Assembly (NCBI RefSeq): GCF_020023995.1 | Contig: NZ_NRRD01000002.1 | Span: 186,001 to 250,000 of the forward strand | Source: Rhodobacter sp. TJ_12 | Lineage (GTDB): Bacteria; Pseudomonadota; Alphaproteobacteria; Rhodobacterales; Rhodobacteraceae | Length of the DNA: 64,000 bases | Direction of reading: 5' to 3' | Shown here: in pieces, positions 1-64,000 of the stretch | Position numbering within the stretch: the first letter of the stretch is position 1 | Layout: the number at the start of each line of letters is the position of its first letter | The notes under the pieces: model-generated | Told to the model about the DNA's origin: nothing | Databases searched by the model: none | The model's input: only the letters and a program-made list of their open reading frames with translations | Translations under genes and position numbers: made by a program

Positions 1-1
1 C

Positions 2-526
2 ACCGATCTGGCGACTGTCTATGCGCCCGCCGAGGCGGAGGCGGGCTTGTTGCGGCTGATGGCGCAGGAATTTCCCACCGTGACCGCCGTGCCGGTGCGC
101 GAGGCGCTGAACCGGGTCAGCGAGGCTTTGGGCTCGATTGCCACGGCTGTGGGTTTGGCCGCCTCGGTCACGCTGGTGACGGGCTTTGCCGTGCTTTTGG
201 GGGCGGCGGCTTCGGGCGAAGAGGCGCGGGCGCGCGAAGCGGCTTTGCTGAAAACGCTGGGGGCCACGCGCGGGCTTATCTTGCGCTCGTTCGCCTTGCG
301 CGCGGCGCTGATGGGGGCGGCGGCGGGGCTGATTGCCGTGGGTGTTGGCGCCTTGGCCGGTTGGGCGGTGCTGGTGTTGGTGATGGAAGCCAGCTTCCGC
401 TTTGATCTGCTGGCCGCGCTTTTGGTGATTGCGGGTGGCATGGGGGCGGTGCTTTTGGCGGGGACGGTCTTTGCGCTGCGCCCGCTTGGCGCGCGCCCCG
501 CGCGGATCTTGCGGGCGCAAGACTAA
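2..526 (+). CDS. ABC transporter permease, FtsX/YbbP-like (C-terminal part)
   Basis: The reading frame is open from the window edge and stops at 524-526, so only the last 174 residues are visible. The fragment has hydrophobic segments separated by a charged loop with the stretch KTLGATRGLILRSF, typical of FtsX-fold permeases (MacB/YbbP family), and ends in the usual short cytoplasmic tail ARPARILRAQD. It would form the membrane part of an ABC exporter or lipoprotein/substrate-release system, with its ATPase presumably upstream of the window. Family assignment is from motif recognition; the substrate is unknown. Confidence 0.75.
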   Translation, partial: TDLATVYAPAEAEAGLLRLMAQEFPTVTAVPVREALNRVSEALGSIATAVGLAASVTLVTGFAVLLGAAASGEEARAREAALLKTLGATRGLILRSFALRAALMGAAAGLIAVGVGALAGWAVLVLVMEASFRFDLLAALLVIAGGMGAVLLAGTVFALRPLGARPARILRAQD

Positions 527-567
527 GCGTGTCGGTAACTTTGGTCGGGGCGCATGCGCCCCCGGTC

Positions 568-1032
568 TTACGTCCGCAGCCCGGTTTCGCGCAAAATTCC
601 GCGCCGTTTTGCCTCGTAATAATAGCCGCGCGCATACCACATCACAGCGGTCTGTTCGTCGCCATCGGCGCACATCCAAGCGCCGCGCAGGTATTTGACC
701 GCGTATTTCAGGTTCGTATCGGCATCAAGCAGGTCCGCGGGCGCCCCCCGAAACCCCATTGTGCGGGCGGTTTGCGGCAAAATCTGCATCAACCCGTAAT
801 AGGGGCCGTTGCGCGCGGCGGGGTTATAATCGCTTTCGCGCTGCACCACCCGATGCACCAGCGAACGCGGCACCTGATAATGATCGGCCCAGCGATTGAT
901 CTTGGCGCGCAATTGCGGCGTTTCGCCGGGATAAAGTTCGCGCGGCGTCTTGGTGGATTCGCGCCCGCCACCACAGGCAGACAGGGTTGCAAGGGCACAG
1001 GCCCCCAGCAGCAGGGAACGACGAGACAGCAT
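568..1032 (-). CDS. Lytic transglycosylase (SLT domain) lipoprotein
   Basis: The 154-residue product begins with a twin-Arg/hydrophobic signal ending in the lipobox LSAC (Cys20), so it should be lipid-anchored. The rest is a compact SLT (goose-lysozyme-like) domain: the catalytic Glu lies in VVQRESDYNP (about residue 66), followed by GLMQILPQTA and the C-terminal YxxG region. It would cleave the glycan strand of peptidoglycan in the periplasm. It is shorter than Slt70/MltE relatives but contains the complete core. Transcribed convergently with the permease gene upstream. Confidence 0.85.
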   Translation of the reverse strand: MLSRRSLLLGACALATLSACGGGRESTKTPRELYPGETPQLRAKINRWADHYQVPRSLVHRVVQRESDYNPAARNGPYYGLMQILPQTARTMGFRGAPADLLDADTNLKYAVKYLRGAWMCADGDEQTAVMWYARGYYYEAKRRGILRETGLRT

Positions 1033-1253
1033 CGGGCCTCCGGCAATCGTGACGGCGAAAATGGGATCGTCCTCTTTGATACGCGGGCCTCATCCTTGGG
1101 GCGAGCGAAAATGTCGCGCCCGCTTGGCGCATGGGCAAGGCTTTGCCGATCCGCGCGCTACGTCGGCGAAATCCTGAATACATTCTATAACTTGAATTTG
1201 ATCATAATGAATGCTAGCTCACGCTTTAGCATTTCCCCAATCGGAGCCTTCCC

Positions 1254-1463
1254 ATGACCCTTGATCGTGCCGTTCTCGTTTTCGCCGGGATCATGGTTCT
1301 TGTCAGCGTGATCCTGACCTGGACCGTATCCGTCTACTTTTTGTGGTTCACCGTCTTCATCGGCGTGAACCTGATCCAGTCGGCCTTCACCGGCTTTTGC
1401 CCCGCCGCGATGGTGCTGGGCAAGCTCGGGTTCAAAACTGGCTGCGCCTTTGAGGCGAAATAA
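1254..1463 (+). CDS. Small inner-membrane protein, DUF2892 (YgaP-like) family
   Basis: The 69-residue product has two predicted membrane helices (about 7-27 and 29-48) and the DUF2892 signature GVNLIQSAFTGFCPAAMVLGKLG. In other bacteria this domain is found alone or fused to rhodanese domains (YgaP), often near sulfur-metabolism genes. Here it stands alone, preceded by an AT-rich segment (about 1180-1235) that contrasts with the flanking GC-rich DNA and probably holds its promoter. A strong hairpin follows directly. Its molecular function is not established. Confidence 0.8.
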   Translation: MTLDRAVLVFAGIMVLVSVILTWTVSVYFLWFTVFIGVNLIQSAFTGFCPAAMVLGKLGFKTGCAFEAK

Positions 1464-1485
1464 GTGCTGACTGACAGATCAAAAG

Positions 1486-1510
1486 AAAGGGCGGGAAATC
1501 CCGCCCTTTT
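1486..1510. terminator. Bidirectional rho-independent terminator
   Basis: An 11-bp inverted repeat (AAAGGGCGGGA / TCCCGCCCTTT) with a very small loop lies between the convergent DUF2892 gene and chpT. A-tract and T-tract on the two sides make it usable from both directions. Confidence 0.75.
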
Positions 1511-1535
1511 GCGATCTGACGCCGGTTTTGGCGGT

Positions 1536-2171
1536 TTAGAACACGATTTCGGCGCTGGTTTCGGTCAACTCCCAGCTGACGCGGCGGCCCTGATGGCCCG
1601 CTTCGCGCGGCAAAAGCGCGAATTGCACCTGCGCGGGGCTGACGGGCACAAGGCTGCCGGTGAGCCGCGACCACAGCTCCGGATCGGGCTTGGTGCGCTT
1701 GGTTTGCGCGCTAAGCCGCCATTCCCCGCCCTCTTCGCGGATCACAACTTCGCCACCCCAAGGCAGCGCGGGTTCCAGACACAAAAGCCCCAAGAAGATC
1801 AGTTTGACCAAACGGCGCGGCTGGTCGCCCGCGCCCAGCCAATGGTATTGCAGCCGCCCGCCGCGCGAAATTTCTTCAAGCACGGTAAGGATTTCTTGTG
1901 TGCCAAGCTGTTGGTCGGCATTGGCCTGACCAAAGGCCACACGGAAGAATTTGATCCGGGCATTGGCGGCGGCGACGCTTTCAGAGATAAGCTGGACCTC
2001 GGGGCTGGAGCCCAGCCCCGACATGCCCAGAAGCTCGACCCCGTTGCCGATTGCGCCCAAAGGGCTGATAAGGTCGTGACAGAGTCGTGACCCCACCAGT
2101 GCCACAAGATCGGCATCCAGCAGCGTATCGTCAACGGTGGGGGCGGGGATCGTGGTCGTGTCGTGCGGCAT
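1536..2171 (-). CDS. chpT: Histidine phosphotransferase ChpT
   Basis: A 211-residue protein with the ChpT/HPT dimerisation helix carrying the phospho-acceptor His in SRLCHDLISPLGAIGNG, followed by a degenerate HATPase-like fold. In alphaproteobacteria ChpT relays phosphate from CckA to CtrA and CpdR, controlling cell cycle, motility and, in Rhodobacter, gene transfer agent expression. The frame is open to 2234, but the ATG at 2171 starts the conserved N-terminus and leaves room for the divergent gene at 2198. Cytoplasmic. Confidence 0.85.
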   Translation of the reverse strand: MPHDTTTIPAPTVDDTLLDADLVALVGSRLCHDLISPLGAIGNGVELLGMSGLGSSPEVQLISESVAAANARIKFFRVAFGQANADQQLGTQEILTVLEEISRGGRLQYHWLGAGDQPRRLVKLIFLGLLCLEPALPWGGEVVIREEGGEWRLSAQTKRTKPDPELWSRLTGSLVPVSPAQVQFALLPREAGHQGRRVSWELTETSAEIVF

Positions 2172-2197
2172 TTTCAGGTGTTCCAACTGGGGGCGGG

Positions 2198-2377
2198 ATG
2201 AACGAATTTCTTGAACCGGGGATGCTGGTGACAAACCCGCAAGCCCCTGAATGGGGCCGGGGCCAGGTACAATCGCGCATTGGCGATAAGGTGACGGTCA
2301 ACTTCGAACATGCAGGCAAGCGGGTGATCGACGGGCGACGGGTGCAACTTTCCCTCGTTATCGAGGGGCAAGGTTGA
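2198..2377 (+). CDS. DUF3553 domain protein
   Basis: A 59-residue protein starting MNEFLEPGMLVTNPQ, with PEWGRGQVQSRIGDKVTVNFEHAGK, the pattern of DUF3553 (a small beta-barrel resembling the CarD/UvrD-tail fold that recognises nucleic-acid enzymes). It is divergent from chpT with only 26 bp between the start codons. The ATG at 2198 is chosen because it opens the conserved domain. Function unknown; an interaction with RNA polymerase or helicases is only suggested by the fold. Confidence 0.75.
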   Translation: MNEFLEPGMLVTNPQAPEWGRGQVQSRIGDKVTVNFEHAGKRVIDGRRVQLSLVIEGQG

Positions 2378-2412
2378 CAAAAGGTTAACATTATTCTGCT
2401 TGGTTAACAGCC
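2370..2412 (+). promoter_or_regulatory. Probable promoter region of olsBA with two GTTAAC sites
   Basis: A TTGACA hexamer (2374-2379) overlaps the end of the DUF3553 gene and is followed by an AT-rich stretch containing two copies of GGTTAACA (2383-2390 and 2402-2409). The next gene starts at 2523. The TTAA elements recall CtrA half-sites but their spacing (19 bp start to start) does not fit the usual TTAA-N7-TTAA, so CtrA binding is speculative. Confidence 0.3.
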
Positions 2413-2522
2413 CGGACCGGCATCGTGGTGTCGCGCGTGGCGTGAACAGCCCAACTGGGTGTTGCAGGCATTGATCGGCACGATTGCGCCCCTACATCGG
2501 GGCAAAGTGAAAGGCAGGGACG

Positions 2523-3308
2523 ATGGCGGGAACGCCGCTGGTCTATGAAACACGAATTACGAACGATGCGCGGGACATTCGTGCCTCGCAACGGCTGCGC
2601 TATCGGGTTTTCGTAGAGGAATTGGGCGGCTCCGGGCCGCTTGTCGACCATGACAACCGGCTGGAAGCCGATGAGCTTGACCCGCTTTACGATCACTTGC
2701 TGCTGATCGATCCGCACAAAGACCCTGCGGATCTGGACCGGGTCGTGGGGGCCTATCGGCTGCTGCGCTCGGACCGTGCCGCCGAGATCGGGCGGTTTTA
2801 TTGCGATGCGGAATATGACCTGACGCCCTTGCGCGCATCGGGGCGGCGGCTGTTGGAACTTGGCCGGTCCTGTGTGCACCCCGATCATCGCGGCGGGGCG
2901 GCAATGCTGATGCTGTGGAATGCGCTGGCCGATTACGTGCTGGAACACGAGATCGATATTCTGTTCGGTGTCGCTTCTTTCCATGGCACCGATATCGATG
3001 CCTTGCGCGCGCCGCTGGCTTGGCTGCATCACCACCATCTGGCCCCTGAAGCCCTGCGCCCGCGCGCGCGGGGCGATCATTTTCAGCGCATGGATCTGGT
3101 GCCCGAAGCCGCACTGGACCGGCGCGTGGCGATGGAACAGATGCCCAATCTCATCAAAGCCTATCTGCGGCTGGGCGGCTTTGTGGGCGAGGGGGCCTAT
3201 GTCGATCATCCATTCAACACCACCGATGTATTGCTGTTGATGGACACGCAGGCGATGTCGGAAAAGCACCGCGAGTTCTACACGCGGCGCGCGGAGGGGC
3301 GTGGATGA
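2523..3308 (+). CDS. olsB: L-ornithine N-alpha-acyltransferase OlsB
   Basis: A 261-residue GNAT-fold acyltransferase that should transfer a 3-hydroxyacyl group from acyl-ACP to ornithine, giving lyso-ornithine lipid. Recognisable OlsB/hemolysin-like segments are LRYRVFVEELGG near the N-terminus, DHYDHLLLID-type sequence around 55-65, ELGRSCVHPDHRGG near residue 110-125 and IDILFGVASFHGTD about 145. The stop overlaps the start of olsA (ATGA at 3305-3308), so the two are translationally coupled. Such lipids replace phospholipids under phosphate limitation in many alphaproteobacteria. Confidence 0.85.
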   Translation: MAGTPLVYETRITNDARDIRASQRLRYRVFVEELGGSGPLVDHDNRLEADELDPLYDHLLLIDPHKDPADLDRVVGAYRLLRSDRAAEIGRFYCDAEYDLTPLRASGRRLLELGRSCVHPDHRGGAAMLMLWNALADYVLEHEIDILFGVASFHGTDIDALRAPLAWLHHHHLAPEALRPRARGDHFQRMDLVPEAALDRRVAMEQMPNLIKAYLRLGGFVGEGAYVDHPFNTTDVLLLMDTQAMSEKHREFYTRRAEGRG

Positions 3309-4159
3309 CCCGGCCCAACGACCAAGCCTCGAAACCGCTGTGGATGGGGGGAGAGCCGCCCGAGGTGCCGTCCGCCGGGCTGGGCGGCGTGCTGCGGCTT
3401 GTGCTGCGTGGCACTGGCTTTGCGCTCTTGCTGAGCTTTGGGCTGGTGCTGCTTTTGGCGCTGCGGCTGCTGGAGCGCCCGTTTTATGGCGCGGCGCGGC
3501 CATGGACACCTGCGCTGACCCGGGCCGTGTGCCGGATCAGCATCGCGATCATGGGGATTGGCTATCAGGTGCGCGGCACGCCGATGCATCATATCGGCGC
3601 GGTGGTTGCGAACCATTCCTCGTGGCTTGATATTTTTGCACTCAATGCCTGCCAGCGGGTCTATTTCGTCTCCAAAGCCGAGGTGGCGCGCTGGCCGTTC
3701 GTGGGCTGGCTGGCGCAGGCCACGGGCACTGTTTTCATTCGCCGGGACCCGCGTGAGGCGAAGGCGCAGCAAGCGGTGTTCGAGGCGCGTATCCGCGCCG
3801 GGCATCATCTGTTGTTCTTCCCTGAGGGCACCTCGACCGATGGTTTGCAGGTGCTGCCGTTCAAGACCACGCTGTTTCAGGCATTTTACACCCATGGGCT
3901 TGATCGGGTGATGCAAATTCAGCCGGTCAGTGTGATCTATCACGCCCCCGAAGGCCAAGATCGGCGCTTTTACGGCTGGTGGCGCGATATGTCCTTTGGC
4001 GGCCATCTGGCCAAGGTGCTGGCCGCGCCCCGCCAGGGCTGGATCGAGGTCATGTTCCACGATCCGCTGGATGTGGCGGCCTATCCCTCGCGCAAGGAGC
4101 TTGCGGCGGCTTGCGAGGCGTCGGTGCGCGCGGGGGTCACACAAGCCCTGTCGCGGTAA
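3305..4159 (+). CDS. olsA: Lyso-ornithine lipid O-acyltransferase OlsA (PlsC family)
   Basis: A 284-residue protein with one N-terminal membrane helix (about 30-55) and the PlsC acyltransferase motifs NHSSWLD (motif I, His-x4-Asp) near residue 100 and FFPEGTSTDG (motif III) near 175. It should add the second acyl chain to lyso-ornithine lipid; some homologues also make phosphatidic acid. It is coupled to olsB. Its last 79 bp overlap, on the opposite strand, the ribbon-helix-helix gene. Confidence 0.85.
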   Translation: MTRPNDQASKPLWMGGEPPEVPSAGLGGVLRLVLRGTGFALLLSFGLVLLLALRLLERPFYGAARPWTPALTRAVCRISIAIMGIGYQVRGTPMHHIGAVVANHSSWLDIFALNACQRVYFVSKAEVARWPFVGWLAQATGTVFIRRDPREAKAQQAVFEARIRAGHHLLFFPEGTSTDGLQVLPFKTTLFQAFYTHGLDRVMQIQPVSVIYHAPEGQDRRFYGWWRDMSFGGHLAKVLAAPRQGWIEVMFHDPLDVAAYPSRKELAAACEASVRAGVTQALSR

Positions 4160-4359
4160 AAGGCCAGCACTTCAAGCCGGATCGCGGTGGCAAGGCCGGT
4201 TTCTTGCCCCCTTGCGGTGTCGATCTCGCGGGCGAGTTCATTGATGCCCAGCCCGCGCGCGGCGGCAAGCGCCTTGAAGCCTGCCCAAAACGCATCTTCG
4301 AGCGAGACCGAGGTGCGGTGCCCGCCCAAGGTCAGCGAATGTTTGCGCGGGCGGCTCAT
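4081..4359 (-). CDS. Ribbon-helix-helix domain protein
   Basis: A 92-residue protein whose first about 65 residues (RKHSLTLGGHRTSVSLEDAF, then LAAARGLGINELAREID) match the RHH_4 family of small DNA-binding-like proteins common in alphaproteobacteria. The C-terminal part overlaps olsA antisense. Its start (ATG at 4359) overlaps the end of the DUF4169 gene (4356-4359), so both are probably one transcript. Targets are unknown. Confidence 0.7.
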   Translation of the reverse strand: MSRPRKHSLTLGGHRTSVSLEDAFWAGFKALAAARGLGINELAREIDTARGQETGLATAIRLEVLAFYRDRACVTPARTDASQAAASSLREG

Positions 4360-4541
4360 CGCCCGTCGTCATCGCGTTTCGCGCCATCCAGCAGATCGCG
4401 CGCCTTTTGCGCCTGCGTTTGCTCAAGCTGCTTTTGCGCCTTGGTGCGGCCGAACTTGGCCGCATTGGCATCGGCTTTGGCGCGCGCCTCTTGGCGGGCG
4501 GCGGTTTTGCGGAAACGGTTGAGGTTGACGATCTCGGCCAT
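4356..4541 (-). CDS. DUF4169 small protein
   Basis: A 61-residue, strongly charged, helical protein (MAEIVNLNRFRKTAARQEAR, then repeated Ala/Lys/Gln), the pattern of DUF4169, a family regularly found next to the ribbon-helix-helix protein and fumC in Rhodobacteraceae. It overlaps the following RHH gene by 4 bp. Function unknown. Confidence 0.7.
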   Translation of the reverse strand: MAEIVNLNRFRKTAARQEARAKADANAAKFGRTKAQKQLEQTQAQKARDLLDGAKRDDDGR

Positions 4542-4608
4542 AGCGGCAGCATCGCATGGCGCGCGGGCTTGCGCAATCCGGGCCGGGCAGCGCCCCTTCT
4601 GGGGATGA

Positions 4609-4634
4609 AAAAGGGCGGCCCGAAGGCCGCCCCA
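4609..4634 (-). terminator. Terminator of fumC
   Basis: An inverted repeat (GGGCGGCC-CGAA-GGCCGCCC) lies 20 bp beyond the fumC stop; on the minus strand the stem is followed by a run of T, as expected for an intrinsic terminator. Confidence 0.75.
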
Positions 4635-4653
4635 TAGTCCGATGCCAGAAAGA

Positions 4654-6048
4654 TCAGCCTTTCGGGCCGATCATATCTTCGGGGCGCACGATCTTGTCGA
4701 AGGTCTCGCCATCGACATAGCCAAGCGCGATGGCTTCTTCACGCAGCGTGGTGCCGTTTTTATGCGCGGTTTTGGCGACTTTGGTGGCCGCATCATAGCC
4801 GATGGTCGGCGCAAGCGCGGTCACCAGCATCAGGCTTTCTTTCATCAGCTTGTCTATGCGCGCGGTATTGGCCTTGGTGCCGACCACCATATTGTCGGTG
4901 AAGGCCGAGGCCGAGTCGCCCAAAAGTTGCATGGATTGCAGCACGTTATAGCTCATCATCGGGTTGTAGACGTTCAGCTCAAAATGCCCTTGGCTGCCCG
5001 CAAAGCCGATCGCCGCGTCATTGCCCATGACATGGGCGCAGACCATCGTCAGCGCTTCGGCTTGGGTCGGGTTCACCTTGCCCGGCATGATCGACGAGCC
5101 CGGCTCGTTTTCCGGCAAGATCAATTCGCCCAGGCCCGAGCGCGGGCCGGAGCCCAGAAGCCGCAGGTCGTTGGCAATTTTAAAGAGCGAAGCCGCCACG
5201 GTTTTCAGCGCGCCCGAGAAGAACACCATCGCATCATGCGCGGCGAGGGCTTCGAATTTGTTCGGCGCGGTGACAAAGGGTAGGCCGGTGATGTCCGCGA
5301 TTTGCGCCGCGACGCGGGTATCCCAACCGACTTTGGTGTTCAGCCCGGTGCCCACGGCGGTGCCGCCTTGGGCGAGTTCATAGATATGCGGCAGGGCAAG
5401 CTTCACGCGCTCGATGCCGCGTTCCACTTGCTTGGCATAGCCCGAGAATTCCTGCCCCAAGGTCAGCGGCGTTGCATCTTGGGTGTGGGTGCGGCCGATC
5501 TTGATGATATCCTTGAATTCTTCGGATTTGGCGACCAGCGCGGCATGGAGTTTTTCGAGCCCCGGCAGCAGCACATCGCGCGCCTGCATGGCAATCGCCA
5601 CATGCATCGCAGTCGGGAAAGTGTCGTTCGACGATTGGCCCATGTTGCAATGATCGTTCGGGTGCACGGGCGTTTTCGAGCCTTTTTCGCCGCCCAGCAT
5701 TTCGATCGCGCGGTTCGAAATCACCTCGTTCGCGTTCATGTTCGACTGCGTGCCCGAGCCGGTTTGCCAGACAACCAGCGGGAAGTTGTCGTCAAACTTG
5801 CCCTCGATCACCTCGGTGGCGGCGGCGGCAATCGCATCGGCGATCTGCGCATCCATATCGCCTTGGGCTTTGTTCACCAGCGCGCAGGCTTTCTTGATCA
5901 CGCCAAGGGCGCGAATGATCGGCACCGGCTGCCGCTCCCAGCCAATCGGGAAATTCATGATCGAGCGCTGGGTTTGCGCGCCCCAATATTTGTCGGCGGG
6001 AACTTCAAGCGGGCCGAAGCTGTCGGTCTCGGTTCTGGTCGCAGTCAT
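4654..6048 (-). CDS. fumC: Fumarate hydratase class II
   Basis: A 464-residue protein of full class II length. It carries the fumarase/aspartase signature [13 protein letters not shown], the substrate-binding [13 protein letters not shown]-type segment near residue 95-110 and the [14 protein letters not shown] segment near 130-145. It catalyses the reversible hydration of fumarate to malate in the TCA cycle in the cytoplasm, using no iron-sulfur cluster. Own terminator downstream; monocistronic. Confidence 0.95.
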
Positions 6049-6138
6049 CCTGGGCCTCCATGATGCGAAAACTCCCGCGCGTTCTAGGACGGCGGGAGCG
6101 GTTTGGCAATTGGTATGCGAGCGTATACGGACGCGGGC

Positions 6139-6720
6139 CTAGCCCGCCGGGGAAAAGACCCGCGCATTGGCGCACAGCGGATGGTCGACCAAAAGCTCGG
6201 CCAGCGCGGCCTCGACATGGCGCACGGCGCGGCAGTGGAAATAAAGATCGGTCGTTTTGTCAAAGTCGCGCTGGCCCATGAAACGCCCGCCCGAGCTGAT
6301 CTTGTGATTGATCCGTTCCAACAATTCTTCGGTCTTGTGTTCGGCTTTTACCGCCTCGGGCAGCCCGGCCATGTCGAGTTCGAGCACCAGAACATGGGTG
6401 GAGCCGAAGCTGCGCAGTTCTTTGCCCTCTTCATCGGTGAAAACCGAGCCGCGCGGCGCGCCCAAAGATTCAAAATGCGGCACAAGCCGATCCATCAGCT
6501 TTTTATCAAGCCCTTTGATCTGCATCGTCACGGTGCAGCCGGTCACGCGGCCCGCGGCTTCGCCTGCGGAACTGCCACCGGTCACCGCGCCCACGCCCCA
6601 TGCGGTGAGCGCTTCTTGCACCGGGCCATCATAGCGCGCGGCGCGCTGGGCGTCTGTCAGGCAAGTGGGCAGGTGGGCGGTAACGGTGACGGTCTTTTGC
6701 GGCTTGAGAAAGCTGAACAT
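6139..6720 (-). CDS. Conserved hypothetical protein
   Basis: A 193-residue soluble protein without signal peptide or membrane segments, starting MFSFLKPQKTVTVTAHLPTC. I do not recognise a named domain. It has a Gly/Ser-rich stretch (TGGSSAGEAAGRVTG, about 47-61) and a C-terminal half with conserved-looking His/Cys (YFHCRAVRHVEAAL). It lies 39 bp downstream of sspB on the same strand and is likely co-transcribed, so a role linked to protein quality control is conceivable but unsupported. Confidence 0.6.
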   Translation of the reverse strand: MFSFLKPQKTVTVTAHLPTCLTDAQRAARYDGPVQEALTAWGVGAVTGGSSAGEAAGRVTGCTVTMQIKGLDKKLMDRLVPHFESLGAPRGSVFTDEEGKELRSFGSTHVLVLELDMAGLPEAVKAEHKTEELLERINHKISSGGRFMGQRDFDKTTDLYFHCRAVRHVEAALAELLVDHPLCANARVFSPAG

Positions 6721-6759
6721 CTGGGGGGCCGTTGCTTGCGGAAAGTTGAAGGAAAAATC

Positions 6760-7236
6760 TTATTTGCGGAACTTGTCGAGGCTGACCACTTCGGCCTCGG
6801 TCCGGGGTTTTTCTTCGACGGGCTCGGTGATTTCGAAGCCTTCCTCCTCGGTTTCGTCGTCCTCTTCCTCGTCGTCGTCGCTGTCTTGCGATTCGAAGCG
6901 CAGGCCGAATTCAACCGACGGGTCGACGAAAGTATGCACCGCATCAAATGGGATCCACAGCGGCTCGGGCTGGTTGCCGAAATTGAGCGTGATGCCGAAG
7001 CCTTCTTCGGTCACATGCAGATTGTCGAACCAATGCTGGATGACGATGGTCATTTCTTCCGGATAGCGCGACTTCAGCCAATCGGCCATTTCCACCTTTT
7101 CGGCGCGGGTGTCGAAGGTGATAAAGAAGTGATGCGCGCCGGGCAGGCCATGCTCGGCCACCTCGCCCAGAACGGTCTGGATGAGGCCGCGCATCGCGCT
7201 GTGCATGAGAGTGCCGTAATCGATCGTACGCGTCAT
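6760..7236 (-). CDS. sspB: ClpXP adaptor SspB (alphaproteobacterial type)
   Basis: A 158-residue protein: an SspB fold in residues 1-110 (ending PLWIPFDAVHTFVDPSVEFGLRF), then an acidic linker (DSDDDEEEDDETEEEG) and a short C-terminal tail EAEVVSLDKFRK resembling the ClpX-binding XB tail. It would tether ssrA-tagged and other substrates to ClpXP. The ssrA gene lies about 600 bp away on the same strand, so adaptor and tag gene are neighbours here. Confidence 0.85.
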   Translation of the reverse strand: MTRTIDYGTLMHSAMRGLIQTVLGEVAEHGLPGAHHFFITFDTRAEKVEMADWLKSRYPEEMTIVIQHWFDNLHVTEEGFGITLNFGNQPEPLWIPFDAVHTFVDPSVEFGLRFESQDSDDDEEEDDETEEEGFEITEPVEEKPRTEAEVVSLDKFRK

Positions 7237-7333
7237 GGGGGACCTTTCCTTTGGCGCCCAGCATAGGGAATTTGCCGGGCAAGGAAAGGGGGAAGGCAGG
7301 GCACAAAGGTCGCGCCATGCCCGCGCAGAAGGC

Positions 7334-7759
7334 TCAGTTCAATTGCTCGCCACTGAGCAGCAGCGCCATCGCATTTTGCGGCAAGGCGCGGATTTGTTCG
7401 AAGAACTGCAGCATGTCGGTGGTGTTATGCGCTTCGACGAATTGGCCGTTTGCAATGCGCACCGCGACTTGGCTGGTCATGTCGACGGGCGCGGCGTTGC
7501 GCCGGGCATAGCCGTGAAACCGCACAAGCGCCCAAAGCCAATCCTCGGTTTCGATATGGCGCAAGATTTCATAGTGCATGTCTTGCACCACGGCCTGCAT
7601 TGCGGGGATGAATTCGGCGAAGTCGCGCGGGGTTAGCGACAGATCCGGCAAAAGGCCATTTGCGGCACTGTCTTCGGGGAAAAACTCAGGAATCGCGGCG
7701 ATATCGCCGCCGATCCAGACGCGATCATACCAGTTTTTCAAGATGTCGAGGTGGCTCAT
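7334..7759 (-). CDS. SnoaL-like (NTF2-fold) protein
   Basis: A 141-residue protein of the SnoaL/NTF2-like cone fold (MSHLDILKNWYDRVWIGGD; FHGYARRNAAPVDMTSQVAVRIANGQFVEAHNTTDML). The open frame extends to 7831, but that part runs into the ssrA transcript; the ATG at 7759 with GAGACCAGG upstream is the better start. Such proteins are isomerases/cyclases or small-ligand binders; no specific reaction can be assigned. Confidence 0.7.
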   Translation of the reverse strand: MSHLDILKNWYDRVWIGGDIAAIPEFFPEDSAANGLLPDLSLTPRDFAEFIPAMQAVVQDMHYEILRHIETEDWLWALVRFHGYARRNAAPVDMTSQVAVRIANGQFVEAHNTTDMLQFFEQIRALPQNAMALLLSGEQLN

Positions 7760-7859
7760 TCCTGGTCTCTTGGCTGGGAGGTTGTGGTTAAGGTGCCAAA
7801 CAAGGCTTTCAACACGGTTAACAGCAAACAAGCTTCAGTCCGGATGATCTTTCGTGATC

Positions 7860-8222
7860 ACATCCGGGGCACTGGTCACAACATCGGCCGCGTGGGCGCT
7901 AAGGTATGGGAAGTGCAGGTTTCTGTTGCCAGGCACCTGCGAGCCCCGCCTAAGGCGGCTAAGCGTTAGGACTTAAGTTTCGGTTACCCGAGCTGCTTAC
8001 GCAGCCAGAGCCACCGGAGCACGGTTGTCGTTGGCAACTGTACAATTTGCACCGATAACGGTGGTCGCTCACCGGGACAAAGCTATCACCTTTACACGTT
8101 CGTCGATCCTATTTCGGCCCCATGTGCCCCCAACGAGGGATTTTGGTGGAGCCGCCGGGTACCGCCCCCGGGTCCGATCCGCTTATTACGTGCGCGTTTA
8201 TGCCCATAGTCCGGGTTGCCCC
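7860..8222 (-). ncRNA. ssrA: Permuted two-piece tmRNA
   Basis: Read on the minus strand, the acceptor piece comes first and ends in GGCTCCACCA (mature 3' end at 8144). A 22-nt intervening segment (8122-8143) follows, then the coding piece begins with GGGGCCGAAATAGGATCGAC at 8121. The two ends pair as the acceptor stem (GGGGCC with GGCTCC). The tag frame runs from 8035 to 7997 and reads ANDNRAPVALAA followed by TAA. A pseudoknot-like GCAGGT/ACCTGC pair lies at about 7914-7940. This is the alphaproteobacterial permuted architecture, processed to two RNAs. The outer limits are approximate. It rescues stalled ribosomes and marks products for ClpXP. Confidence 0.93.
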
Positions 8223-8283
8223 GAACAGGCCTAACTTAGGGTGTGCGGCGGTGGGCTGCAAGGGGCGGCGGTGGAAAGGTGGG

Positions 8284-8727
8284 TCACGCCTTGGCGCGCC
8301 GCAGCGCGCGGTCCAGCGCGTCCAGGAAACGCGACCGGTCTGCCTTGGTGAACCCCCGCCCGTTTCCTTGCAAAAACGGGTTGGCCGCACGCAGATCGGC
8401 CATCAAATCGCGCGTGGCGAGGATATTGCCGATATTGTCGGGGCCAAGCGCCTCGCCATCGGGTTTGAGCACCTGCGCGCCCGCTTCGACGCATTTGGCG
8501 GCCAGCGGAATATCGGCGGTGATCACCACATCGCCCGGGCCCGCCCGCTCCGCAATCCATTTATCGGCTTCGTCGGGGCCTTGTGCCACGATCACGCTTT
8601 GCACAAGCGGGTTTTGCGAGGGGCGAATGCCGCCATTCGACACCAGAACCATGGGCACGCCCAGCCGGGTGCCAACACGTTCGACCTCGGCTTTCACCGG
8701 ACAGGCATCGGCATCGACATAGATCAT
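8284..8727 (-). CDS. YaiI/YqxD family protein (UPF0178, DUF188)
   Basis: A 147-residue protein starting [18 protein letters not shown], the hallmark of UPF0178, with [17 protein letters not shown] and LGPDNIG further on. The fold is PIN-like with conserved Asp residues, but no biochemical role is established. The frame is open to 8784; the ATG at 8727 opens the conserved core. It ends about 60 bp upstream of the acceptor piece of ssrA. Confidence 0.85.
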
Positions 8728-8852
8728 GGGCGCCCCGCTGCGTTTGGTGTGGTCTGCCCGAAAGCGGGTGACCGCGTCAAGCACCCAACAACTGCAACGG
8801 CCCCGCAGAGGGTCAAGGTCTGCGGGGCCTCGGCGATCAGAGCGCGGGGCTA

Positions 8853-9407
8853 TCAGCGCCCGTAGGTCGCCGTAAACGAGGCGCTGTCAAGCGCGGAGGT
8901 ATTGGCAAAAAAGCCGACCACGGCGCCGGAGGCGGTTTCATCAATGCCCAGCTTTTCTTGCGGCATCGCATAGACGGTGAAGATATAGCGGTGCGGCGTA
9001 TCACCTTGCGGCGGGCACGGCCCCCCCCAGTTGTTGGCCGAATAATCGTTGCGGGCCTGCATCGCACCTTCGGGCAGGTCGATGGCGGCGCCTTGCGGCA
9101 GTTCGGTCACCGAGGCGGGCAGGTCAAACACCGCCCAATGCCAAAAGCCCGAACCCGTCGGCGCATCGGGGTCATAGACGTTCACGATATAGCTGTTGGT
9201 GCCTTCGGGGGCCCCCTCCCACGCCAGCGCGGGCGAGGTGTTCGGCCCGGTGCAGCCGAAACCGTTGAAGACAAAGGCATCGCCGATCGTGCTGTCGGGG
9301 GCGATATCGGGCGAGGTGAGGGTCATTTCCGCATGCAGCGGGCTGGCTAGGCAAAAGGCAAACAGGGCACCGGCAACAACTTTCGAGGCGTGCAAAGGCA
9401 GGGTCAT
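8853..9407 (-). CDS. YbhB/YbcL family PEBP protein, secreted
   Basis: A 184-residue protein with a Sec signal ([26 protein letters not shown]) followed by a phosphatidylethanolamine-binding-protein fold: [18 protein letters not shown] and [20 protein letters not shown] are its ligand-pocket motifs. It should be periplasmic. The ATG at 9407, preceded by GGAG, is chosen over the longer open frame to 9584 because it starts the signal peptide. Role unknown beyond ligand binding. Confidence 0.85.
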
Positions 9408-9484
9408 GAAAAAGCTCCGTATGGCTTGCGAAAGCCCCGACATGGGGGCGGACAGGGCCAGATTAGGCCCGCGGGAAAGATGCG

Positions 9485-11242
9485 CTATACCCCCGTTGGG
9501 GAATTGACACTGTGCTGCGATGCGGCGCGGACTGGGCGCGGCGGCGCGGCTTGGGCCGACAAATGCGCAAACAGCCGGGGCCAATGGCTAAAAAACACGA
9601 ATTGCCCGGCGTTTTCATGCAGTTCGAAGTTGATCCAGGGGTAGTCTTCGCGAAATTCTGCAATCGTTTCGGGCGGGGCAATCGGGTCGGTCGCGCCATT
9701 GATGAAGGTCACGGGGAACCGTCCGCGTGCGGCGGCGACGCTATCGCTCCAATCCCCGCTTGCGAAGGCGCGCATTTCTTGGGCATAGGCGCGATGCGCC
9801 AGATGGCGCGGCGACAGCGCAATCCGCGTGCCATCCAAGATCGCGGCGCGCGCAGCGGGGTCTTGCAGAACCGCCACATCGGGCGGCGAGTCGGCATAAA
9901 CCTGACGCACGAATTCCTCGCGCCCGATCCGCGCGGCAAAATGAAACCCGCCCTGCGCCACCAACGGGATCAGCGCGGGGGTATAATGCGCGGTGCCCAC
10001 GACGAAGCGATGCCATTTGTCCATCCGCCCGTATTGTGCCTTGCGCGTGACCGGCAACACCCCGGCAAAGGCGATCAGCGCGCTGACGCGGTCGGGATGG
10101 GCGCGCGCAAAGGCAAAGCCCAGAAAACTGTCGTTTTCCAGCGTGACCAGCGGCGCGCATCCCACGCCTTCTTGGGCAAAAATCGCAATGATATCGTCAA
10201 AGATACGCTGGGGGTTCAGGGCCTCTTCGGCGCCGGTGGTGTTGCCATAGCCCGGCCGGATCGGCACGATCACCCGCCAGCCGCGCCGCAGCGCTTCTTG
10301 CTCGGCGGCGTGGGGCCAGCAGCAAAAGCCATAGGTGCCATGAAAGGCCAGCACCGGCTGGCCTTGCGGATCGCCGAAGATGCGATAGCTGATGCAGCGC
10401 CCCGCCGCGAAAATCTGCCGCTCATCCGGAAAATAGGGCAGCGGGCCGGCTTGCGCCTGCACAGTGTTGGCCTCTGGCGGCATCGCAGGGGCCTCGGGCT
10501 GGGGCCACGGCGGCGCGGGGGCGGCGGTGTCGCGCCACAGCGCCGCGCTCATCAAAGACAGCTCTTGCTGCGAGGCTGCGCCCGTTTTGGCCAAAATCCG
10601 TTCGATCTGCTTTTTGACCGTTTCCGGCGACACGCCGCGCCGATTGGCGATTTCCTTGCGGCCAAGGCATTGCAGCGACAGGGCCAGCACGTCGCGTTCG
10701 GCTGCGGTCAGATCGAAGGTGCCCGCCAGTTGTGCGGCCAGCCGGGCTTGGCTGGCGCGGTCAAAGAGCACGGTGAAAAGGCAATCTTGCGCGCCTTCAT
10801 AAGATACGGGGATGCGCCGCATCACCGTGCCCGAGAGCTTGCCAGAAAGATCGCCCGGCCCGCTGGGCAAGCTGCTGGCCCCGTCCAAAAGCGCCATGGC
10901 GCCGGGATTGGCGTGCAGCACCTGCCCCGTGGCCGAGGTCAAAAGCGCGGGCAAATGGCGGTAAAGCGTAAAGAGGCGCTCAATTTCCGGGTATGGCGCC
11001 GAGGTGCCAAGGATGCTGCCCGCTTGCGCCACATGGCGCGCCGAACTGAGCGGATCGGGGGCGAGCCCGATCGTTTCGATCCGGGCGAGGGCGTCCAGCC
11101 CGGCATCGACCAGCCGTTCGTATTGATCGGGATTGAGCGCGGTATGATAGATTTCGCACACCAGATCATCGGCCAAGGGGCCAGAGGCGCTGGGCACACT
11201 CGTGGCCTTGGGGTGCCAGCGTTGTGGAGTATCCTCGAGCAT
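9485..11242 (-). CDS. LuxR-type HTH regulator fused to an alpha/beta-hydrolase domain
   Basis: A 585-residue protein. Residues 1-170 are a possible PAS-like sensor (TLYRHLPALLTSATGQVLHANPG). A LuxR/GerE HTH follows at about 178-230 (LTAAERDVLALSLQCLGRKEIA), then a Pro-rich linker and an alpha/beta-hydrolase fold (about 270-580). The hydrolase catalytic positions look degenerate: the nucleophile elbow reads ENDSFLG instead of GxSxG, and the expected GH at the catalytic His reads AGQ (Gln547), although the Asp in INGATDP is kept. The domain may therefore sense a ligand rather than hydrolyse one. The ATG at 11242 with GGGAG upstream fits best; 11260 is an alternative. Confidence 0.8.
   Translation of the reverse strand: MLEDTPQRWHPKATSVPSASGPLADDLVCEIYHTALNPDQYERLVDAGLDALARIETIGLAPDPLSSARHVAQAGSILGTSAPYPEIERLFTLYRHLPALLTSATGQVLHANPGAMALLDGASSLPSGPGDLSGKLSGTVMRRIPVSYEGAQDCLFTVLFDRASQARLAAQLAGTFDLTAAERDVLALSLQCLGRKEIANRRGVSPETVKKQIERILAKTGAASQQELSLMSAALWRDTAAPAPPWPQPEAPAMPPEANTVQAQAGPLPYFPDERQIFAAGRCISYRIFGDPQGQPVLAFHGTYGFCCWPHAAEQEALRRGWRVIVPIRPGYGNTTGAEEALNPQRIFDDIIAIFAQEGVGCAPLVTLENDSFLGFAFARAHPDRVSALIAFAGVLPVTRKAQYGRMDKWHRFVVGTAHYTPALIPLVAQGGFHFAARIGREEFVRQVYADSPPDVAVLQDPAARAAILDGTRIALSPRHLAHRAYAQEMRAFASGDWSDSVAAARGRFPVTFINGATDPIAPPETIAEFREDYPWINFELHENAGQFVFFSHWPRLFAHLSAQAAPPRPVRAASQHSVNSPTGV
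9488..9510. promoter_or_regulatory. C-run/G-run element with GGGGAATTGAC upstream of the PEBP gene
   Basis: The short dyad CCCCCGTTGGGGAATTGAC lies about 85-100 bp upstream of the PEBP start codon and just beyond the stop of the LuxR-type gene. Similar elements occur at 24168-24190, about 11490-11512 and 63083-63105. A shared regulator is inferred, not shown. Confidence 0.3.
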
Positions 11243-11613
11243 CTGAAAGCTCCCAGCCATGGACACGTTGAAAAAACGGTGCCGGGCGATGTGCAATGAG
11301 ATTGGCGCGCAGCCCCGCCCCGGGCGCAAATGGGGCGGATCGTCCAGACACGACTATAGGCGGATCGGGGATAAGCTCAACCATCGCGGCGCAGATCTGC
11401 CCGGCCGCTTTGTGTCGCAGGCGGTATTTCGCCTCGGCTTGGCCGAGGCGACCCGCAGGGGGGCGCTGCCCGCCTCTTGGCCTGTGGCCAATTCACCCCC
11501 GGGGATATTTGGACAAAGTCGAAGGCAAACAGGCGCAGTGGTGTCGCAGGGGCCGGCGCGCCCTTTGCGCGGCGCGGCACTTGCGCCACACTTCGCCCCG
11601 GCGCGAGTATGGC
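11243..11613. other. Divergent intergenic region
   Basis: About 370 bp between the LuxR/hydrolase gene and the dehydrogenase gene with no credible coding frame. It contains AATTCACCCCCGGGGATATT (from about 11490), which resembles, in reverse orientation, the C/G-run element at 9488-9510. Confidence 0.4.
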
Positions 11614-11649
11614 AGCATGGAGGGCAGCATGGAGGGCAGGATGGAGCGG
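11614..11649 (+). repeat. Three 12-bp tandem units carrying in-frame ATG and RBS
   Basis: Units at 11614-11625 and 11626-11637 are identical (AGCATGGAGGGC) and a third at 11638-11649 differs at two positions. Each contains ATG in the same frame (11617, 11629, 11641) and each GGAGGG can act as RBS for the next ATG, so the dehydrogenase has three possible starts. Confidence 0.7.
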
Positions 11650-12519
11650 ATTGGGGTGATCGGGCTGGGCCGTATGGGGGCGGCCATTGCACAGCGTTTT
11701 GGCATGGCGGGCGCGCCGGTGCGGGGGTGGACCCGTTCGGGGCGCACTGTGCCGGGGGTGTCTGGGGCGGACAGCTTGGCCGGGCTTGTCGCGCAAAGCG
11801 ATGTGGTGATCTTGAGCCTTTATGACGATGCGGCGGTGGGCGCGGTGCTTGATACCTTGCTGGAGCTGCCGCTAGAGGGGCGGCAGATCATCGATACCAG
11901 CACTGTCAGCCCGCAGATAGTGCAAAGCCGCGCGGCGGCCTTGACGGGCAAGGGGGCGCGGGCCGTGGATGCGCCGATTTCGGGCGGGCCCGAGCTGGTG
12001 CGCGCAGGCCAATGCGGCATTTTCATTGGGGGCGCGGAGGCCGATGCTATGGCGGCGCGCGCCGTGTTGGCCCCTTTGTCCGAGCGGATCTTCCATACCG
12101 GGCCTTTGGGCGCGGGGCTGGTGATGAAAGTCATCAATAACGGGATGTTGCAGGCTTATTGGGCGGGGCTGGCCGATCTGATGCCACTGGCGCGCCGTGC
12201 GGGGCTGCCGCTCGAAACGGTGCTGACGATCCTTTCGGGGGGGCCTGCGGGCCTGCCCGCGTTGCGCGACCGTCTGCCCAAGGTGCTGGGCCAAGATGAC
12301 AGCGTGGGCTTTCCGGCGCGTGGCGTGTTCAAGGACAATGCGCTGTTTCGGCAGATCGTCGCGGCACATGGGGGGCACGCGCCCACGCTGGAGCGGTTGG
12401 CCGCAGAGGAAGGCGCCGCGCAGGCGGCGGGGCTGTTGGATCACGACCTCGCCCGGCTGGTCTGGCTGGCCTATGAAGCCGGCGCCGCCAATCTGTCGCA
12501 GCGCGATTTGCTTGACTGA
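11641..12519 (+). CDS. NAD(P)-dependent oxidoreductase, 3-hydroxyisobutyrate dehydrogenase family
   Basis: A 292-residue protein: Rossmann domain with IGVIGLGRMGAAIAQRF at residues 4-20, substrate-binding DAPISGG near 112, and catalytic Lys in VMKVINNGMLQAYWAGLADL near 162. The family covers 3-hydroxyisobutyrate dehydrogenase, tartronate semialdehyde reductase and related beta-hydroxyacid dehydrogenases; the substrate cannot be fixed from sequence. The start at 11641 gives the usual N-terminus, but starts at 11617 or 11629 add MEGSMEGR. No metabolic partner gene is adjacent. Confidence 0.8.
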   Translation: MERIGVIGLGRMGAAIAQRFGMAGAPVRGWTRSGRTVPGVSGADSLAGLVAQSDVVILSLYDDAAVGAVLDTLLELPLEGRQIIDTSTVSPQIVQSRAAALTGKGARAVDAPISGGPELVRAGQCGIFIGGAEADAMAARAVLAPLSERIFHTGPLGAGLVMKVINNGMLQAYWAGLADLMPLARRAGLPLETVLTILSGGPAGLPALRDRLPKVLGQDDSVGFPARGVFKDNALFRQIVAAHGGHAPTLERLAAEEGAAQAAGLLDHDLARLVWLAYEAGAANLSQRDLLD

Positions 12520-12549
12520 AAGTCTGATTTATTCTTCCCTGCGCGCGTT

Positions 12550-12713
12550 CAAGTTCCGGTGAGAGTCGGATGAAAAGGGAACGCGGAACGGTGCGCGCAC
12601 CGAAGCCGTGGCTGCCCCCGCAACTGTGAGCGGTGAGCGACGTCGACATGCCACTGGGCCAAGGCCCGGGAAGGCCGGCGAAGCCCTGACCCGCGAGCCA
12701 GGAGACCTGCTTG
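12550..12713 (+). promoter_or_regulatory. Cobalamin riboswitch (AdoCbl class)
   Basis: Contains the ordered conserved elements of the B12 riboswitch: the opening TTCCGGTGAGAGTCGGATGA-like P2/P3 strand with AAAAGGGAA, then GCCGTGGCTGCCCCCGCAACTGTGA, and the B12 box GCCAGGAGACCTGC at 12697-12710. It lies 160 bp ahead of btuB and should reduce expression of the whole B12 uptake operon when cobalamin is abundant. Confidence 0.95.
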
Positions 12714-12874
12714 AGCGATCACCCTTTCCGGGCGCGGGGCGTGCCATGGAAGCGGCTTGATCCGCAGTGGTGACATGTCGCCGTCTGCGGGTGTCTTTCC
12801 CGCAGCATTCGCATTGCAGGCCTAGGGCCTGCGCTTGTCATGTCGGGCCGATGGGGGTCCGGGGGAAAGAACCT

Positions 12875-14716
12875 ATGGCTTTTCAATCCACGCTTCGGCG
12901 TTTGCTTTTGGTGTCCAGTTGTCTGTGCGGGCCGGGTCTGGCCAGCGCGCAAGACTTCATGCTGTTGGACGAAATCCTTGTGCGCGCCAATCTGGAGCAA
13001 ACCGACCCGGATCGCGCGGGCAGCACGGTGCATGTGGCCACCGCCGAAGATCTCGCACAGGCACCTTACACGCGGCTGGGCGCGGCATTGGCGCAGATGC
13101 CCGGGCTGACCTTCAAAAGCTATGGCCCGCCCGGCACCGCCTCTAGCATCACCTTGCGCGGCGCGCCTGCGCAATATGTGCCGGTGCTGCTTGATGGGAT
13201 CGCGATGGGCGATCCCGCCGCTGGCAACGGGGATTTTGATTTCGGCACGCTTGGCATCGCGGGGCTCGACCGGGTTGAGGTGCTGACCGGGTCGCAAGCG
13301 GCGCTTTATGGCGCCAATGCCGTGGGGGGCGTGATCAACTTGACCAGCTTTCGCGCCCATGAGATTGGCACCGCGCAACGTTTCGTGGCGGAATATGGCA
13401 GCTATGCCACGCGCAAACTGAGCTATGCCCATGCGATCAAGACCGCGCGGGGCGATCTGTCGGTGACGCTGTCGCATATGGCGTCGAACGGGTTTTCCGC
13501 CCTTGATGAAAACGCGGGGAATTTTGAGCCCGATGGCTTTCGCGCCAACCGGATCGGCTTTTTCACGCAATATGATCTGACGGAAACGGTGACACTTGGC
13601 TTGAACGGCTTTTTCGAAGACAGCCGGGGCGAGAGCGACGTTTGGTCGGGCGATACCGTGGCCAATATCGGGCAAGATTACACTGACCGGCGCACCACCG
13701 GGCTGCGCGCCTTTGCCGACATTTCGGGTGGCGCCGTCGCGCACAAGCTACAGGCCGTCTATTACCGCTCTGACCGGCAAAGCTATACCTTTGGATCGTT
13801 GGTGCCTTCGGATTTCGATGGCACGCGGGTGAAGCTGTCTTACAGCGGTGCGATGGATCTGGGCGCTTCGGCGCGGTTGGTGTTTGGGGCCGATCACACG
13901 CGTGAGGCGGTGGATGGCAATGGCAGCGTGACCGATGCCGGGGCTTTTGCCGAGCTGACATGGGCGGCGAATGACCGGCTCGATGTTGCGGCCACCTTGC
14001 GCCATGATGACCATGAGATGTTTGGTCATTTCACCTCGGCGCGGCTATCGGGGGTGTATCGCCTGCGCGAGGATGTGTTGCTGCGCGCCTCTGTCGGCAA
14101 TGGGTTCCGTGCGCCCACGCTTTATCAGCTTTATGGCCTCTATGGCGATGCCGGGCTGACAGCGGAAGAAAGCCTGAGCGCCGAGGTGGGCGTGGAAAAG
14201 CGCTGGGGCGAAACCGCCAGTTTGCGCGCGACGGCGTTCTTTTTGAAGGCCGACGATCTGATTGACTTTGTCCGAGCCGCAACGGTCTGCGGGCAGGCTT
14301 TTGGCTGCTATGCGCAGGTGACGGGCGAGACCCGGCGCAGCGGGCTGGAGCTGGAGGCCGAGGCCGCGCTAAGCGATCGGCTGACGCTCTCGGGCAATTA
14401 TACCTATACCGACAATTATGCCGATGGCGGGGCGTCGGGGGTTTGGGCCGAAATCGCGCGCCACGATCTGATGCTGAGCGCGACGCTGAAGGTCACGCCG
14501 GCGCTCGATGCGCAATTGTCTGTGCAACGGGTGATGGATCGCCCCGGCCGTTTGGCAAATTACACGCTGGCCAATGCCGCAGTCACCTATGACTTGGGGG
14601 CGGGCAAACAGGCTTACCTGAACATCGAAAACCTGTTTGATGAAGAATATCAAACCTATAGCGGTTATGGCACATCGGACCGGGCGGTTTATGTTGGGTT
14701 CCGTGCGCAGTTCTAG
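12875..14716 (+). CDS. btuB: TonB-dependent vitamin B12 receptor BtuB
   Basis: A 613-residue outer-membrane protein: signal peptide ending LASAQ, a TonB-box-like DEILVRA about 8 residues after cleavage, plug domain (about 50-170 with GAPAQYVPVLLDGIAMGD and LYGANAVGGVINLTS), then a beta-barrel ending in YVGFRAQF with a terminal Phe. It is the first gene after the cobalamin riboswitch. The ATG at 12875, preceded by GGGGGAAAG, gives the signal peptide; the open frame continues upstream into leader RNA. Its end overlaps btuF by 26 bp. Confidence 0.92.
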   Translation: MAFQSTLRRLLLVSSCLCGPGLASAQDFMLLDEILVRANLEQTDPDRAGSTVHVATAEDLAQAPYTRLGAALAQMPGLTFKSYGPPGTASSITLRGAPAQYVPVLLDGIAMGDPAAGNGDFDFGTLGIAGLDRVEVLTGSQAALYGANAVGGVINLTSFRAHEIGTAQRFVAEYGSYATRKLSYAHAIKTARGDLSVTLSHMASNGFSALDENAGNFEPDGFRANRIGFFTQYDLTETVTLGLNGFFEDSRGESDVWSGDTVANIGQDYTDRRTTGLRAFADISGGAVAHKLQAVYYRSDRQSYTFGSLVPSDFDGTRVKLSYSGAMDLGASARLVFGADHTREAVDGNGSVTDAGAFAELTWAANDRLDVAATLRHDDHEMFGHFTSARLSGVYRLREDVLLRASVGNGFRAPTLYQLYGLYGDAGLTAEESLSAEVGVEKRWGETASLRATAFFLKADDLIDFVRAATVCGQAFGCYAQVTGETRRSGLELEAEAALSDRLTLSGNYTYTDNYADGGASGVWAEIARHDLMLSATLKVTPALDAQLSVQRVMDRPGRLANYTLANAAVTYDLGAGKQAYLNIENLFDEEYQTYSGYGTSDRAVYVGFRAQF

Positions 14717-15548
14717 TCTGGCCTTGGCGCTGGCGGCGATTTGTGCCGCCAGTGCCCTGGGGGCCGAGACGGGCGCCAAGCCCGCTCCCGCGCCCGCGCG
14801 GGTGGTATCGATCAACCTATGCACGGATCAACTGGCGATGCTGCTCGCGGCGCCGGGGCAGTTGCGCTCGGTCACGATGCTGGCGCGGGATCCAACGGTT
14901 TCGGTCTTGGCCGAAAGGGCGCAGGCCTATCGCACCAACCATGGCCATGCCGAAGAGGTCTATCTGGATTGGCCCGATCTGGTGCTGGCAGGCCGGTATA
15001 CCGCGCAAGCCACCGTGAACATGCTGCGCGGGCTTGGCATTCGGGTCGAGATTTTCGAACCCGCGCAAAGCTTTAACGCGCTGCAAGAGGATATTTTGCA
15101 GATGGGCCGGGTTTTGGGGCGCGAACCGCAGGCCCGCGCGATGGTGGACGATTTTTCCAAGCGGCTGGCGGCGCTGCGCGCCAGCGCGCCGAAGGGGCCG
15201 CGCGATGTGGCGGCCACATGGGCTGCGCGCGGGTATATGTCGGGCAGCCAAAGTTTGGCGGCCGAGATCATCACCACTGCTGGCTTTGCGCCTTTGGCGG
15301 TCAAGCTGGGGCGCAAGGCGGGCAGTTTTTTACCGTTGGAGGCTTTGGTTATGGCCGATCCCGATCTGGTGATCGCGGGGCAAAGCCGTGCAGGCCATGC
15401 CCATTCCGAAGATATGCTGGCCCATCCGGCTTTGCGCAGCCTGACCGGGCGGCAAACGGCGTTGCAATCGAATGCTTGGGTCTGTGGCTTGCCGGCGGTT
15501 CTAGAGGCCGTGGTGGCATTGCGCGCGACCGAAGGGGGCACACCATGA
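14691..15548 (+). CDS. btuF: Periplasmic cobalamin-binding protein BtuF-like
   Basis: A 285-residue substrate-binding protein of the helical-backbone metal-chelate (PF01497) type: signal peptide (MLGSVRSSSLALALAAICAASALGAE), then RVVSINLCTDQLAMLLA at the start of lobe 1 and WPDLVLAGRYTAQATVNMLRGLG. It would pass B12 to BtuCD in the periplasm. The start at 14691, inside the end of btuB, is chosen for the signal peptide. Its stop overlaps btuC by ATGA. Related proteins bind siderophores, but the riboswitch makes B12 the likely ligand. Confidence 0.85.
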   Translation: MLGSVRSSSLALALAAICAASALGAETGAKPAPAPARVVSINLCTDQLAMLLAAPGQLRSVTMLARDPTVSVLAERAQAYRTNHGHAEEVYLDWPDLVLAGRYTAQATVNMLRGLGIRVEIFEPAQSFNALQEDILQMGRVLGREPQARAMVDDFSKRLAALRASAPKGPRDVAATWAARGYMSGSQSLAAEIITTAGFAPLAVKLGRKAGSFLPLEALVMADPDLVIAGQSRAGHAHSEDMLAHPALRSLTGRQTALQSNAWVCGLPAVLEAVVALRATEGGTP

Positions 15549-16531
15549 CCCGGCCATGGCTTTTGGGGGTGTTGGCGGGGGCAATGGGCGCGCTCTTTGT
15601 GATTTCGCTGCTGACCGGGGTGGCCGATCCGGGCGTTGCAACCAGCCTGAAGGCACTGGTCTTGGGCGGCGAAGGCCCGCTTGATATTGTGATGCGCGAA
15701 ATCCGTCTGCCGCGCGCGCTTTTGGCGGTGATGGTGGGGGCCAGCCTCGGCCTTGCCGGTGCGGCGATGCAGGGGCTTTTGCGCAACCCGCTGGCCGAGC
15801 CGGGCGTGATCGGCATTTCCGCTTCGGCCGCTTTGGGCGCGGTGTTGGCCTTGCAAACCGGGCTGGCCGCGATGGTGCCGCTGGCTTTGCCGGGCGCGGC
15901 GCTTTTGGGGGCCCTTCTGGGCGTGGGCGCGATCTTGTTTTTGGCCGGGTCGGGCGGGGGCACCTTGGGGCTGATTTTGGCAGGGATCGCGCTTTCGGCG
16001 CTGGCCTCGGCGCTGACGGCGCTGGTGCTCAACCTTTCGCCCAACCCCTTTGCCGCGCATGACATCGTTTTTTGGATGATGGGGTCGCTGGCCGATACTT
16101 CTTTTACGCAGGTGGCGATTGCCGCGCCGGTGATGGCGCTGGGCTGGGTCTTGTTGGGGCGCAGCGGGCGCGGGCTGGAGGCACTGACCCTTGGGGAAGA
16201 CACCGCCGCTTCGATGGGGGTGAATCTTGCCCGATTGCGGCTTGCGATCGTGCTTGGCACGGCGGCTGCGGTGGGCGCGGCGACGGCGGTGGCGGGCACG
16301 GTTGGGTTTGTCGGGCTTGTCGTGCCGCATGTGCTGCGCCCTTGGGTGGGCGCGCATCCGGGGCGGCTTTTGCCCGCCGCAGCTCTTGGCGGCGCGGTTT
16401 TGGTGCTGGCCGCCGATATTGCGGTGCGGCGCATTTTGCCGGGGCAGGATTTGAAGCTGGGGGTGTTGATGGCGCTGGTCGGCGCGCCGGTCTTTTTCCA
16501 CCTGATTTGGCGGATGCGGGGCAGGCCATGA
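15545..16531 (+). CDS. btuC: B12 ABC transporter permease BtuC-like
   Basis: A 328-residue FecCD-family permease with about nine or ten membrane segments and the family sequences LPRALLAVMVGASLGLAGAA (near 55) and AGTVGFVGLVVPHVLRPWVG (near 255; contacts the ATPase). It imports cobalamin across the inner membrane with BtuD and BtuF. Overlaps btuF upstream and btuD downstream, each by 4 bp. Confidence 0.88.
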   Translation: MTRPWLLGVLAGAMGALFVISLLTGVADPGVATSLKALVLGGEGPLDIVMREIRLPRALLAVMVGASLGLAGAAMQGLLRNPLAEPGVIGISASAALGAVLALQTGLAAMVPLALPGAALLGALLGVGAILFLAGSGGGTLGLILAGIALSALASALTALVLNLSPNPFAAHDIVFWMMGSLADTSFTQVAIAAPVMALGWVLLGRSGRGLEALTLGEDTAASMGVNLARLRLAIVLGTAAAVGAATAVAGTVGFVGLVVPHVLRPWVGAHPGRLLPAAALGGAVLVLAADIAVRRILPGQDLKLGVLMALVGAPVFFHLIWRMRGRP

Positions 16532-17295
16532 CCGAGTTTCGGGTGGAAAATCTGACCGTGATGCGCGGATCGGCGCGGGTGTTGGACCGTGCTTGCCTGC
16601 ATTTGCATCCGGGCGAATTTGTCGGGCTGATCGGCCCTAATGGGGCGGGCAAGTCCACGCTGTTGCGGGCCGCTTTGGGGTTGGTGGCGGCGCAGGGCTT
16701 CTCTTCCTTGGCGCGCCTCGCGCCCGCCGCGCGGGCGCGCACCTCCGCATGGCTGCCGCAGGCGCGCGAGATCGCTTGGCCGATGCCGGTGATCGATCTG
16801 GTGGCCTTGGCTCAGAACGGGCGGCGCGATGCCCCGCAGGTGCGCGCGGCGTTGAAACGCATGGATATCGCGCATCTGGCGCAGCGTCCGGCCACGGCGC
16901 TGTCGGGGGGCGAACAGGCGCGGGTGCTGATGGCGCGGGCGCTGGCGCAAGACACGCCCATTTTGCTGGCCGATGAGCCGATTGCCGGGCTTGACCCCGC
17001 GCATCAGATCACCTGCATGAACCATTGTGCCGCGCGCGCCGCCGAGGGGCGCACGGTTCTGGCCTCGCTTCATGATCTGGGGCTGGCGGCGCGTTATTGC
17101 GCACGCCTTGTTGTGGTGCACGAAGGTCGGATCGTCGCCGATGGCGCGCCCGCAAAGGTGCTGACCCCGGCGCTTTTGCGCGATGTTTTCGCCATTCACT
17201 GCCATATCGCACAGGCCGAAGGGGGGCTGATCGTGCAGCCGCTCGACGCCCTGTCTTCATCGGCTGCAAAGGAGAGCTGTCATGTCCCCCGTTGA
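16528..17295 (+). CDS. btuD: B12 ABC transporter ATPase BtuD-like
   Basis: A 255-residue ABC ATPase with Walker [10 protein letters not shown] (about 34-42), signature [15 protein letters not shown], Walker [13 protein letters not shown] and switch His in [10 protein letters not shown]. It powers BtuC. The start at 16528 overlaps the btuC stop; the 3' end overlaps exbB by 14 bp. Confidence 0.88.
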
Positions 17296-18055
17296 GACAT
17301 TGCTGATCGCGCTGTTGGACCGGTTCGGCCTTGCGGGGGCCGCGCAAGCGCTGCGCGCCGCCGAAACGGCGCAGACCCAGACCCCGCTTTCGATGTTCAT
17401 GGCGGCAGGGCCTTTGGTGCAGGCGGTAATGGCGGGGCTGGCGTTGGCCTCGGTGCTGGTTTGGGCGCTTTGGGCGGGTAAGCTTTTGCAAATCAGCTTG
17501 GCGCGCGGGGCGCTTGCGCGTGACTACCGTCGTCTTGCGGTCACGGGCTCCTTATCGGTCGATCTGCCTCGGCGCGGCGTTCTGGCCCGTATGCAAAGCG
17601 CCGCACAGGCCGAGATGCACCTTTCGGCGGGCCTGCCGGTTGCCGGGGTGAAAGAGCGTGCCGCGATGGAGTTGGCCCGGATCGAGGCCGGGGCCGCGCG
17701 GGCGATGCAATCGGGGGTGACGGTGCTGGGTTCGGTCGGCGCAATCGCGCCGTTTGTGGGGCTTTTCGGCACGGTTTGGGGGATCATGGGCGCTTTCATC
17801 GGGATTGCGCAAAGTGGGCAGTCCAATCTGTCGGTCGTCGCCCCCGGCATTGCCGAAGCGTTGATGGCCACCGCGCTGGGCCTTGTCGCGGCGATCCCGG
17901 CGGTGCTGCTTTACAACCATTTGACGCGGGCTTTGGGCAGCTATCGCGGGGCGCTGGCCGATGCGCGCGCCTTGATCGCGCGCAGCCTGTCGCGCGATCT
18001 GGACCGGGCGCGCGCTGTCACGCATCCGGCGGCTTTGCATCTGGTGGCGGAATGA
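17282..18055 (+). CDS. exbB: ExbB/TolQ/MotA-type proton channel subunit
   Basis: A 257-residue protein with three membrane spans (about 40-65, 145-170, 190-215) and the conserved [25 protein letters not shown] segment. ExbB converts proton motive force for TonB at the inner membrane. It is embedded in the B12 operon, overlapping btuD and exbD, so this energiser set should be produced under B12 limitation and serve BtuB. Confidence 0.88.
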
Positions 18056-18471
18056 GGGGCGTCGGCGTGGAGGCGGAGGAGGATCTGCTGCCCGAAACCG
18101 GGATCAACCTTACGCCGTTCATCGATGTGATGCTGGTTTTGCTGATTGTTTTCATGGTGGCCGCGCCGCTCTCGACCGCCGATGTCGCGGTCGATCTGCC
18201 CGCCGTGGGCGCGCCGCCGGTCCCGCGCCCGGCCAAACCCGTGGTGGTCAATCTGCAAGCCGATGGTACGCTTTTGTTGGGCCACACGCCGATTGCGGCG
18301 GCGGATTTGCCCGCCGCGCTTAAAGAGGCCACCGGCGGGGATCGCACGGCGCGTCTTTATGTGTCGGGGGATAAGGCGGTCGCCTATGGCGAGATCATGG
18401 CGCTGCTGGATCGGATGCGCGCGGCGGGCTGGCACAAGGTCGGTCTGGTCGGGCTGAGTGCGGCGCCATGA
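18052..18471 (+). CDS. exbD: ExbD/TolR-type energiser subunit
   Basis: A 139-residue protein: cytoplasmic N-terminus with [20 protein letters not shown], where the Asp is the proton-carrying residue of the single membrane helix, then a periplasmic domain ending [10 protein letters not shown]. Partner of ExbB and TonB. Overlaps exbB and tonB by 4 bp each. Confidence 0.88.
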
Positions 18472-19229
18472 GCTTGGCCTTTGGGCGTGGCGCAGCCCCG
18501 GGGGGGCTTCGGGCGCTGGCGGCGGGGCTGGGGCTTTCGCTTGCCGTGCATGGGGCGGTTTTGGCCGGGTTGGGGCGCGCCCCCGTGGCCCCGGCGGCCC
18601 TGGTTGCCGCAGGGGCGCAAGGCAAAGAGATGCAAAGCCTTGCCGCCGCGCAAATGGTCGATTTGATGCCTGAAATCGCGCTGCCCGCCCCGAAGATGCG
18701 CCTGCCCAAGACACCGCCAGAGATTGCGGCCGATGTGCCGCCCCCCGCCGCGCAAGCGCCGGTGCCGCCCAAGGTGCAGCCCGCACAAAAGGCGCCAGCG
18801 CGCCCCGTCGCAAAACCTGCCCAAAAGCCCGCGCCGCCCGCGCAGGTGCGCCATGCGCAAAGCCGGGCCAAGGGGACGGGCGGCGGGCGGCACGCGGGCA
18901 AAGCCGGGCAGGCGGCGCAAGCTGCGCTGTCGCCGGGGCAGGAACAGAGCTTGCAGCGGCAATGGGGGGCGAGGCTGCGCGCCCAGGTCGAGCGGCGCAA
19001 AAGCTATCCGGCGGCGGCGGGGCGCGCGGCGGGCACGGTGGTGGTGCAGCTTCGCGTGCGCCGCGACGGGCAGCTGTTGTCCGCATCTGTGGCGCGCAGC
19101 GCCGGCCATTCGGCGCTGGATGCGGCTGCTTTGCGCGCGGTGCAGCGGGCCGGTCGGTTTCCGCCCGCGCCCAAGGGGCTGACGAAAGCGGCCTATGGAT
19201 TTGCACTCCAGATCACCTTTGATCGCTAG
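18468..19229 (+). CDS. tonB: TonB energy transducer
   Basis: A 253-residue protein with an N-terminal membrane anchor (about 18-40), a long Pro/Ala/Lys-rich periplasmic spacer (about 70-150), and a C-terminal TonB domain (YPAAAGRAAGTVVVQLRVRRDGQLLSASVARSAG split around 180-215) ending YGFALQITFDR. It would touch the TonB box of BtuB. Last gene of the overlapping B12 operon. Confidence 0.85.
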   Translation: MSLAFGRGAAPGGLRALAAGLGLSLAVHGAVLAGLGRAPVAPAALVAAGAQGKEMQSLAAAQMVDLMPEIALPAPKMRLPKTPPEIAADVPPPAAQAPVPPKVQPAQKAPARPVAKPAQKPAPPAQVRHAQSRAKGTGGGRHAGKAGQAAQAALSPGQEQSLQRQWGARLRAQVERRKSYPAAAGRAAGTVVVQLRVRRDGQLLSASVARSAGHSALDAAALRAVQRAGRFPPAPKGLTKAAYGFALQITFDR

Positions 19230-19291
19230 CGCACTGGACATGGAAGCGCCGGGCCGCATCTTAGGGGAAAGCGGTTCTGGCAGGAGGTAGC

Positions 19292-19888
19292 ATGCGCATC
19301 GCGGTCCGATCTGTTCTTGGCCCCGCCTTGGTCATCGCCTTGGCGGTTGCGGGGCCCGCAACTGCCGAAACCGCCACCGCGTCCGCAAGTTTTCCGCACA
19401 CGATCGAGGCTTTTACCATGCATCCCGAAACCCGCTGGCGGCTTTTCACCGATGGGGTGATGGGCGGCATCTCGACCGCTGAGCTTGTCTTTATCGAGGG
19501 GGACGGGGCGCCCTATGCGCGCATGACCGGGACGGTGTCTACTGCCAATCGCGGCGGCTTCATCCAGATGCGGCGCGATCTGGATCGCCCGCCGCCCGAG
19601 CGTGCCGCAGGTGTGCGGCTGGTCGTGCGGGGCAATAATCAGCGCTATTTCGTGCATCTGCGCACCCGCGGCACGGTTCTGCCATGGCAATATTACCAAG
19701 CCGGGTTTGACGTGACGCGTGATTGGCAAGAGATCAGGGTGCCGTTTTCGGCATTTCGCGCCTCTGGCAAGATGTTGCGCGCGGTGCCGCGCCCGGGGGA
19801 TGTGCGCTCGGTGGCGTTGGTGGCCTTTGGCCGCGATCATCAGGCCGAGGTGGAGATGCGCGAGATCGGGTTTTACGAACAGCCCTAA
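19292..19888 (+). CDS. CIA30-family protein with signal peptide
   Basis: A 198-residue protein: Sec signal (about 1-28, ending GPATAE) and a CIA30/NDUFAF1-like galactose-binding fold with WRLFTDGVMGGISTAEL, GGFIQMRRDL and VPFSAFRASGK. The eukaryotic relative assists complex I assembly, but secreted bacterial versions have no assigned role. It starts 62 bp after tonB on the same strand and may be read through from the B12 operon. Confidence 0.75.
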   Translation: MRIAVRSVLGPALVIALAVAGPATAETATASASFPHTIEAFTMHPETRWRLFTDGVMGGISTAELVFIEGDGAPYARMTGTVSTANRGGFIQMRRDLDRPPPERAAGVRLVVRGNNQRYFVHLRTRGTVLPWQYYQAGFDVTRDWQEIRVPFSAFRASGKMLRAVPRPGDVRSVALVAFGRDHQAEVEMREIGFYEQP

Positions 19889-19972
19889 AGTGTCTGCTGC
19901 GACATCTTGTCAAATATCAACCCGGTTTTAAGGTTTTTCGGCAATCGTCGCGATGGGGGAAGGGAGCCCATC

Positions 19973-20785
19973 ATGACAGTCTTTCGTGACACTTTTGCCG
20001 ACGTGTTCCACTTTGACAAGCGTATGGAGACCACCGGCCAGAACCTGCGCGGGTCGGATGAATTTCTGGACCTTGCGCAAGGGTTTTACGGGGATACGGT
20101 GTTGCAAACCGCGCGCGGCTTGCGGCGAGTTTCAAACCTTATTGAGGGCGATCGTATCCGCACTTTCGCGAATGGCTCCCGCCCGATCGAGGTGATCGAG
20201 CGCTTTCCGATCGAACGGCTGCAACACCCTTTGCCGGAACGCTTCTGGCCGTTGGAATTGCCCGCCGGGCTGTTTGGCAATGATGAAAAGCGCCTGATCG
20301 CGCCGGAACAATGTTTGGTGCTGCACAGTGAATTGGCGCAGATCGAACTGGACAAGCCCCTGCTGCTGATGCCCGCCAAGGTTCTGAGCCTGTTGCCCGA
20401 GGTGCGCGCGGTCAATCCCGGGCCCAAGGCAATGCTGTATCGGTTGCGGTTTGAAACCCCCGAATTGGTGCTAAGTGCGCGTGGCGCGGTGTTTTTGTGC
20501 GATATCGGTTCGATGTTCGACGATTGGGCCGATCTCGACCCGCATGATACGCTGGCGCATATGCCCAATGTCGCCGCGCTGCCCTTTGACGAAGCCTATG
20601 ACATGATCCGCCGCGAGATTGAGATCGATGGCGGCGCGCAGGCGCATTTCGAAAAGCATCTGGAACAGATGAAACGCTGCGCGCAATGCCATCGGGTCGT
20701 GTCCCCGCCGACGCTTGACGAGGATGTGCCGGAAATCGCGCAAGCCTGCCGCGCGACCTGCCCGCGGGAATGGGCGGCGGAATAA
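19973..20785 (+). CDS. Hint-domain (Hint_2) protein lacking the nucleophile Cys
   Basis: A 270-residue protein; residues about 35-75 (DTVLQTARGLRRVSNLIEGDRIRTFANGSRPIEVIE) match the start of the Hedgehog/intein Hint_2 fold common in Rhodobacteraceae. The usual CFTPGT start is replaced by FYGDT, so autoproteolysis via Cys is unlikely. The C-terminus has Cys pairs (CAQC at about 239 and CRATC near 261) resembling a metal site. The ATG at 19973 is preceded by a strong GGGGGAAGGGAG; the open frame begins earlier at 19907. Confidence 0.65.
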   Translation: MTVFRDTFADVFHFDKRMETTGQNLRGSDEFLDLAQGFYGDTVLQTARGLRRVSNLIEGDRIRTFANGSRPIEVIERFPIERLQHPLPERFWPLELPAGLFGNDEKRLIAPEQCLVLHSELAQIELDKPLLLMPAKVLSLLPEVRAVNPGPKAMLYRLRFETPELVLSARGAVFLCDIGSMFDDWADLDPHDTLAHMPNVAALPFDEAYDMIRREIEIDGGAQAHFEKHLEQMKRCAQCHRVVSPPTLDEDVPEIAQACRATCPREWAAE

Positions 20786-20848
20786 GCCTGTGCTAGATCT
20801 GCCCTGATCGAGGCCCCGCGCAAGCCGGGCGCATCAGGGGACGGGGCT

Positions 20849-22024
20849 ATGAGCTTAAGACAGGTGATCCGCGCCAGCCGCGAAACCGGGCTGGCGCTGG
20901 CGGGGCTTGGCGCCTTTTGGGGGGCGTTCGCGGCCTATCTTCCCGATTACAAATTGCGCGCCGGGGTGGCGGATGGCCCCTTTGGGCTGTTGCTTTTATG
21001 TGCGGCCCTTGGCGGTGTTGTTGCCATGGCTTTGGTGCCCCGGATCACGGCGCGGTTGGGGGCGCGCGCACTGCCGGTGCTGGCGGGCGCTTTGGCCATT
21101 GCGACGCTGGCCCCGCTGATTATCCAGTCGGCCTTGGGGTTGGGCGTGGCGCTTGTGGCGATGGGGGCGGCGATGTCCGCGCTTGATATCGCCACCAATG
21201 TACGGGTTTCCGAGGCCGAGCATGATACCGGCCTGCCATTGATGAACTGGAACCATGCGCTGTTTTCCTTTGCCATGGGCGGGGCGGCGCTCGTGACCGG
21301 GGCGGCACGTGGCCAAGCTGTGCCACCGGAGGTGGTGCAGCCGGTTTTGGCGTTTGCGTTGGCAGGGATGGCGTGGCGGTTGCGGGCACCGGGTCTGGGG
21401 GCGGCACCAGCGGGGGCCACCGCCGATGCCGCGCCCGCGCCGCTGCGCACGCCTTGGGGCGTGGTTGTGCCGGCTGCGCTGATCCTGTTTGCCGCCTTTG
21501 TCACCGAAAACACGACCGAGACATGGTCCGCGCTTTATCTGGAACGCAGCTTGGGCGGTGCGGTGGGCGCAGGCGCGCTGGGCCCGGCGATGTTTGGCTT
21601 GGTGATGGGGCTTTTCCGGTTGGGCGGGCAGATGCTGGCCACGCGGTTGGGCGAGGCGCGGTTGGTTGCGATTTCCGCCGCCGTCGGGGTGTTGGGGGCC
21701 GCAATCACCGCGACCGCGCCCAGTGTCGCCGTAGCGGTGACGGGGCTTGGCCTTTTGGGGATGGGGGCGGCGGTGATCGTGCCCTCGGCCAATGCGCTTT
21801 TGGGCCAGCGCGTGGCGCGCCCGGCGCGGGCCTTGGCGTTGTCGCGCGCGTGGATGATCGGTTTTGCGGGCTTCTTTATTGGCCCGGTGGTGATGGGCGG
21901 CTTGGCCGATTGGGCCGGGTTGCGCGCAGTCTTTGCCGCGCTGGCGTTGGTGATGGCGGCGGTGGGGCCGGGGTTGTGGGCGCTGTTGCGCTGCGCCCGG
22001 ACCCCAAGCCGCCTTCCGGCTTAG
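20849..22024 (+). CDS. MFS transporter (YbjJ-like)
   Basis: A 391-residue protein with about twelve hydrophobic segments in two bundles. The loop VRVSEAEHDTGLPLMNWNHALFSFAMG between helices 4 and 5 is typical of the YbjJ/fucose-permease-like branch of the major facilitator superfamily. The substrate is unknown. Its stop overlaps, tail to tail, the lldD stop by 4 bp. Confidence 0.8.
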   Translation: MSLRQVIRASRETGLALAGLGAFWGAFAAYLPDYKLRAGVADGPFGLLLLCAALGGVVAMALVPRITARLGARALPVLAGALAIATLAPLIIQSALGLGVALVAMGAAMSALDIATNVRVSEAEHDTGLPLMNWNHALFSFAMGGAALVTGAARGQAVPPEVVQPVLAFALAGMAWRLRAPGLGAAPAGATADAAPAPLRTPWGVVVPAALILFAAFVTENTTETWSALYLERSLGGAVGAGALGPAMFGLVMGLFRLGGQMLATRLGEARLVAISAAVGVLGAAITATAPSVAVAVTGLGLLGMGAAVIVPSANALLGQRVARPARALALSRAWMIGFAGFFIGPVVMGGLADWAGLRAVFAALALVMAAVGPGLWALLRCARTPSRLPA

Positions 22025-23184
22025 CTGTAATTATTCAGAAAACCTTTGGGGAGTAGCAGGTTATCGCGGCCCAGATCCTGCACACGCTTTTCGCCGCATA
22101 GCGCCATTGAGATATCCAGCTCTTTTTGCATCACCTCAAGCGCGCGGGTCACGCCCGCTTCGCCCATCGCCCCCAAGCCATAGACATAGGCCCGGCCCGC
22201 CATCGTGCCCTTGGCACCGAGCGCCAGCGCCTTGAGAATGTCTTGGCCAGAGCGGATGCCGCTATCGAGCCAGACCTCGGTCTTGTCGCCCACCGCCTGC
22301 ACGATCTCGGGCAGCATCCGAATGGCCGACAGCGCGCCATCCAACTGCCGCCCGCCGTGGTTGGAAACGATGATCGCATCGGCGCCAAAATCGGCGGCAA
22401 CGCGGGCATCTTCGGCATCCAGCACGCCCTTCAGGATGAACTTGCCGCCCCATTGGTCGCGGATGCGGGCGATCTTCGACCAATCCAGACAGGGATCGAA
22501 TTGTTCCGCCGTCCAGCTAAACAGCGACGAGGCGTCTTTCACGCCTTTCGCGTGGCCAACGATATTGCCAAAGAACCGCCGCTTTGTGCCCAGCATCTCC
22601 AGCCCCCAACGCGTTTTAAGCGCCATGTTGACCAGATTGGGCAGCGTCAGCTTGGGCGGCGCAGACAAGCCGTTTTTCAGGTCTTTATGCCGCTGGCCCA
22701 GAATTTGCAGATCGAGCGTCAGCACCAGCGCGGAACACTTCGCCCGCTTCGCCCGTTCGATGATCGCATCGACGAAATCTTCGTCGCGCATCACGTAAAG
22801 CTGAAACCAGAACGGATCGGGCGAATGGGCGGCCACATCCTCGATCGAACAGATCGACATCGTCGATAGCGTGAAAGGCACCCCGAATTTGGCGGCTGCC
22901 CGCGCGGCCTTGATCTCGCCATCGGCGCGCTGCATCCCCAAAAGCCCAACCGGCGCCAAGGCCACCGGCAGCGCCACTTCCTGCCCCGCCATCGTGGTCG
23001 CGGTAGACCGGCCCGCCATGTCAACGGCCACCTTTTGGCGCAGCCGGATTTGCGAAAAATCAGAGACGTTTTCGCGGAAGGTTTGCTCGGTATACGAGCC
23101 GCTTTCGCAATAGTCATAAAACATCTTCGGCGTGCGCTTGCGATGCAACTGCTTAAGATCGTCGATGCAGGTAATGACGGTCAC
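22021..23184 (-). CDS. lldD: FMN-dependent L-lactate dehydrogenase / alpha-hydroxy-acid oxidase
   Basis: A 387-residue protein of full family length. The active-site His lies in IVSNHGGRQLDGALSA, the FMN-phosphate region is VWLDSGIRSGQDILKALALGA, and PVALAPVGLLGMQRADGEI opens the barrel. It oxidises L-lactate to pyruvate, passing electrons to the respiratory chain at the inner membrane. Other alpha-hydroxy acids (glycolate, mandelate) are possible substrates. No lactate permease or LldR is adjacent. Confidence 0.88.
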   Translation of the reverse strand: MTVITCIDDLKQLHRKRTPKMFYDYCESGSYTEQTFRENVSDFSQIRLRQKVAVDMAGRSTATTMAGQEVALPVALAPVGLLGMQRADGEIKAARAAAKFGVPFTLSTMSICSIEDVAAHSPDPFWFQLYVMRDEDFVDAIIERAKRAKCSALVLTLDLQILGQRHKDLKNGLSAPPKLTLPNLVNMALKTRWGLEMLGTKRRFFGNIVGHAKGVKDASSLFSWTAEQFDPCLDWSKIARIRDQWGGKFILKGVLDAEDARVAADFGADAIIVSNHGGRQLDGALSAIRMLPEIVQAVGDKTEVWLDSGIRSGQDILKALALGAKGTMAGRAYVYGLGAMGEAGVTRALEVMQKELDISMALCGEKRVQDLGRDNLLLPKGFLNNYS

Positions 23185-23317
23185 GGGGCCCCTCCTAAAA
23201 CTGGTCAGGTGAAATTACCAATCAAAGTGGGATTTGCAAGCAACCGGTCAGGCGCGCCACTGTCGCAGGGGCGGTGACCCCGCACAGGCTTTGGGCCTGC
23301 GCGGGCGGGGGCGCGGC

Positions 23318-24091
23318 TCAGGGGGCGAAGGTGAAGTCGAAACTGTCAGCTTTCCAAACCGCCGAAAGATCAACCTGTTCCGGTTCAAGTTTGGCGTCGC
23401 CGTCGTCTTCTGCGGCGCCTCCGACGCGGGCTACGGTGTCGCGCGTGTCATCAAAGCTGTCTTGAACGCTTTGAGCAAGAGTGAGCAAGTGCGCCGCGTC
23501 TTTCAGGGTCTGGCGCAAAACGTTCAGAAAATCTTCGTCGAGGGCGCTGTCGTTGCTTTTCTCATCGTGGCCAAGGGCTTCTGTGAGGTTGGTGGCGATA
23601 CCGCTCAGGGCATCTTCAATAACCGCCCCGATGGTGCCGATGACCGCCCCCATGGTGTGGCCGATAGGCGCGCCTACCGCTGCGCCTGTGCCATCGGAGT
23701 TGGTCCAAAAGCTGTCTTTCATGCCTGAGATGTTGTCCACAACGGACTGAAGTTGATCTTCGCTCGCCCCATTGGCCGAGAATGCCTCAAGTAGATCTGC
23801 CATGTCTTTGATTTGTTGGATCAAAGCGTTGAAAAACTCGGAGGCACGGTCATTGTCTGGGTTTTCCACCCCGGTCTCTTCGAGGGCCACTTGTGTTTCC
23901 CCTGAAACGGAACCGGCGCGCCCCTGAACGGTGTCCAACACATCCGCACCACCAGAGACGATGCCCGGGCCAGCGGCGAGGGCGGGGTCATAGGTGTTTT
24001 GCGTTTCCGGCGCGGTTTCATACATCTCCAGAAGCGCCAACAGGGTTTCGGCTTCTTCTGTCAGGGCGACGGTCTCGAACAGGTCATACAT
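23318..24091 (-). CDS. Hypothetical acidic protein with glycine-zipper segment
   Basis: A 257-residue protein, unrecognised. It begins MYDLFETVALTEEAETLLALL without a Sec signal, is strongly acidic, and has a Gly-rich hydrophobic stretch (GAAVGAPIGHTMGAVIGTIG, about 145-165) like membrane-inserting glycine zippers, flanked by amphipathic helices. The C-terminus is FDFTFAP, a hydrophobic end reminiscent of type I secretion substrates, though RTX repeats are absent. The ATG at 24091 is preferred over the open frame to 24313, which crosses a regulatory-looking palindrome. A secreted or membrane-active role is inference. Confidence 0.55.
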   Translation of the reverse strand: MYDLFETVALTEEAETLLALLEMYETAPETQNTYDPALAAGPGIVSGGADVLDTVQGRAGSVSGETQVALEETGVENPDNDRASEFFNALIQQIKDMADLLEAFSANGASEDQLQSVVDNISGMKDSFWTNSDGTGAAVGAPIGHTMGAVIGTIGAVIEDALSGIATNLTEALGHDEKSNDSALDEDFLNVLRQTLKDAAHLLTLAQSVQDSFDDTRDTVARVGGAAEDDGDAKLEPEQVDLSAVWKADSFDFTFAP

Positions 24092-24167
24092 CTGCGCTTT
24101 TCCTCTGTCTCGGTGGGCCCGCTCTTGGGCGATCCGGGGCAGTTTGCGGGGCGGCGCAAATCGCAGC

Positions 24168-24190
24168 AATTCCCCCGGGGGGGAATTGAC
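24168..24190. promoter_or_regulatory. AATTCCCCC/GGGGGAATT palindrome upstream of the acidic protein gene
   Basis: A near-perfect palindrome (AATTCCCCC, then GGGGGGGAATT, followed by GAC) about 77-99 bp before the start codon. The right part matches the GGGGAATTGAC at 9498-9508. Confidence 0.35.
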
Positions 24191-24351
24191 CGCGGGTCTG
24201 AAACCTGTGTCGCTATACGGTTCTTTGTTAACAGCATTTCGCGGCAAGATCCCAAGGCGTAAGACGCCGGCCTGCGCGAAAAATGCCCCAAAGACAGGGC
24301 GATGGCCCTGCATCGAAAGGGCCGCATCACAAGGTTTGGGGATGCGCGCGC

Positions 24352-25143
24352 TTAGGCCGAATGCGCGCCGTGGGCCAGCGCCGCCACCACCTCAAGCACC
24401 TCCGCGGGGCTTTTGCCCGCGCCGATTTCCTTGACGATGGCCGAGCCCACGACACAGCCATCGGCCACGCTGGCAATGGCTTGCGCCGCTTCGGGCGTGG
24501 AAATCCCAAAGCCCACGATCAGCGGCAGATCGGTCGCCGCTTTGATCCGCGCCACCTCGGGGGCCACGTCATTCACTTGCGCCGCCTGCGAGCCAGTGAT
24601 CCCGGTGACCGAGACGTAATAGACAAAGCCAGAAGTGTTTTGCAGCACTTTGGGCAGGCGTTTGTCATCGGTGGTCGGCGTGGCAAGGCGAATGAAGTTG
24701 ATCCCCGCTTCTGCGGCGGGCAGGCACAATTCGCTATCTTCTTCGGGCGGCAGGTCCACCACGATCAGCCCGTCGATCCCGGCCTCCTTCGCATCGGCCA
24801 AGAAACGCGCCACGCCGCAGCTATAGATCGGGTTGTAATAGCCCATCATCACAATCGGCGTGGTGGCATCGGTTTTGCGGAAGTCACGCACCATATCGAG
24901 CGTTTTTTGCAGCGTTTGCCCGCCATCAAGTGCGCGTTGCCCGGCCAATTGGATCGTCGATCCATCGGCCATCGGGTCGGTGAAGGGCAGGCCCAGCTCG
25001 ATAATATCAACCCCCGCCGCAGGCATGCCGCGCAAAATCTCGGCCGAGGTGTCCAGATCCGGATCGCCCGCCATGATATAAGCGACAAAGGCTTTCTTCC
25101 CCTCGGCCTTGAGCGCGGCGAATTTGGCGTCGATACGAGTCAT
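24352..25143 (-). CDS. trpA: Tryptophan synthase alpha chain
   Basis: A 263-residue TIM-barrel protein with the TrpA signature [19 protein letters not shown], containing the catalytic Glu near residue 50, the second catalytic Asp in the [11 protein letters not shown] region and [13 protein letters not shown]. It converts indole-3-glycerol phosphate to indole and glyceraldehyde 3-phosphate, channelled to TrpB. trpB is not adjacent; the gene stands alone here. Confidence 0.93.
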
Positions 25144-25270
25144 GGCGGTCCCCTGAATGTGCTTGTGGCGGTTTGCAGAAAGCCCGCGCGAAAATCAATG
25201 GCGAAAGGGCCGCGCTTGCTTTGCCCGCCCGCCCCGCGTATGAGGCGCGCAAGCAGATCAGGAGAGTGAC

Positions 25271-26368
25271 ATGGGCTTTCGCATGGGGATTGTGGGCTTG
25301 CCGAACGTGGGCAAGTCGACGCTGTTCAACGCGCTGACGAAAACCGCCGCGGCGCAGGCGGCGAACTTCCCCTTTTGCACGATCGAGCCCAATGTGGGCG
25401 AGGTCGCGGTGCCCGATCCGCGCCTTGATAAACTGGCCGAAATCGCCGGCTCGAGACAGATCATCCCGACGCGGATGACCTTTGTCGATATTGCGGGCCT
25501 TGTGAAAGGCGCCTCCAAGGGCGAGGGCTTGGGCAACCAGTTCTTGGCCAATATCCGCGAAACCGACGCTATCGCCCATGTGCTGCGTTGTTTCGAGGAT
25601 GGCGATGTGACGCATGTCGAAGGCCGCGTTGATCCGCTGGCCGATGCCGATACGATTGAAACCGAATTGATGATCGCGGATCTCGAAAGCCTTGAAAAGC
25701 GGCTCGCGAACTTGGGGCGCAAGATCAATGCGGGCGACAAACAGGCCAAGGAAGATGCGCGGCTGATGACCGCCGCGAAAGAGGCGCTGGAAGCCGGGCG
25801 CCCCGCGCGCACGGTTGAAGTGGCCGAAGATGACCGCAAAGCGTGGAACATGCTGCAACTGCTGACGGCAAAGCCCGTGCTTTACGTCTGCAATGTCGAG
25901 GAAGAAAACGCCGCCAAAGGCAATGCGCAATCCGAGCGAGTGGCCGAAATGGCGCGCGCCAGCGGTGCGGCGACGGTGGTGATTTCCGCCAAGATCGAAG
26001 AAGAGATCAGTCAGTTGGATGCCGAAGAGGCCGAAATGTTCCTGTCGGAGCTTGGCCTTGAAGAGGCGGGGCTGGATCGGCTGATCCGTGCGGGCCACAA
26101 CCTGTTGGGTCTGCAAACCTATTTTACAGTCGGCCCGAAAGAGGCCCGCGCCTGGACAATCCGCAAGGGCACGCTGGCCCCGGCCGCCGCAGGCGTGATC
26201 CACGGCGATTTCGAGCGCGGTTTCATCCGCGCCGAAACCGTGGCCTATGACGATTACATCCAATACCGCGGCGAGACAGGGGCCAAAGAGGCGGGCAAGT
26301 TCCGCGTCGAAGGCAAAACCTATGAAGTGCAAGACGGCGATGTCCTGCACTTCCTGTTCAACGCCTAA
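25271..26368 (+). CDS. ychF: Redox-regulated ATPase/GTPase YchF (Obg family)
   Basis: A 365-residue protein: G1 motif GLPNVGKST near residue 9, switch region [16 protein letters not shown], and the NVEE in place of the usual NKxD, which gives YchF its ATP preference. The coiled-coil hairpin follows, then a TGS domain at the C-terminus ([24 protein letters not shown]). A translation-associated protein also involved in oxidative-stress responses in E. coli. A start at 25283 (MGIVGLPN) is also possible. Confidence 0.93.
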
Positions 26369-27772
26369 TCACCCGGCCAGCGCGGCGCTCAAAGCTTCGC
26401 AGTCTTTCAGTGCCGCACTTGCGGGTTCGGCTGCAAAGGCGGCCTTCGCCGTGATCAGGGCGGCCTCGGCTTTGGCCTTATCCCCTTGCATCAGCGCCAC
26501 GCGGGCCAAGCCAATGTGGTTCGCGCCGGCACGGTAATCGGCAAAGTCACGGCTGCCTAAGGCCAGCGCGGCCTCAAAATCCGCCTCCGCGGCGTCGGGA
26601 TCCTTTAGTGCCAAATGGGTGAGCGCGCGGGCTTGCAAAAGCCGCGCGCGGGGCGCGGGGGCGGTGATGTCGTCCAGCGCCTCGGTAAAATCTTCCAGCA
26701 CGGTGTGAAGAAGGGCTTCATCCTCGGTCACCTCGCCCAGATGGCGGTTGGCCATCGCAAGATTGGCGCGCGCGCGCGCGCGATCTTGGGCAAGGTCATC
26801 GCCTTCAAGCGCGTCAAACACATTATCGAACATCTCGACCGCGTCTTGGATCGCAACGGGGTCTTGGGCCATCCGCCCAAGCGCGGCCTTCACATTGGCC
26901 AGCGCGCTGGTGGTATTGGCCCATTCCACCGGGTTGCCCTGCGCGTTGAACACCTCAAGCACATTGCCATAGGCTTTCGCGGCCTTTTTCAGCATCGCGC
27001 CATCTTGGTGGCGCAGGCCGATCAGTTCTTGGATGCCGCCAAGGTTATGCTGCGCAAAGGCCCAGTTTTCGGGCTGTTTGGTGCGGCTGGCCGCTTTGGC
27101 GGCGGCGGCAAACAAATCGGCGGCAAGGTCCAGATGCTTGCGGCCCGGGCGGAACTGGCCGATCACTTGGTGGCAATTGGCAAGGCTGGTTTGCGCTTGG
27201 CCCAGATCGCGGCCCTTGGCCCGTTTCAACAGCGCCTTGGCCAGTTCCAGCGCGACAAGCATATCCCACGGATCATTTGCCGCCTCGCCCGCTTCGAGCT
27301 TTTCATAAAGCAATTCGACTGCGGCCCGGTTCACACCACCTGCGGGCGCGGCGGCTTTCAGCGCGGCCAAGTGGCGCGCGGCGGCGCGCTCGGGGGCGTT
27401 GCAGATGCGGTCTTGGCGGAAAGCGGCGGCCTGCCGCGCGTCGTTCGCACCGTCTTTCAGCGCGGCGTCAAGCCGGGCCGCGGCGTCTGCGCGTGCGCCA
27501 GTGGCGTTCAACGCGGCCACCTCGGCCAGCACCGGGTCATCGCAGGCTTGCGTTTCGGCCGCTGCCGCCAGCGCCCCTTTCAGCCCGACAAGCGCCACAT
27601 CGGGGGCTTTGAACCGGCCCGCGGCACTGTCTTCGGCCAAGGCGCGCGACAGCGGCGCGGGATGCGCGCTGGCATCGATCTGTGCAAGCAGGGTTTCGAC
27701 CAGTTCGGGATGCGCCTCGGGTGCCACGATATCTTCCTTGTCTTCCTGCGCCCGGGGGGCGCGATCTGCCAT
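26369..27772 (-). CDS. Helical-repeat (TPR-like) protein of unknown function
   Basis: A 467-residue, Ala-rich, fully helical protein with TPR-like units, for example RAKGRDLGQAQTSLANCHQV, FAQHNLGGIQELIGLRHQDG and WANTTSALANVKAALGR. No signal peptide and no catalytic motif. It probably serves as a protein-interaction scaffold. Its stop codon directly abuts the ychF stop (tail to tail). Function not recognised. Confidence 0.65.
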   Translation of the reverse strand: MADRAPRAQEDKEDIVAPEAHPELVETLLAQIDASAHPAPLSRALAEDSAAGRFKAPDVALVGLKGALAAAAETQACDDPVLAEVAALNATGARADAAARLDAALKDGANDARQAAAFRQDRICNAPERAAARHLAALKAAAPAGGVNRAAVELLYEKLEAGEAANDPWDMLVALELAKALLKRAKGRDLGQAQTSLANCHQVIGQFRPGRKHLDLAADLFAAAAKAASRTKQPENWAFAQHNLGGIQELIGLRHQDGAMLKKAAKAYGNVLEVFNAQGNPVEWANTTSALANVKAALGRMAQDPVAIQDAVEMFDNVFDALEGDDLAQDRARARANLAMANRHLGEVTEDEALLHTVLEDFTEALDDITAPAPRARLLQARALTHLALKDPDAAEADFEAALALGSRDFADYRAGANHIGLARVALMQGDKAKAEAALITAKAAFAAEPASAALKDCEALSAALAG

Positions 27773-27944
27773 GCCGTGGCTTACGCCGCCCGGCGGCGCG
27801 ACACTAGCGCAGCCCCGCGTCGCTTGATATGCCCCTTTGATGGGTGATTTCGGCGCAGCTTGGCCTCGGCGTGCTGCCGCGCCCGATCGCCCCCCGATTC
27901 TCGCTTGCCAAAAAGGGCCGTGCGCTGTATGCGCAGCGCCTCAT

Positions 27945-27973
27945 GGGCCCACACCCTTGGAGGGGGCCCTTTT
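27945..27973 (+). promoter_or_regulatory. Terminator-like hairpin in the rplY leader
   Basis: GGGCCC (27945-27950) pairs with GGGCCC (27964-27969), with an inner CCCT/AGGG pair and a TTTT run directly after, ending 8 bp before the rplY RBS (GGAG). Such a structure could act as an attenuator or an L25 autoregulatory site. Confidence 0.45.
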
Positions 27974-27990
27974 CATATTGGAGATACCAA

Positions 27991-28602
27991 ATGGCCAAAG
28001 AGATCGAAACTCTGAACGCCGAGGTGCGCACGGGGACGGGCAAGGGGGCCGCTCGCGCAGCACGTCGTGAGGGCAAGGTGCCCGGCATCGTTTATGGCGA
28101 TGGCAAGGAACCGCTCGCGATCAACCTCGACTACAACAAGCTGCTCGCCCGTCTGCGCAAGGGCCGCTTCCTGTCGACGCTGTTCAACCTGCACATCGAA
28201 GGGCAGGAAGATGTGCGCGTGATCTGCCGTAGCGTGCAACGCGACGTGGTGAAGGACCTGCCGACCCACATCGACTTCATGCGCACCCACCGTGCCTCGC
28301 GCATCAACCTGTTCATTCACGTGAACTTCGAAAACCAGGAAGCTTGCCCGGGCCTTAAGCGCGGCGGCACCCTGACGATCGTGCGCCCCGAGGTGGAGCT
28401 TGAAGTGATGGCCGGCGATATTCCGGATCACATCACCGTCGATCTGACTGGCCGCGTGATCGGTGATGTCATCCACATCAATGACATTCCGCTGCCGGAA
28501 GGCTGCAAGCCGACGATCGAGCGCAACTTCGTTGTGGCCAACATCACGGCGCCGTCGGGTCTTGTGTCCTCGGACAACGAAGAAGCCGACGCCGAAGAGT
28601 GA
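27991..28602 (+). CDS. rplY: 50S ribosomal protein L25/general stress protein Ctc
   Basis: A 203-residue two-domain L25 (CTC type). The N-terminal 5S-rRNA-binding domain covers about 1-95 ([34 protein letters not shown]). The C-terminal TL5 domain follows, ending in an acidic tail [11 protein letters not shown]. The ATG at 27991 with GGAG upstream is clear; the longer open frame to 27844 runs through the leader hairpin. Confidence 0.93.
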
Positions 28603-28623
28603 TTTCCCTTTCGGGAATGCTGC

Positions 28624-28652
28624 AAACGCCGGGCCTTTGGTCCGGCGTTTTT
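28624..28652. terminator. Terminator between rplY and the rhodanese gene
   Basis: Stem AACGCCGG / CCGGCGTT with an 8-9-nt loop followed by TTTTT on the plus strand and AAA on the other, suitable for both convergent genes. Confidence 0.75.
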
Positions 28653-28660
28653 CGTTGCGG

Positions 28661-29062
28661 TCAGGCGCCGGGGGCGAATGGGTAACCTTCGTATTCCCAG
28701 CCCATCACCCCGCCCAGCATGATCTTGACCGGGCGACCAAGGCGGGCGAGCGCCAGCGCGGCCTGTTCTGCCGCATTGCAATGCGGCCCCGCGCAATAGA
28801 CGACAAACAGCGTTTCTGCGGGCCAGTCGGCCATCCGCTCTGCGGTGATTTGCCGGTGCGGCAGGAAAATCGCATTCGGCACATGGCGGCGGGCAAAGGT
28901 TTCGGGCGTGCCCATCGTATGCAACAGCACGAACCCCGGATCGCCCCCCGTGTTGAACGCGGCCTGCACGTCAGAGCAATCGGTATGCAGCGCGCATTGG
29001 GCCGCAAGCGGGGCCAGCAGGCTTTCTGGCGAGGGGGCGGGGCGGGCAAGAACGGGGTTCAT
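28661..29062 (-). CDS. Rhodanese-like sulfurtransferase
   Basis: A 133-residue single rhodanese domain with the active-site loop VVYCAGPHCNAAEQAALAL (Cys in YCAGPHC) and the C-terminal GGVMGWEYEGYPF. It would carry persulfide sulfur or sense it. Divergent from ftrA; this rhodanese/ftrA pairing is common in proteobacteria and suggests FtrA controls it. Cytoplasmic. Confidence 0.85.
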   Translation of the reverse strand: MNPVLARPAPSPESLLAPLAAQCALHTDCSDVQAAFNTGGDPGFVLLHTMGTPETFARRHVPNAIFLPHRQITAERMADWPAETLFVVYCAGPHCNAAEQAALALARLGRPVKIMLGGVMGWEYEGYPFAPGA

Positions 29063-29127
29063 CAGGCTCTCCTAAGTGTTGATGAAATCAGATTGCCAGT
29101 GGCTTGGCCGCCGCGTAAGCTGGCAGG

Positions 29128-30135
29128 ATGACAATCAGCGCGCAAATTCTGCCAAACTTGGATCTGCCGCCCCTAGCCAATAACCGGGTGGTGGCGCTGG
29201 CTTATGATGGGCTGTGCACCTTTGAATTTGGCATCGTCGCCGAGATTTTCGGGCTGGACCGGCCCGAGATGGGGCCAAATTGGTATGCCTTTGCCACGGC
29301 GGCGATTGAGCCCGGCCCATTGCGCGCGCATGGCGGGCTGCGCTTCACCTGCGATGGCGGGCTTGAGGTGCTGGAGGGGGCGGGGCTGATCGTGGTGCCC
29401 GGCTGGAAAGGGCTTGATGTGCCGGTGCCCGATCCCCTAATCGCTGCTTTGCGCGCGGCCCATGCAAAAGGCGCGCGGCTCGCTTCGATCTGCTCGGGCG
29501 CTTTTGTTTTAGCTGCGACGGGGCTTTTGGATGGTCGCCGCGCCACGACCCATTGGCGCTATGGGGCGGCGCTGGCCGAGCGGTTTCCCAAGGTGCAGGC
29601 CGACCCGGATGTGCTGTTCATCGATGAAGGGGATATTCTCACCTCGGCAGGCTCGGCGGCGGGCATGGATTTGGGGCTGCATATCATCCGGCGCGATTTC
29701 GGGGCCGAGGCGGCCAATCTGGTGGCGCGGCGTCTGGTAATGCCAGCCAGCCGCGATGGCGGGCAGGCGCAGTTCCTGTTGCGCCCGGTGCCGCGCGCGC
29801 GCGAGGCGCATAGGCTGTCGCCGCTCCTTGCCAGCCTGCGCGCCAATCTGCACGAAACGCCCACCGCCGCACAATTGGCGGCACGGGCGGGGCTGTCGGA
29901 GCGCACCTTTTTGCGCCGCTTTCAGGAAGCAACGGGAACCACACCCGCACGCTATCTGACAGAGGCGCGGCTGGCGCGCGCGGCAGAGCTTTTGGAAACG
30001 AGCCGGGCTGATCTGGAAGCCATCGCTCATGCATCGGGATTTGCCTCGGCCGCGGCGCTGCGTCGCCCGTTTCATGCGCGCTATGGCTTGGCCCCATCGG
30101 ACTGGCGGCGGCGTTTTGCGCGCCGACCGGTTTGA
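29128..30135 (+). CDS. ftrA: GlxA-family transcriptional regulator FtrA
   Basis: A 335-residue protein: N-terminal DJ-1/PfpI-like domain (about 20-190; VVALAYDGLCTFEFGIVAEI, the nucleophile-elbow-like SICSGAFVLAATGLLDG, RATTHWRY) and a C-terminal AraC HTH pair (about 230-330; LAARAGLSERTFLRRFQEATG). A ligand-sensing DNA-binding protein, probably regulating the divergent rhodanese gene. Confidence 0.85.
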   Translation: MTISAQILPNLDLPPLANNRVVALAYDGLCTFEFGIVAEIFGLDRPEMGPNWYAFATAAIEPGPLRAHGGLRFTCDGGLEVLEGAGLIVVPGWKGLDVPVPDPLIAALRAAHAKGARLASICSGAFVLAATGLLDGRRATTHWRYGAALAERFPKVQADPDVLFIDEGDILTSAGSAAGMDLGLHIIRRDFGAEAANLVARRLVMPASRDGGQAQFLLRPVPRAREAHRLSPLLASLRANLHETPTAAQLAARAGLSERTFLRRFQEATGTTPARYLTEARLARAAELLETSRADLEAIAHASGFASAAALRRPFHARYGLAPSDWRRRFARRPV

Positions 30136-30254
30136 TCCCTTGACGGGGCACATAGCCCGGCAAGGGGGCGCGGCGGGGTGGCGGGGCGCAGCCGAAGAGG
30201 GGGCTAGCCCCCCGCGGCCCGGCCCGTTAGAACCACCCCCAAAGGAGAGGCGCG

Positions 30255-30983
30255 ATGCAGCTTTGGGTGGGGCTGGGCAATCCCGGCGCGAAATATGCCG
30301 CCAACCGGCACAATATCGGCTTCATGGCGGTGGATCGGATCGCCGCCGATCATGGCTTTGCGCCATGGCGCAAGGGCTATCAGGGGCAGGTGAGCGAGGG
30401 GCGCTTTGGGTCCACACGGGTGCTTTTGCTTAAGCCTGAGACGTTCATGAACCTGTCCGGCCAATCGGTGCGGGCGGCGGCGGATTTTTACAAGATCCCG
30501 CTCGAAGAGATCACCGTTTTTCATGACGAGCTGGATCTTGCGCCCGGCAAGTGCCGCCTGAAGCAGGGTGGCGGGCATGCGGGGCATAATGGTTTGCGCT
30601 CGATCCATCAGCATATGGGGCCGGATTATGCCCGCGTGCGGCTGGGTATTGGCCATCCGGGCGATAAAAACCGTGTCGCGAATTATGTGCTGGCCGATTT
30701 CGCGAAGGCCGAGGCCGCGTGGCTCGATGACCTTTTGCGCGGGATTTCCGATGGCGCGCCAGCTTTGGCGGCGGGGGAGGGGGGCAAGTTCCTCAATGCC
30801 GTGGCGCTGCGCACCGCGCCGCCGCGTGCCTCTACCGGCACCAAGCCCGAGGGGGGCAAACCCGCAGGGCCAAAGGCCAAGCCCGAACCGAAGCCTGCCC
30901 CAAAGACGGGGCCAAAAGAAAGCGCCGAGCCGGAAGACACCCGCTCGGCGCTGGAAAAGCTGGCCGACAAGTTTCGGCGGTAA
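30255..30983 (+). CDS. pth: Peptidyl-tRNA hydrolase
   Basis: A 242-residue protein with the complete Pth core: LWVGLGNPGAKYAANRHNIGF (catalytic His in RHNIG), KPETFMNLSG, and HDELDLAPGKCRLKQGGGHAGHNGLRS. It releases peptides from tRNA dropped by ribosomes. Residues after about 190 form an extra Lys/Pro/Ala-rich tail (KPAGPKAKPEPKPAPKTGPK) not needed for activity, common in Rhodobacteraceae. pth usually follows rplY directly; here a 1.6-kb rhodanese/ftrA cassette lies between. Confidence 0.93.
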   Translation: MQLWVGLGNPGAKYAANRHNIGFMAVDRIAADHGFAPWRKGYQGQVSEGRFGSTRVLLLKPETFMNLSGQSVRAAADFYKIPLEEITVFHDELDLAPGKCRLKQGGGHAGHNGLRSIHQHMGPDYARVRLGIGHPGDKNRVANYVLADFAKAEAAWLDDLLRGISDGAPALAAGEGGKFLNAVALRTAPPRASTGTKPEGGKPAGPKAKPEPKPAPKTGPKESAEPEDTRSALEKLADKFRR

Positions 30984-30986
30984 GCC

Positions 30987-31415
30987 TTACCAATGCCCGG
31001 TATTGGGCATGGACAGCCACGGATCGGCGGGGGCGAGCGCCTCGCCCATTTGCAACAGCTCGATCGAGGCATTGTCGGGGCTGCGCACAAAGGCCATGCG
31101 ACCATCGCGCGGCGGGCGGTTGATCGTGACGCCATTGGCTTGCAGATGCGCGCACATCGCGTAGATGTCTTCGACCTCATAGGCGAGGTGGCCGAAATGG
31201 CGGCTGTCAGAGGGCAGGCCCGCGTCGCCATCCCAGTTGTAGGTCAGTTCCACCGGGCAATCTTCTTGTCCCGGCGGGGCAAGGAAGACCAAGGTGAAGC
31301 GGCCCTCTTCGCTTTCAATGCGGCGCGTTTCTTTCAAGCCGAGCAAGTCGAAAAAGGCGATGGTGCGATCTAGGTCAGCGACCCGGAGCATTGTGTGCAG
31401 GTATTTGATCTGCAT
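30987..31415 (-). CDS. gloA: Lactoylglutathione lyase (glyoxalase I)
   Basis: A 142-residue VOC-fold protein with metal ligands in MQIKYLHTMLRV (His7), VELTYNW (Glu), HFGHLAYEVEDI (His) and ASIELLQ (Glu). It isomerises the hemithioacetal of methylglyoxal and glutathione to S-lactoylglutathione. The open frame reaches 31469, but ATG 31415 gives the canonical N-terminus. Convergent with pth. Confidence 0.9.
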   Translation of the reverse strand: MQIKYLHTMLRVADLDRTIAFFDLLGLKETRRIESEEGRFTLVFLAPPGQEDCPVELTYNWDGDAGLPSDSRHFGHLAYEVEDIYAMCAHLQANGVTINRPPRDGRMAFVRSPDNASIELLQMGEALAPADPWLSMPNTGHW

Positions 31416-31470
31416 GGGGTTTCCTTGTGTCTGGTGCGCCGATGGTAGCCTTTGGGCGGGCCGAGGCAAG

Positions 31471-32874
31471 TCAGAAAGCCGATTTGATCCGCATCGACAG
31501 GTTCAGCCCATGGCTATCGCTTAGGGCCCAGTTGGAGCGGTTTTGCGTATAGCCAAGCCCGATTTCCGGGGCAAAGCCCATCACCGCATGGTCGCGCAGC
31601 AAAGCGTCGGCGCCCAAGGTGATGCGGTGATCGGTGCGCTCATCGGTGCTTAGCGCCAGCAGCCCGTAATCGCGCCGCTCATAGCTTGCGTTCAGCGAGA
31701 CCTCGGCGCCGAAGACGGGGCGAGCCAGATCAAGCCCGAGGCTGATCCCTTTGCGGATATGCGCGACATCGGCAGAGGCCGAGTCCACCTCGCCAAGCCG
31801 CAGACCAAGGCTTGCGCTGCCGATCCGGCCAATCCCGCGTTGCAATTCTAGGTCGGCAAAGCGCAGCACCGCGGATTTGCGCGCAGTGTCTTGCCGCCAT
31901 TGCCGCTCGACCGAAGCACCAAGATGCATCCGGGTGCGTCGGTCGATCCCGATAGAGCGCCCAAGGGCCAGACTGGCGTAGTTGGAAAGCGGTTGGCCGC
32001 TATAATCATTATGCCCGGCAAGCAGGCGCATATCCCATTCATCCCGGCCACGCCCTGCCCGCATTTGCCCGATGACATAGGTTTCCACTGCCCAGAAAGC
32101 GTAATCCGACCCTTTGGCGGTCGGCGCAAGTTGCTTGGCTGCATCGGAAAGACGGTAATCTTGCCCGGCGAGGTTGAAGCCGAGCCGCACCCGGTGGTGG
32201 TCGGTTTCGGACACCGTGCGTTGCACCGAAAGCGAGCCATGCGTTTGCTGCCCCGACAGCGCCTGCGCATCGCCCGAAAGCGTGAAGGGCAGGCCGTAAA
32301 GCCAGATCGTATCCGTTTCCGTGCCGCCGTTGATATTGGACGAGGAGGCAAGCCCTGCATCAAGGGTAAAGGTCCAAGGGTTGCGCGCCCGCACATAGCG
32401 GAAATCGCGCAAATCGCGGGCCCGCGTCGCCGGGTCGGGCGCCACGTCGATTGCGCGGCGCAGCCACAATTGCGCGATGGTGCGCCGGCCCGCCGAAGCC
32501 TGTGCCTGCGCAAGCGCCAGCATCGCATCATGGCGCTGCGCGTCCCCATCGGCCAGCGCCAGTGCGCGCCGCGCCGCCAGCCGCGCATCGGTAAACTGAC
32601 CCAGATCACGCGCGGCATAAGACAAAAGCAAATGCGCCGAGAACGTGTTCGGGTCGCGTTGCAACAAGGCTTTGGCAAGGCCTTGTGCAATTTCCGGACG
32701 GCCAGCTTCAAGCTGCCGGATCGCCTCCATCTGCGCTTGGTCGGGGGGCAGCCTGACGGGGTCTGCCAGCGCGCCCCCCGCAACAGAGGTCAGCCCCAGC
32801 ACCAAAAGCGCTGCGCGCAGCGGCTGCTGGACCAGCCCAAGCCGCCGCCCCGCGCCGCAGCGCATGGCCCACAT
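31471..32874 (-). CDS. Slam-like outer-membrane protein (surface lipoprotein assembly modifier family)
   Basis: A 467-residue protein: Sec signal (ending GGALAD, about residue 38), a TPR-like periplasmic domain (about 45-150; DPNTFSAHLLLSYAARDLGQ and following helices), then a beta-barrel of about 14 strands (NPWTFTLDAGLASSSNINGG onward) ending in Phe. This domain order is that of Slam/DUF560 proteins, which export lipoproteins to the cell surface (type XI secretion). Its start overlaps by one base the stop of the lipoprotein gene, a likely cargo. Confidence 0.75.
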   Translation of the reverse strand: MWAMRCGAGRRLGLVQQPLRAALLVLGLTSVAGGALADPVRLPPDQAQMEAIRQLEAGRPEIAQGLAKALLQRDPNTFSAHLLLSYAARDLGQFTDARLAARRALALADGDAQRHDAMLALAQAQASAGRRTIAQLWLRRAIDVAPDPATRARDLRDFRYVRARNPWTFTLDAGLASSSNINGGTETDTIWLYGLPFTLSGDAQALSGQQTHGSLSVQRTVSETDHHRVRLGFNLAGQDYRLSDAAKQLAPTAKGSDYAFWAVETYVIGQMRAGRGRDEWDMRLLAGHNDYSGQPLSNYASLALGRSIGIDRRTRMHLGASVERQWRQDTARKSAVLRFADLELQRGIGRIGSASLGLRLGEVDSASADVAHIRKGISLGLDLARPVFGAEVSLNASYERRDYGLLALSTDERTDHRITLGADALLRDHAVMGFAPEIGLGYTQNRSNWALSDSHGLNLSMRIKSAF

Positions 32875-33962
32875 CAGTTATTGGCCCCGCGATACACAAT
32901 GAAGCCGCCGGTTTCGCGCGCGGTGCCCGATGTGCCCAACGGCCCCTCGACCACCACAATGCCGACAATCTCGCTATCTGCCGTGCTGGCATCGCCCGCC
33001 ATCACCGCATAGAAATTGCCATCCTGATAGGTGGTGGTCTCGCCCGTTGCCGTGGGCGCGGTTGTAAAGGCCGTGCCTTCCATTTCGCCATTGCCGTTCA
33101 TCACGCCGCCGGCCTGAATGCGGAACTGCAACACCGGCACCGAGGTCAGCCCCGAACCGCTGGCATAACCCAGATCGTTGTTCAGCGTGGCCAGATAGTT
33201 ATCGGTGATGTCTGCCCCGGTCAGGCTGTAATAACGCCGCCCCGTAATTTGCGCATCCACGCCATCGCCAATATTCGTCTGGTCATTGAAATCTTCGAAA
33301 TCGACGGTCACCCGCGCATCGCCCGACACATAGACCAGCCCGGCCGCGCCATCGAAATCCACCATCCCGGCATAATCGCCGGTGAACACGCCCTGTGTCG
33401 AGCCGGCGGCGGTGTCGGCCGTCGGCATCGGGATCGTCACGGTGCCATTGCGCTCGAACACAAAGCCGCCGAACCCGTATTGGGTGTAGCTGCCGGTGCG
33501 CACGATCGCAAAAGAGGTGCGCGGCGCGCCATTCACCTGATTGACGCTTTCGCCATAGACCGCGCTATAGACCATCTGCGTGATGCTGTCATTCGTGACG
33601 TTGTCGGGCACGACTTTGGGCGCCTCATACACCCGAAAGGCCGAAGAGGCCGAAAGGGTCGCACCGCCAATATTGGGCAGCGCGCTTGAGCGGGAATAGG
33701 GCGTATTCGACCCGTCAAAAGGCAGGTTGTCCACCCGGATCGTGTCGGTCTGCGCGTCATAGCTGATGCCGCGGGCCGATCCTTCAGCCTCGGTGCCTTC
33801 GTAACGCTGCACATAGCTGGCGCTGCTGCTGCCCTCAAGCGAGCTGGTGTCGGTGCCTTCGGTCTCGGTGTTGCCGGACGGCCCTGCCGGGCCAACAACG
33901 GCCGGACCACCACAAGCCGCAATGCCCAAAAGCACTGCAAACGGAAAAGCCCGTCTGATCAT
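32874..33962 (-). CDS. Lipoprotein, probable surface-exposed Slam cargo
   Basis: A 362-residue protein with a lipoprotein signal MIRRAFPFAVLLGIAAC (Cys17), a low-complexity Gly/Thr/Ser linker, and a beta-rich remainder. The C-terminal part (GNGEMEGTAFTTAPT, GIVVVEGPLGTSGTARETGGFIVYR) has the GxF and aromatic/basic ending pattern of TbpB-like small beta-barrels carried by Slam cargos. It is directly upstream of and coupled to the Slam-like gene. Ligand unknown; no heme- or transferrin-type motif is apparent. Cargo status is inferred from context and fold pattern. Confidence 0.65.
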   Translation of the reverse strand: MIRRAFPFAVLLGIAACGGPAVVGPAGPSGNTETEGTDTSSLEGSSSASYVQRYEGTEAEGSARGISYDAQTDTIRVDNLPFDGSNTPYSRSSALPNIGGATLSASSAFRVYEAPKVVPDNVTNDSITQMVYSAVYGESVNQVNGAPRTSFAIVRTGSYTQYGFGGFVFERNGTVTIPMPTADTAAGSTQGVFTGDYAGMVDFDGAAGLVYVSGDARVTVDFEDFNDQTNIGDGVDAQITGRRYYSLTGADITDNYLATLNNDLGYASGSGLTSVPVLQFRIQAGGVMNGNGEMEGTAFTTAPTATGETTTYQDGNFYAVMAGDASTADSEIVGIVVVEGPLGTSGTARETGGFIVYRGANN

Positions 33963-34126
33963 TGGTTATGTCTTTCGTTGACTGCTCTTTTGCGCGAAGC
34001 GTGCCGAAAATAGGCCGAAAAGTCAATTTGCATAAACTTTTGCTGAGCTTGCCAAACCGCCCCGTGCCCCATCTGCGACACTCGCCTTTGCGTCTTACAG
34101 CATCTCGCGGTTCCGTGAGGCGGTCC

Positions 34127-34145
34127 GGGCAGATATAGTCTGCCC
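34127..34145 (+). promoter_or_regulatory. Hairpin in the thyX leader
   Basis: GGGCAGA and TCTGCCC, separated by 5 nt, lie 25 bp before the thyX start and just ahead of the RBS CTGGAGG. Possible translation-control structure; function not established. Confidence 0.3.
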
Positions 34146-34169
34146 GATTCTTACCCCCTGGAGGCCCCC

Positions 34170-35084
34170 ATGTCGCTTACCCCCGAACAGCTTGCCGAGA
34201 TCGACGCTCAACGTGCTGCCACCACGCCCACCTTGCGCGCCACCTCGGCGGGGATGGAGGGGCGGCTTTACACCGCGCATCCGGTGCTTGATCACGGGTT
34301 GGTGCGGGTGATCGATTACATGGGCGATGATGCCGCGATTTGTCAGGCTGCCCGCGTCAGCTATGGCAAGGGCACCAAGGCGGTGTCCGATGACCGCGGC
34401 CTGATCCGCTATCTGATGCGGCATTGGCACTCGACCCCGTTTGAGATGTGCGAGGTCAAGTTTCACGTCAAGCTGCCGGTCTTCGTGGCGCGGCAATGGA
34501 TCCGCCACCGCACCGCCAATGTGAACGAATATTCGGCGCGCTATTCGATCTTGGACCGCGAATTTTACATTCCCGCGCCCGAGGCGCTGGCGGCGCAATC
34601 CACCGTCAACAACCAAGGCCGCGGGCAGGTGCTGGAAGGGGCCGAAGCCGCGCGCGTGCTGGATGTGCTGCGCGAAGATGCGATGCGCGCCTATGACCAT
34701 TACGAAGACATGCTGACGCCCGATGAAGACGCGGGCAAGCTGGGGCTGGCGCGCGAATTGGCGCGGATGAACCTGCCCGCCAATATCTACACCCAATGGT
34801 ATTGGAAAATCGATCTGCACAACCTGTTCCATTTCCTGCGTCTGCGTGCCGATGTGCATGCGCAATATGAAATCCGCGTCTATGCGCAAATCATGTGCGA
34901 CATCGTCAAGGATTGGGTGCCGCAAGCCTATGAGGCGTTCGAGGATTACCGCCTTGGCGCGGTAAGCGTGTCGTCAAAGGCGAAAGAGGTGCTGAAACGC
35001 CGCTTGGCAGGTGAGACAGTGACGCAAGAAACCTCGGGCATGAGCAAGGGCGAATGGCGTGAGTTTGTGGAGGAATGGGGATGA
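34170..35084 (+). CDS. thyX: FAD-dependent thymidylate synthase ThyX
   Basis: A 304-residue ThyX with the motif [15 protein letters not shown] near residue 112 (RHR-x7-S type) that binds FAD and dUMP, and the C-terminal [19 protein letters not shown]. It makes dTMP from dUMP with methylenetetrahydrofolate and NAD(P)H. Longer than the bacterial minimum (about 220), as usual in alphaproteobacteria. Its stop overlaps the start of the AT-rich ATPase gene. Confidence 0.95.
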
Positions 35085-36359
35085 AGCTGGCGCGCGTTGA
35101 TGATGTGTATGGTGTAACAAGAGATGTCCCGCTTAACTATGTTGAGCGAGAGAATGTCGACGGAAAGTTCATTAACTGTCTCTCGCAAGATAAGCATGTG
35201 ATCATTTTTGGGAGCTCTAAGCAGGGTAAGACTTGTTTGAGAAAAAATGGTTTACCTGAGACGGATTTTATACTCGTTCAGTGCCAAAATACATGGGGGA
35301 TTAGATAAGCTAGCTGAAGCAATACTGAAGGCGGCTGGGTTCCGAGTTGAGCTGTCAACTTCTAAAACTGTTGAGAATAAGTTTAAGCTTGTCGCAAAGT
35401 TTGGTTTGCCAGCCTTTGGGGGAGCGGGCTCGGAGGTCGAGTGTAAGGGGTCATTGACAAAAACGGATGTTTCTCTGGAGATAGATCCTTCGGATCCGAA
35501 TGATTTGGTTGGTGCGCTAGAGAAGGTGGGGTTTGAAAGTTTTATTGTTTTAGAGGATTTTCACTATCTTCCGAAAGAGACGCAGAAAAAATATTCTTTC
35601 TTTTTGAAGACGGTGCATGAGCGATCTAATATTTGCTTTATAATTGTCGCTGTTTGGCGTGAAGAAAATCGGCTGATACTCTTTAACGGCGATCTGAGCG
35701 GACGTGTTGTATCGGTCGATGCTGATGCTTGGAGTGAAAAAGAGCTTGAGGCTGTCATCAGTAAAGGCGAGGATTTACTAAATATAGATTTTGGTGCGGA
35801 TTTTAGACGGGATTTGATTAAGGCCAGTCTAGGTAGTGTCTACATCGTTCAAGAGGCATGCAGACGCGCATGTAATGATGCGAATGTTGTTCGAACTGAG
35901 TCTTTCAAGGCAAATCTCAAATTGAAGAGGAGTGCGAATGAATATGTCGCTGAAGTGGTTGGTGAATCTGCGCCAAGGTATCGTAATTTCTTGACTAGAT
36001 TTGCGGATGGTTTCCAAGATACAAACCTTGAAATGTATAAATGGCTCCTTTACCCCATTGTGACTGCTCCGGTGGAGCAATTGGAGCAAGGTTTGAGATA
36101 TCGATATATAAAAGAACAGTTGATGGCGGTGCATCCTCGGGGGTCTGACCTGAACCCTGGAAACGTTACTCAGGCTTTGATTTCTGTGCCAGCGCTTCAG
36201 TCTAAGAAGAACATCAAGCCGTTCGTCCTAGATTATGATCAATCGGATTTGAAGCTTTCAGTTGTGGATAAGGGCTTTTTGATTTGGTTGTCGACGGCTG
36301 ATGTTTCGGAAATATTAGATTTTCTCGATCTTTCGCCCTTCCCAAAGAAGAGGCCCTGA
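35081..36359 (+). pseudogene. P-loop ATPase, frameshifted, AT-rich (probably acquired)
   Basis: Two overlapping frames form one protein. The first (ATG 35081) starts [15 protein letters not shown] and contains a Walker A (FGSSKQGKTCL) before stopping at 35308. The second continues from about 35295 (LDKLAEAILKAAGF) with a Walker-B-like IVLEDFHYL and runs to 36359. Removing one G from the GGGGG run at about 35294-35298 restores one frame of about 425 residues. The gene is visibly AT-rich against GC-rich flanks. The fold looks like an AAA/STAND-type NTPase with a C-terminal helical part; it could be an orphan defence-type ATPase. A sequencing error or programmed shift cannot be excluded. Confidence 0.7.
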
Positions 36360-36464
36360 TGCGGCAATATGCCTGTGCTGCGGTGCTGGTGGGCGCGGGG
36401 CTCTGGCTGGGAACGGGCGCGCAACGGCGCTATCGTCGCGCCGATTGCACGGAAAGGAACCATC

Positions 36465-37343
36465 ATGGCCGATCTCGACGACATCAAGGAAGGCAAGGAT
36501 TTCGGGCTCGACCAGCCTGCCGACTTGCAAGGCTTTTACCTCAAAGGGGCCGCGCATTACGATTGGGGGATGAAGAACCGGCTTGCCCGCATCTTCAACC
36601 CGAAAACCGGTCGCACCGTGATGCTGGCCTTTGACCACGGCTATTTCCAAGGCCCGGCGACGGGGCTGGAGCGGATGGATCTCAATATCCTGCCCTTGGC
36701 GGATTACGCCGATGTGCTGATGTGCACGCGCGGCGCCTTGCGCTCGACCATTCCGCCGACCAACACCAAACCGATGGCGTTGCGTTGCTCGGGCGGCAAC
36801 TCGATCCTGACCGAATTGTCGAATGAAACGGTTGCGGTGGAAATCGAAGATGCGATCCGGCTGGGCGCCTGTGCGATGGCTGCGCAGGTCTATATCGGCT
36901 CGGAATACGAGCATAAATCGATCACCAATGTGCTGAAACTCATCGACACCGGCACCCGTTACGGCATCCCGACCTTGGCGGTGACGGGCGTGGGCAAAGA
37001 TATGGCGCGCGATGCGCGCTACTTTGGTCTCGCCACCCGGATCGCGGCGGAATTGGGGGCGCATTACGTCAAGACCTATTTCGTGGAAGAGGGTTTTGAG
37101 AAAGTGGCGGCCGGTTGCCCGGTGCCGCTGGTGATTGCCGGCGGCAAGAAGCTGCCCGAGCTTGAAGCGCTTGAAATGGCGTATAAAGCCATCGACCAAG
37201 GCGCGGCGGGCGTGGATATGGGGCGCAATATCTTCCAGTCGGACGCGCCGATTGCGATGATCCAGGCGGTCAACAAAGTGGTGCATGAAAACGCCACCGC
37301 CAAGGAAGCCTATCAACTCTTCCTCGATCTGAAAAACGCCTGA
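36465..37343 (+). CDS. LsrF-like aldolase/thiolase (class I DhnA family)
   Basis: A 292-residue protein closely resembling LsrF (3-hydroxy-5-phosphonooxypentane-2,4-dione thiolase): [67 protein letters not shown] (Schiff-base Lys precedes it) and [16 protein letters not shown]. In E. coli LsrF completes AI-2 catabolism, but no lsrACDBK genes are here, so the substrate may be another phosphorylated sugar. Start 36465 with GGAAAGG upstream. A SorC/LsrR-type regulator lies 2.7 kb downstream. Confidence 0.85.
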
Positions 37344-37375
37344 GCCTGCGCCCAGGCTAGGGCGATTTTCCCCTG

Positions 37376-37405
37376 TGCCCCGGCGCGCTTTGCGGGCCGG
37401 GGTTT
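37376..37405 (+). terminator. Terminator of the LsrF-like gene
   Basis: CCCCGGC and GCCGGGG flank a short loop and are followed by TTTTT. Confidence 0.75.
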
Positions 37406-37545
37406 TTCCTGCGTTGGCGGCACCTTGGCGGAAAGCCTAGACGCAAAAGGAGAGGTTGCGCGCAAAGGTGGATTTAGGGGGTTTCTTCTCGCCCTATAGG
37501 CGATAAGTTGCTAAACTGAATGTCTCGGGCGCGTTCCGGGGTCGT

Positions 37546-40053
37546 TTGTTCGAGTGGAAGGCGGATAAAGTCGTGGCGTCGCACCCTCCTCGTCAGGAAC
37601 TCTTGTCCAGGGCTTGTGCCATGGCTTGCGCCGATGCGGTGCCGTGGCAGTTGCTGCGCACCGGCACGCAGGTGCAGATCTTGCTAGAGGGGCAGGGCGC
37701 ACAACCGATCAGCTTTGCGCGCTTTGCCGAACGCTTTTTGCCCGAAGATCGCGCTGGGGTGCTTGGCTTTTTGGAAACCCAAGCCGCCTTGATGGACGCG
37801 CCAGAGATGCCGCGCGCGCCCGCGCGACAGATGTGCCGGATGCCGTGGGAGATTGGCTCTGACGCGGTGATGCTGAGCAGTCTTGAGGTCAGTGGGCGTG
37901 AAGCGCCGGGTCAAGGGATGTTGCTGCGGCTCGATACCTCGTTCGAGGCGGCGCGTGCCAATCTGGACCGGATTGGGGTCACCCCGGCAATGGCGTGGTC
38001 GGTCACCTATCCCGAGCGAGATTTCCGCGTGGCCGACACATGGGAGGCCCGGCTGGGCTATGCGCCCGGCGAACTGGCGCGGTTCAATTTGGAGGGGTGG
38101 GCGGCGATCAGCCATCCCGACGATGTGGCCGCCTATGAAAGCGACGAGGTGCAGGCGCGTTTGCGGGCCGGGGAGGCGGTGCAACTGCTCACCCGGATGC
38201 GCCATCGCAACGGCGCTTGGGTCAGTTTTCTGTCTTATGGGCGTGCGGTGCGCTGGCATGCCTCGGGCGCGGTGGCGCAGGTGATGGGCTGCGATCTGGA
38301 TATGACCGCGTTTTCGGTCATGGAAAGCACGCTGGAACAGGAACGCGCGCGGCTGTCGCATGTGCTTGACACCCTGCCCACGGGCAAGGTGGTGCTGGAC
38401 CCGGCGCGCCATGTGGTTTTTGCCAATCCCGAAGCTTGCGCCTTGATCGATGTCGCGCCCGGCGCGATCAAAGGGCAAGAGTTCTGCGCCCTGTTACAGG
38501 CGGGCGAAGGCCTGGATGAGCTGGAAGAGGCCTTGTCCGGGGAGGGGGTGTTCAGCCATCTGCGGCTGCATCGCCTGTGCGCGGGGCGGCGGCAGGTGTT
38601 GCAGGTGGATGTGGCGCCGATGCCGGATCCGAACCACCACGACCGGGTGTTGGTGTCGCTGTCGGACATCACCCAGCTTTTCGATCTGCAACGCCAGTTG
38701 GAACATTCCATCGAGAATGCGCGCTTTATCGCCACCCATGATCTGATGACGGGGCTACCCGATCGTTATCTTGCAATGCGGTTGCTTGATGATCTGATCC
38801 GCCGGTTTGACGGTGTGGGCGGGCAGGTGGCCGTGCTGTGCATCGAATTCGACAATTACCGCCTGATCAACGATACTTTGGGCCATGAAACCGCCGATCA
38901 ACTGATCAAATCGGCCGCCAAGCGGCTGGAGGTTGGGCTGCCCGATGGCGCGGTTTTGGCGCGCATCAACGAGGGCGAATTCGTTTTGCTGTTGCCCGAT
39001 GCCGATGCGCTGGCGGCGGAATCGCGCGGGTGGGAGATTGTGCGGGCTTTCGCGCGCCCGTTGCATCTGCCGCAGCGGCATTTCTTTCTGACGGCCTCCA
39101 TCGGGGTCAGCCTTTATGCCGAACATGGCACCACGGCGGAAACGCTTTTGCGCAGCGCCGATATGGCGATGCATTGTTCACAAGCGCGCGGTCGCAATAC
39201 GGTGACGGTGTTCACGCCCAAGGTCGGGATGCAGTTCGAGCGCCGCTCTGCCGTGGCGCAGGCGCTGCATCGGGCGCTTGAGGCGGGCCGGTTCGAGCTT
39301 TTCTTGCAGCCGAAATTCGACGTGTCGAACGGCATCACTCTGGTCGGGGCCGAAGCACTTTTGCGGCTCACCGACGAGGAATTGGGCGCAATTTCCCCAG
39401 GCGAATTCATTCCGGTGGCCGAGGTGGACGGGCTTGTGGCCGCGATCGATCTGGATGTGATGCGGCTTGCGGGCGCGATCTTGACGGGCTGGGCGGCGCG
39501 CGGGGTCGATGTGCCGCTGGCGGTGAACCTCAATGCGGCCACGCTAGATGAGCCGGGCCGGGCCGATTTGCCCGAACGGTTGATGCGCGCGGGGCTCGAC
39601 CCGGCGCGGGTGATTATCGAGCTGACAGAAACCGGGCTGGCCGCGCCGATCGCGCAGCGTCAGCGCAACCTGTGTCGGCTCGAAGAGGCGGGCTATCGGA
39701 TTTCCATCGATGATTTTGGCACCGGGCAATCCGCGCTTGGTGCGCTTCAGCATCTGCCGGTCACCGAATTGAAGATCGACCGGTCTTTTGTGCAAGCGCT
39801 TGATGGCGAAGAACCCGCACGCGCCCGTGCGATTGTGCAGGCGATTTTGGCGATGGCCCATGCCTTGGGGCTGCGCGCAATTGCCGAAGGCGTGGAGACC
39901 GAGCGCCAGTTTGAAATCCTGCGCGCAGAGGGATGCAGCCTGATGCAGGGCTTCTTGCTGGGCCGCCCGGTGGATCTGCGCACCTTCGAGTCGCTGTACC
40001 TTTCGGGGGCGGCGGCGCGACGGCTTGCGGGCGGCAGGAGGGATTCTGCATGA
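37546..40053 (+). CDS. PAS-GGDEF-EAL protein, probable c-di-GMP phosphodiesterase
   Basis: An 835-residue multidomain protein: N-terminal region unassigned (1-150), PAS_3-like domain (about 160-250; GYAPGELARFNLEGWAAISHPDD), second PAS (about 265-380; LDTLPTGKVVLDPARHVVFANPE), GGDEF (about 395-555) with the signature degraded to NEGEF at about 474, and EAL (about 575-820) with EAL at about 600, ELTETG, DDFGTGQSALG and AIAEGVETE all intact. It should degrade c-di-GMP, with the GGDEF domain regulatory. No membrane helix. The TTG at 37546 is the first start in frame, so the true start is uncertain. Overlaps the SorC-family gene by 4 bp. Confidence 0.85.
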   Translation: MFEWKADKVVASHPPRQELLSRACAMACADAVPWQLLRTGTQVQILLEGQGAQPISFARFAERFLPEDRAGVLGFLETQAALMDAPEMPRAPARQMCRMPWEIGSDAVMLSSLEVSGREAPGQGMLLRLDTSFEAARANLDRIGVTPAMAWSVTYPERDFRVADTWEARLGYAPGELARFNLEGWAAISHPDDVAAYESDEVQARLRAGEAVQLLTRMRHRNGAWVSFLSYGRAVRWHASGAVAQVMGCDLDMTAFSVMESTLEQERARLSHVLDTLPTGKVVLDPARHVVFANPEACALIDVAPGAIKGQEFCALLQAGEGLDELEEALSGEGVFSHLRLHRLCAGRRQVLQVDVAPMPDPNHHDRVLVSLSDITQLFDLQRQLEHSIENARFIATHDLMTGLPDRYLAMRLLDDLIRRFDGVGGQVAVLCIEFDNYRLINDTLGHETADQLIKSAAKRLEVGLPDGAVLARINEGEFVLLLPDADALAAESRGWEIVRAFARPLHLPQRHFFLTASIGVSLYAEHGTTAETLLRSADMAMHCSQARGRNTVTVFTPKVGMQFERRSAVAQALHRALEAGRFELFLQPKFDVSNGITLVGAEALLRLTDEELGAISPGEFIPVAEVDGLVAAIDLDVMRLAGAILTGWAARGVDVPLAVNLNAATLDEPGRADLPERLMRAGLDPARVIIELTETGLAAPIAQRQRNLCRLEEAGYRISIDDFGTGQSALGALQHLPVTELKIDRSFVQALDGEEPARARAIVQAILAMAHALGLRAIAEGVETERQFEILRAEGCSLMQGFLLGRPVDLRTFESLYLSGAAARRLAGGRRDSA

Positions 40054-41045
40054 CCTCGCCGCCGCACCATTTGCGCCGCCCCGATACGCCCGAATCGCGC
40101 GCCCGCTGGTTGCACGAGGTCGGCGGCCTTTCGGTTGCGGAAATTGGCTGGCGGCTTGGGCTTTCGGCAGAGCGGGTGCGGGCGCTGTTGGACGAGGGCG
40201 CGGTCGAACCGGTGACGATTCCGGGGGGCGCGGCGGGCGCACGGCTGATGCGGCAATTGTCGCGCCGCCTGCGCGAGATGTATCCGGCTTTGCGTGCCGT
40301 GCATTTGGCCCCGCTGGGCCCCGGCGTGCAGGACCCCGTGCCCGCCATCGCCAGCGCGGCGGCGCGGTGGCTGACCCGCTTGGTGCAATCGCGCGCCGCG
40401 CCGCAGGTGGTGGGTTTGTCGCATGGGCGTTCGCTTGCGGCGATGGTGCGCCAATTGCCCGAAATGCGTGCCCCCGATCTGTGCTTCGTGTCGCTGTTGG
40501 GGGAATTGACCCTGTCGCACACCGCCTATCCGCATGTGGTGATGAACTACCTTGCGCAGCGCTTTGGGGCGCAGGCCTTTCCCTTTCCGGCCACGCTCTA
40601 CGTCGAAACGCCCGAAGAACGCGCCGAGTTGACGCGCCTGCCAGTGGTGCGCAAGGTCACCGATCTGGCGCGTGCCGCCGATATATGGATTGTCGGCATC
40701 GGTCGCGCGACCGCGCAAAACCAGCTTTTGGGCACCGGGATGATCTTGCCGGGCTGTCTGGCCAAAATCACCAACCAAGGCGCGCAATGCGAGATTTTGG
40801 GCCGCTTTTTCGATGGCGAGGGGAATGAGCTGGACACGCCCTTGGCGGCGCGCACGTTGTCGCCGCCGAAGGATCTGTTCGCCGGGCGGCGCATTGTGGG
40901 GCTTGCGGGCGGGCCGGATAAGGTTGCCCCGGTGCATGCGGCCTTGCGCGGCGGGCTGATTCAGGAACTGGTCACTGACAGCCGGACCGCAGTGGCGTTG
41001 TTGGATGCGGCAGAACAGGCCGATTACGCGCTGTTGCTGGGCTGA
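40050..41045 (+). CDS. SorC/DeoR-family sugar-binding transcriptional regulator
   Basis: A 331-residue protein: N-terminal HTH (about 15-50; ARWLHEVGGLSVAEIGWRLGLSAERV) and a SorC sugar-phosphate-binding domain (VVGLSHGRSLAAMVRQLP near 130, ADIWIVGIGRATAQNQLLGTG, GRRIVGLAGGPDKVAPVHAALRGG). LsrR belongs to this family, which matches the LsrF-like gene upstream. Translationally coupled to the EAL protein by ATGA. Confidence 0.85.
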   Translation: MTSPPHHLRRPDTPESRARWLHEVGGLSVAEIGWRLGLSAERVRALLDEGAVEPVTIPGGAAGARLMRQLSRRLREMYPALRAVHLAPLGPGVQDPVPAIASAAARWLTRLVQSRAAPQVVGLSHGRSLAAMVRQLPEMRAPDLCFVSLLGELTLSHTAYPHVVMNYLAQRFGAQAFPFPATLYVETPEERAELTRLPVVRKVTDLARAADIWIVGIGRATAQNQLLGTGMILPGCLAKITNQGAQCEILGRFFDGEGNELDTPLAARTLSPPKDLFAGRRIVGLAGGPDKVAPVHAALRGGLIQELVTDSRTAVALLDAAEQADYALLLG

Positions 41046-41197
41046 CACGCGGCGCATTGGCCGCCGGGCGCAGTGGCAAAACCGGGCGTTGGCGCGCGCG
41101 GTGAAAAACCCGCCGATTTTCGCGTTTGAGTGCTTGACGGGGGGGCGCACTCTGCGTAGAAGCCTCCCACGCCCGAGCCAAGGCTTGGGAGAAATGC

Positions 41198-41274
41198 GCG
41201 GTTGTAGCTCAGTTGGTTAGAGTACCGGCCTGTCACGCCGGGGGTCGCGGGTTCGAGCCCCGTCAACCGCGCCA
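41198..41274 (+). tRNA. tRNA-Asp (GTC), copy 1
   Basis: A 77-nt cloverleaf: acceptor GCGGTTG pairs with CAACCGC, D-arm GTAGCTCAGTTGGTTAGAGT, anticodon loop CTGTCAC with GTC, T-arm GCGGGTTCGAGCCCCGT, and encoded CCA. Confidence 0.97.
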
Positions 41275-41279
41275 CTTTC

Positions 41280-41310
41280 CAAAGCCCCTGCCTCGGCGGG
41301 GGCTTTTGGT
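41280..41310 (+). terminator. Terminator after tRNA-Asp copy 1
   Basis: AAAGCCCCTGCC and GGCGGGGGCTTT form a stem with a small loop, followed by TTGGTTTTT. Confidence 0.7.
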
Positions 41311-41382
41311 TTTTGGGTCGCAAAACAATCTTTGTTTCCCGCTTGACGCCCCCTTTGCCAACGGCTATTTCCCGCCCATCGC

Positions 41383-41459
41383 GCGGTTGTAGCTCAGTTG
41401 GTTAGAGTACCGGCCTGTCACGCCGGGGGTCGCGGGTTCGAGCCCCGTCAACCGCGCCA
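41383..41459 (+). tRNA. tRNA-Asp (GTC), copy 2
   Basis: Identical over all 77 positions to the copy at 41198-41274, including the encoded CCA; the sequences between and after the copies differ. Confidence 0.97.
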
Positions 41460-41531
41460 CTTCTTCCCCTTATCTTCGCTGGACGCTTCCGGTTTGCTCG
41501 CGTATCACCGCCGCAACCGGAGGGATTGACG

Positions 41532-42797
41532 ATGCGCGATGAGCTGGATGCGAAAAACCTGATCGAGCAAATGGGCGCGGCGGCGCGCGCGGCGGCGGCA
41601 GAATTGGCCTGTGCGAGCGCCGAGCGTAAGCACGCGGCCTTGATTGGCGCGGCCTATGAGGTGTGGGACAACCGCGACAAGATCATCGCCGCCAATGCCG
41701 AAGACCTTGCCTATGGGCAAGAAAAGGGGCTGAGCCCGGCGATGATGGACCGGCTCAAGCTCGATGAAGACCGTATTCGCGGCATCGTCGATAGCCTGCG
41801 CGCGGTGGCCGAGCAGCGCGACCCGGTGGGCGCGGTGATCGCGGAATGGGATCAACCCTCGGGGCTGCATATCCAGCGCGTGCGCACGCCGCTTGGGGTG
41901 ATTGGGGTCATCTACGAATCGCGCCCCAATGTGACCGCCGATGCCGGGGCGCTGTGCCTCAAGGCGGGCAATGCGGTGATCTTGCGTGGTGGCTCGGAAA
42001 GCTTCCATTCCTCGCGCGCGATCCATGCCTGTATGGTGGCGGGGCTGAAGGCGGCGAACCTGCCCGAAGCGGCGATCCAATTGGTGCCGACGCGCGACCG
42101 CGCGGCGGTGGCCGAAATGCTACGGGCGGTGGCCTATATCGATGTGATCGTGCCGCGGGGCGGTAAGGGGCTCGTTGGCCTTGTGCAATCCGAGGCGCGG
42201 GTGCCGGTTTTTGCGCACCTTGAGGGTATCTGCCACATCTATGCCGATGGCGCCGCCGATCTGGAAAAGGCGCGCAAAGTGGTGCTGAACGCCAAGACCC
42301 GGCGCACCGGGATTTGCGGCGCGATGGAATGCCTGCTGATTGACCGCAAATTCTACGACCAACACGGCGCGGTTTTGGTCGAAGACCTGGTGAACGCAGG
42401 GGTCGAGATGCGGGTGTCTGACGATCTGGCGGGCGTGGCGGGCACGGTGCCGGCACAAGCGGATGATTTCGGGCGCGAATTTCTGGATATGATCTGCGCG
42501 GCGAAACTTGTCGATGGTGTCGATGGCGCGATTGCGCATATCCGCGAATATGGCTCCAACCACACCGACGCGATCTTGACCGAAGATGACGAAACCGCGG
42601 CGCGGTTCTTTGAACGGCTTGATAGCGCGATCTTGATGCGCAACGCCTCGACCCAATTCGCCGATGGCGGGGAGTTTGGCATGGGGGCCGAGATCGGCAT
42701 CGCCACCGGCAAGCTGCATGCGCGCGGCCCGGTGGGGGCGGAACAGCTCACCTCGTTCAAATATATCGTGCGCGGCGACGGCACGGTGCGCGGGTAA
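41532..42797 (+). CDS. proA: Gamma-glutamyl phosphate reductase
   Basis: A 421-residue aldehyde-dehydrogenase-fold enzyme with [23 protein letters not shown] split near 140-160 and the catalytic Cys in [14 protein letters not shown], and the C-terminal [20 protein letters not shown]. It reduces gamma-glutamyl phosphate to glutamate semialdehyde for proline synthesis. The ATG at 41532 follows CCGGAGGG; an upstream TTG at 41526 is possible. proB is not adjacent in this window. Confidence 0.95.
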
Positions 42798-42866
42798 GGC
42801 GGGCCTGCGCCGTTGCCCCGGCTTTGGGGGCGTAGGGTGTTCTTCCGCCGGATTGCCGTATGAGAA

Positions 42867-42888
42867 GGGGCGCCCTTGGGCGCCCCGG
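42867..42888 (+). terminator. Hairpin between proA and the binding-protein gene
   Basis: GGGGCGCCC-TTG-GGGCGCCCC-type inverted repeat with a weak T-run (GGTTTT) on the plus strand, between two convergent genes. Confidence 0.55.
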
Positions 42889-42911
42889 TTTTGGGTCAGG
42901 CTTGAGGCCAA

Positions 42912-43964
42912 TCAGAACCCGGCCTTGATCTTTTCGAACTCGGCCAGTTGGCGCTCGCGCAGTTGCGGGTCATTCGGCACTTGCGGCAGGATCGGCGCAT
43001 CGACCGGGCCCAGACCGGCTTCGATCTGTTCCTCCATCGGGATCGTTTCCATCGCTTTCAGGCTGGCATGGCCATAGCCGATTTCATCCAAAAGCGCGCG
43101 CGCCGAGTCCGGGCGCAGCCACGAGTTCATGAAATCATAGGCTTTTTCTTCGACGCCCGGCCCGTCTTTCAGGTTCACATAGCCGCAGATGAAGCTCGAC
43201 GAGCCCTCTGCCGCTTCGCGCTGGAAGGCGACTGGGTAATCATCGGCGCGCAGGTAAGCCACGCCATCGTTCCACGACCACGAAATCAGCACCTCGCCCG
43301 AGGCCATGGTCTGCGCTTGTTCCGACGGGTCGGCCCAGTAGCTCAGCACATTCGGGTGCACCTCGCGCAGCCATGCGGCGGCGGCGTCAAATTGCGCCTC
43401 GGTCACATCGGTCCAGTCGGTCACGCCGGTGGCCAGATAGGCCAAGGCCCAGACATCGTCCGAAGAATTGGGCAGCGAGATCCGGCCCGCATATTTCGGA
43501 TTGGTGAAGACCTGAAGCGAGGCAACATCCTCTTCGGGCACCTCTTCGGGGTTGTAGGCAATCGCCGTGGCGCCCCAATCGGTCGGGATGAACCACACGC
43601 CCTCATCATCCGAGAAAATGCTCGATTTCATATACTTCGGGTCGATGCTGGCGAATTCGGGGATTTTCGACACATCCCACGGCTCGATCAGACCGGCATC
43701 GCGGTATTTCGACACCATCTGCGAGCAGGGGTGGGCGACATCGGCCTTAAAGCCCGAAGCCAGCTTTTGATAGGCCTCGTCGTCATCGCCATAGAAAGAA
43801 TAGCTCGGGTGATCGCCATATTTGTCGATATAGCCTTGCAAGATCCCTTCGATCTCGAACCCGGCCCAATCGAAGACCAGCAGATCATCGTCGGCGGCCC
43901 GGACGGGGGCAGAAAGCGCCGTGACCAGCGCGGCGGAGGCAAGCAGCACAGTGGTTTTCTTCAT
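42912..43964 (-). CDS. Polyamine-type (PotD-like) ABC substrate-binding protein
   Basis: A 350-residue periplasmic protein: signal MKKTTVLLASAALVTALSAP, then LLVFDWAGFEIEGILQGYID, the opening of PotD/PotF-class type II binding proteins. Acidic and aromatic residues (VWFIPTDWGATAIAYNPE, SYWADPSEQAQTMASGEV) fit polyamine binding. No permease or ATPase gene is adjacent, so the transporter partners lie elsewhere. The ATG at 43964 is chosen for the signal peptide; the frame is open to 44132. Confidence 0.85.
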   Translation of the reverse strand: MKKTTVLLASAALVTALSAPVRAADDDLLVFDWAGFEIEGILQGYIDKYGDHPSYSFYGDDDEAYQKLASGFKADVAHPCSQMVSKYRDAGLIEPWDVSKIPEFASIDPKYMKSSIFSDDEGVWFIPTDWGATAIAYNPEEVPEEDVASLQVFTNPKYAGRISLPNSSDDVWALAYLATGVTDWTDVTEAQFDAAAAWLREVHPNVLSYWADPSEQAQTMASGEVLISWSWNDGVAYLRADDYPVAFQREAAEGSSSFICGYVNLKDGPGVEEKAYDFMNSWLRPDSARALLDEIGYGHASLKAMETIPMEEQIEAGLGPVDAPILPQVPNDPQLRERQLAEFEKIKAGF

Positions 43965-44119
43965 TGTCGAGGGGTTCCCTGTTGGTGTGGTTTTGGGCAC
44001 GCTAGACCGCGTCAAACGCGCCGACAAGGGAAAGTTTGACCGCTGCCTTGGGCGGGGTTTGGCGGTGCGTATCCGCCTTTTTCCTTGCCGAAACGCCCCC
44101 CAGCCCCCAGTTACCGCGC

Positions 44120-45541
44120 ATGAGTGATGCAAAACCGATCCTGTTGTGGTTGCGCCGCGATCTGCGGCTGGCAGACCATCCGATGCTGACCGCCGCTGAA
44201 ACCTCGGGGCGGCCGGTGATTGCCGTTTTCCTGTGCGATGATCTGGTTGCCAGCTACGGCGCCGCGCCGCGCTGGCGGCTGGGCGCAGCCTTGGCCGATT
44301 TTCTGCCCCGGCTCGAAGCGCTTGGTTGTCCGGTGGTGATCCGGCGCGGCCCGGCGCTGCAAACGCTGCGCGATCTGGTGGCCGAGGCGGGGGCGGGCGC
44401 GGTCTGGTGGAGCCGCGATCTGGACCCGGCGGCGGTGGCGCGCGACACCGAAATCAAATCGGCGCTTAAGGCTGCGGGTATTGAGGCGCGTTCGTTCGCC
44501 GGGCAGGTGATGTTCCCACCATGGGAGGTGCAAACGGGGCAGGGCGGTCCCTACCGGGTTTACACACCGTTTTGGAAAGCGGTGCGCGGCTTGCCGGTGG
44601 CGCCGCCCTTGGCGGCTATCAAAGCACTGCGCCCGGGGCCCGCGCTGCGCGGTGACCCGCTTGACGCTTTGGGGCTGGGGCGCGATATGCGCCGGGGGGC
44701 GGCGGTGGTCGCCAAACATGCCCGCGTGGGCGAAGCCGCCGCACAGGCACGGCTTGCGCAGTTCCTTGACGGTCCGATTGCCGAGTATAAGGCGCGGCGC
44801 GATTTCATGGCCGAGGCGGCGACCTCGGAGCTGTCTGAAAACCTTGCTTGGGGGGAAATCTCGCCCGGCCAGATCTGGCATGCGGGCCAGCGCGCACTGG
44901 CCGAAGGCGCGGCCGGGGCCGAACATTTCCTCAAAGAACTCGTCTGGCGCGAATTTGCGTGGCATCTGATGTTTCATTTCCCCGACCTGCCGCACAAGAA
45001 TTGGCGCGCGGAATGGGATGCCTTTCCGTGGCGCGGCGATAATGACGATGCCGAGCGGTGGCGCCGCGGCATGACGGGGGAGCCCGTGGTCGATGCCGCG
45101 ATGCGCGAGCTGTATGTCACGGGGCGGATGCACAACCGCGCGCGGATGATCGCGGCGTCTTACCTGACCAAGCATCTGATGACGGATTGGCGGGTGGGGC
45201 TGAAGTGGTTCGAAGACTGTTTGATCGACCACGATCCGGCGGCCAATGCGATGGGCTGGCAATGGGTGGCGGGCTGCGGCCCCGATGCCGCGCCTTATTT
45301 CCGGGTGTTCAACCCGGCGACGCAGGCCACGAAATTCGACCCCGAGGGCGCCTATCGCCGCCGTTGGCTGGCCGAGGGCAATCGCCATGCCCCTGAAACG
45401 GCGCGTGATTTCTTTGCCGCTGTGCCCAAAAGCTGGGGGCTGGTGGCGGGCGCGCGGTTGCCCGATCCGGTTGTCGATCTGGCCGAGGGGCGCGCGCGGG
45501 CGCTTGCGGCTTACGCCGATCGGGACAAATCAGCCTCCTGA
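44120..45541 (+). CDS. phrB: Deoxyribodipyrimidine photolyase, class I
   Basis: A 473-residue photolyase: N-terminal antenna-binding domain (LLWLRRDLRLADHPML), C-terminal FAD domain with LVWREFAWHLMFHFPD, MRELYVTGRMHNRARMIAAS and the WQWVAGCGPDAAPYFRVFNP signature. It splits cyclobutane pyrimidine dimers using blue light. It lies upstream of trgA, so light-damage repair and tellurite/oxidative-stress genes are neighbours. Confidence 0.93.
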   Translation: MSDAKPILLWLRRDLRLADHPMLTAAETSGRPVIAVFLCDDLVASYGAAPRWRLGAALADFLPRLEALGCPVVIRRGPALQTLRDLVAEAGAGAVWWSRDLDPAAVARDTEIKSALKAAGIEARSFAGQVMFPPWEVQTGQGGPYRVYTPFWKAVRGLPVAPPLAAIKALRPGPALRGDPLDALGLGRDMRRGAAVVAKHARVGEAAAQARLAQFLDGPIAEYKARRDFMAEAATSELSENLAWGEISPGQIWHAGQRALAEGAAGAEHFLKELVWREFAWHLMFHFPDLPHKNWRAEWDAFPWRGDNDDAERWRRGMTGEPVVDAAMRELYVTGRMHNRARMIAASYLTKHLMTDWRVGLKWFEDCLIDHDPAANAMGWQWVAGCGPDAAPYFRVFNPATQATKFDPEGAYRRRWLAEGNRHAPETARDFFAAVPKSWGLVAGARLPDPVVDLAEGRARALAAYADRDKSAS

Positions 45542-45648
45542 AAACGGATCGTTTACTATCCTGCCACGATTGCGTCCCGATTCACGCCACAATCGGGCGT
45601 CAACCTATCCGCTGGACAGGTCTTTTTACGGTTCGGTCGGAGTATAAC

Positions 45649-46125
45649 ATGCAGAAGGTTGTTTTACGCGATACGCAGATGAAATTACCCACGACAGCAA
45701 AGCTGTTCGGGGGGCTGGGTTTGGCGGCAACAGGGTTTTTCGGGGCGCAGTTGATGGCGCAGAATCTGCCCATTGGGGCTGCGGTGAACGGTCTGGGCGG
45801 GATTGCCGCCTCGTTCGGGCTGATCTTGGGCTGGCGGGTGATCGGGATGAGCCCGGGCAAGGGTCTCTCGAAGGCGCTGGAGCGGGGCTTGCACGCCACG
45901 ATCTATCTGGTGATCTGGACCGTGCTGTTTTTGGGCCTGATGCAGGTGCTGCACCGGATGGCGATGGGCCGCTATGATGCGCCCAGCGAGGCGATGCTGG
46001 ATGTGTTGGCGCAAGGCATGGCGATGGCCGATGCGATCTTGCGGCTCGACTCGATCGCGGTGCTCTTTTTCGGCGGCATGGTTTCGGCTATCTTAGCCGA
46101 ATGGGCGTGGAAACGCTGGCAATAA
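45649..46125 (+). CDS. trgA: TrgA family membrane protein (tellurite resistance)
   Basis: A 158-residue protein with about four membrane segments (roughly 20-40, 45-65, 80-102, 130-150). With trgB and cysK downstream it reproduces the gene order of the R. sphaeroides trgAB-cysK locus, which contributes to high-level tellurite resistance. The ATG at 45649 is preceded by GGAG. Mechanism unknown. The 107-bp gap before it has no gene. Confidence 0.8.
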   Translation: MQKVVLRDTQMKLPTTAKLFGGLGLAATGFFGAQLMAQNLPIGAAVNGLGGIAASFGLILGWRVIGMSPGKGLSKALERGLHATIYLVIWTVLFLGLMQVLHRMAMGRYDAPSEAMLDVLAQGMAMADAILRLDSIAVLFFGGMVSAILAEWAWKRWQ

Positions 46126-46160
46126 GCCCGCGCCCCTGACCGCAGAAGGGGCGTAACGCT

Positions 46161-47300
46161 TTGACCGAAATTTATTTCTTCTACGGCACATTGTGTCATG
46201 AACCGCTTCTCGCGGCCGTTTTAGGCGCGCGCAAAGCGCTTGCTCCGGCGCGGCTTGATCACCACGAGGTGCGCCATGCGCTGGATGTGGATGGCACCGA
46301 TCTGGGCTATCCGCTGCTGGTCGAAGGCCCCGCGGGGGCCGAGGGCGGCCTGGCCGAGATCAGCGCCGATGAGGCCGAACTGCTTGATTGGTATGAAATC
46401 GGCTACCGCAAGGAGCGGCGCCAAGTGACGGCGGCTGATGGCACCGTGCACGCGGCTTGGGTCTATATTCCCGACACGGCGCGCTGGGGGATTGGCGATC
46501 TGTGGTCGCTTGAGGCTTGGGCCGCCGAAAAAGGCGCGCTGGCCACTTTGGCCGTGGCCGAGGTGATTGCCCTGCGCGGGCAGGTGCCGATGGAACAGGC
46601 TTTGGCGCGGTATCCGATGATCCGGGTGCGCGCGGCCTCGCGGTTGCGGGCCGAACAAGATGCGCGTCCGGCCACCTTGCGCCGCGCCCCCGCGCCGGGG
46701 GACATCGAGATCGAAAGCCTGCGCACGCCCTATGCAAAGTTTTTCGCGGTGGAAGATTACCGGCTGCGCCATCGTCGGTTCAACGGCGGCATGACCGCGC
46801 CCTTGGACCGCGCAGCCTTCGTTTCGGGCGATGCGACAGTGGTTTTGCCCTATGATCCGGTGCGCGATCAGGTGCTTTTGGTGGAACAATTCCGCACCGG
46901 CCCGCTGGCGCGTGGCGATGTGAACCCGTGGTCGCTAGAGGCGGTGGCCGGGCGCGTTGATGCGGGCGAAACCCCCGAAGAGGCCGCGCGGCGCGAAGCC
47001 GGGGAAGAAGCGGGGCTTACCCTAGGGCGCTTGATTGCCGCGCCATCGCATTACCCTTCGCCCGGAGCGAAATCCGAATATCTTTATTGTTTCATTGGCT
47101 TGTGCGATTTGCCCGAAACCGCGCCCGGCTTGGGCGGGCTGGAAGCCGAGGGCGAGGATATTCGCTCGCACCGGGTGAGTTTTGCGCAGTTGATGGCGCT
47201 GATCGAAAGCGGCGAGGTGGAAAACGGCCCGCTGATCGTGCTGGCGCTTTGGCTGGAACGGATGCGCGATCCGCTGCGCGCCGATGCTTTGGGCGCGTGA
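46161..47300 (+). CDS. trgB: TrgB: gamma-glutamylcyclotransferase-like plus Nudix protein
   Basis: A 379-residue fusion. The N-terminal domain is AIG2/GGCT-like (MTEIYFFYGTLCHEPLLAAVLG, WYEIGYRKERRQV; about 1-130). The C-terminal domain is a Nudix hydrolase (about 180-365) with an intact Nudix box GRVDAGETPEEAARREAGEE, as in ADP-sugar pyrophosphatases. It starts with TTG at 46161, 35 bp after trgA. The combination suggests a link between thiol/glutathione metabolism and nucleotide housecleaning, but no substrate is proven. Confidence 0.85.
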   Translation: MTEIYFFYGTLCHEPLLAAVLGARKALAPARLDHHEVRHALDVDGTDLGYPLLVEGPAGAEGGLAEISADEAELLDWYEIGYRKERRQVTAADGTVHAAWVYIPDTARWGIGDLWSLEAWAAEKGALATLAVAEVIALRGQVPMEQALARYPMIRVRAASRLRAEQDARPATLRRAPAPGDIEIESLRTPYAKFFAVEDYRLRHRRFNGGMTAPLDRAAFVSGDATVVLPYDPVRDQVLLVEQFRTGPLARGDVNPWSLEAVAGRVDAGETPEEAARREAGEEAGLTLGRLIAAPSHYPSPGAKSEYLYCFIGLCDLPETAPGLGGLEAEGEDIRSHRVSFAQLMALIESGEVENGPLIVLALWLERMRDPLRADALGA

Positions 47301-47386
47301 GCGCGGGCATGATCCGGCGCGGGGCTTGAGGGCGGCGGGGTTGCGCCCTACTCTTGCCCCCGACCCAGTATGAGCCAAGGACGACC

Positions 47387-48415
47387 ATGACCTTTTTCCC
47401 CGACCTTGCCGCGATGATCGGCAACACGCCGCTGATCCGTTTGCGCAAAGCCTCCGAGGCCACAGGCTGCACGATCCTTGCCAAGGCCGAATTCATGAAC
47501 CCCGGACAATCGGTCAAGGATCGCGCCGCCTTGTCGATCATCCGCGATGCCGTGGCGCGCGGCGCGCTGGCCCCGCGCGGCACGATTGTCGAGGGGACCG
47601 CGGGCAATACCGGGATCGGGCTGGCGCTGGTGGGCGCGTCGATGGGCTTTCGCACGGTGATCGTGATCCCGAAGACGCAAAGCCAAGAAAAGAAGGATAT
47701 GCTGCGTCTAGCCGGGGCCGAGCTGGTCGAAGTGCCCGCCGCGCCCTTTTCAAATCCCGACAATTACGTGCACTACTCGCGCCGCTTGGCCGAAAAACTT
47801 GCACAAACCGAACCAAATGGCGCGATCTGGGCCAATCAGTTCGACAATGTAGCGAACCGGCTGGCGCATCTTCAGACGACCGGCCCCGAAATCTGGGATC
47901 AGACACAGGGGGCGGTGGATGGCTTTGTGGCGGCGGTGGGGTCCGGGGGCACTTTGGCGGGCACGGCGATGGCGCTTCAACCCAAGGGCGTGAAAGTGGC
48001 GCTGGCCGATCCCGACGGCGCGGCGCTGCACAGCTATTACACCACGGGCACGCTGAAATCCGAAGGGTCTTCGATCACCGAAGGGATCGGGCAGGGGCGG
48101 ATTACGGCCAATCTGGAGGGGTTCACCCCCGATATGAGCTTTCGCATTCCCGATCGTGAAGCCTTGCCGCTGGTGTTCGATCTGCTGGCCTCAGAAGGGC
48201 TTTGCGTCGGCGGTTCGTCGGGGATCAATGTCGGCGGGGCAATCCGGATGGCGCAGGAAATGGGGCCGGGCCATACCATCGTGACGATTTTGTGCGATTA
48301 CGGCACCCGCTATCAATCCAAGCTCTTCAACCCCGTCTTCTTGCGCGAAAAGGGCCTTCCGGTGCCCGGTTGGCTGGACCAAGATGGCCGCGCGCTGCCC
48401 GAGGTGTTCGCATGA
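47387..48415 (+). CDS. cysK: Cysteine synthase A
   Basis: A 342-residue PLP enzyme: PLP-Lys in NPGQSVKDRAA (near residue 40), VEGTAGNTGIGLALVGASMG and the phosphate-binding VGSGGTLAGTAMAL. It makes cysteine from O-acetylserine and sulfide. Cysteine synthase is part of the R. sphaeroides tellurite-resistance locus. Somewhat longer than E. coli CysK (323). ATGA overlap with the channel gene downstream. Confidence 0.92.
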   Translation: MTFFPDLAAMIGNTPLIRLRKASEATGCTILAKAEFMNPGQSVKDRAALSIIRDAVARGALAPRGTIVEGTAGNTGIGLALVGASMGFRTVIVIPKTQSQEKKDMLRLAGAELVEVPAAPFSNPDNYVHYSRRLAEKLAQTEPNGAIWANQFDNVANRLAHLQTTGPEIWDQTQGAVDGFVAAVGSGGTLAGTAMALQPKGVKVALADPDGAALHSYYTTGTLKSEGSSITEGIGQGRITANLEGFTPDMSFRIPDREALPLVFDLLASEGLCVGGSSGINVGGAIRMAQEMGPGHTIVTILCDYGTRYQSKLFNPVFLREKGLPVPGWLDQDGRALPEVFA

Positions 48416-50886
48416 TCCGTCTTTGGCTTCAAAGCCTTGCCTTGGTGCTTGCCTTGGCGCTGCCGCTTGCGGCGCAAGATGACAATCTACCCGACTATGC
48501 GGCCTTCGATGCGGTGGCGACACAGGCGGAGGACGCGCTGTCGGAAACGAAGATCAGCGATGCACAGCTCAATACGCTGCGCGCGGAAATGGTCAAATGG
48601 CGCACGGCCTTTTCCGAGGCCCGCGATGTCAATGCCGATCAGATCGCCACGGTGAAAAGCCAACTTGCCGCCTTGGGGCCCGCCCCAGAGGAGGGCGCCA
48701 CAGAAGATGACGTGATTGGCGCGCGCCGCACCGAATTGACCGAGCAACTGGCCAAGCTGCAAGCCCCCGGCATCACCGCGACCGAGGCGGAAAGCCGCGC
48801 CGACAGCATGATCCGCGCGATCGACAAAAGGGTGCGCGAACGGCAGGCCGACAAGCTGTTGCGGCTTTCACCCTCGGCGGCGAACCCGGTCAACTGGACC
48901 GATGCCGCCTCTTTGCTGCGCTGGATGGGGGCCTGGATCTATGACGAAACCCGTTGGCGTTTCACCCAGCCGGTCAACTATGCCGAGTTGCGCAACAATG
49001 CGCCGGTGATCCTTGGTCTTGTGGTGATGGCGCTGCTGCTTTTGGCGCGCGGGCGGCGCTGGATGATGCGCCTGACCGATTGGATGCTAAGCAAAACCGC
49101 GATGCGCGGGCGCAATATCGTTGTGGCGCTGGTCTCGCTTGGGCAGGTGATCTTGCCCACGCTGGGCGCGATCTTGTTGACCGTGGCGCTGGGGCAGACC
49201 TCTCTGTTCGGGCCGATCTTGACCGAGCTTTTGAATCTGGCACCGACGCTCGTCTTCACCGTGCTTATGGCGTGGTGGTTGGGGATGCGGATTTTCCCGG
49301 CGCGCCCAGAGGTCGAAAGTGCGCTTAATCTGGGCGAAGAGGGCCGGGCAGAGGGGCGCATTCATGCGTTGTCGCTGGGGCTTGCCTTGGCGGCGCATCA
49401 ACTGGTGATGTTTTGGATCACGCCGCGCGCCGAAGATTATTTGGGCGGGGCGGGCAATGTCGCCTCCGACAAGGCGCAGGCGGTGGCAGAGCGCGCGGAT
49501 GCGGCGCTGTCTGTGCTTCAGGCGCCTTTGCATATCTTTGCCGCCGTGGGTCTTTTTCGGATGGCGCAATTGCTGCGCCGACAGGCGCGTGGGACCACGG
49601 ACGAAGATGCCAACGCCTTTCGCCGCAAGCTTTTTGGTTGGCTGGGCACCGGGCTTATATTGATTGCGCTGGCCGCCCCCGTGCTGGGCGTTGTCGGCTA
49701 TGTCAGCGCTGCCGATGCGCTGATCTGGCCCGCGGTGCTGACGCTGGGGCTGTTTGCCGCCGTGGCGATAGTGCAGAACTTCTTGGCCGAACTTTACGTG
49801 ACCGTGGCGCGTGGCGAAGAGGTGCGCCGCGACTCGTTGATCCCCATTCTGGGCGGTTTTTTGGTGGCGCTCGCCGCGCTGCCGGTCTTGGCGTTGATCT
49901 GGGGGGCGCGGGTCGAGGATCTGATCGAGCTTTGGACCTCGTTTAAGAATGGCATCTCGGTTGGCGGGGTGCGGATTTCGCCCACCTCTTTCATCACCTT
50001 TGCGGTTGTCTTTGGCATCGGTTACGCGGTCACCCGCGCCTTTCAGGGCGCGTTGAAAACAACGATCTTGCCCAAGACCAATATCGACAAGGGCGGGCAG
50101 AATGCGATCACCTCGGGCATCGGTTATGTCGGGCTGTTTCTGGCGGCGCTGATGGCCATTTCCACCGCCGGGATCGATCTCAGTTCCCTGGCCATTGTCG
50201 CTGGTGCCTTGTCGGTCGGGATCGGTTTCGGTCTTCAGACCATCGTGCAAAACTTCGTTTCAGGCATCATCTTGCTGATCGAGCGGCCCATTTCCGAGGG
50301 CGACTGGATCGAGGTCGGCGGCCAGCACGGGATCGTCAAGAATATCTCGGTGCGCTCCACCGTGGTGGAGACTTTCGACCGGACCGATGTGATCGTGCCG
50401 AATGCCGATTTCATTTCTGGCACGGTGACGAACTGGACCCGCGGCAACAAGATGGGACGGCTGATCTTGCCGGTGGGGGTGGCCTATGGCACCGATACCC
50501 GTCTGGTCGAAAAGATTTTGACAGATATCGCACAGGCGCATCCGCTGGTGATGATGAGCCCCGCGCCCTATGCGCTGTTTCGCGGGTTCGGGGCCGACAG
50601 TCTGGATTTTGAAATTCGCGCGATTCTGTCGGATGTGAATTTCATTCTCAATGTGAAGTCGGAGATGAACCACCAGATCGCCGCGCGCTTTGCCGAACAC
50701 GGGATCGAGATTCCCTTCGCGCAGCGCGATATCTGGATCAGAAACCCCGAAACGCTTGTCGCGCAACCGGCCAAGGCCGCGCCCGCAGCCTCGCCATCCG
50801 TCTCTGCCCCGTCGTCCCCCGCGCCGCTGGGCCCAGCGGCGGGGCTTCCCGGCAATGAGGGCGCAGGGGATGGCGATGGTCGCTAA
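48412..50886 (+). CDS. Large MscS-type mechanosensitive channel with DUF3772 domain
   Basis: An 824-residue protein: Sec signal (about 1-20, ending PLAAQ), coiled periplasmic region (25-150) with DUF3772-like sequence, about ten or eleven membrane segments, then an MscS pore and beta domain (GISTAGIDLSSLAIVAGALSVGIGFGLQTIVQNFVSG region near 590-620; RPISEGDWIEVGGQHGIVKNISVRSTVVETFD). A Pro/Ala-rich tail ends it. It should open under membrane tension to release solutes. Coupled to cysK. Confidence 0.9.
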   Translation: MIRLWLQSLALVLALALPLAAQDDNLPDYAAFDAVATQAEDALSETKISDAQLNTLRAEMVKWRTAFSEARDVNADQIATVKSQLAALGPAPEEGATEDDVIGARRTELTEQLAKLQAPGITATEAESRADSMIRAIDKRVRERQADKLLRLSPSAANPVNWTDAASLLRWMGAWIYDETRWRFTQPVNYAELRNNAPVILGLVVMALLLLARGRRWMMRLTDWMLSKTAMRGRNIVVALVSLGQVILPTLGAILLTVALGQTSLFGPILTELLNLAPTLVFTVLMAWWLGMRIFPARPEVESALNLGEEGRAEGRIHALSLGLALAAHQLVMFWITPRAEDYLGGAGNVASDKAQAVAERADAALSVLQAPLHIFAAVGLFRMAQLLRRQARGTTDEDANAFRRKLFGWLGTGLILIALAAPVLGVVGYVSAADALIWPAVLTLGLFAAVAIVQNFLAELYVTVARGEEVRRDSLIPILGGFLVALAALPVLALIWGARVEDLIELWTSFKNGISVGGVRISPTSFITFAVVFGIGYAVTRAFQGALKTTILPKTNIDKGGQNAITSGIGYVGLFLAALMAISTAGIDLSSLAIVAGALSVGIGFGLQTIVQNFVSGIILLIERPISEGDWIEVGGQHGIVKNISVRSTVVETFDRTDVIVPNADFISGTVTNWTRGNKMGRLILPVGVAYGTDTRLVEKILTDIAQAHPLVMMSPAPYALFRGFGADSLDFEIRAILSDVNFILNVKSEMNHQIAARFAEHGIEIPFAQRDIWIRNPETLVAQPAKAAPAASPSVSAPSSPAPLGPAAGLPGNEGAGDGDGR

Positions 50887-50975
50887 GGCGGCCTGCCTTC
50901 GGAACAGCCGGGCAATCGCGAAAAGGGGCGCAAATTCCCTTGCGAGCGCCCGCCTTTGCCGCTAAACCCGCCCGC

Positions 50976-51065
50976 GGACGGGTGGCCGAGTGGTCGAAGG
51001 CGCACGCCTGGAAAGTGTGTAGGCGGGGAACCGTCTCGAGGGTTCGAATCCCTTCCCGTCCGCCA
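50976..51065 (+). tRNA. tRNA-Ser (GGA)
   Basis: A 90-nt class II tRNA: acceptor GGACGGG pairs with CCCGTCC, D-arm TGGCCGAGTGGTCGAAGGC, anticodon loop CTGGAAA with GGA, long variable arm, T-arm GGGTTCGAATCCC, encoded CCA. An AT-richer accessory region begins directly after it, so it may be the integration landmark. Confidence 0.97.
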
Positions 51066-51091
51066 CTTGCCCTCGCGAAAGCGTTCTCTCG

Positions 51092-51125
51092 ATCCGGCCG
51101 CGGCCGGATTTTTCTTTTGTTTTTA
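51092..51125 (+). terminator. Terminator of tRNA-Ser
   Basis: The perfect palindrome ATCCGGCCGCGGCCGGAT (51092-51109) is followed by TTTTTCTTTTGTTTTT. Confidence 0.8.
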
Positions 51126-51185
51126 AGGGTTATGCGGGAGGGGCTGAGCACTGGCCCTCGCGCCAGGAGGCCCGGAAGCGGTCTC

Positions 51186-51530
51186 TCAGGGCCGATATTC
51201 TCTGGACCTGATGACTGCGCCGTTAAGGTGAATTTCTTGCAAGTAATGGAAAGTGTGAAACTTTTTGAGAGCGTCCGCTAAGCAGTTCGACGTGGGTGGG
51301 ATCAGAAAAATATTATGAGCATTCCCGTCATCAGCCGCATCATTCGAGGCAGAAACAAGCGCGAACGGGGTGTTGGTATTTTTGTTGGGATCAGTAATCG
51401 CATCCAGCGGATTTGCCAGTAAAATATAGTCAAAACTGAGGATGTGGCGGAGGGGATGGGCCTGAGATCCAACCTTCTCCAGTCTAAGCCCTTGTTTTAT
51501 ATAACAATTTAAGATTGCTAGTACGCAGCG
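51186..51530 (-). pseudogene. Open fragment without start codon
   Basis: A 114-codon stretch with no stop and no ATG/GTG near its beginning, reading RCVLAILNCYIKQGLRLEKV and onward, ending NGAVIRSREYRP. It is in the same frame as the gene at 51546-52412, separated from it by two stop codons 4 codons apart. It may be a decayed C-terminal part of that or another gene. The rest of the 51.13-51.54 kb gap holds nothing else I can support. Confidence 0.25.
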
Positions 51531-51545
51531 TCAGAATACCTGCAC

Positions 51546-52412
51546 TCAGTTCCGCTTTTCCATGGGCAATGATCCTCCGAGGTCGATGCTTTCGACCCGG
51601 TCAAGCCAGCGATGCAAGAGCGCCCACGGGACTGCACGTCGCTTCTCCTCTGCCGCAAGCGCGTCTGACAGCTCCCCGATGAAACGGCTTGGGCCGACGA
51701 ACTTCGAAGCGACGGAAAGGGGGAGATCGTTTGCCGTCTCGATACCCTTGGCCAAGTCCCGGATAGATTCAATCGACAGATCGAACGCAAAGATGTCCCC
51801 GGAAACCGCGGTTGGACTCGGAGAGAAGTTGCGGTCAGGAGCTGACCTTCGAAAAACTGCAGCAAGCAGAGCATTCAGTGTCTGCCCGCCCCAAGTCAAA
51901 AGCGTTCCCCCGTTCAATTGCCAACGAGCCGGGTCATACCCATTGAGACGTGCCAGCGCCCATATGATACTATGGCTCGTTGGCAGAGCAGGCCCAGTAG
52001 CCTTGATCTTCGCAAGCGGATGAGACCTTTTGGCGTTATCTCCGAGGTAAGCCGACCCATCGCCTCCCGCCAGCAGCCGTCGCATTGCACCAGCGTGGAA
52101 CAGAGCGCCGCCTGTGGTAGCTGCGTCCGCGTCTCGGAATGCTGTGTCGCCGGTTCGAATATCGACGACGGAGCTGCTTACCCCGCCGGCAATGACTGTA
52201 TGGATCCGACCCGCATCTCCCTCATCGATCAGGCGATCAGACGGCACGAGGGCCCCGCGCAAATCGACAAGACAGCCCGTCGACAGCATGTCATGCACGA
52301 CCCGAGTGTGCTCGTCTGTTCCGGCCTCGGCAGCCAAATGCTTCTCCGTTAGGGAGCGGTCCTCACGAGTTGCGCGCCAGGCAAGGTTAACCTCGCCGCC
52401 GTGAACGAGCAT
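51546..52412 (-). CDS. Hypothetical protein in accessory island
   Basis: A 288-residue soluble protein, no signal or membrane segment, unrecognised. It starts MLVHGGEVNLAWRATREDRS and has a helical C-terminal half (SIIWALARLNGYDPARWQLNGG; ESIRDLAKGIETANDLPLSV). The sequence looks like a real protein, but it may be the truncated end of something larger, since the N-terminus begins abruptly and a further open fragment follows in the same frame. Position beside tRNA-Ser and R-M remnants suggests mobile origin. Confidence 0.45.
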   Translation of the reverse strand: MLVHGGEVNLAWRATREDRSLTEKHLAAEAGTDEHTRVVHDMLSTGCLVDLRGALVPSDRLIDEGDAGRIHTVIAGGVSSSVVDIRTGDTAFRDADAATTGGALFHAGAMRRLLAGGDGSAYLGDNAKRSHPLAKIKATGPALPTSHSIIWALARLNGYDPARWQLNGGTLLTWGGQTLNALLAAVFRRSAPDRNFSPSPTAVSGDIFAFDLSIESIRDLAKGIETANDLPLSVASKFVGPSRFIGELSDALAAEEKRRAVPWALLHRWLDRVESIDLGGSLPMEKRN

Positions 52413-52540
52413 GGCTTTAGGCGTTGGACCTTACGGCAAGCTGACGGGAAGCAGGGCGGCGCTTCAGGTCTAGGTCATCCTGAGCCGCGACAAAAAGGAT
52501 ATCCGAAACGAATCGACAGCCCCTCAGAAAGGAGATCGAC

Positions 52541-52696
52541 ATGCAGACTGTAATCGCCACAAAGCGCGCACCGTCGTGTGAGGTCATCATCGTCAAACAA
52601 ACGGATATGCCCTCTATCACCTGTCATCTGGCGTGGTGTGACGCGCCTTGGTCCTCGGGACGCACAGATTGCCCGGCGTGCATGGGGCGCTCCTAA
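52541..52696 (+). CDS. Small Cys-rich protein (51 residues)
   Basis: A short ORF preceded by an almost ideal ribosome binding site (AAAGGAGATCGAC before ATG). The product begins MQTVIATKRAPSCEV and contains five Cys (13, 28, 33, 44, 47), the last pair as CPAC, suggesting a small zinc-binding protein. I do not recognise the family. It sits alone between an unknown gene and the DUF1992 gene on the opposite strand. Confidence 0.45.
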   Translation: MQTVIATKRAPSCEVIIVKQTDMPSITCHLAWCDAPWSSGRTDCPACMGRS

Positions 52697-52754
52697 GGCG
52701 CGGTTCACGCTGATGCCCCTTGCTGCGCCGCCGCGTGATCGGTTCGAACCCAAA

Positions 52755-53072
52755 CTAACGATAAAAGCGACGTCGTGCTTCTTGTTCAATGTCGAGCCGC
52801 AACTGCAGATCAGCAAGTTTCTTCATCGCTTGCTTGCGCCCCTCCTCATCAGCAGGGGCGGCGGCCAGAATGCGGGTCTGTTCCTCCACTGCTTTGCGTA
52901 ACTGGATTTCACGCGGCAAGGCCCCGGCCTCGGCCATAATACGAAAACCAATGGCATCTGCGCTGCCATCACCAGCCATGTTCAGAGGCTTCCCGGCGCC
53001 TTTGAGGTCGTCGAGTTGCCCCTCGGCCTGTGCTTTCAGGATTTGGCGTTCGGCCATATCGGAAAATTTCAT
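52755..53072 (-). CDS. DUF1992 (DnaJ-C28-like) protein
   Basis: A 105-residue protein with the DUF1992 signature SDMAERQILKAQAEGQLDDL, KGAGKPLNM and the helical IQLRKAVEEQTRILA. Its start overlaps the TetR stop (53069-53072), so the two are one operon. In E. coli the homologue YdgF/YdhQ-type proteins are uncharacterised; role unknown. Confidence 0.8.
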   Translation of the reverse strand: MKFSDMAERQILKAQAEGQLDDLKGAGKPLNMAGDGSADAIGFRIMAEAGALPREIQLRKAVEEQTRILAAAPADEEGRKQAMKKLADLQLRLDIEQEARRRFYR

Positions 53073-53686
53073 CGTAATTCCCCTTCGTTGATCTGCGTTG
53101 CCAGAAAGCCACGCTCAATCTCATCGAAAACCGGCCAGAACATCGCCAGTCCATCAGGTCCGCGAGGACCAAAAGCCGTTAGCGCGCCGGTGATGGCCAG
53201 TGCCGCCGGCTGCGGCACCAGATCGGCACGGAACACGCCCTGCGCCCGCCCGATGGCAAGAACCTCGACATAACGCTGACACCAGCCCTGCGCGAAGGTG
53301 TCGAGCATATCGGTCAGTTCCGGTTCGGTTGCTGCGATCTGCCGAAGCTGGGTATGGCAGGCCACCAGTTCCGGGCGATCGCGCAGGCTATCATGGTAAG
53401 CCTGTGCTTCCGCGCGAAGCTGCGCACGGGCAGGCCTTGAAGGATCTGGGGTGGGTGGCAGCAGCGCAAGGAAGCTATCTCGCGTGGCCTCTGCCACAAG
53501 TGCAATCATGGCAGCTTTGGTAGGCACATGGAAATGTAGCGTGGAAATGTTGATACCGACACGCGCAGCGACATCGCGGGTGCGGAGCGCAGCATATCCC
53601 CTTTCCAAGATAAGCGTCTGCGCTGCCTCAGCTATCATAGCCCGGCGTTGGCCTTTGCGCAGATAGAATTGTTTCTGGTCTCGCAT
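53069..53686 (-). CDS. TetR-family transcriptional regulator
   Basis: A 205-residue protein: N-terminal TetR HTH (about 10-60; RRAMIAEAAQTLILERGYAA, TRDVAARVGINISTLHFHVP) and a C-terminal ligand-binding domain. The start codon at 53686 lies inside a 26-bp palindrome that is very probably its own operator. DUF1992 follows in the same operon. The inducing ligand is unknown. Confidence 0.88.
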   Translation of the reverse strand: MRDQKQFYLRKGQRRAMIAEAAQTLILERGYAALRTRDVAARVGINISTLHFHVPTKAAMIALVAEATRDSFLALLPPTPDPSRPARAQLRAEAQAYHDSLRDRPELVACHTQLRQIAATEPELTDMLDTFAQGWCQRYVEVLAIGRAQGVFRADLVPQPAALAITGALTAFGPRGPDGLAMFWPVFDEIERGFLATQINEGELR

Positions 53687-53710
53687 GAATCAATCATATG
53701 ATTGATTCAT
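53685..53710. promoter_or_regulatory. 26-bp perfect palindrome, probable TetR operator
   Basis: Two half-sites of 13 bp (ATGAATCAATCAT and its exact complement) meet without spacer. The palindrome covers the TetR start codon, so bound repressor would block its own initiation and any divergent promoter. Confidence 0.75.
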
Positions 53711-54265
53711 GGTTTTGCCAATGACAGCTTCATCTGCATCAGAGACATTCGGCACGGGATTTTGCTGCGCCGTGCCATGGACGGCCGCGTCGGGGAAGCC
53801 GCTTGCGGTATGTGCATCACCCCGAACAGCTGCAGATGGCCGTGTTCCGCGCGACTTGGGTGTTGACTGTGTGACCTGTGTTACCCGTTAGAATCCTACA
53901 GCAAAGCCCGACGCTTCAAGGTGGAAAACATGCCCGAAGGGAAAGGCAGCGAAGCGGGATCGACGGCTGCGGATGACGCGCTTGTTGCGTTTTTTGCGCG
54001 CGACAAGCAGGTGCCAGAATTTCGATGCCCGAGCGCCGATTTTCGTTTGGCGGCCCTAACGGCGCTTTAGGCCTTCGGACCAAGGGCAAGATCAAACGAA
54101 ATCGCGGCTAGGGCCATCGAAACTCCAAGCACCGTCAGTGTTTTAACGTTCCGGTTGGATTGAGTGCTTCTGCCTCAGCACGATGCGACTGCGGTGGCGT
54201 GCGGGCAATTCCTGTTACGCAGCGCCAGCCCACGGCCCATTTTAGCGGCAAGTTTCGAGGGTTTC
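53711..54265. other. Gap with eroded sequence
   Basis: No convincing gene. A divergent gene expected behind the TetR operator is missing; the plus strand has only a 60-codon frame from 53709 with no recognisable content. A 46-codon frame (53930-54070, starting MPEGKGSEAGSTAADDALV) may be a remnant. Confidence 0.35.
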
Positions 54266-54757
54266 ATGAGCAACGACGACATTAAAAGCCTCGGCAGCTT
54301 CGTTTGGTCCATCGCAGAACTGCTGCGCTGTGATTTCAAGCAATCGGAAAACGGCAAGGTCATCCTGCCCTTCGTGGTGCTCCACCGCCTCGATTGCATC
54401 CTTGAGGGAACCAAACAAGCCGTGCTCGATATGGCGGCCTCGCTGCCTGCCGATATGGATGACGACGCGGTCTACATTCAGGCGAAGCGTGACGAGCCGA
54501 GCTACAAGGTGGGCCGCCCCGATCTTCAGCGCTTTGTCGGCTCGCTGACAGGCGAAGGCGCGACTAAAGGGGTTTTTGTAACTACCTCCGATTTCTCGCG
54601 CGATGCAGTGCTTTACGTCGAGAAGGTGCAACACCGCATCCGGCTCATCAATGGACAGCAACTCGCGGGTCTGATGATCCAGTATGGTGTCGGCGTGCGG
54701 GCCCGGAGCACCTACACGATCAACTCGGTCGATGAGGACTATTTTGCAGAGGGGTGA
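54266..54757 (+). pseudogene. Chimera of HsdM N-terminus and Mrr C-terminus
   Basis: A 163-residue frame. Residues 1-55 match the N-terminal helical domain of type I methyltransferase HsdM (SFVWSIAELLRCDFKQSENG, KVILPFVVLHRLDCILEGTK). From about residue 68 it becomes the C-terminal half of an Mrr-type restriction endonuclease (VYIQAKRDEPSYKVGRPDLQ, RFVGSLTGEGATKGVFVTTS, INGQQLAGLMIQYGVGV). The QAK catalytic motif is kept, but the upstream DGG-type acid of Mrr is missing and HsdM has no SAM-binding domain. It reads as an in-frame deletion product between two restriction-modification genes, not a working enzyme. Confidence 0.7.
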
Positions 54758-54789
54758 GGTGAAGCGGCGAGCGAGGGAAGGCGTCAGAG

Positions 54790-55330
54790 GTGGCAATCTG
54801 TGACAAGTGCGGCGGCGAGATCGAGTTTCGCTATGTCGGGCGTGCTTCGGCCGCTTCACATCGGCGGTGGGCCTATGCCAACGAGGTCACGCTGGACTTC
54901 TCACGACCTGGAAAACCGACGGACAACGGTTTCATCGAGGCGTTCAACAGCAAGCTCCGGTCTGAATGCCTGAACGCCCACTGGTTCATGAGCCTTGCCA
55001 ATGCCCGCGAAAAGCTGGAAGATTGGCGTAGACACTACAACGAAGAACGACCCCACAGCGCGATCGGATACAACGTCCCGATTGCCATGCATTATCCCGA
55101 TGGCATCACCAGCCCGTCATCGTGAGACAGCCGGGAAAATCCAGCTTCCGGCGGTCCAGAGTTGGGGAGCCGAGCACTGCTATATTGATCCGAACGCCTA
55201 CTGCCCGGTCTGTGGGGCGCGGGTGTATTTCTACCAAAGCCGTCACGGTGGACGGGTCTTGTCCGATGATGTTGGCTGGCCGTGGCCTAAGCATGGATGC
55301 ATATACGACGATCAGCGCTCGGTCAGGTGA
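54790..55330 (+). pseudogene. Zinc-ribbon protein gene interrupted by an IS3-family remnant
   Basis: The 5' part (GTG at 54790) encodes CDKCGGEIEFRYV, and after the insertion another frame encodes YIDPNAYCPVCGARVYFYQS followed by GWPWPKHGC. Together these resemble one small zinc-ribbon protein with an N-terminal CxxC and a second CPVC. It lies 32 bp after the HsdM/Mrr chimera on the same strand, so it probably belonged to the same defence operon. The two parts are in different frames, separated by about 290 bp of insertion sequence. Confidence 0.55.
54862..55180 (+). mobile_element. IS3-family transposase remnant (OrfB C-terminus)
   Basis: The frame from about 54862 to 55125 encodes the end of an IS3-type DDE transposase: VTLDFSRPGKPTDNGFIEAF, LRSECLNAHWFMSLANAREK, WRRHYNEERPHSAIGYN. 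The catalytic Glu context is present, but the first part of OrfB and all of OrfA are absent. About 40-55 bp beyond the stop may be the right end. Not capable of moving by itself. Confidence 0.8.
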
Positions 55331-55924
55331 CCTGCCACGGGATTTTTCCTCCAGCGTCGATGAGAGTCCGACCCAACCTGCTGTGCCTAGAAACTCTGGA
55401 CCTCCCGAGGCTGGAGTTTTCGGGCCAACCGACGAAGAAACGGTCTAACATACGAGGGGAGGCGGGTATCGGGGTGGAGCGACCCGCGACCATACCTCAG
55501 CCAGGATCCTGTCCAGTCGCGCCTCGTCTTTCTTGAGGGCCGCGCGAGGTTGAAGCGGGTCCTGGCCGTCCTGACGGCTTCCAAGAAGTCCTGAGCGCCT
55601 TGGTGGCCCGCGCCTTCCTGCGTGACACCGTAATCGTCGGCTGAAGGGAGGGTCAGTGCGGTTCCGCGTACCCCTTCCGAAGGGAAGGTGCGCGCGCCAT
55701 TGACTGCAACGGTATTGCGGCAAGATTGCCGCGTCGCGTTATCCGGATGTGATCCCCTTCCGGTGCGATTGTGCGGGCGGACCGGGCGAGGGGATCAGCC
55801 AGGAAACCGCAAAATGCGCGCCGTTGTATTTTGGTCAATGAATTGGGCCTTCGCGGTCATTCCAGCGCACAAGGTGTCGTCACCACCATGAGCCGCAACC
55901 ATGTTTGCGCAAGCCATTCAGAAG
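55331..55924. other. Gap without credible gene
   Basis: About 590 bp between the zinc-ribbon remnant and the ParB-like gene. Several short frames exist on both strands, none with a recognisable product or good ribosome binding site. Probably decayed mobile DNA. Confidence 0.35.
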
Positions 55925-56998
55925 TCACTCGCGGGTTCGCCGCCATCCCCGCCGCCGCGCTTGATCCGGCCCACAGTCCTGCGTCTGCTGCGGTCCTCGC
56001 GCTTGATCTGGGTCTGGGTCCCCGTTCTCAGATAGTTTCAGAATCCGCTCGTCTTCCGCCTCGTCTGGCCCTTCGGAAAACGGCTCCGGGCGGGACAGCG
56101 CCGCCACGATTCGACCAAACTCGCCGAGAATGTCGCCGTGGTTCTTTTCGAGATAGCGTTTGATCCGTTCATTCGTGAGCAGGCGTTCGACGTAACGGCC
56201 CGCGACCACAAGACGTAGATGATCGGGGCCAAGTGTCCCCTCGACCAGCTTGATGTTCTTCTGCAGGCTGGCCATCTCGGTCTTCATCCGCTCAGCTTGC
56301 GCGCGCGTGATACCAGGTGCTTCCGCCCGCGGCGCCGGTTCGACAAGGTCGTCGGCATCGGTCGCGGCCAAGATCGCCGCGCTATAGGCCACCGTGTAAT
56401 TGTTCGCTGCGATCATCAGTTCGGCCGCCTGTATCTGCCGCAACGGCTTCATCTTGCGCAGGGACTTGAAACTGTTGACGGGGCAATGCTTGTCCTTCAG
56501 GAGTTCAGCAGCTTCGGGGCAGATGCCGTTCAGCAATGTCCGCTTTCGCCGGATCAACGCCACATCCACATTCAGAGCAGCAGCGATACGGGCCTCTGGC
56601 ACACCACGCTCAATGGCCCGCAAGATCATCTTGTGTTCCTGAATTGTCGCGAGACGGCTGATGCGCTTGTTGTAGGTGAAGGACTCGTCGTCGGTGGCGA
56701 CCAGGCAGGTGACGGTTTCCTCGCCCATCTCCTTCAAGACATGCAGGCGCACATGACCATCGAGCAGGATGAACCTGCCGTCTTGACCAGGAGCGCGCGC
56801 AACCACGAGCGGTTCGATCAAGCCGGCTTCGCGGATCGATGCAGCGATCTGCGCATACTTCTGGCTCTTGGGAACCGTGGTCGGCAGTTGCTTCACCGGC
56901 AGGATGGTGGCGATCGGGATCTGACGCAGGGTCGGCTCAAATCCTGGCCCCCGCAATGGGGCGTCATGGGGCGGGGGCGTTTTACCCATATGTGTCAT
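55925..56998 (-). CDS. ParB-like protein with RepB C-terminal domain (1)
   Basis: A 357-residue protein: ParB/Srx-type nuclease/CTPase domain (about 25-110; KYAQIAASIREAGLIEPLVV, RFILLDGHVRLHVLKEMGEE), a HTH-like segment (about 130-165; IERGVPEARIAAALNVDVAL) and a RepB_C-type helical region (PEAAELLKDKHCPVNSFKSL onward). The ATG at 56998 overlaps the stop of the upstream ParB-like gene. No repC or parA is present, so it is not an ordinary plasmid partition locus; it belongs to the recombinase/ParB/ParB module. Confidence 0.8.
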   Translation of the reverse strand: MTHMGKTPPPHDAPLRGPGFEPTLRQIPIATILPVKQLPTTVPKSQKYAQIAASIREAGLIEPLVVARAPGQDGRFILLDGHVRLHVLKEMGEETVTCLVATDDESFTYNKRISRLATIQEHKMILRAIERGVPEARIAAALNVDVALIRRKRTLLNGICPEAAELLKDKHCPVNSFKSLRKMKPLRQIQAAELMIAANNYTVAYSAAILAATDADDLVEPAPRAEAPGITRAQAERMKTEMASLQKNIKLVEGTLGPDHLRLVVAGRYVERLLTNERIKRYLEKNHGDILGEFGRIVAALSRPEPFSEGPDEAEDERILKLSENGDPDPDQARGPQQTQDCGPDQARRRGWRRTRE

Positions 56999-57888
56999 GC
57001 CCGAGGTTCCTTGAGACCGTCGACGACCATGCCCGGCAGAGACCCCAACCCCTCAGCACGGAGCAAAGTGAGGAAATTCTCATCCTTGAGCAGGGACTGG
57101 AACGCTGCGTCGAGGAACAGCAGGTTGCCGCGCGTCGACTGCGCCCTGTGGATCATGTCCCGCTGGCGTTCTGCCTCGATACGATAGGCCCGGACCAACG
57201 CCGCCGATGTCATCCGCACGCCAGATCGTTTCGCGCTCGTGGCACCTTTTTTCTTGCCGTGCCGCTGGCGCAGGTCCACCAGCCGCCTTGCTTCCAGCAG
57301 CTTCTTGCCTCGCAATTCACCCGAGGCATAGGCTGCCTCCAGCGCTTTTTGCACATCTTTCTCTCCCGCCCTCGTGATATAAAGTGCAACACTGAGGGGC
57401 ATCTGGCCGGTCTCCACCGCGATCAGGAGTCGTTCCTCGCCGCCCGCGATCAACTCGCCGATTTCGTGAACGTACGACCATGACAATCCGGTTTTCTCGG
57501 CGATGTCGTGGTCCGAGTATCCTCGGTCCCGCAGGATGGCGATATCCTGCAGCAACTCGAGCGGACGTTGCTGACGACGGGCGATATTCTCGATCACGCT
57601 ACGCAGAAGTCGTTCGACCTCGTTCGCGTCCACGACGATGGCCGGGATGTGGGTTTCGCCAAGTGCAACATAGGCCTCCATCCGCCCCTGACCGCAGACC
57701 AGCCGATAGGCATCCCCTGACGCCGTGTCATCCTGCGCGACGGTGATCGGCTTCTTCAGCCCGACCTTGCCAATACTGTCCACCAGCGCGCGAAAGGTCT
57801 TTTCAGATCGTTCGCGCGGATTTTCCACGGTGATGGCCGCAATGGGGACAATCTGAACCTCGGCGTGGGGCTCGATATTGCTCACCAT
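56995..57888 (-). CDS. ParB-like protein (2)
   Basis: A 297-residue ParB-family protein: N-terminal ParB domain (IVPIAAITVENPRERSEKTF, YRLVCGQGRMEAYVALGE), HTH near 110-150 (LRDRGYSDHDIAEKTGLSWSYVHEI) and a RepB-like C-terminus (TSAALVRAYRIEAERQRDMI). It overlaps the recombinase gene (57882-57888) and the next ParB gene (4 bp), so all three are co-translated. The GxxR of the ParB motif is here GQGRMEAY. Confidence 0.8.
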   Translation of the reverse strand: MVSNIEPHAEVQIVPIAAITVENPRERSEKTFRALVDSIGKVGLKKPITVAQDDTASGDAYRLVCGQGRMEAYVALGETHIPAIVVDANEVERLLRSVIENIARRQQRPLELLQDIAILRDRGYSDHDIAEKTGLSWSYVHEIGELIAGGEERLLIAVETGQMPLSVALYITRAGEKDVQKALEAAYASGELRGKKLLEARRLVDLRQRHGKKKGATSAKRSGVRMTSAALVRAYRIEAERQRDMIHRAQSTRGNLLFLDAAFQSLLKDENFLTLLRAEGLGSLPGMVVDGLKEPRA

Positions 57889-59480
57889 GGTGTCACCTCG
57901 GAAACGGAAACGCGCCGGGCCATGTCGAAGAAAAAGTCCAACGTTTCAAAACGGAAAGCGTCCAGCATTAGGCCATTCTCCTCTGCAAGCCCCAGAGGTT
58001 TGCTCCGCATCTCGAATTGGGGCAGCAGGTAGTAATCGAGCGCGTCAGTGTTCGTGCGGTTCATCCTGATGGCGATGGTGATGTCGGGCGCGAGGCCGGT
58101 GTCGAAGCGGATCTTCCAGCGCAAGCCGCCTGAGGAGGTTTCGCGACAGCGGGCGACGACGATGGATGCCGTGAATTCGCCGTTGATGGTCAGCAGGTCC
58201 GTCGCAGGGTTCCTGATCACGGCACCGCCAAGCCGGGTGATTTCGTGAATGACGCGCTCAATCTCGTCGCCGTGCAATTGCCGCAACACGCGGTTGGCTT
58301 CGATGTAACGATAGTCGCGATCCGGGGTGAACCCGACAAGGGAATAGGCCCTGAGCAGGCTGCCGAAGCGATGGGCATAGGCACCGCTGGACGGCATCCC
58401 ATCTGTCTCATTGATCACCAGCCCGGAAATGTAGCCATGACGCTGGAAGAGCCGGGTAAGGCGCTCCAGCATCTCCTCATCCGAGAAGCGACGATTGCGC
58501 GCCGCGATGATGGCCCGCGCCTTTTGAAACTGCTTTGGCTCGACGATGGCCTCGAAGGCGCCGTCCGAACGGATCCACATCTCCGGGCCGTTGGCGACCC
58601 GCTTTCGCTTCAGCTTGAATGAGCGCCGGTTGTAGACGTTGTTGCCGATGTATTTCTCATTGGTCAGGATTTGATGGACGGTCGCGCGGGTCCAGGCCCA
58701 CCCGAGATCGGTGAGGAGGCCGCGTTCATTCAATTCTTTCGCAATTTCGGTTTCTGACAGGCCCTTCTTCAAAAACTGGCTGTAGATCCAGCGCACCGTC
58801 CGGACCTCTTCGTCTGGTCCGGGAATCAAGACGACGCGATCAGTCTGAAGGCTTTTGTGCTCACCGCGCTTCAGTTCGGTTTTCACTTCGCCCCGCTCAT
58901 TGAGCAGGGCGCGACGCAACCCGAAGCCCGCTGGCCCGCCCTGACGATAGCCGAGCTCAATCAGACGGCATTGGCCCGCGAAGACCTTTACTGAAAGCTC
59001 GCGGCTTTATTCGCCCGCCATTGCCCGCTTGACGCTTTTGACGATGGTGGAGGTCGGAGAACCATCGTTCTCGAATTGCTCGGCGCAATAGGCGACCTGC
59101 ATTCCGGCCTTTCGGCAGCGATATTCGTAATAGGCAGATTCGTCGGTGTCCTGAAAACGTCCCCAGCGGGTGACGTCATAGACCAGAATCACGCTGAACT
59201 TTGCCTCGCCGGATTCAACATCGGCAATCATCTGCTGCAATGCCATCCTACCGCCGATGATCAGGCCGCTTTTTGCATCATCCGAATAGGTTTTGACGAT
59301 CTTGATGCCGCGGCGTTCGGCGTAGTCGCGGATCGTCTGCGCTTGGTTCTGGGTTGAGTATTGTTGATGCTCGGTCGACATCCGAACGTATTCCGCAGCC
59401 AGCAACTGCTCGGACCGCTCGGTTTCTCCTCCGGATAATGGTGCTTTTCCTCGAGCCACGCCCGCCTCCCAAGAAATCAT
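57882..59480 (-). pseudogene. Large serine recombinase interrupted by one in-frame stop
   Basis: The N-terminal part (to 59007) is a resolvase catalytic domain: LLAAEYVRMSTEHQQYSTQN with the nucleophile Ser, YSDDAKSGLIIGGRMALQQM, and VILVYDVTRWGRFQDTDESA. It stops at TAA (59007-59009), but the same frame goes on with SRELSVKVFAGQCRLIELGY into the recombinase domain and DNA-binding C-terminus to 57882. The stop replaces the Tyr expected in the family's EYSRELS, so one base change (TAY to TAA) explains it. C-terminal residues could restart only at internal codons. The start at 59480 is a best guess; the frame is open to 59681. It would have excised or integrated the island. Confidence 0.85.
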
Positions 59481-59584
59481 GTGGGCTGCTTCGAGCTGAT
59501 GGCCCTCTAGCGCAGGCCCAAGTGCAAATACGAACTGCCGCTTTTCATGTCCTTCCCAGAATATTATCGAAGGAGGACGCAGAG

Positions 59585-59887
59585 ATGCGGACCAAGACGG
59601 GCACATTTGTGCCGAAAACGGGCACAAATGTGCACCTTGAAGCGGATGTCGCTGACTATCGGACCGCCATTGCCGCGGCACTTCGGGACGAACTCGGCCT
59701 GACGCATCGAGCAGTCAAGACGGCGATGCGGTGGACGGGCGCCAGCGAGCGGACCGTGAAGTACTGGATCGCTGGCGAGCGTGGGCCCAGCGGTGAGCAT
59801 CTGATCGCACTGGCCAGGCACTCGGATGTCGTGTTCCAGATGGTGCTTCTGCTGGCCGATCGGCACGACGACGCGAATGCCGAATAA
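59585..59887 (+). CDS. Small HTH-type DNA-binding protein
   Basis: A 100-residue protein with a predicted HTH in the middle (LTHRAVKTAMRWTGASERTVKYWIAGERGPSGE split around 45-75). The ATG at 59585 has a near-perfect AAGGAGGACG ribosome binding site. Divergent from the recombinase, and proteins of this type commonly accompany this recombinase/ParB module. Its start region overlaps the non-conserved upstream part of the recombinase frame, supporting a short recombinase start. Confidence 0.7.
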   Translation: MRTKTGTFVPKTGTNVHLEADVADYRTAIAAALRDELGLTHRAVKTAMRWTGASERTVKYWIAGERGPSGEHLIALARHSDVVFQMVLLLADRHDDANAE

Positions 59888-59976
59888 GGTCAAGCCGCCA
59901 CAGTGGCGGCGGGGAAGCCAAATCGGTCCACCGCCGCCAGACTTGATGTGTGGTGTTTCTTGGTTACGTTGAATAG

Positions 59977-60231
59977 ACGTGCGACCGATGCGGCGAGGTT
60001 CAGGCTGATCGCTACATCACTGGGGTGTTCGAAGCGTTCGAACGGATCGAGGCCCATGGTGTCGCCTCAAAGCCGATCCCGGCAGAGTGCGGCGTCGAAG
60101 GGGGCTTCTTCCGGTACGAATACCACCTCGTCTATTGGTGCCGACTGTCTGACGGCGATATCGGTATCGTCGCGATTGTGCATGAGCGCATGCCTCAGAT
60201 CGACAGGTTCGAGGAAGATTTTTGCGACTGA
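59977..60231 (+). pseudogene. ParE/RelE-type toxin remnant, N-terminally truncated
   Basis: The frame from about 59977 (preceded by a TAG) encodes CGEVQADRYITGVFEAFERI, PAECGVEGGFFRYEYHLVYW and IVAIVHERMPQIDRFEEDF, the middle and end of a ParE-family toxin. The first about 20 residues of the family (beta1/alpha1) are missing, and no antitoxin gene precedes it. The only usable starts are internal (GTG 60025). Probably inactive. Confidence 0.55.
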
Positions 60232-60619
60232 ATTAGCCGCCGCTTACGCCCATGATGCTTGCATGATCCATCGGCGGTTTTTGCTGGTGGAGAAGGTTGG
60301 CAGTCAGGCCCAACCCCTTCGCCACGTGTACATTGCAAACCCGAAAACAGGTCCCTCGTGGGGCCTTTCTTTATGGAGCAAAGCGGTTTCAGGAATTTTT
60401 TGGCCTTAGGAAACCGTCCAAGCATATAGCGATAAATGCGTCTGGTGTCGCCATGGTGCCCCGCAAGCCAGTATTGCTTGGGCGGGGGATGATCGGCCAA
60501 TTCCCTGCCGCCGCAAGGCTGCCGCCGCTTGCCTTCGCCAAGCTTCATGCCGCCATCCACGCGTCTGACCACTTCGGCATTGGAGGCGGGCGTGTCGTGT
60601 CGGCGAGGGACAGGCTAGG
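60232..60619. other. Gap at the island end with one strong hairpin
   Basis: No supported gene. It contains an imperfect inverted repeat (60287-60325) and, just downstream, AGGTCCC/GGGGCCT followed by TTTCTTT (about 60347-60367), which resembles a terminator. A small RNA is possible; the island/native boundary seems to lie here. Confidence 0.3.
60287..60325. repeat. Imperfect inverted repeat
   Basis: GTGGAGAAGGTTGG (60287-60300) is complementary to CCAACCCCTTCGCCAC (60310-60325) except for one mismatch and a two-base bulge, with a 9-nt loop. Could be an RNA hairpin or recombination site. Confidence 0.35.
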
Positions 60620-60898
60620 TCAACGATGCGCGAGATAATCCGCCGAAACATATCCCGAGACACTGGGTTTGTCGGTGAGGAAGACCCTGCACCAGACCTT
60701 GCCATTGGTCGTCACGCAGGTCTGGCGAGTGAGGCGCGTCCCATCGGGCAGGCCGATGATAATCTGATGGTCGAGGCCGGGGCCTTCGCGCAGCTTGAGC
60801 AGGTCATCTGGTCCGGCCCCTTTGACCACGGCACCAGAACCGGCCGCGCATCCGGTCACAATCATAAGGGCAAAAAGGGCAGCAAAATGGGTCTGCAT
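60620..60898 (-). CDS. SH3-domain lipoprotein
   Basis: A 92-residue protein with lipoprotein signal MQTHFAALFALMIVTGC (Cys17) and a single bacterial SH3 domain (LLKLREGPGLDHQIIIGLPD, VWCRVFLTDKPSVSGYVSADYL). Such proteins bind peptidoglycan or peptides in the periplasm. Monocistronic, divergent from the MFS gene. Confidence 0.8.
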   Translation of the reverse strand: MQTHFAALFALMIVTGCAAGSGAVVKGAGPDDLLKLREGPGLDHQIIIGLPDGTRLTRQTCVTTNGKVWCRVFLTDKPSVSGYVSADYLAHR

Positions 60899-61033
60899 GG
60901 TCAGTCCTGACTTGTTTCGCCTTAGTTACGACATCGCCGCGCGGAATGACAACGGGCTTGGGCGCTTGCCCTCGGCGATGCGATCCAATTTTCTGACGAT
61001 CCGGGGGCCGCAGAGCGCGGGACGGATGCGCCT

Positions 61034-62329
61034 TTGTGCATCGGCGAAGCGGTCGCGGGCTGCGACACCGTGCACCGAGTTTGGCCCGAAACCGTTGGCC
61101 CGATGCTGCGACACTATCGCGCCAGAATGGGCTTGGGGGCGGCGCGGGGCACATTGTATTGCTTGCGATCATTGCACTTAGAGGTGCCTCCACCCCTTCA
61201 CAGATCGCAGATTACATTGTTTTACGCTGCTGTTTTGCTTCTTTCCTGCGCCTATGGCATCAGTCTTCCGCTGATTGCGATCGCGCTTGACGGCATGGGC
61301 GCTTCGACGCGGCTCATCGGTCTTTCGGCGGCCATGCCCGCCTTGGGTTGGCTCCTAGGGCTTCCGGTGATCCCTTTGGCCCCTCGGCGCCTGTCCCTGA
61401 CACGATTGGCCCTCGCGCTTCTGGGGGTGGCATTCGCTGCTTGGGGCGCGATGGCGTTGCAGGCCGAGCCGTGGCTTTGGGTCGGGGCGCGGTTTCTTTT
61501 TGGCGGGGCCGTTGGTCTTATCTATCGGCTGATCGAATATTGGCTCACCCTCACGGTGCCCGAACCACGGCGCGGTCGCGAAATTGGCTTTTACAACGCG
61601 ACCTTTCTTGGCGGCATCATCCTCGGATCGGCTTTGCAGCCGTTGCTTGGCGTCGGCCTCTTGGGCTTTGGGTCGGTTGCCGTGCTGCTTGCGAGCGTTG
61701 GTGTGGCGCTTTTGCACCGTAACCTACTGACCGCGCCAAAGGTGCATCTGTCTTGGCGCCCGCAAGATTTTGGCGCGGCGCTGCGGCTTGCCCCGCTTGC
61801 CATGGCCGCAGCCCTCGCTTTCTCTATGTATGAGGACATTCCGGCTTATCTTTTGTCGCTTTTCGCGCTGCACCAAGGTATGGGCGAGGGCGTCGCGGCA
61901 CTGACGCTTTCGGTCTGCGCACTTGGCGCGCTTACGGGCGCGGTGCCGTTTGGGATGCTCTCTGACCGGATCGGCCGTCGCCCTGTGCTTTTGCTGGCTT
62001 CGGGCATCGGGCTTGGCGGCGCGGTGGCGATGCCGTTTTTGGCTGCGGTCTCGACGCCACTCTTCCTTGCGGGGCTTTTCCTGTGGGCCTTTGGCATTGA
62101 GGGGATTTTTGGCGTTTCGCTCGCCCTTTTGGCGGACCGCTTTCGCGGTGAAGATTTGTTGCGTGCCAATCTCGCCTATGGTGTGGTCTATGCGCTTGGT
62201 GCGCTGATCGGGCCCCTTTTTGCTGCGAACCTGATGCAGGCAATCGACCCGCAAGGCGTGTTCCTTGCCGCCGGGCTGATTTTTGCCGCGCTGATCGTCG
62301 TGACACTCAGCTTTGGGAGGCGGCCATGA
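61034..62329 (+). CDS. MFS transporter
   Basis: A 12-span major facilitator protein; the loop FGMLSDRIGRRPVLLLASG is the family motif A between helices 8 and 9, and RLIEYWLTLTVPEPRRGREI lies between helices 4 and 5. First membrane span at SQITLFYAAVLLLSCAYGIS. The frame opens at 61034, but the true start is probably later (ATG 61127 or a GTG/TTG near 61185), because the first about 50 residues look non-coding. ATGA overlap with the LuxR-type regulator. Substrate unknown. Confidence 0.8.
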   Translation: MCIGEAVAGCDTVHRVWPETVGPMLRHYRARMGLGAARGTLYCLRSLHLEVPPPLHRSQITLFYAAVLLLSCAYGISLPLIAIALDGMGASTRLIGLSAAMPALGWLLGLPVIPLAPRRLSLTRLALALLGVAFAAWGAMALQAEPWLWVGARFLFGGAVGLIYRLIEYWLTLTVPEPRRGREIGFYNATFLGGIILGSALQPLLGVGLLGFGSVAVLLASVGVALLHRNLLTAPKVHLSWRPQDFGAALRLAPLAMAAALAFSMYEDIPAYLLSLFALHQGMGEGVAALTLSVCALGALTGAVPFGMLSDRIGRRPVLLLASGIGLGGAVAMPFLAAVSTPLFLAGLFLWAFGIEGIFGVSLALLADRFRGEDLLRANLAYGVVYALGALIGPLFAANLMQAIDPQGVFLAAGLIFAALIVVTLSFGRRP

Positions 62330-63069
62330 AAACCCAGCCCCTGCTTGATCTGGCCGAGGCGATGGCGCAGGCCAAAGACCCGTTCGCCCCCTTTTCGAAG
62401 TTTCTTGGGGCGCGCGGCGGGCGCGGCTTCTTTTACGGCTTCGCGGCGCTATCGACCGGCCTCGCCCAGATCCGCTCTGGCGAGGGGCTGCATTTCCGCC
62501 ACAGCTACAGCCGTGAATGGGAGGATGTCGTCGGCCCGCAGGCGCTGATCGACAACGACCATTCGATCGAGGCGATGGATAATGGCGAACGCATGGTCGA
62601 ATGGATGCCAACCGACTGTGCAACCTGGCTTGAAACACTCAGCCCAAAGCAGCGACGCCAGTTCGAGATCGAGGCCGATCTGGGCATGATCTATGGCACC
62701 TCGCTTTTGCTCGATGGTCATCCGGCGGGCTTTTCCGGCATGGGGATTTGGATCGAAACGCAACGCTCCCCCGAAATGTTCCGGCGGGGCTGGAACAAAT
62801 TCGGGGCCGAGCTGACAGCGGCTTCCAACCTGCTTGATGTTGCCGTGCGCGAGGCGCGGCCGAACCTGTTGGTGCGTTTGACCCCGCGCGAGATCGATTG
62901 TCTGAGCTGGCTTGCGCATGGGCTGCGCCCCAAAGAGATTTGCTGGCGTCTTGGGATTTCGGAAAAAACCTTCGAGAAATACATCACCTCTGCCAAGGCC
63001 AAGCTGAAATCGCGCACCCGCGATCAGGCGTTGGCCAAGGCGGTGTTGCTGAAGCTGCTGCCGCTGTAG
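62326..63069 (+). CDS. LuxR-family regulator with autoinducer-binding-type domain
   Basis: A 247-residue protein: N-terminal ligand-binding domain of the Autoind_bind type (about 15-165; FYGFAALSTGLAQIRSGEGL, FRHSYSREWEDVV) and C-terminal LuxR HTH (about 180-240; LTPREIDCLSWLAHGLRPKEICWRLGIS). No luxI is present, so it is a LuxR solo. It is coupled to the MFS gene, and a C/G-run dyad lies directly after it (63083-63105). Confidence 0.85.
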   Translation: MKTQPLLDLAEAMAQAKDPFAPFSKFLGARGGRGFFYGFAALSTGLAQIRSGEGLHFRHSYSREWEDVVGPQALIDNDHSIEAMDNGERMVEWMPTDCATWLETLSPKQRRQFEIEADLGMIYGTSLLLDGHPAGFSGMGIWIETQRSPEMFRRGWNKFGAELTAASNLLDVAVREARPNLLVRLTPREIDCLSWLAHGLRPKEICWRLGISEKTFEKYITSAKAKLKSRTRDQALAKAVLLKLLPL

Positions 63070-63713
63070 CCTTTGCGCGACATGGGGATTTTTCCCCAAT
63101 TGGGCGTGCGCGTCGGCTTTGTTAGCTCTGTCTTGCTGCGCAAGGGGAGAGTGGCCCCACGCGCCATTTTTCGAGGATGTTCCTGGGTTAAGTGCGCATT
63201 GGTCTGTCCCGTCACAATTTTCGTGGCGGCCGCCTTGTCAAACGCAAGCGTGGAGTGGTGAGCCTCGCACCACTGATGGCCGCGGGCGCTGTCGGAAACG
63301 CCAATGCCGCCGTAAGCGGCGCGGGCTGCGGCGCGCCTTTGGTCCGCCGGCCACCGCGGGGGCGCGCACGGAACAGACTCACGCGGCGGGGGTGGCATTG
63401 TGCCAGTTTTGCGAAGCGCGGTGTGACTTCGCACAGCCATGCAGCAGGTAAGGCGCCGACCGCCCATTTGCTGGGCGTCTCATCCCCCGTGACGCCGTTT
63501 TACGAAAGGGTCACGCCGGTCATCCTGCCGCCGGGGGGCATGCGTTTGCACGCCTATTTTCGGAATTTAAATCAGATGGTTGTCGCCAGATTGTGCGGCG
63601 CGGTGGCGCGAGGCAACACGTGTTGCGTGACCTTTGGTAGGGAAAAGCTCCGTTGACAAGTGGGGAGGCGTTGCACAGGCTTCTACCTGTAGTTGTGTTG
63701 TGAGATTTGAAAA
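63070..63713. other. Intergenic region with regulatory elements
   Basis: About 640 bp without a gene I can support; a 154-codon frame (63192-63656) exists but has no family and poor composition. Elements seen are GGGGATTTTTCCCCAATTGGG (from 63084) just after the LuxR stop, a 14-bp palindrome GCAACACGTGTTGC (63613-63626) and a TTGACA hexamer (63653-63658), the last two before the repeat-peptide gene. Confidence 0.4.
63613..63626. promoter_or_regulatory. 14-bp palindrome upstream of the repeat-peptide gene
   Basis: GCAACACGTGTTGC is perfectly palindromic and lies 26 bp before a TTGACA hexamer and 87 bp before the ATG at 63714, a plausible operator position. Confidence 0.4.
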
Positions 63714-64000
63714 ATGAAACGCTTCAAAATTAAAGAGCTCATCGTAAAACTTCCCACCGAAGGCTTCGATAAGACAGGCGAGTTCGATGGCAAAATTTGC
63801 AAGCAAGTGACGTTGTTGGAGTGTCCGGGGGGCGCAACCCGTGTGGACCCGGGACCGATTACCGATGGCCCCGTGGACCCCTGTCAACAAGTCACCCTGC
63901 TGAACTGTGCCAATCAGGCGACGCGGATTCAATGTGAGCTGACCCAAGTCCGAGAGCCTTGCCAACAAGTGACCTTGATTGATTGCGCGAATGGCGTGAC
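63714..64000 (+). CDS. Cys-repeat peptide, candidate RiPP precursor (partial)
   Basis: The gene runs off the window; 95 residues are visible. The leader-like N-terminus reads MKRFKIKELIVKLPTEGFDK. It is followed by three copies of C-[KQ]-Q-V-T-L-[LI]-x-C, with Cys at 29/37, 56/64 and 82/90 (spacing 27 and 26), and one extra Cys at 73. Each repeat continues with a G/N-rich patch and Thr. Base composition is less GC-rich than the neighbours. The pattern of basic-hydrophobic leader plus repeated Cys/Thr core suggests a ribosomally made, modified peptide; maturation enzymes could lie downstream. A repeat-containing surface protein is the main alternative. The ribosome binding site is weak. Confidence 0.6.
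   Translation, partial: MKRFKIKELIVKLPTEGFDKTGEFDGKICKQVTLLECPGGATRVDPGPITDGPVDPCQQVTLLNCANQATRIQCELTQVREPCQQVTLIDCANGV

Follow-up and report, generated by a model that had tools for sequence, protein, structure and literature searches.

The right end of the window, the whole 64,000-nucleotide stretch of Rhodobacter sp. TJ_12 DNA analysed here, runs into what is very probably a lanthipeptide cluster of three genes in which the synthetase is split: a separate lyase (P0002) and an RRE-kinase-LanC protein (P0003) would act on the product of a Cys-repeat precursor gene, P0001 (Table 1). The evidence consists of observed gene order, domain families, catalytic and zinc-binding residues, homologue folds and precursor motifs, and of an observed agreement between precursor cysteines and cyclase zinc ligands. 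As the contig that contains the window is 320,706 bases long, P0001 is traceable past position 64000; the lyase and synthetase genes both lie beyond the window edge. The three genes have an operon-like arrangement, a 7-nt gap being followed by a 4-nt overlap of the P0003 gene with the lyase gene, given the GTG start at L002:4521. Dehydration enzymes, a LanC-type cyclase and a Ser/Thr/Cys-rich precursor, the combination by which a lanthipeptide locus is recognised, are encoded together here, with the lyase fold modelled on a homologue from locus L032.

The initial annotation had noted an ORF at 63714 that starts with KIKELIVKLP and carries three C-x7-C repeats, all of which are found where it placed them, and had guessed that the ORF encodes a RiPP precursor. 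The guess is supported by the kinase-LanC protein with an RRE-fold N-terminus and the lyase encoded directly downstream (folds modelled on homologues), and the presence of a kinase and a zinc-type LanC cyclase narrows it to a lanthipeptide. What had been named as contrary to it, anchor domains on a long repeat protein in the absence of maturation enzymes, is not what the downstream sequence shows. Among the maturation genes anticipated past the edge, a lanthipeptide synthetase and an RRE fold are found, and peptidase-type ABC transporter, radical SAM and YcaO domains are absent from the eight neighbouring proteins scanned with Pfam, which span from ~2.4 kb upstream of the precursor gene to ~4.9 kb past the synthetase gene (L002:11868). 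No exporter or leader peptidase is identified among the same eight neighbours.

Table 1. Features of the locus. Positions beyond 64000 are in continued numbering (L002 position + 60999).
Feature	Position	L002 position	Strand	Remarks
LuxR-family regulator gene	62326..63069		+	GerE domain
14-bp perfect palindrome GCAACACGTGTTGC	63613..63626		.	possible regulator site (putative role)
TTGACA hexamer	63653..63658		+	candidate promoter element
Precursor gene P0001	63714..64424 (in-window 63714..64000, codons 1-95 of 236)	2715-3425	+	ORF
P0001 layout	residues 1-28; ~29-156; ~157-236			leader-like with FKIKELIV; Cys/Thr-rich core; helical-looking C-terminal tail (borders by eye)
LanY-like phosphoSer/phosphoThr lyase gene P0002	64432-65523	3433-4524	+	363 aa; 7 nt after precursor stop
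RRE-kinase-LanC synthetase gene P0003	65520-67964	4521-6965	+	814 aa, assuming the GTG start at L002:4521

The precursor gene

P0001 extends beyond the window end to a full length of 236 aa and begins with a short leader-like segment, MKRFKIKELIVKLP. The complete ORF holds 15 Cys residues and four C-x3-T-x3-C units, at residues 29 (CKQVTLLEC), 57 (CQQVTLLNC), 83 (CQQVTLIDC) and 109 (CQQVTYPNC), three of which are inside the window. The units are copies of each other and thus not independent events, so that the shuffling statistics describe regularity and not independent selection: four such units are reached by none of 100,000 shuffles of residues 29-156, the plain C-x7-C pattern (five in the same segment) is less rare, being reached by 943 of 100,000, and S/T-x3-C occurs eight times against a shuffle mean of 2.18, with eight or more in 2 of 20,000 shuffles. 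None of the other S/T-to-C spacings (x0-x2 and x4-x8) is enriched in P0001, all lying below their shuffle means. A search of 31 genomes returned no match to P0001 except itself.

The lyase gene

P0002 itself has no significant match by sequence in Pfam, NCBIfam or the PDB, and a profile of 18 lyases found no lyase among PDB sequences, LxmY included; the lyase identity is therefore drawn from the predicted fold of a homologue and from residue spacing. Identity of P0002 to its homologues is only 19-27%. The lyase homologue of locus L032 was modelled with AlphaFold2 from a 15-row alignment (mean pLDDT 89.3), and Foldseek against the PDB places LxmY of the lexapeptide dehydratase first (6.3e-8), followed by HopA1, CuvL, SalKC, ThurKC and SpvC/OspF. 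Re-alignment gives Z scores of 15.9 for HopA1, 15.6 for LxmY and 13.9 for CuvL, the first two over approximately residues 125-382. Pfam matches to the lyases are weak, with PF17914 (HopA1) in one of 18 members (best E 0.029) and RamC_N in three of 18 (best 0.0028).

Four residues, K211, K240, R250 and Y257 in P0002 numbering, are invariant in all 18 aligned lyases. The spacing of the last three (+10, +17) is that of the CaoY catalytic residues K219, R229 and Y236, of which K219 and R229 were probed by mutation, as given in the excerpted text of PMC9486802. By order along the chain and not by superposition, we guess that K211 could be the counterpart of SpvC Lys104. A separate HopA1/LanY-fold lyase with catalytic Lys, Arg and Tyr, which is a feature of class V, is thus present at this locus, the fold being that of the L032 homologue and the residues including those of P0002.

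The kinase-LanC synthetase

Pfam identifies LANC_like (3.4e-25), APH (5.1e-12) and Pkinase (1.8e-9) domains in P0003, all above their cut-offs. Its best NCBIfam model is the class IV LanL (NF038150) with an E-value of 4.7e-33, yet the score is 114.5 bits against a cut-off of 650. The kinase residues K183, HGD, N281 and DFG are retained, as are the LanC motifs AHG, WCNG and LCCG; all zinc ligands are present, including the Cys and CCG/CHG ligands by which a zinc LanC is recognised. Pfam finds no lyase domain in P0003, whose N-terminus aligns with the RRE-fold domain described below (fold modelled on L032). In the family tree, which has weak support, P0003 forms a long branch.

RRE-fold domains

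Residues 1-121 of the L032 kinase-LanC protein are modelled, with a pLDDT of 86.1, as three strands followed by three helices. The Foldseek ranking for this domain is headed by TigE, PqqD and TbiB1, with no match at E <=0.001, and on re-alignment TigE scores Z 10.6 and TbiB1, PqqD, MccB and NisB 9.2-10.1. Class I dehydratases are among the structural matches (NisB at Z 9.2 and MibB at Z 8.3), and non-RRE proteins are not far below (GdmN at 8.4, PKMT and MINA53 at 7.7), none of these three being a RiPP enzyme to our knowledge. Pfam gives no PqqD match in the 16 members scanned and only weak others, the commonest being DUF7782 (5/16, best E 0.01), so the RRE call is one of fold. Three strands, three helices and a match to solved RREs are found on homologue L032, with whose domain the P0003 N-terminus aligns; the model supports an RRE fold for the N-terminus of the kinase-LanC protein, for which leader binding is predicted.

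A similar domain may be present on most of the lyases. The lyase N-terminus (residues 11-112 of the L032 model) matches TigE with Z 6.7, a weak score below 8 and at a level that the tool calls common; profiles of the kinase-LanC and lyase N-terminal domains align by hhalign with 88.5% probability (E 2.7e-6, 65 columns). By profile or alignment the RRE-like domain is reached in 16 of 24 lyases. The profile match starts after it in five (L040, L041, L044, L076 and L077), in two (L043 and L045) the preceding precursor gene leaves no space for it, and L042 is ambiguous. In the L076 lyase ~106 unmatched residues precede the profile match, and could represent a divergent RRE-like domain. In Cupriavidus (L028:7977-16179 on a Cupriavidus oxalaticus plasmid, and L037) the same cluster also encodes a 2OG-Fe(II) oxygenase (2.7e-12) fused to an RRE-like domain that it has in common with the N-terminus of the kinase. 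The precursor gene at L028 has a full-length gene for a LanB-type dehydratase (Lant_dehydr_N 3.5e-136) beside it.

Kinase-based lanthipeptide synthetases are described as binding their leaders without an RRE: the excerpt of PMC10604976 states that class II-V enzymes have no identifiable RRE, and that of PMC7470986 that RRE-Finder handles classes II-IV as RRE-independent. An RRE fold on the kinase-cyclase, with a similar domain on most lyases, offers a natural case of how separate phosphorylation and elimination enzymes coordinate on one substrate.

Distribution of the family

The relatives are sparsely spread over several bacterial phyla. The lyase/kinase pair occurs at 24 loci in at least six named phyla, the named hosts belonging to the Pseudomonadota, Bacillota, Actinomycetota, Acidobacteriota, Gemmatimonadota and Verrucomicrobiota; in the Bacteroidota, contig L046 has a lyase gene together with a kinase gene that is truncated where the contig stops. 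Full-length P0003 relatives came up in a tblastn search of plasmids, one in Paenibacillus peoriae and one in Cupriavidus oxalaticus, and in both cases a P0002 relative and a Cys-containing precursor are encoded nearby. A search of the genome collection with a profile of P0003 relatives gave 26 loci. P0002 has no match in plasmids and, besides the window's own genome (G000), three weak matches in 289 genomes of the class. A protein search of 61 genomes of close relatives gives matches in 26, at full length only in G000 and partially in the rest. Copy number is one in each of 12 genomes or records searched (E 1e-5).

The lyase profile matches 18 of 29 loci examined, and in 16 of these the kinase gene follows the lyase gene on the same strand; at the two Cupriavidus loci it is encoded on the opposite strand, with one gene in between. 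Used alone on other genomes, the lyase profile gave six further loci, all with an adjoining kinase-LanC gene, so that the two genes adjoin at 22 of 24 loci and are one gene apart in the two from Cupriavidus. Few first-look candidates were scored per genome, and the numbers of lyase-profile members per genome set are therefore lower bounds: 1/398 in the window's phylum, 3/345 in the class of G690, and 2/199, 1/194 and 4/150 in the phyla of G693, G694 and G695 respectively, each count including the centre genome (six new in total across the five sets). Early profiles were built with over-long ORFs, which makes their N-terminal parts unsafe, and later comparisons used the hand-trimmed alignment A3. 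Eight of the 26 genome-collection loci (L047-L054), without a lyase match, were excluded from the family, and three others without one (L033, L038 and L039), at or near contig starts, were counted only for zinc ligands.

Precursors and cyclases across the family

Precursor candidates were found at 22 loci, several of the Cys-rich ones selected by eye. Fifteen of the 22 have an N-terminal FxVKDLM-like pattern (shuffled-set mean 0.01 matching) and 15 a C-terminal tail-helix pattern (mean 0.03), an enrichment that is descriptive because both patterns were drawn from the same precursor sequences. The regular expression for the N-terminus matches nothing in the six new loci, and the upstream ORFs there were consequently read by eye. 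A second candidate at L076 was in the wrong frame and was dropped. The Paenibacillus precursor has four copies of the helix motif, interleaved with three cores, and the precursor at L075:5674-6336 (minus strand) has ten tandem CGNAGAS-like units in a strikingly regular Cys/Ser array. Tandem-core precursors such as P0001 are candidates for long multi-ring peptides.

A rival reading takes P0001 for a structural or secreted Cys-repeat protein that lies beside unrelated enzymes by chance. P0001 is long for a lanthipeptide precursor at 236 aa, with a long helical tail, and no exporter is identified among the genes scanned. However, the enzyme pair has precursor-like neighbours with shared end motifs in other phyla as well, and this gene-neighbour conservation disfavours the structural-protein reading, to which we give hardly any credence.

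Cys-rich precursors go with zinc-type cyclases and Cys-poor precursors with ligand-less ones. Of 27 aligned kinase proteins 20 have the zinc ligands, six are without them and one is cut by a contig end. A precursor candidate is present at 15 of the 20 zinc-type loci, each with 3-21 Cys (none was identified at L032, L033, L038, L039 and L077), and the precursors at the six loci without zinc ligands have 0, 0, 0, 0, 1 and 1 Cys. Zinc ligands and precursor Cys therefore agree at all 21 loci scorable for both, which is suggestive only, as it reflects about two evolutionary events on a weak tree: on the tree built from the N-terminal and kinase regions, the zinc/Cys state changes at fewest twice, 10 of 24 inner branches are weak, and a single origin of the change is compatible with it. 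Pfam finds no LANC match in the two ligand-less kinase proteins searched (L042 and L045). Precursors with 0-1 Cys, those of the L040, L041, L042, L043, L044 and L045 branch, have S/T-Pro motifs such as TPITP and TSPI.

The six loci with a kinase and a lyase and no zinc-ligand LanC make dehydration without cyclisation plausible in the family. It could be supposed for the window locus too that the enzymes only dehydrate and that the cysteines bind metal or form disulfides in place of thioether rings; given that P0003 keeps all zinc ligands (AHG, WCNG, LCCG) and that S/T-x3-C spacing is enriched in P0001, we think this very unlikely. One part of the family lacks both the cyclase ligands and the cysteines, so that dehydration and cyclisation appear separable, a natural experiment.

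Proposed pathway

For the three-gene cluster with its split synthetase we infer the reaction steps, and likewise the ring pattern, leader removal, export and function. The FKIKELIV segment of the precursor would probably be held by the N-terminal RRE of the kinase-LanC protein and perhaps also by the similar domain at the lyase start. The kinase would phosphorylate Thr, and a few Ser, in the P0001 core, and the separate lyase would eliminate phosphate to give dehydrobutyrine (and dehydroalanine). The zinc LanC domain is predicted to add Cys thiols to the dehydro residues, mostly forming methyllanthionine rings over T-x3-C, for which P0001 offers up to eight T-x3-C pairs and fifteen Cys. The conserved helical tail of the precursor may serve as a second recognition element. 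In other bacteria the related branch that has lost zinc cyclase and cysteines may make dehydrated peptides without rings.

Relationship to known lanthipeptide systems

Class V LanK/LanY systems (LxmKY, CaoKY) share with the window family a separate lyase, the K/R/Y spacing of CaoY and a kinase on another protein, and LxmY heads the Foldseek list of PDB matches for the L032 lyase; the excerpt of PMC12328550 names a putative LanC cyclase among the class V enzymes. The locus might on these grounds be a class V pathway (LanK, LanY and LanC) in which the kinase and cyclase genes have become fused. In the window family, however, the kinase is fused to a zinc LanC, so that there is no discrete APH-type LanK, and it resembles protein kinases as well as APH. 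The kinase carries an RRE fold and most lyases a similar domain, whereas according to the excerpt of PMC10604976 no RRE is identifiable in class II-V proteins; the family is not restricted to actinobacteria, whereas class V is described as actinobacteria-only in that of PMC12328550. There is no PDB sequence match to LxmY, and CaoY has Arg187 where the family may have Lys211, matched by order and not by structure. Taken together, we consider a fused class V pathway possible but unlikely.

Class IV LanL (NF038150; CuvL) has the kinase followed by a zinc LanC in the same order as P0003, is the source of its best NCBIfam model (4.7e-33), and has the same lyase fold, the L032 homologue matching CuvL with Z 13.9. 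P0003 might then be a distant LanL whose lyase domain became a separate gene, with an incidental RRE fold. Against this, the 114.5 bits of P0003 compare with a LanL cut-off of 650, and P0003 has no lyase domain in its polypeptide; in place of it stands an RRE fold that is conserved in the family and is also found fused to a 2OG oxygenase in Cupriavidus. The lyase residue spacing follows CaoY, and the zinc motif of the family is CCG, whereas type IV is listed as L-CCH in the excerpt of PMC11251773. We are doubtful of a class IV assignment.

Other classes share single features. Class III LanKC proteins have a kinase and cyclase in one chain and a related lyase fold, but P0003, unlike these, has zinc ligands (WCNG, LCCG) and its lyase is separate. 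CCG-type class II LanM enzymes, of which we take ProcM to be an example, have the same Cys-Cys-Cys zinc ligands (CCG) in LanC; dehydration in the window family would proceed by a protein kinase and a lyase and not by a LanM dehydratase domain. Class VI (streptococcal LanKCb), reportedly from He et al. 2023 as cited in reviews, is likewise a kinase-centred synthetase departing from the class III and IV domains. It is a single protein with truncated lyase and cyclase that makes miniature products, according to the excerpt of PMC10676316, whereas the lyase here is a separate gene and the cyclase keeps its zinc ligands. RRE-guided class I dehydratases (NisB, MibB) have a PqqD-like RRE in common with the family and an unrelated dehydration chemistry.

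Each part of the system is of a known kind, and a search of open-licence papers turned up no account of an RRE-kinase-LanC protein that has its lyase encoded separately. The survey in PMC11251773 lists type IIa as D-CCC and, in its excerpt, met all nine cyclase/dehydratase combinations, including a lyase-type dehydratase with a CCC cyclase; clusters with standalone kinase and lyase are mentioned in the excerpt of PMC4159009, and the word 'kinase' is absent from the main text of PMC12710340. As the parts are known and this combination of dehydratase and cyclase has already been counted, the locus is best described as a variant of known lanthipeptide systems and not as a firm new class. We give an even chance to a separate synthetase class, which would be RRE-guided and split, with a leader motif and helical tail in its precursors, a thin multi-phylum spread, and a branch without cyclase and Cys yielding dehydrated unringed peptides.

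Flanking genes and locus boundary

The LuxR solo that the initial annotation placed upstream has a LuxR-type GerE domain and no autoinducer-binding match at E 0.01, and we tie it to the cluster by position. The palindrome ahead of the precursor ORF is likewise present at 63613-63626, as a single exact copy in the genome with one other place at one mismatch, and the LuxR protein could possibly regulate the cluster through it. The TTGACA sequence stands at 63653-63658, but a promoter scan finds no two-hexamer site around it and no matching second hexamer, which leaves it a candidate promoter element.

By Pfam the flanks consist of an MFS transporter and the LuxR-type regulator upstream and of MerR, MFS and RTX-repeat genes downstream. 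The RTX-type calcium-binding repeat protein (L002:9182-10303; HemolysinCabind 6.5e-23) lies downstream of the MerR/MFS pair, and L002:11014-11868 on the minus strand has a weak exosortase-like match (E 0.0085, under the cut-off). DNA similarity to a congener (G002) stops 35 bp past luxR (L002:2105); the other flank has no match there, so that no empty site is shown. In the congener a tRNA-Ser (gct) gene (L087:9726-9814) lies a few hundred bases after luxR, beyond the point where similarity stops, and this place may be a variable site. Elsewhere in the window, two adjoining ORFs on the minus strand (57882-59681) resemble what we take to be the halves of a serine recombinase.
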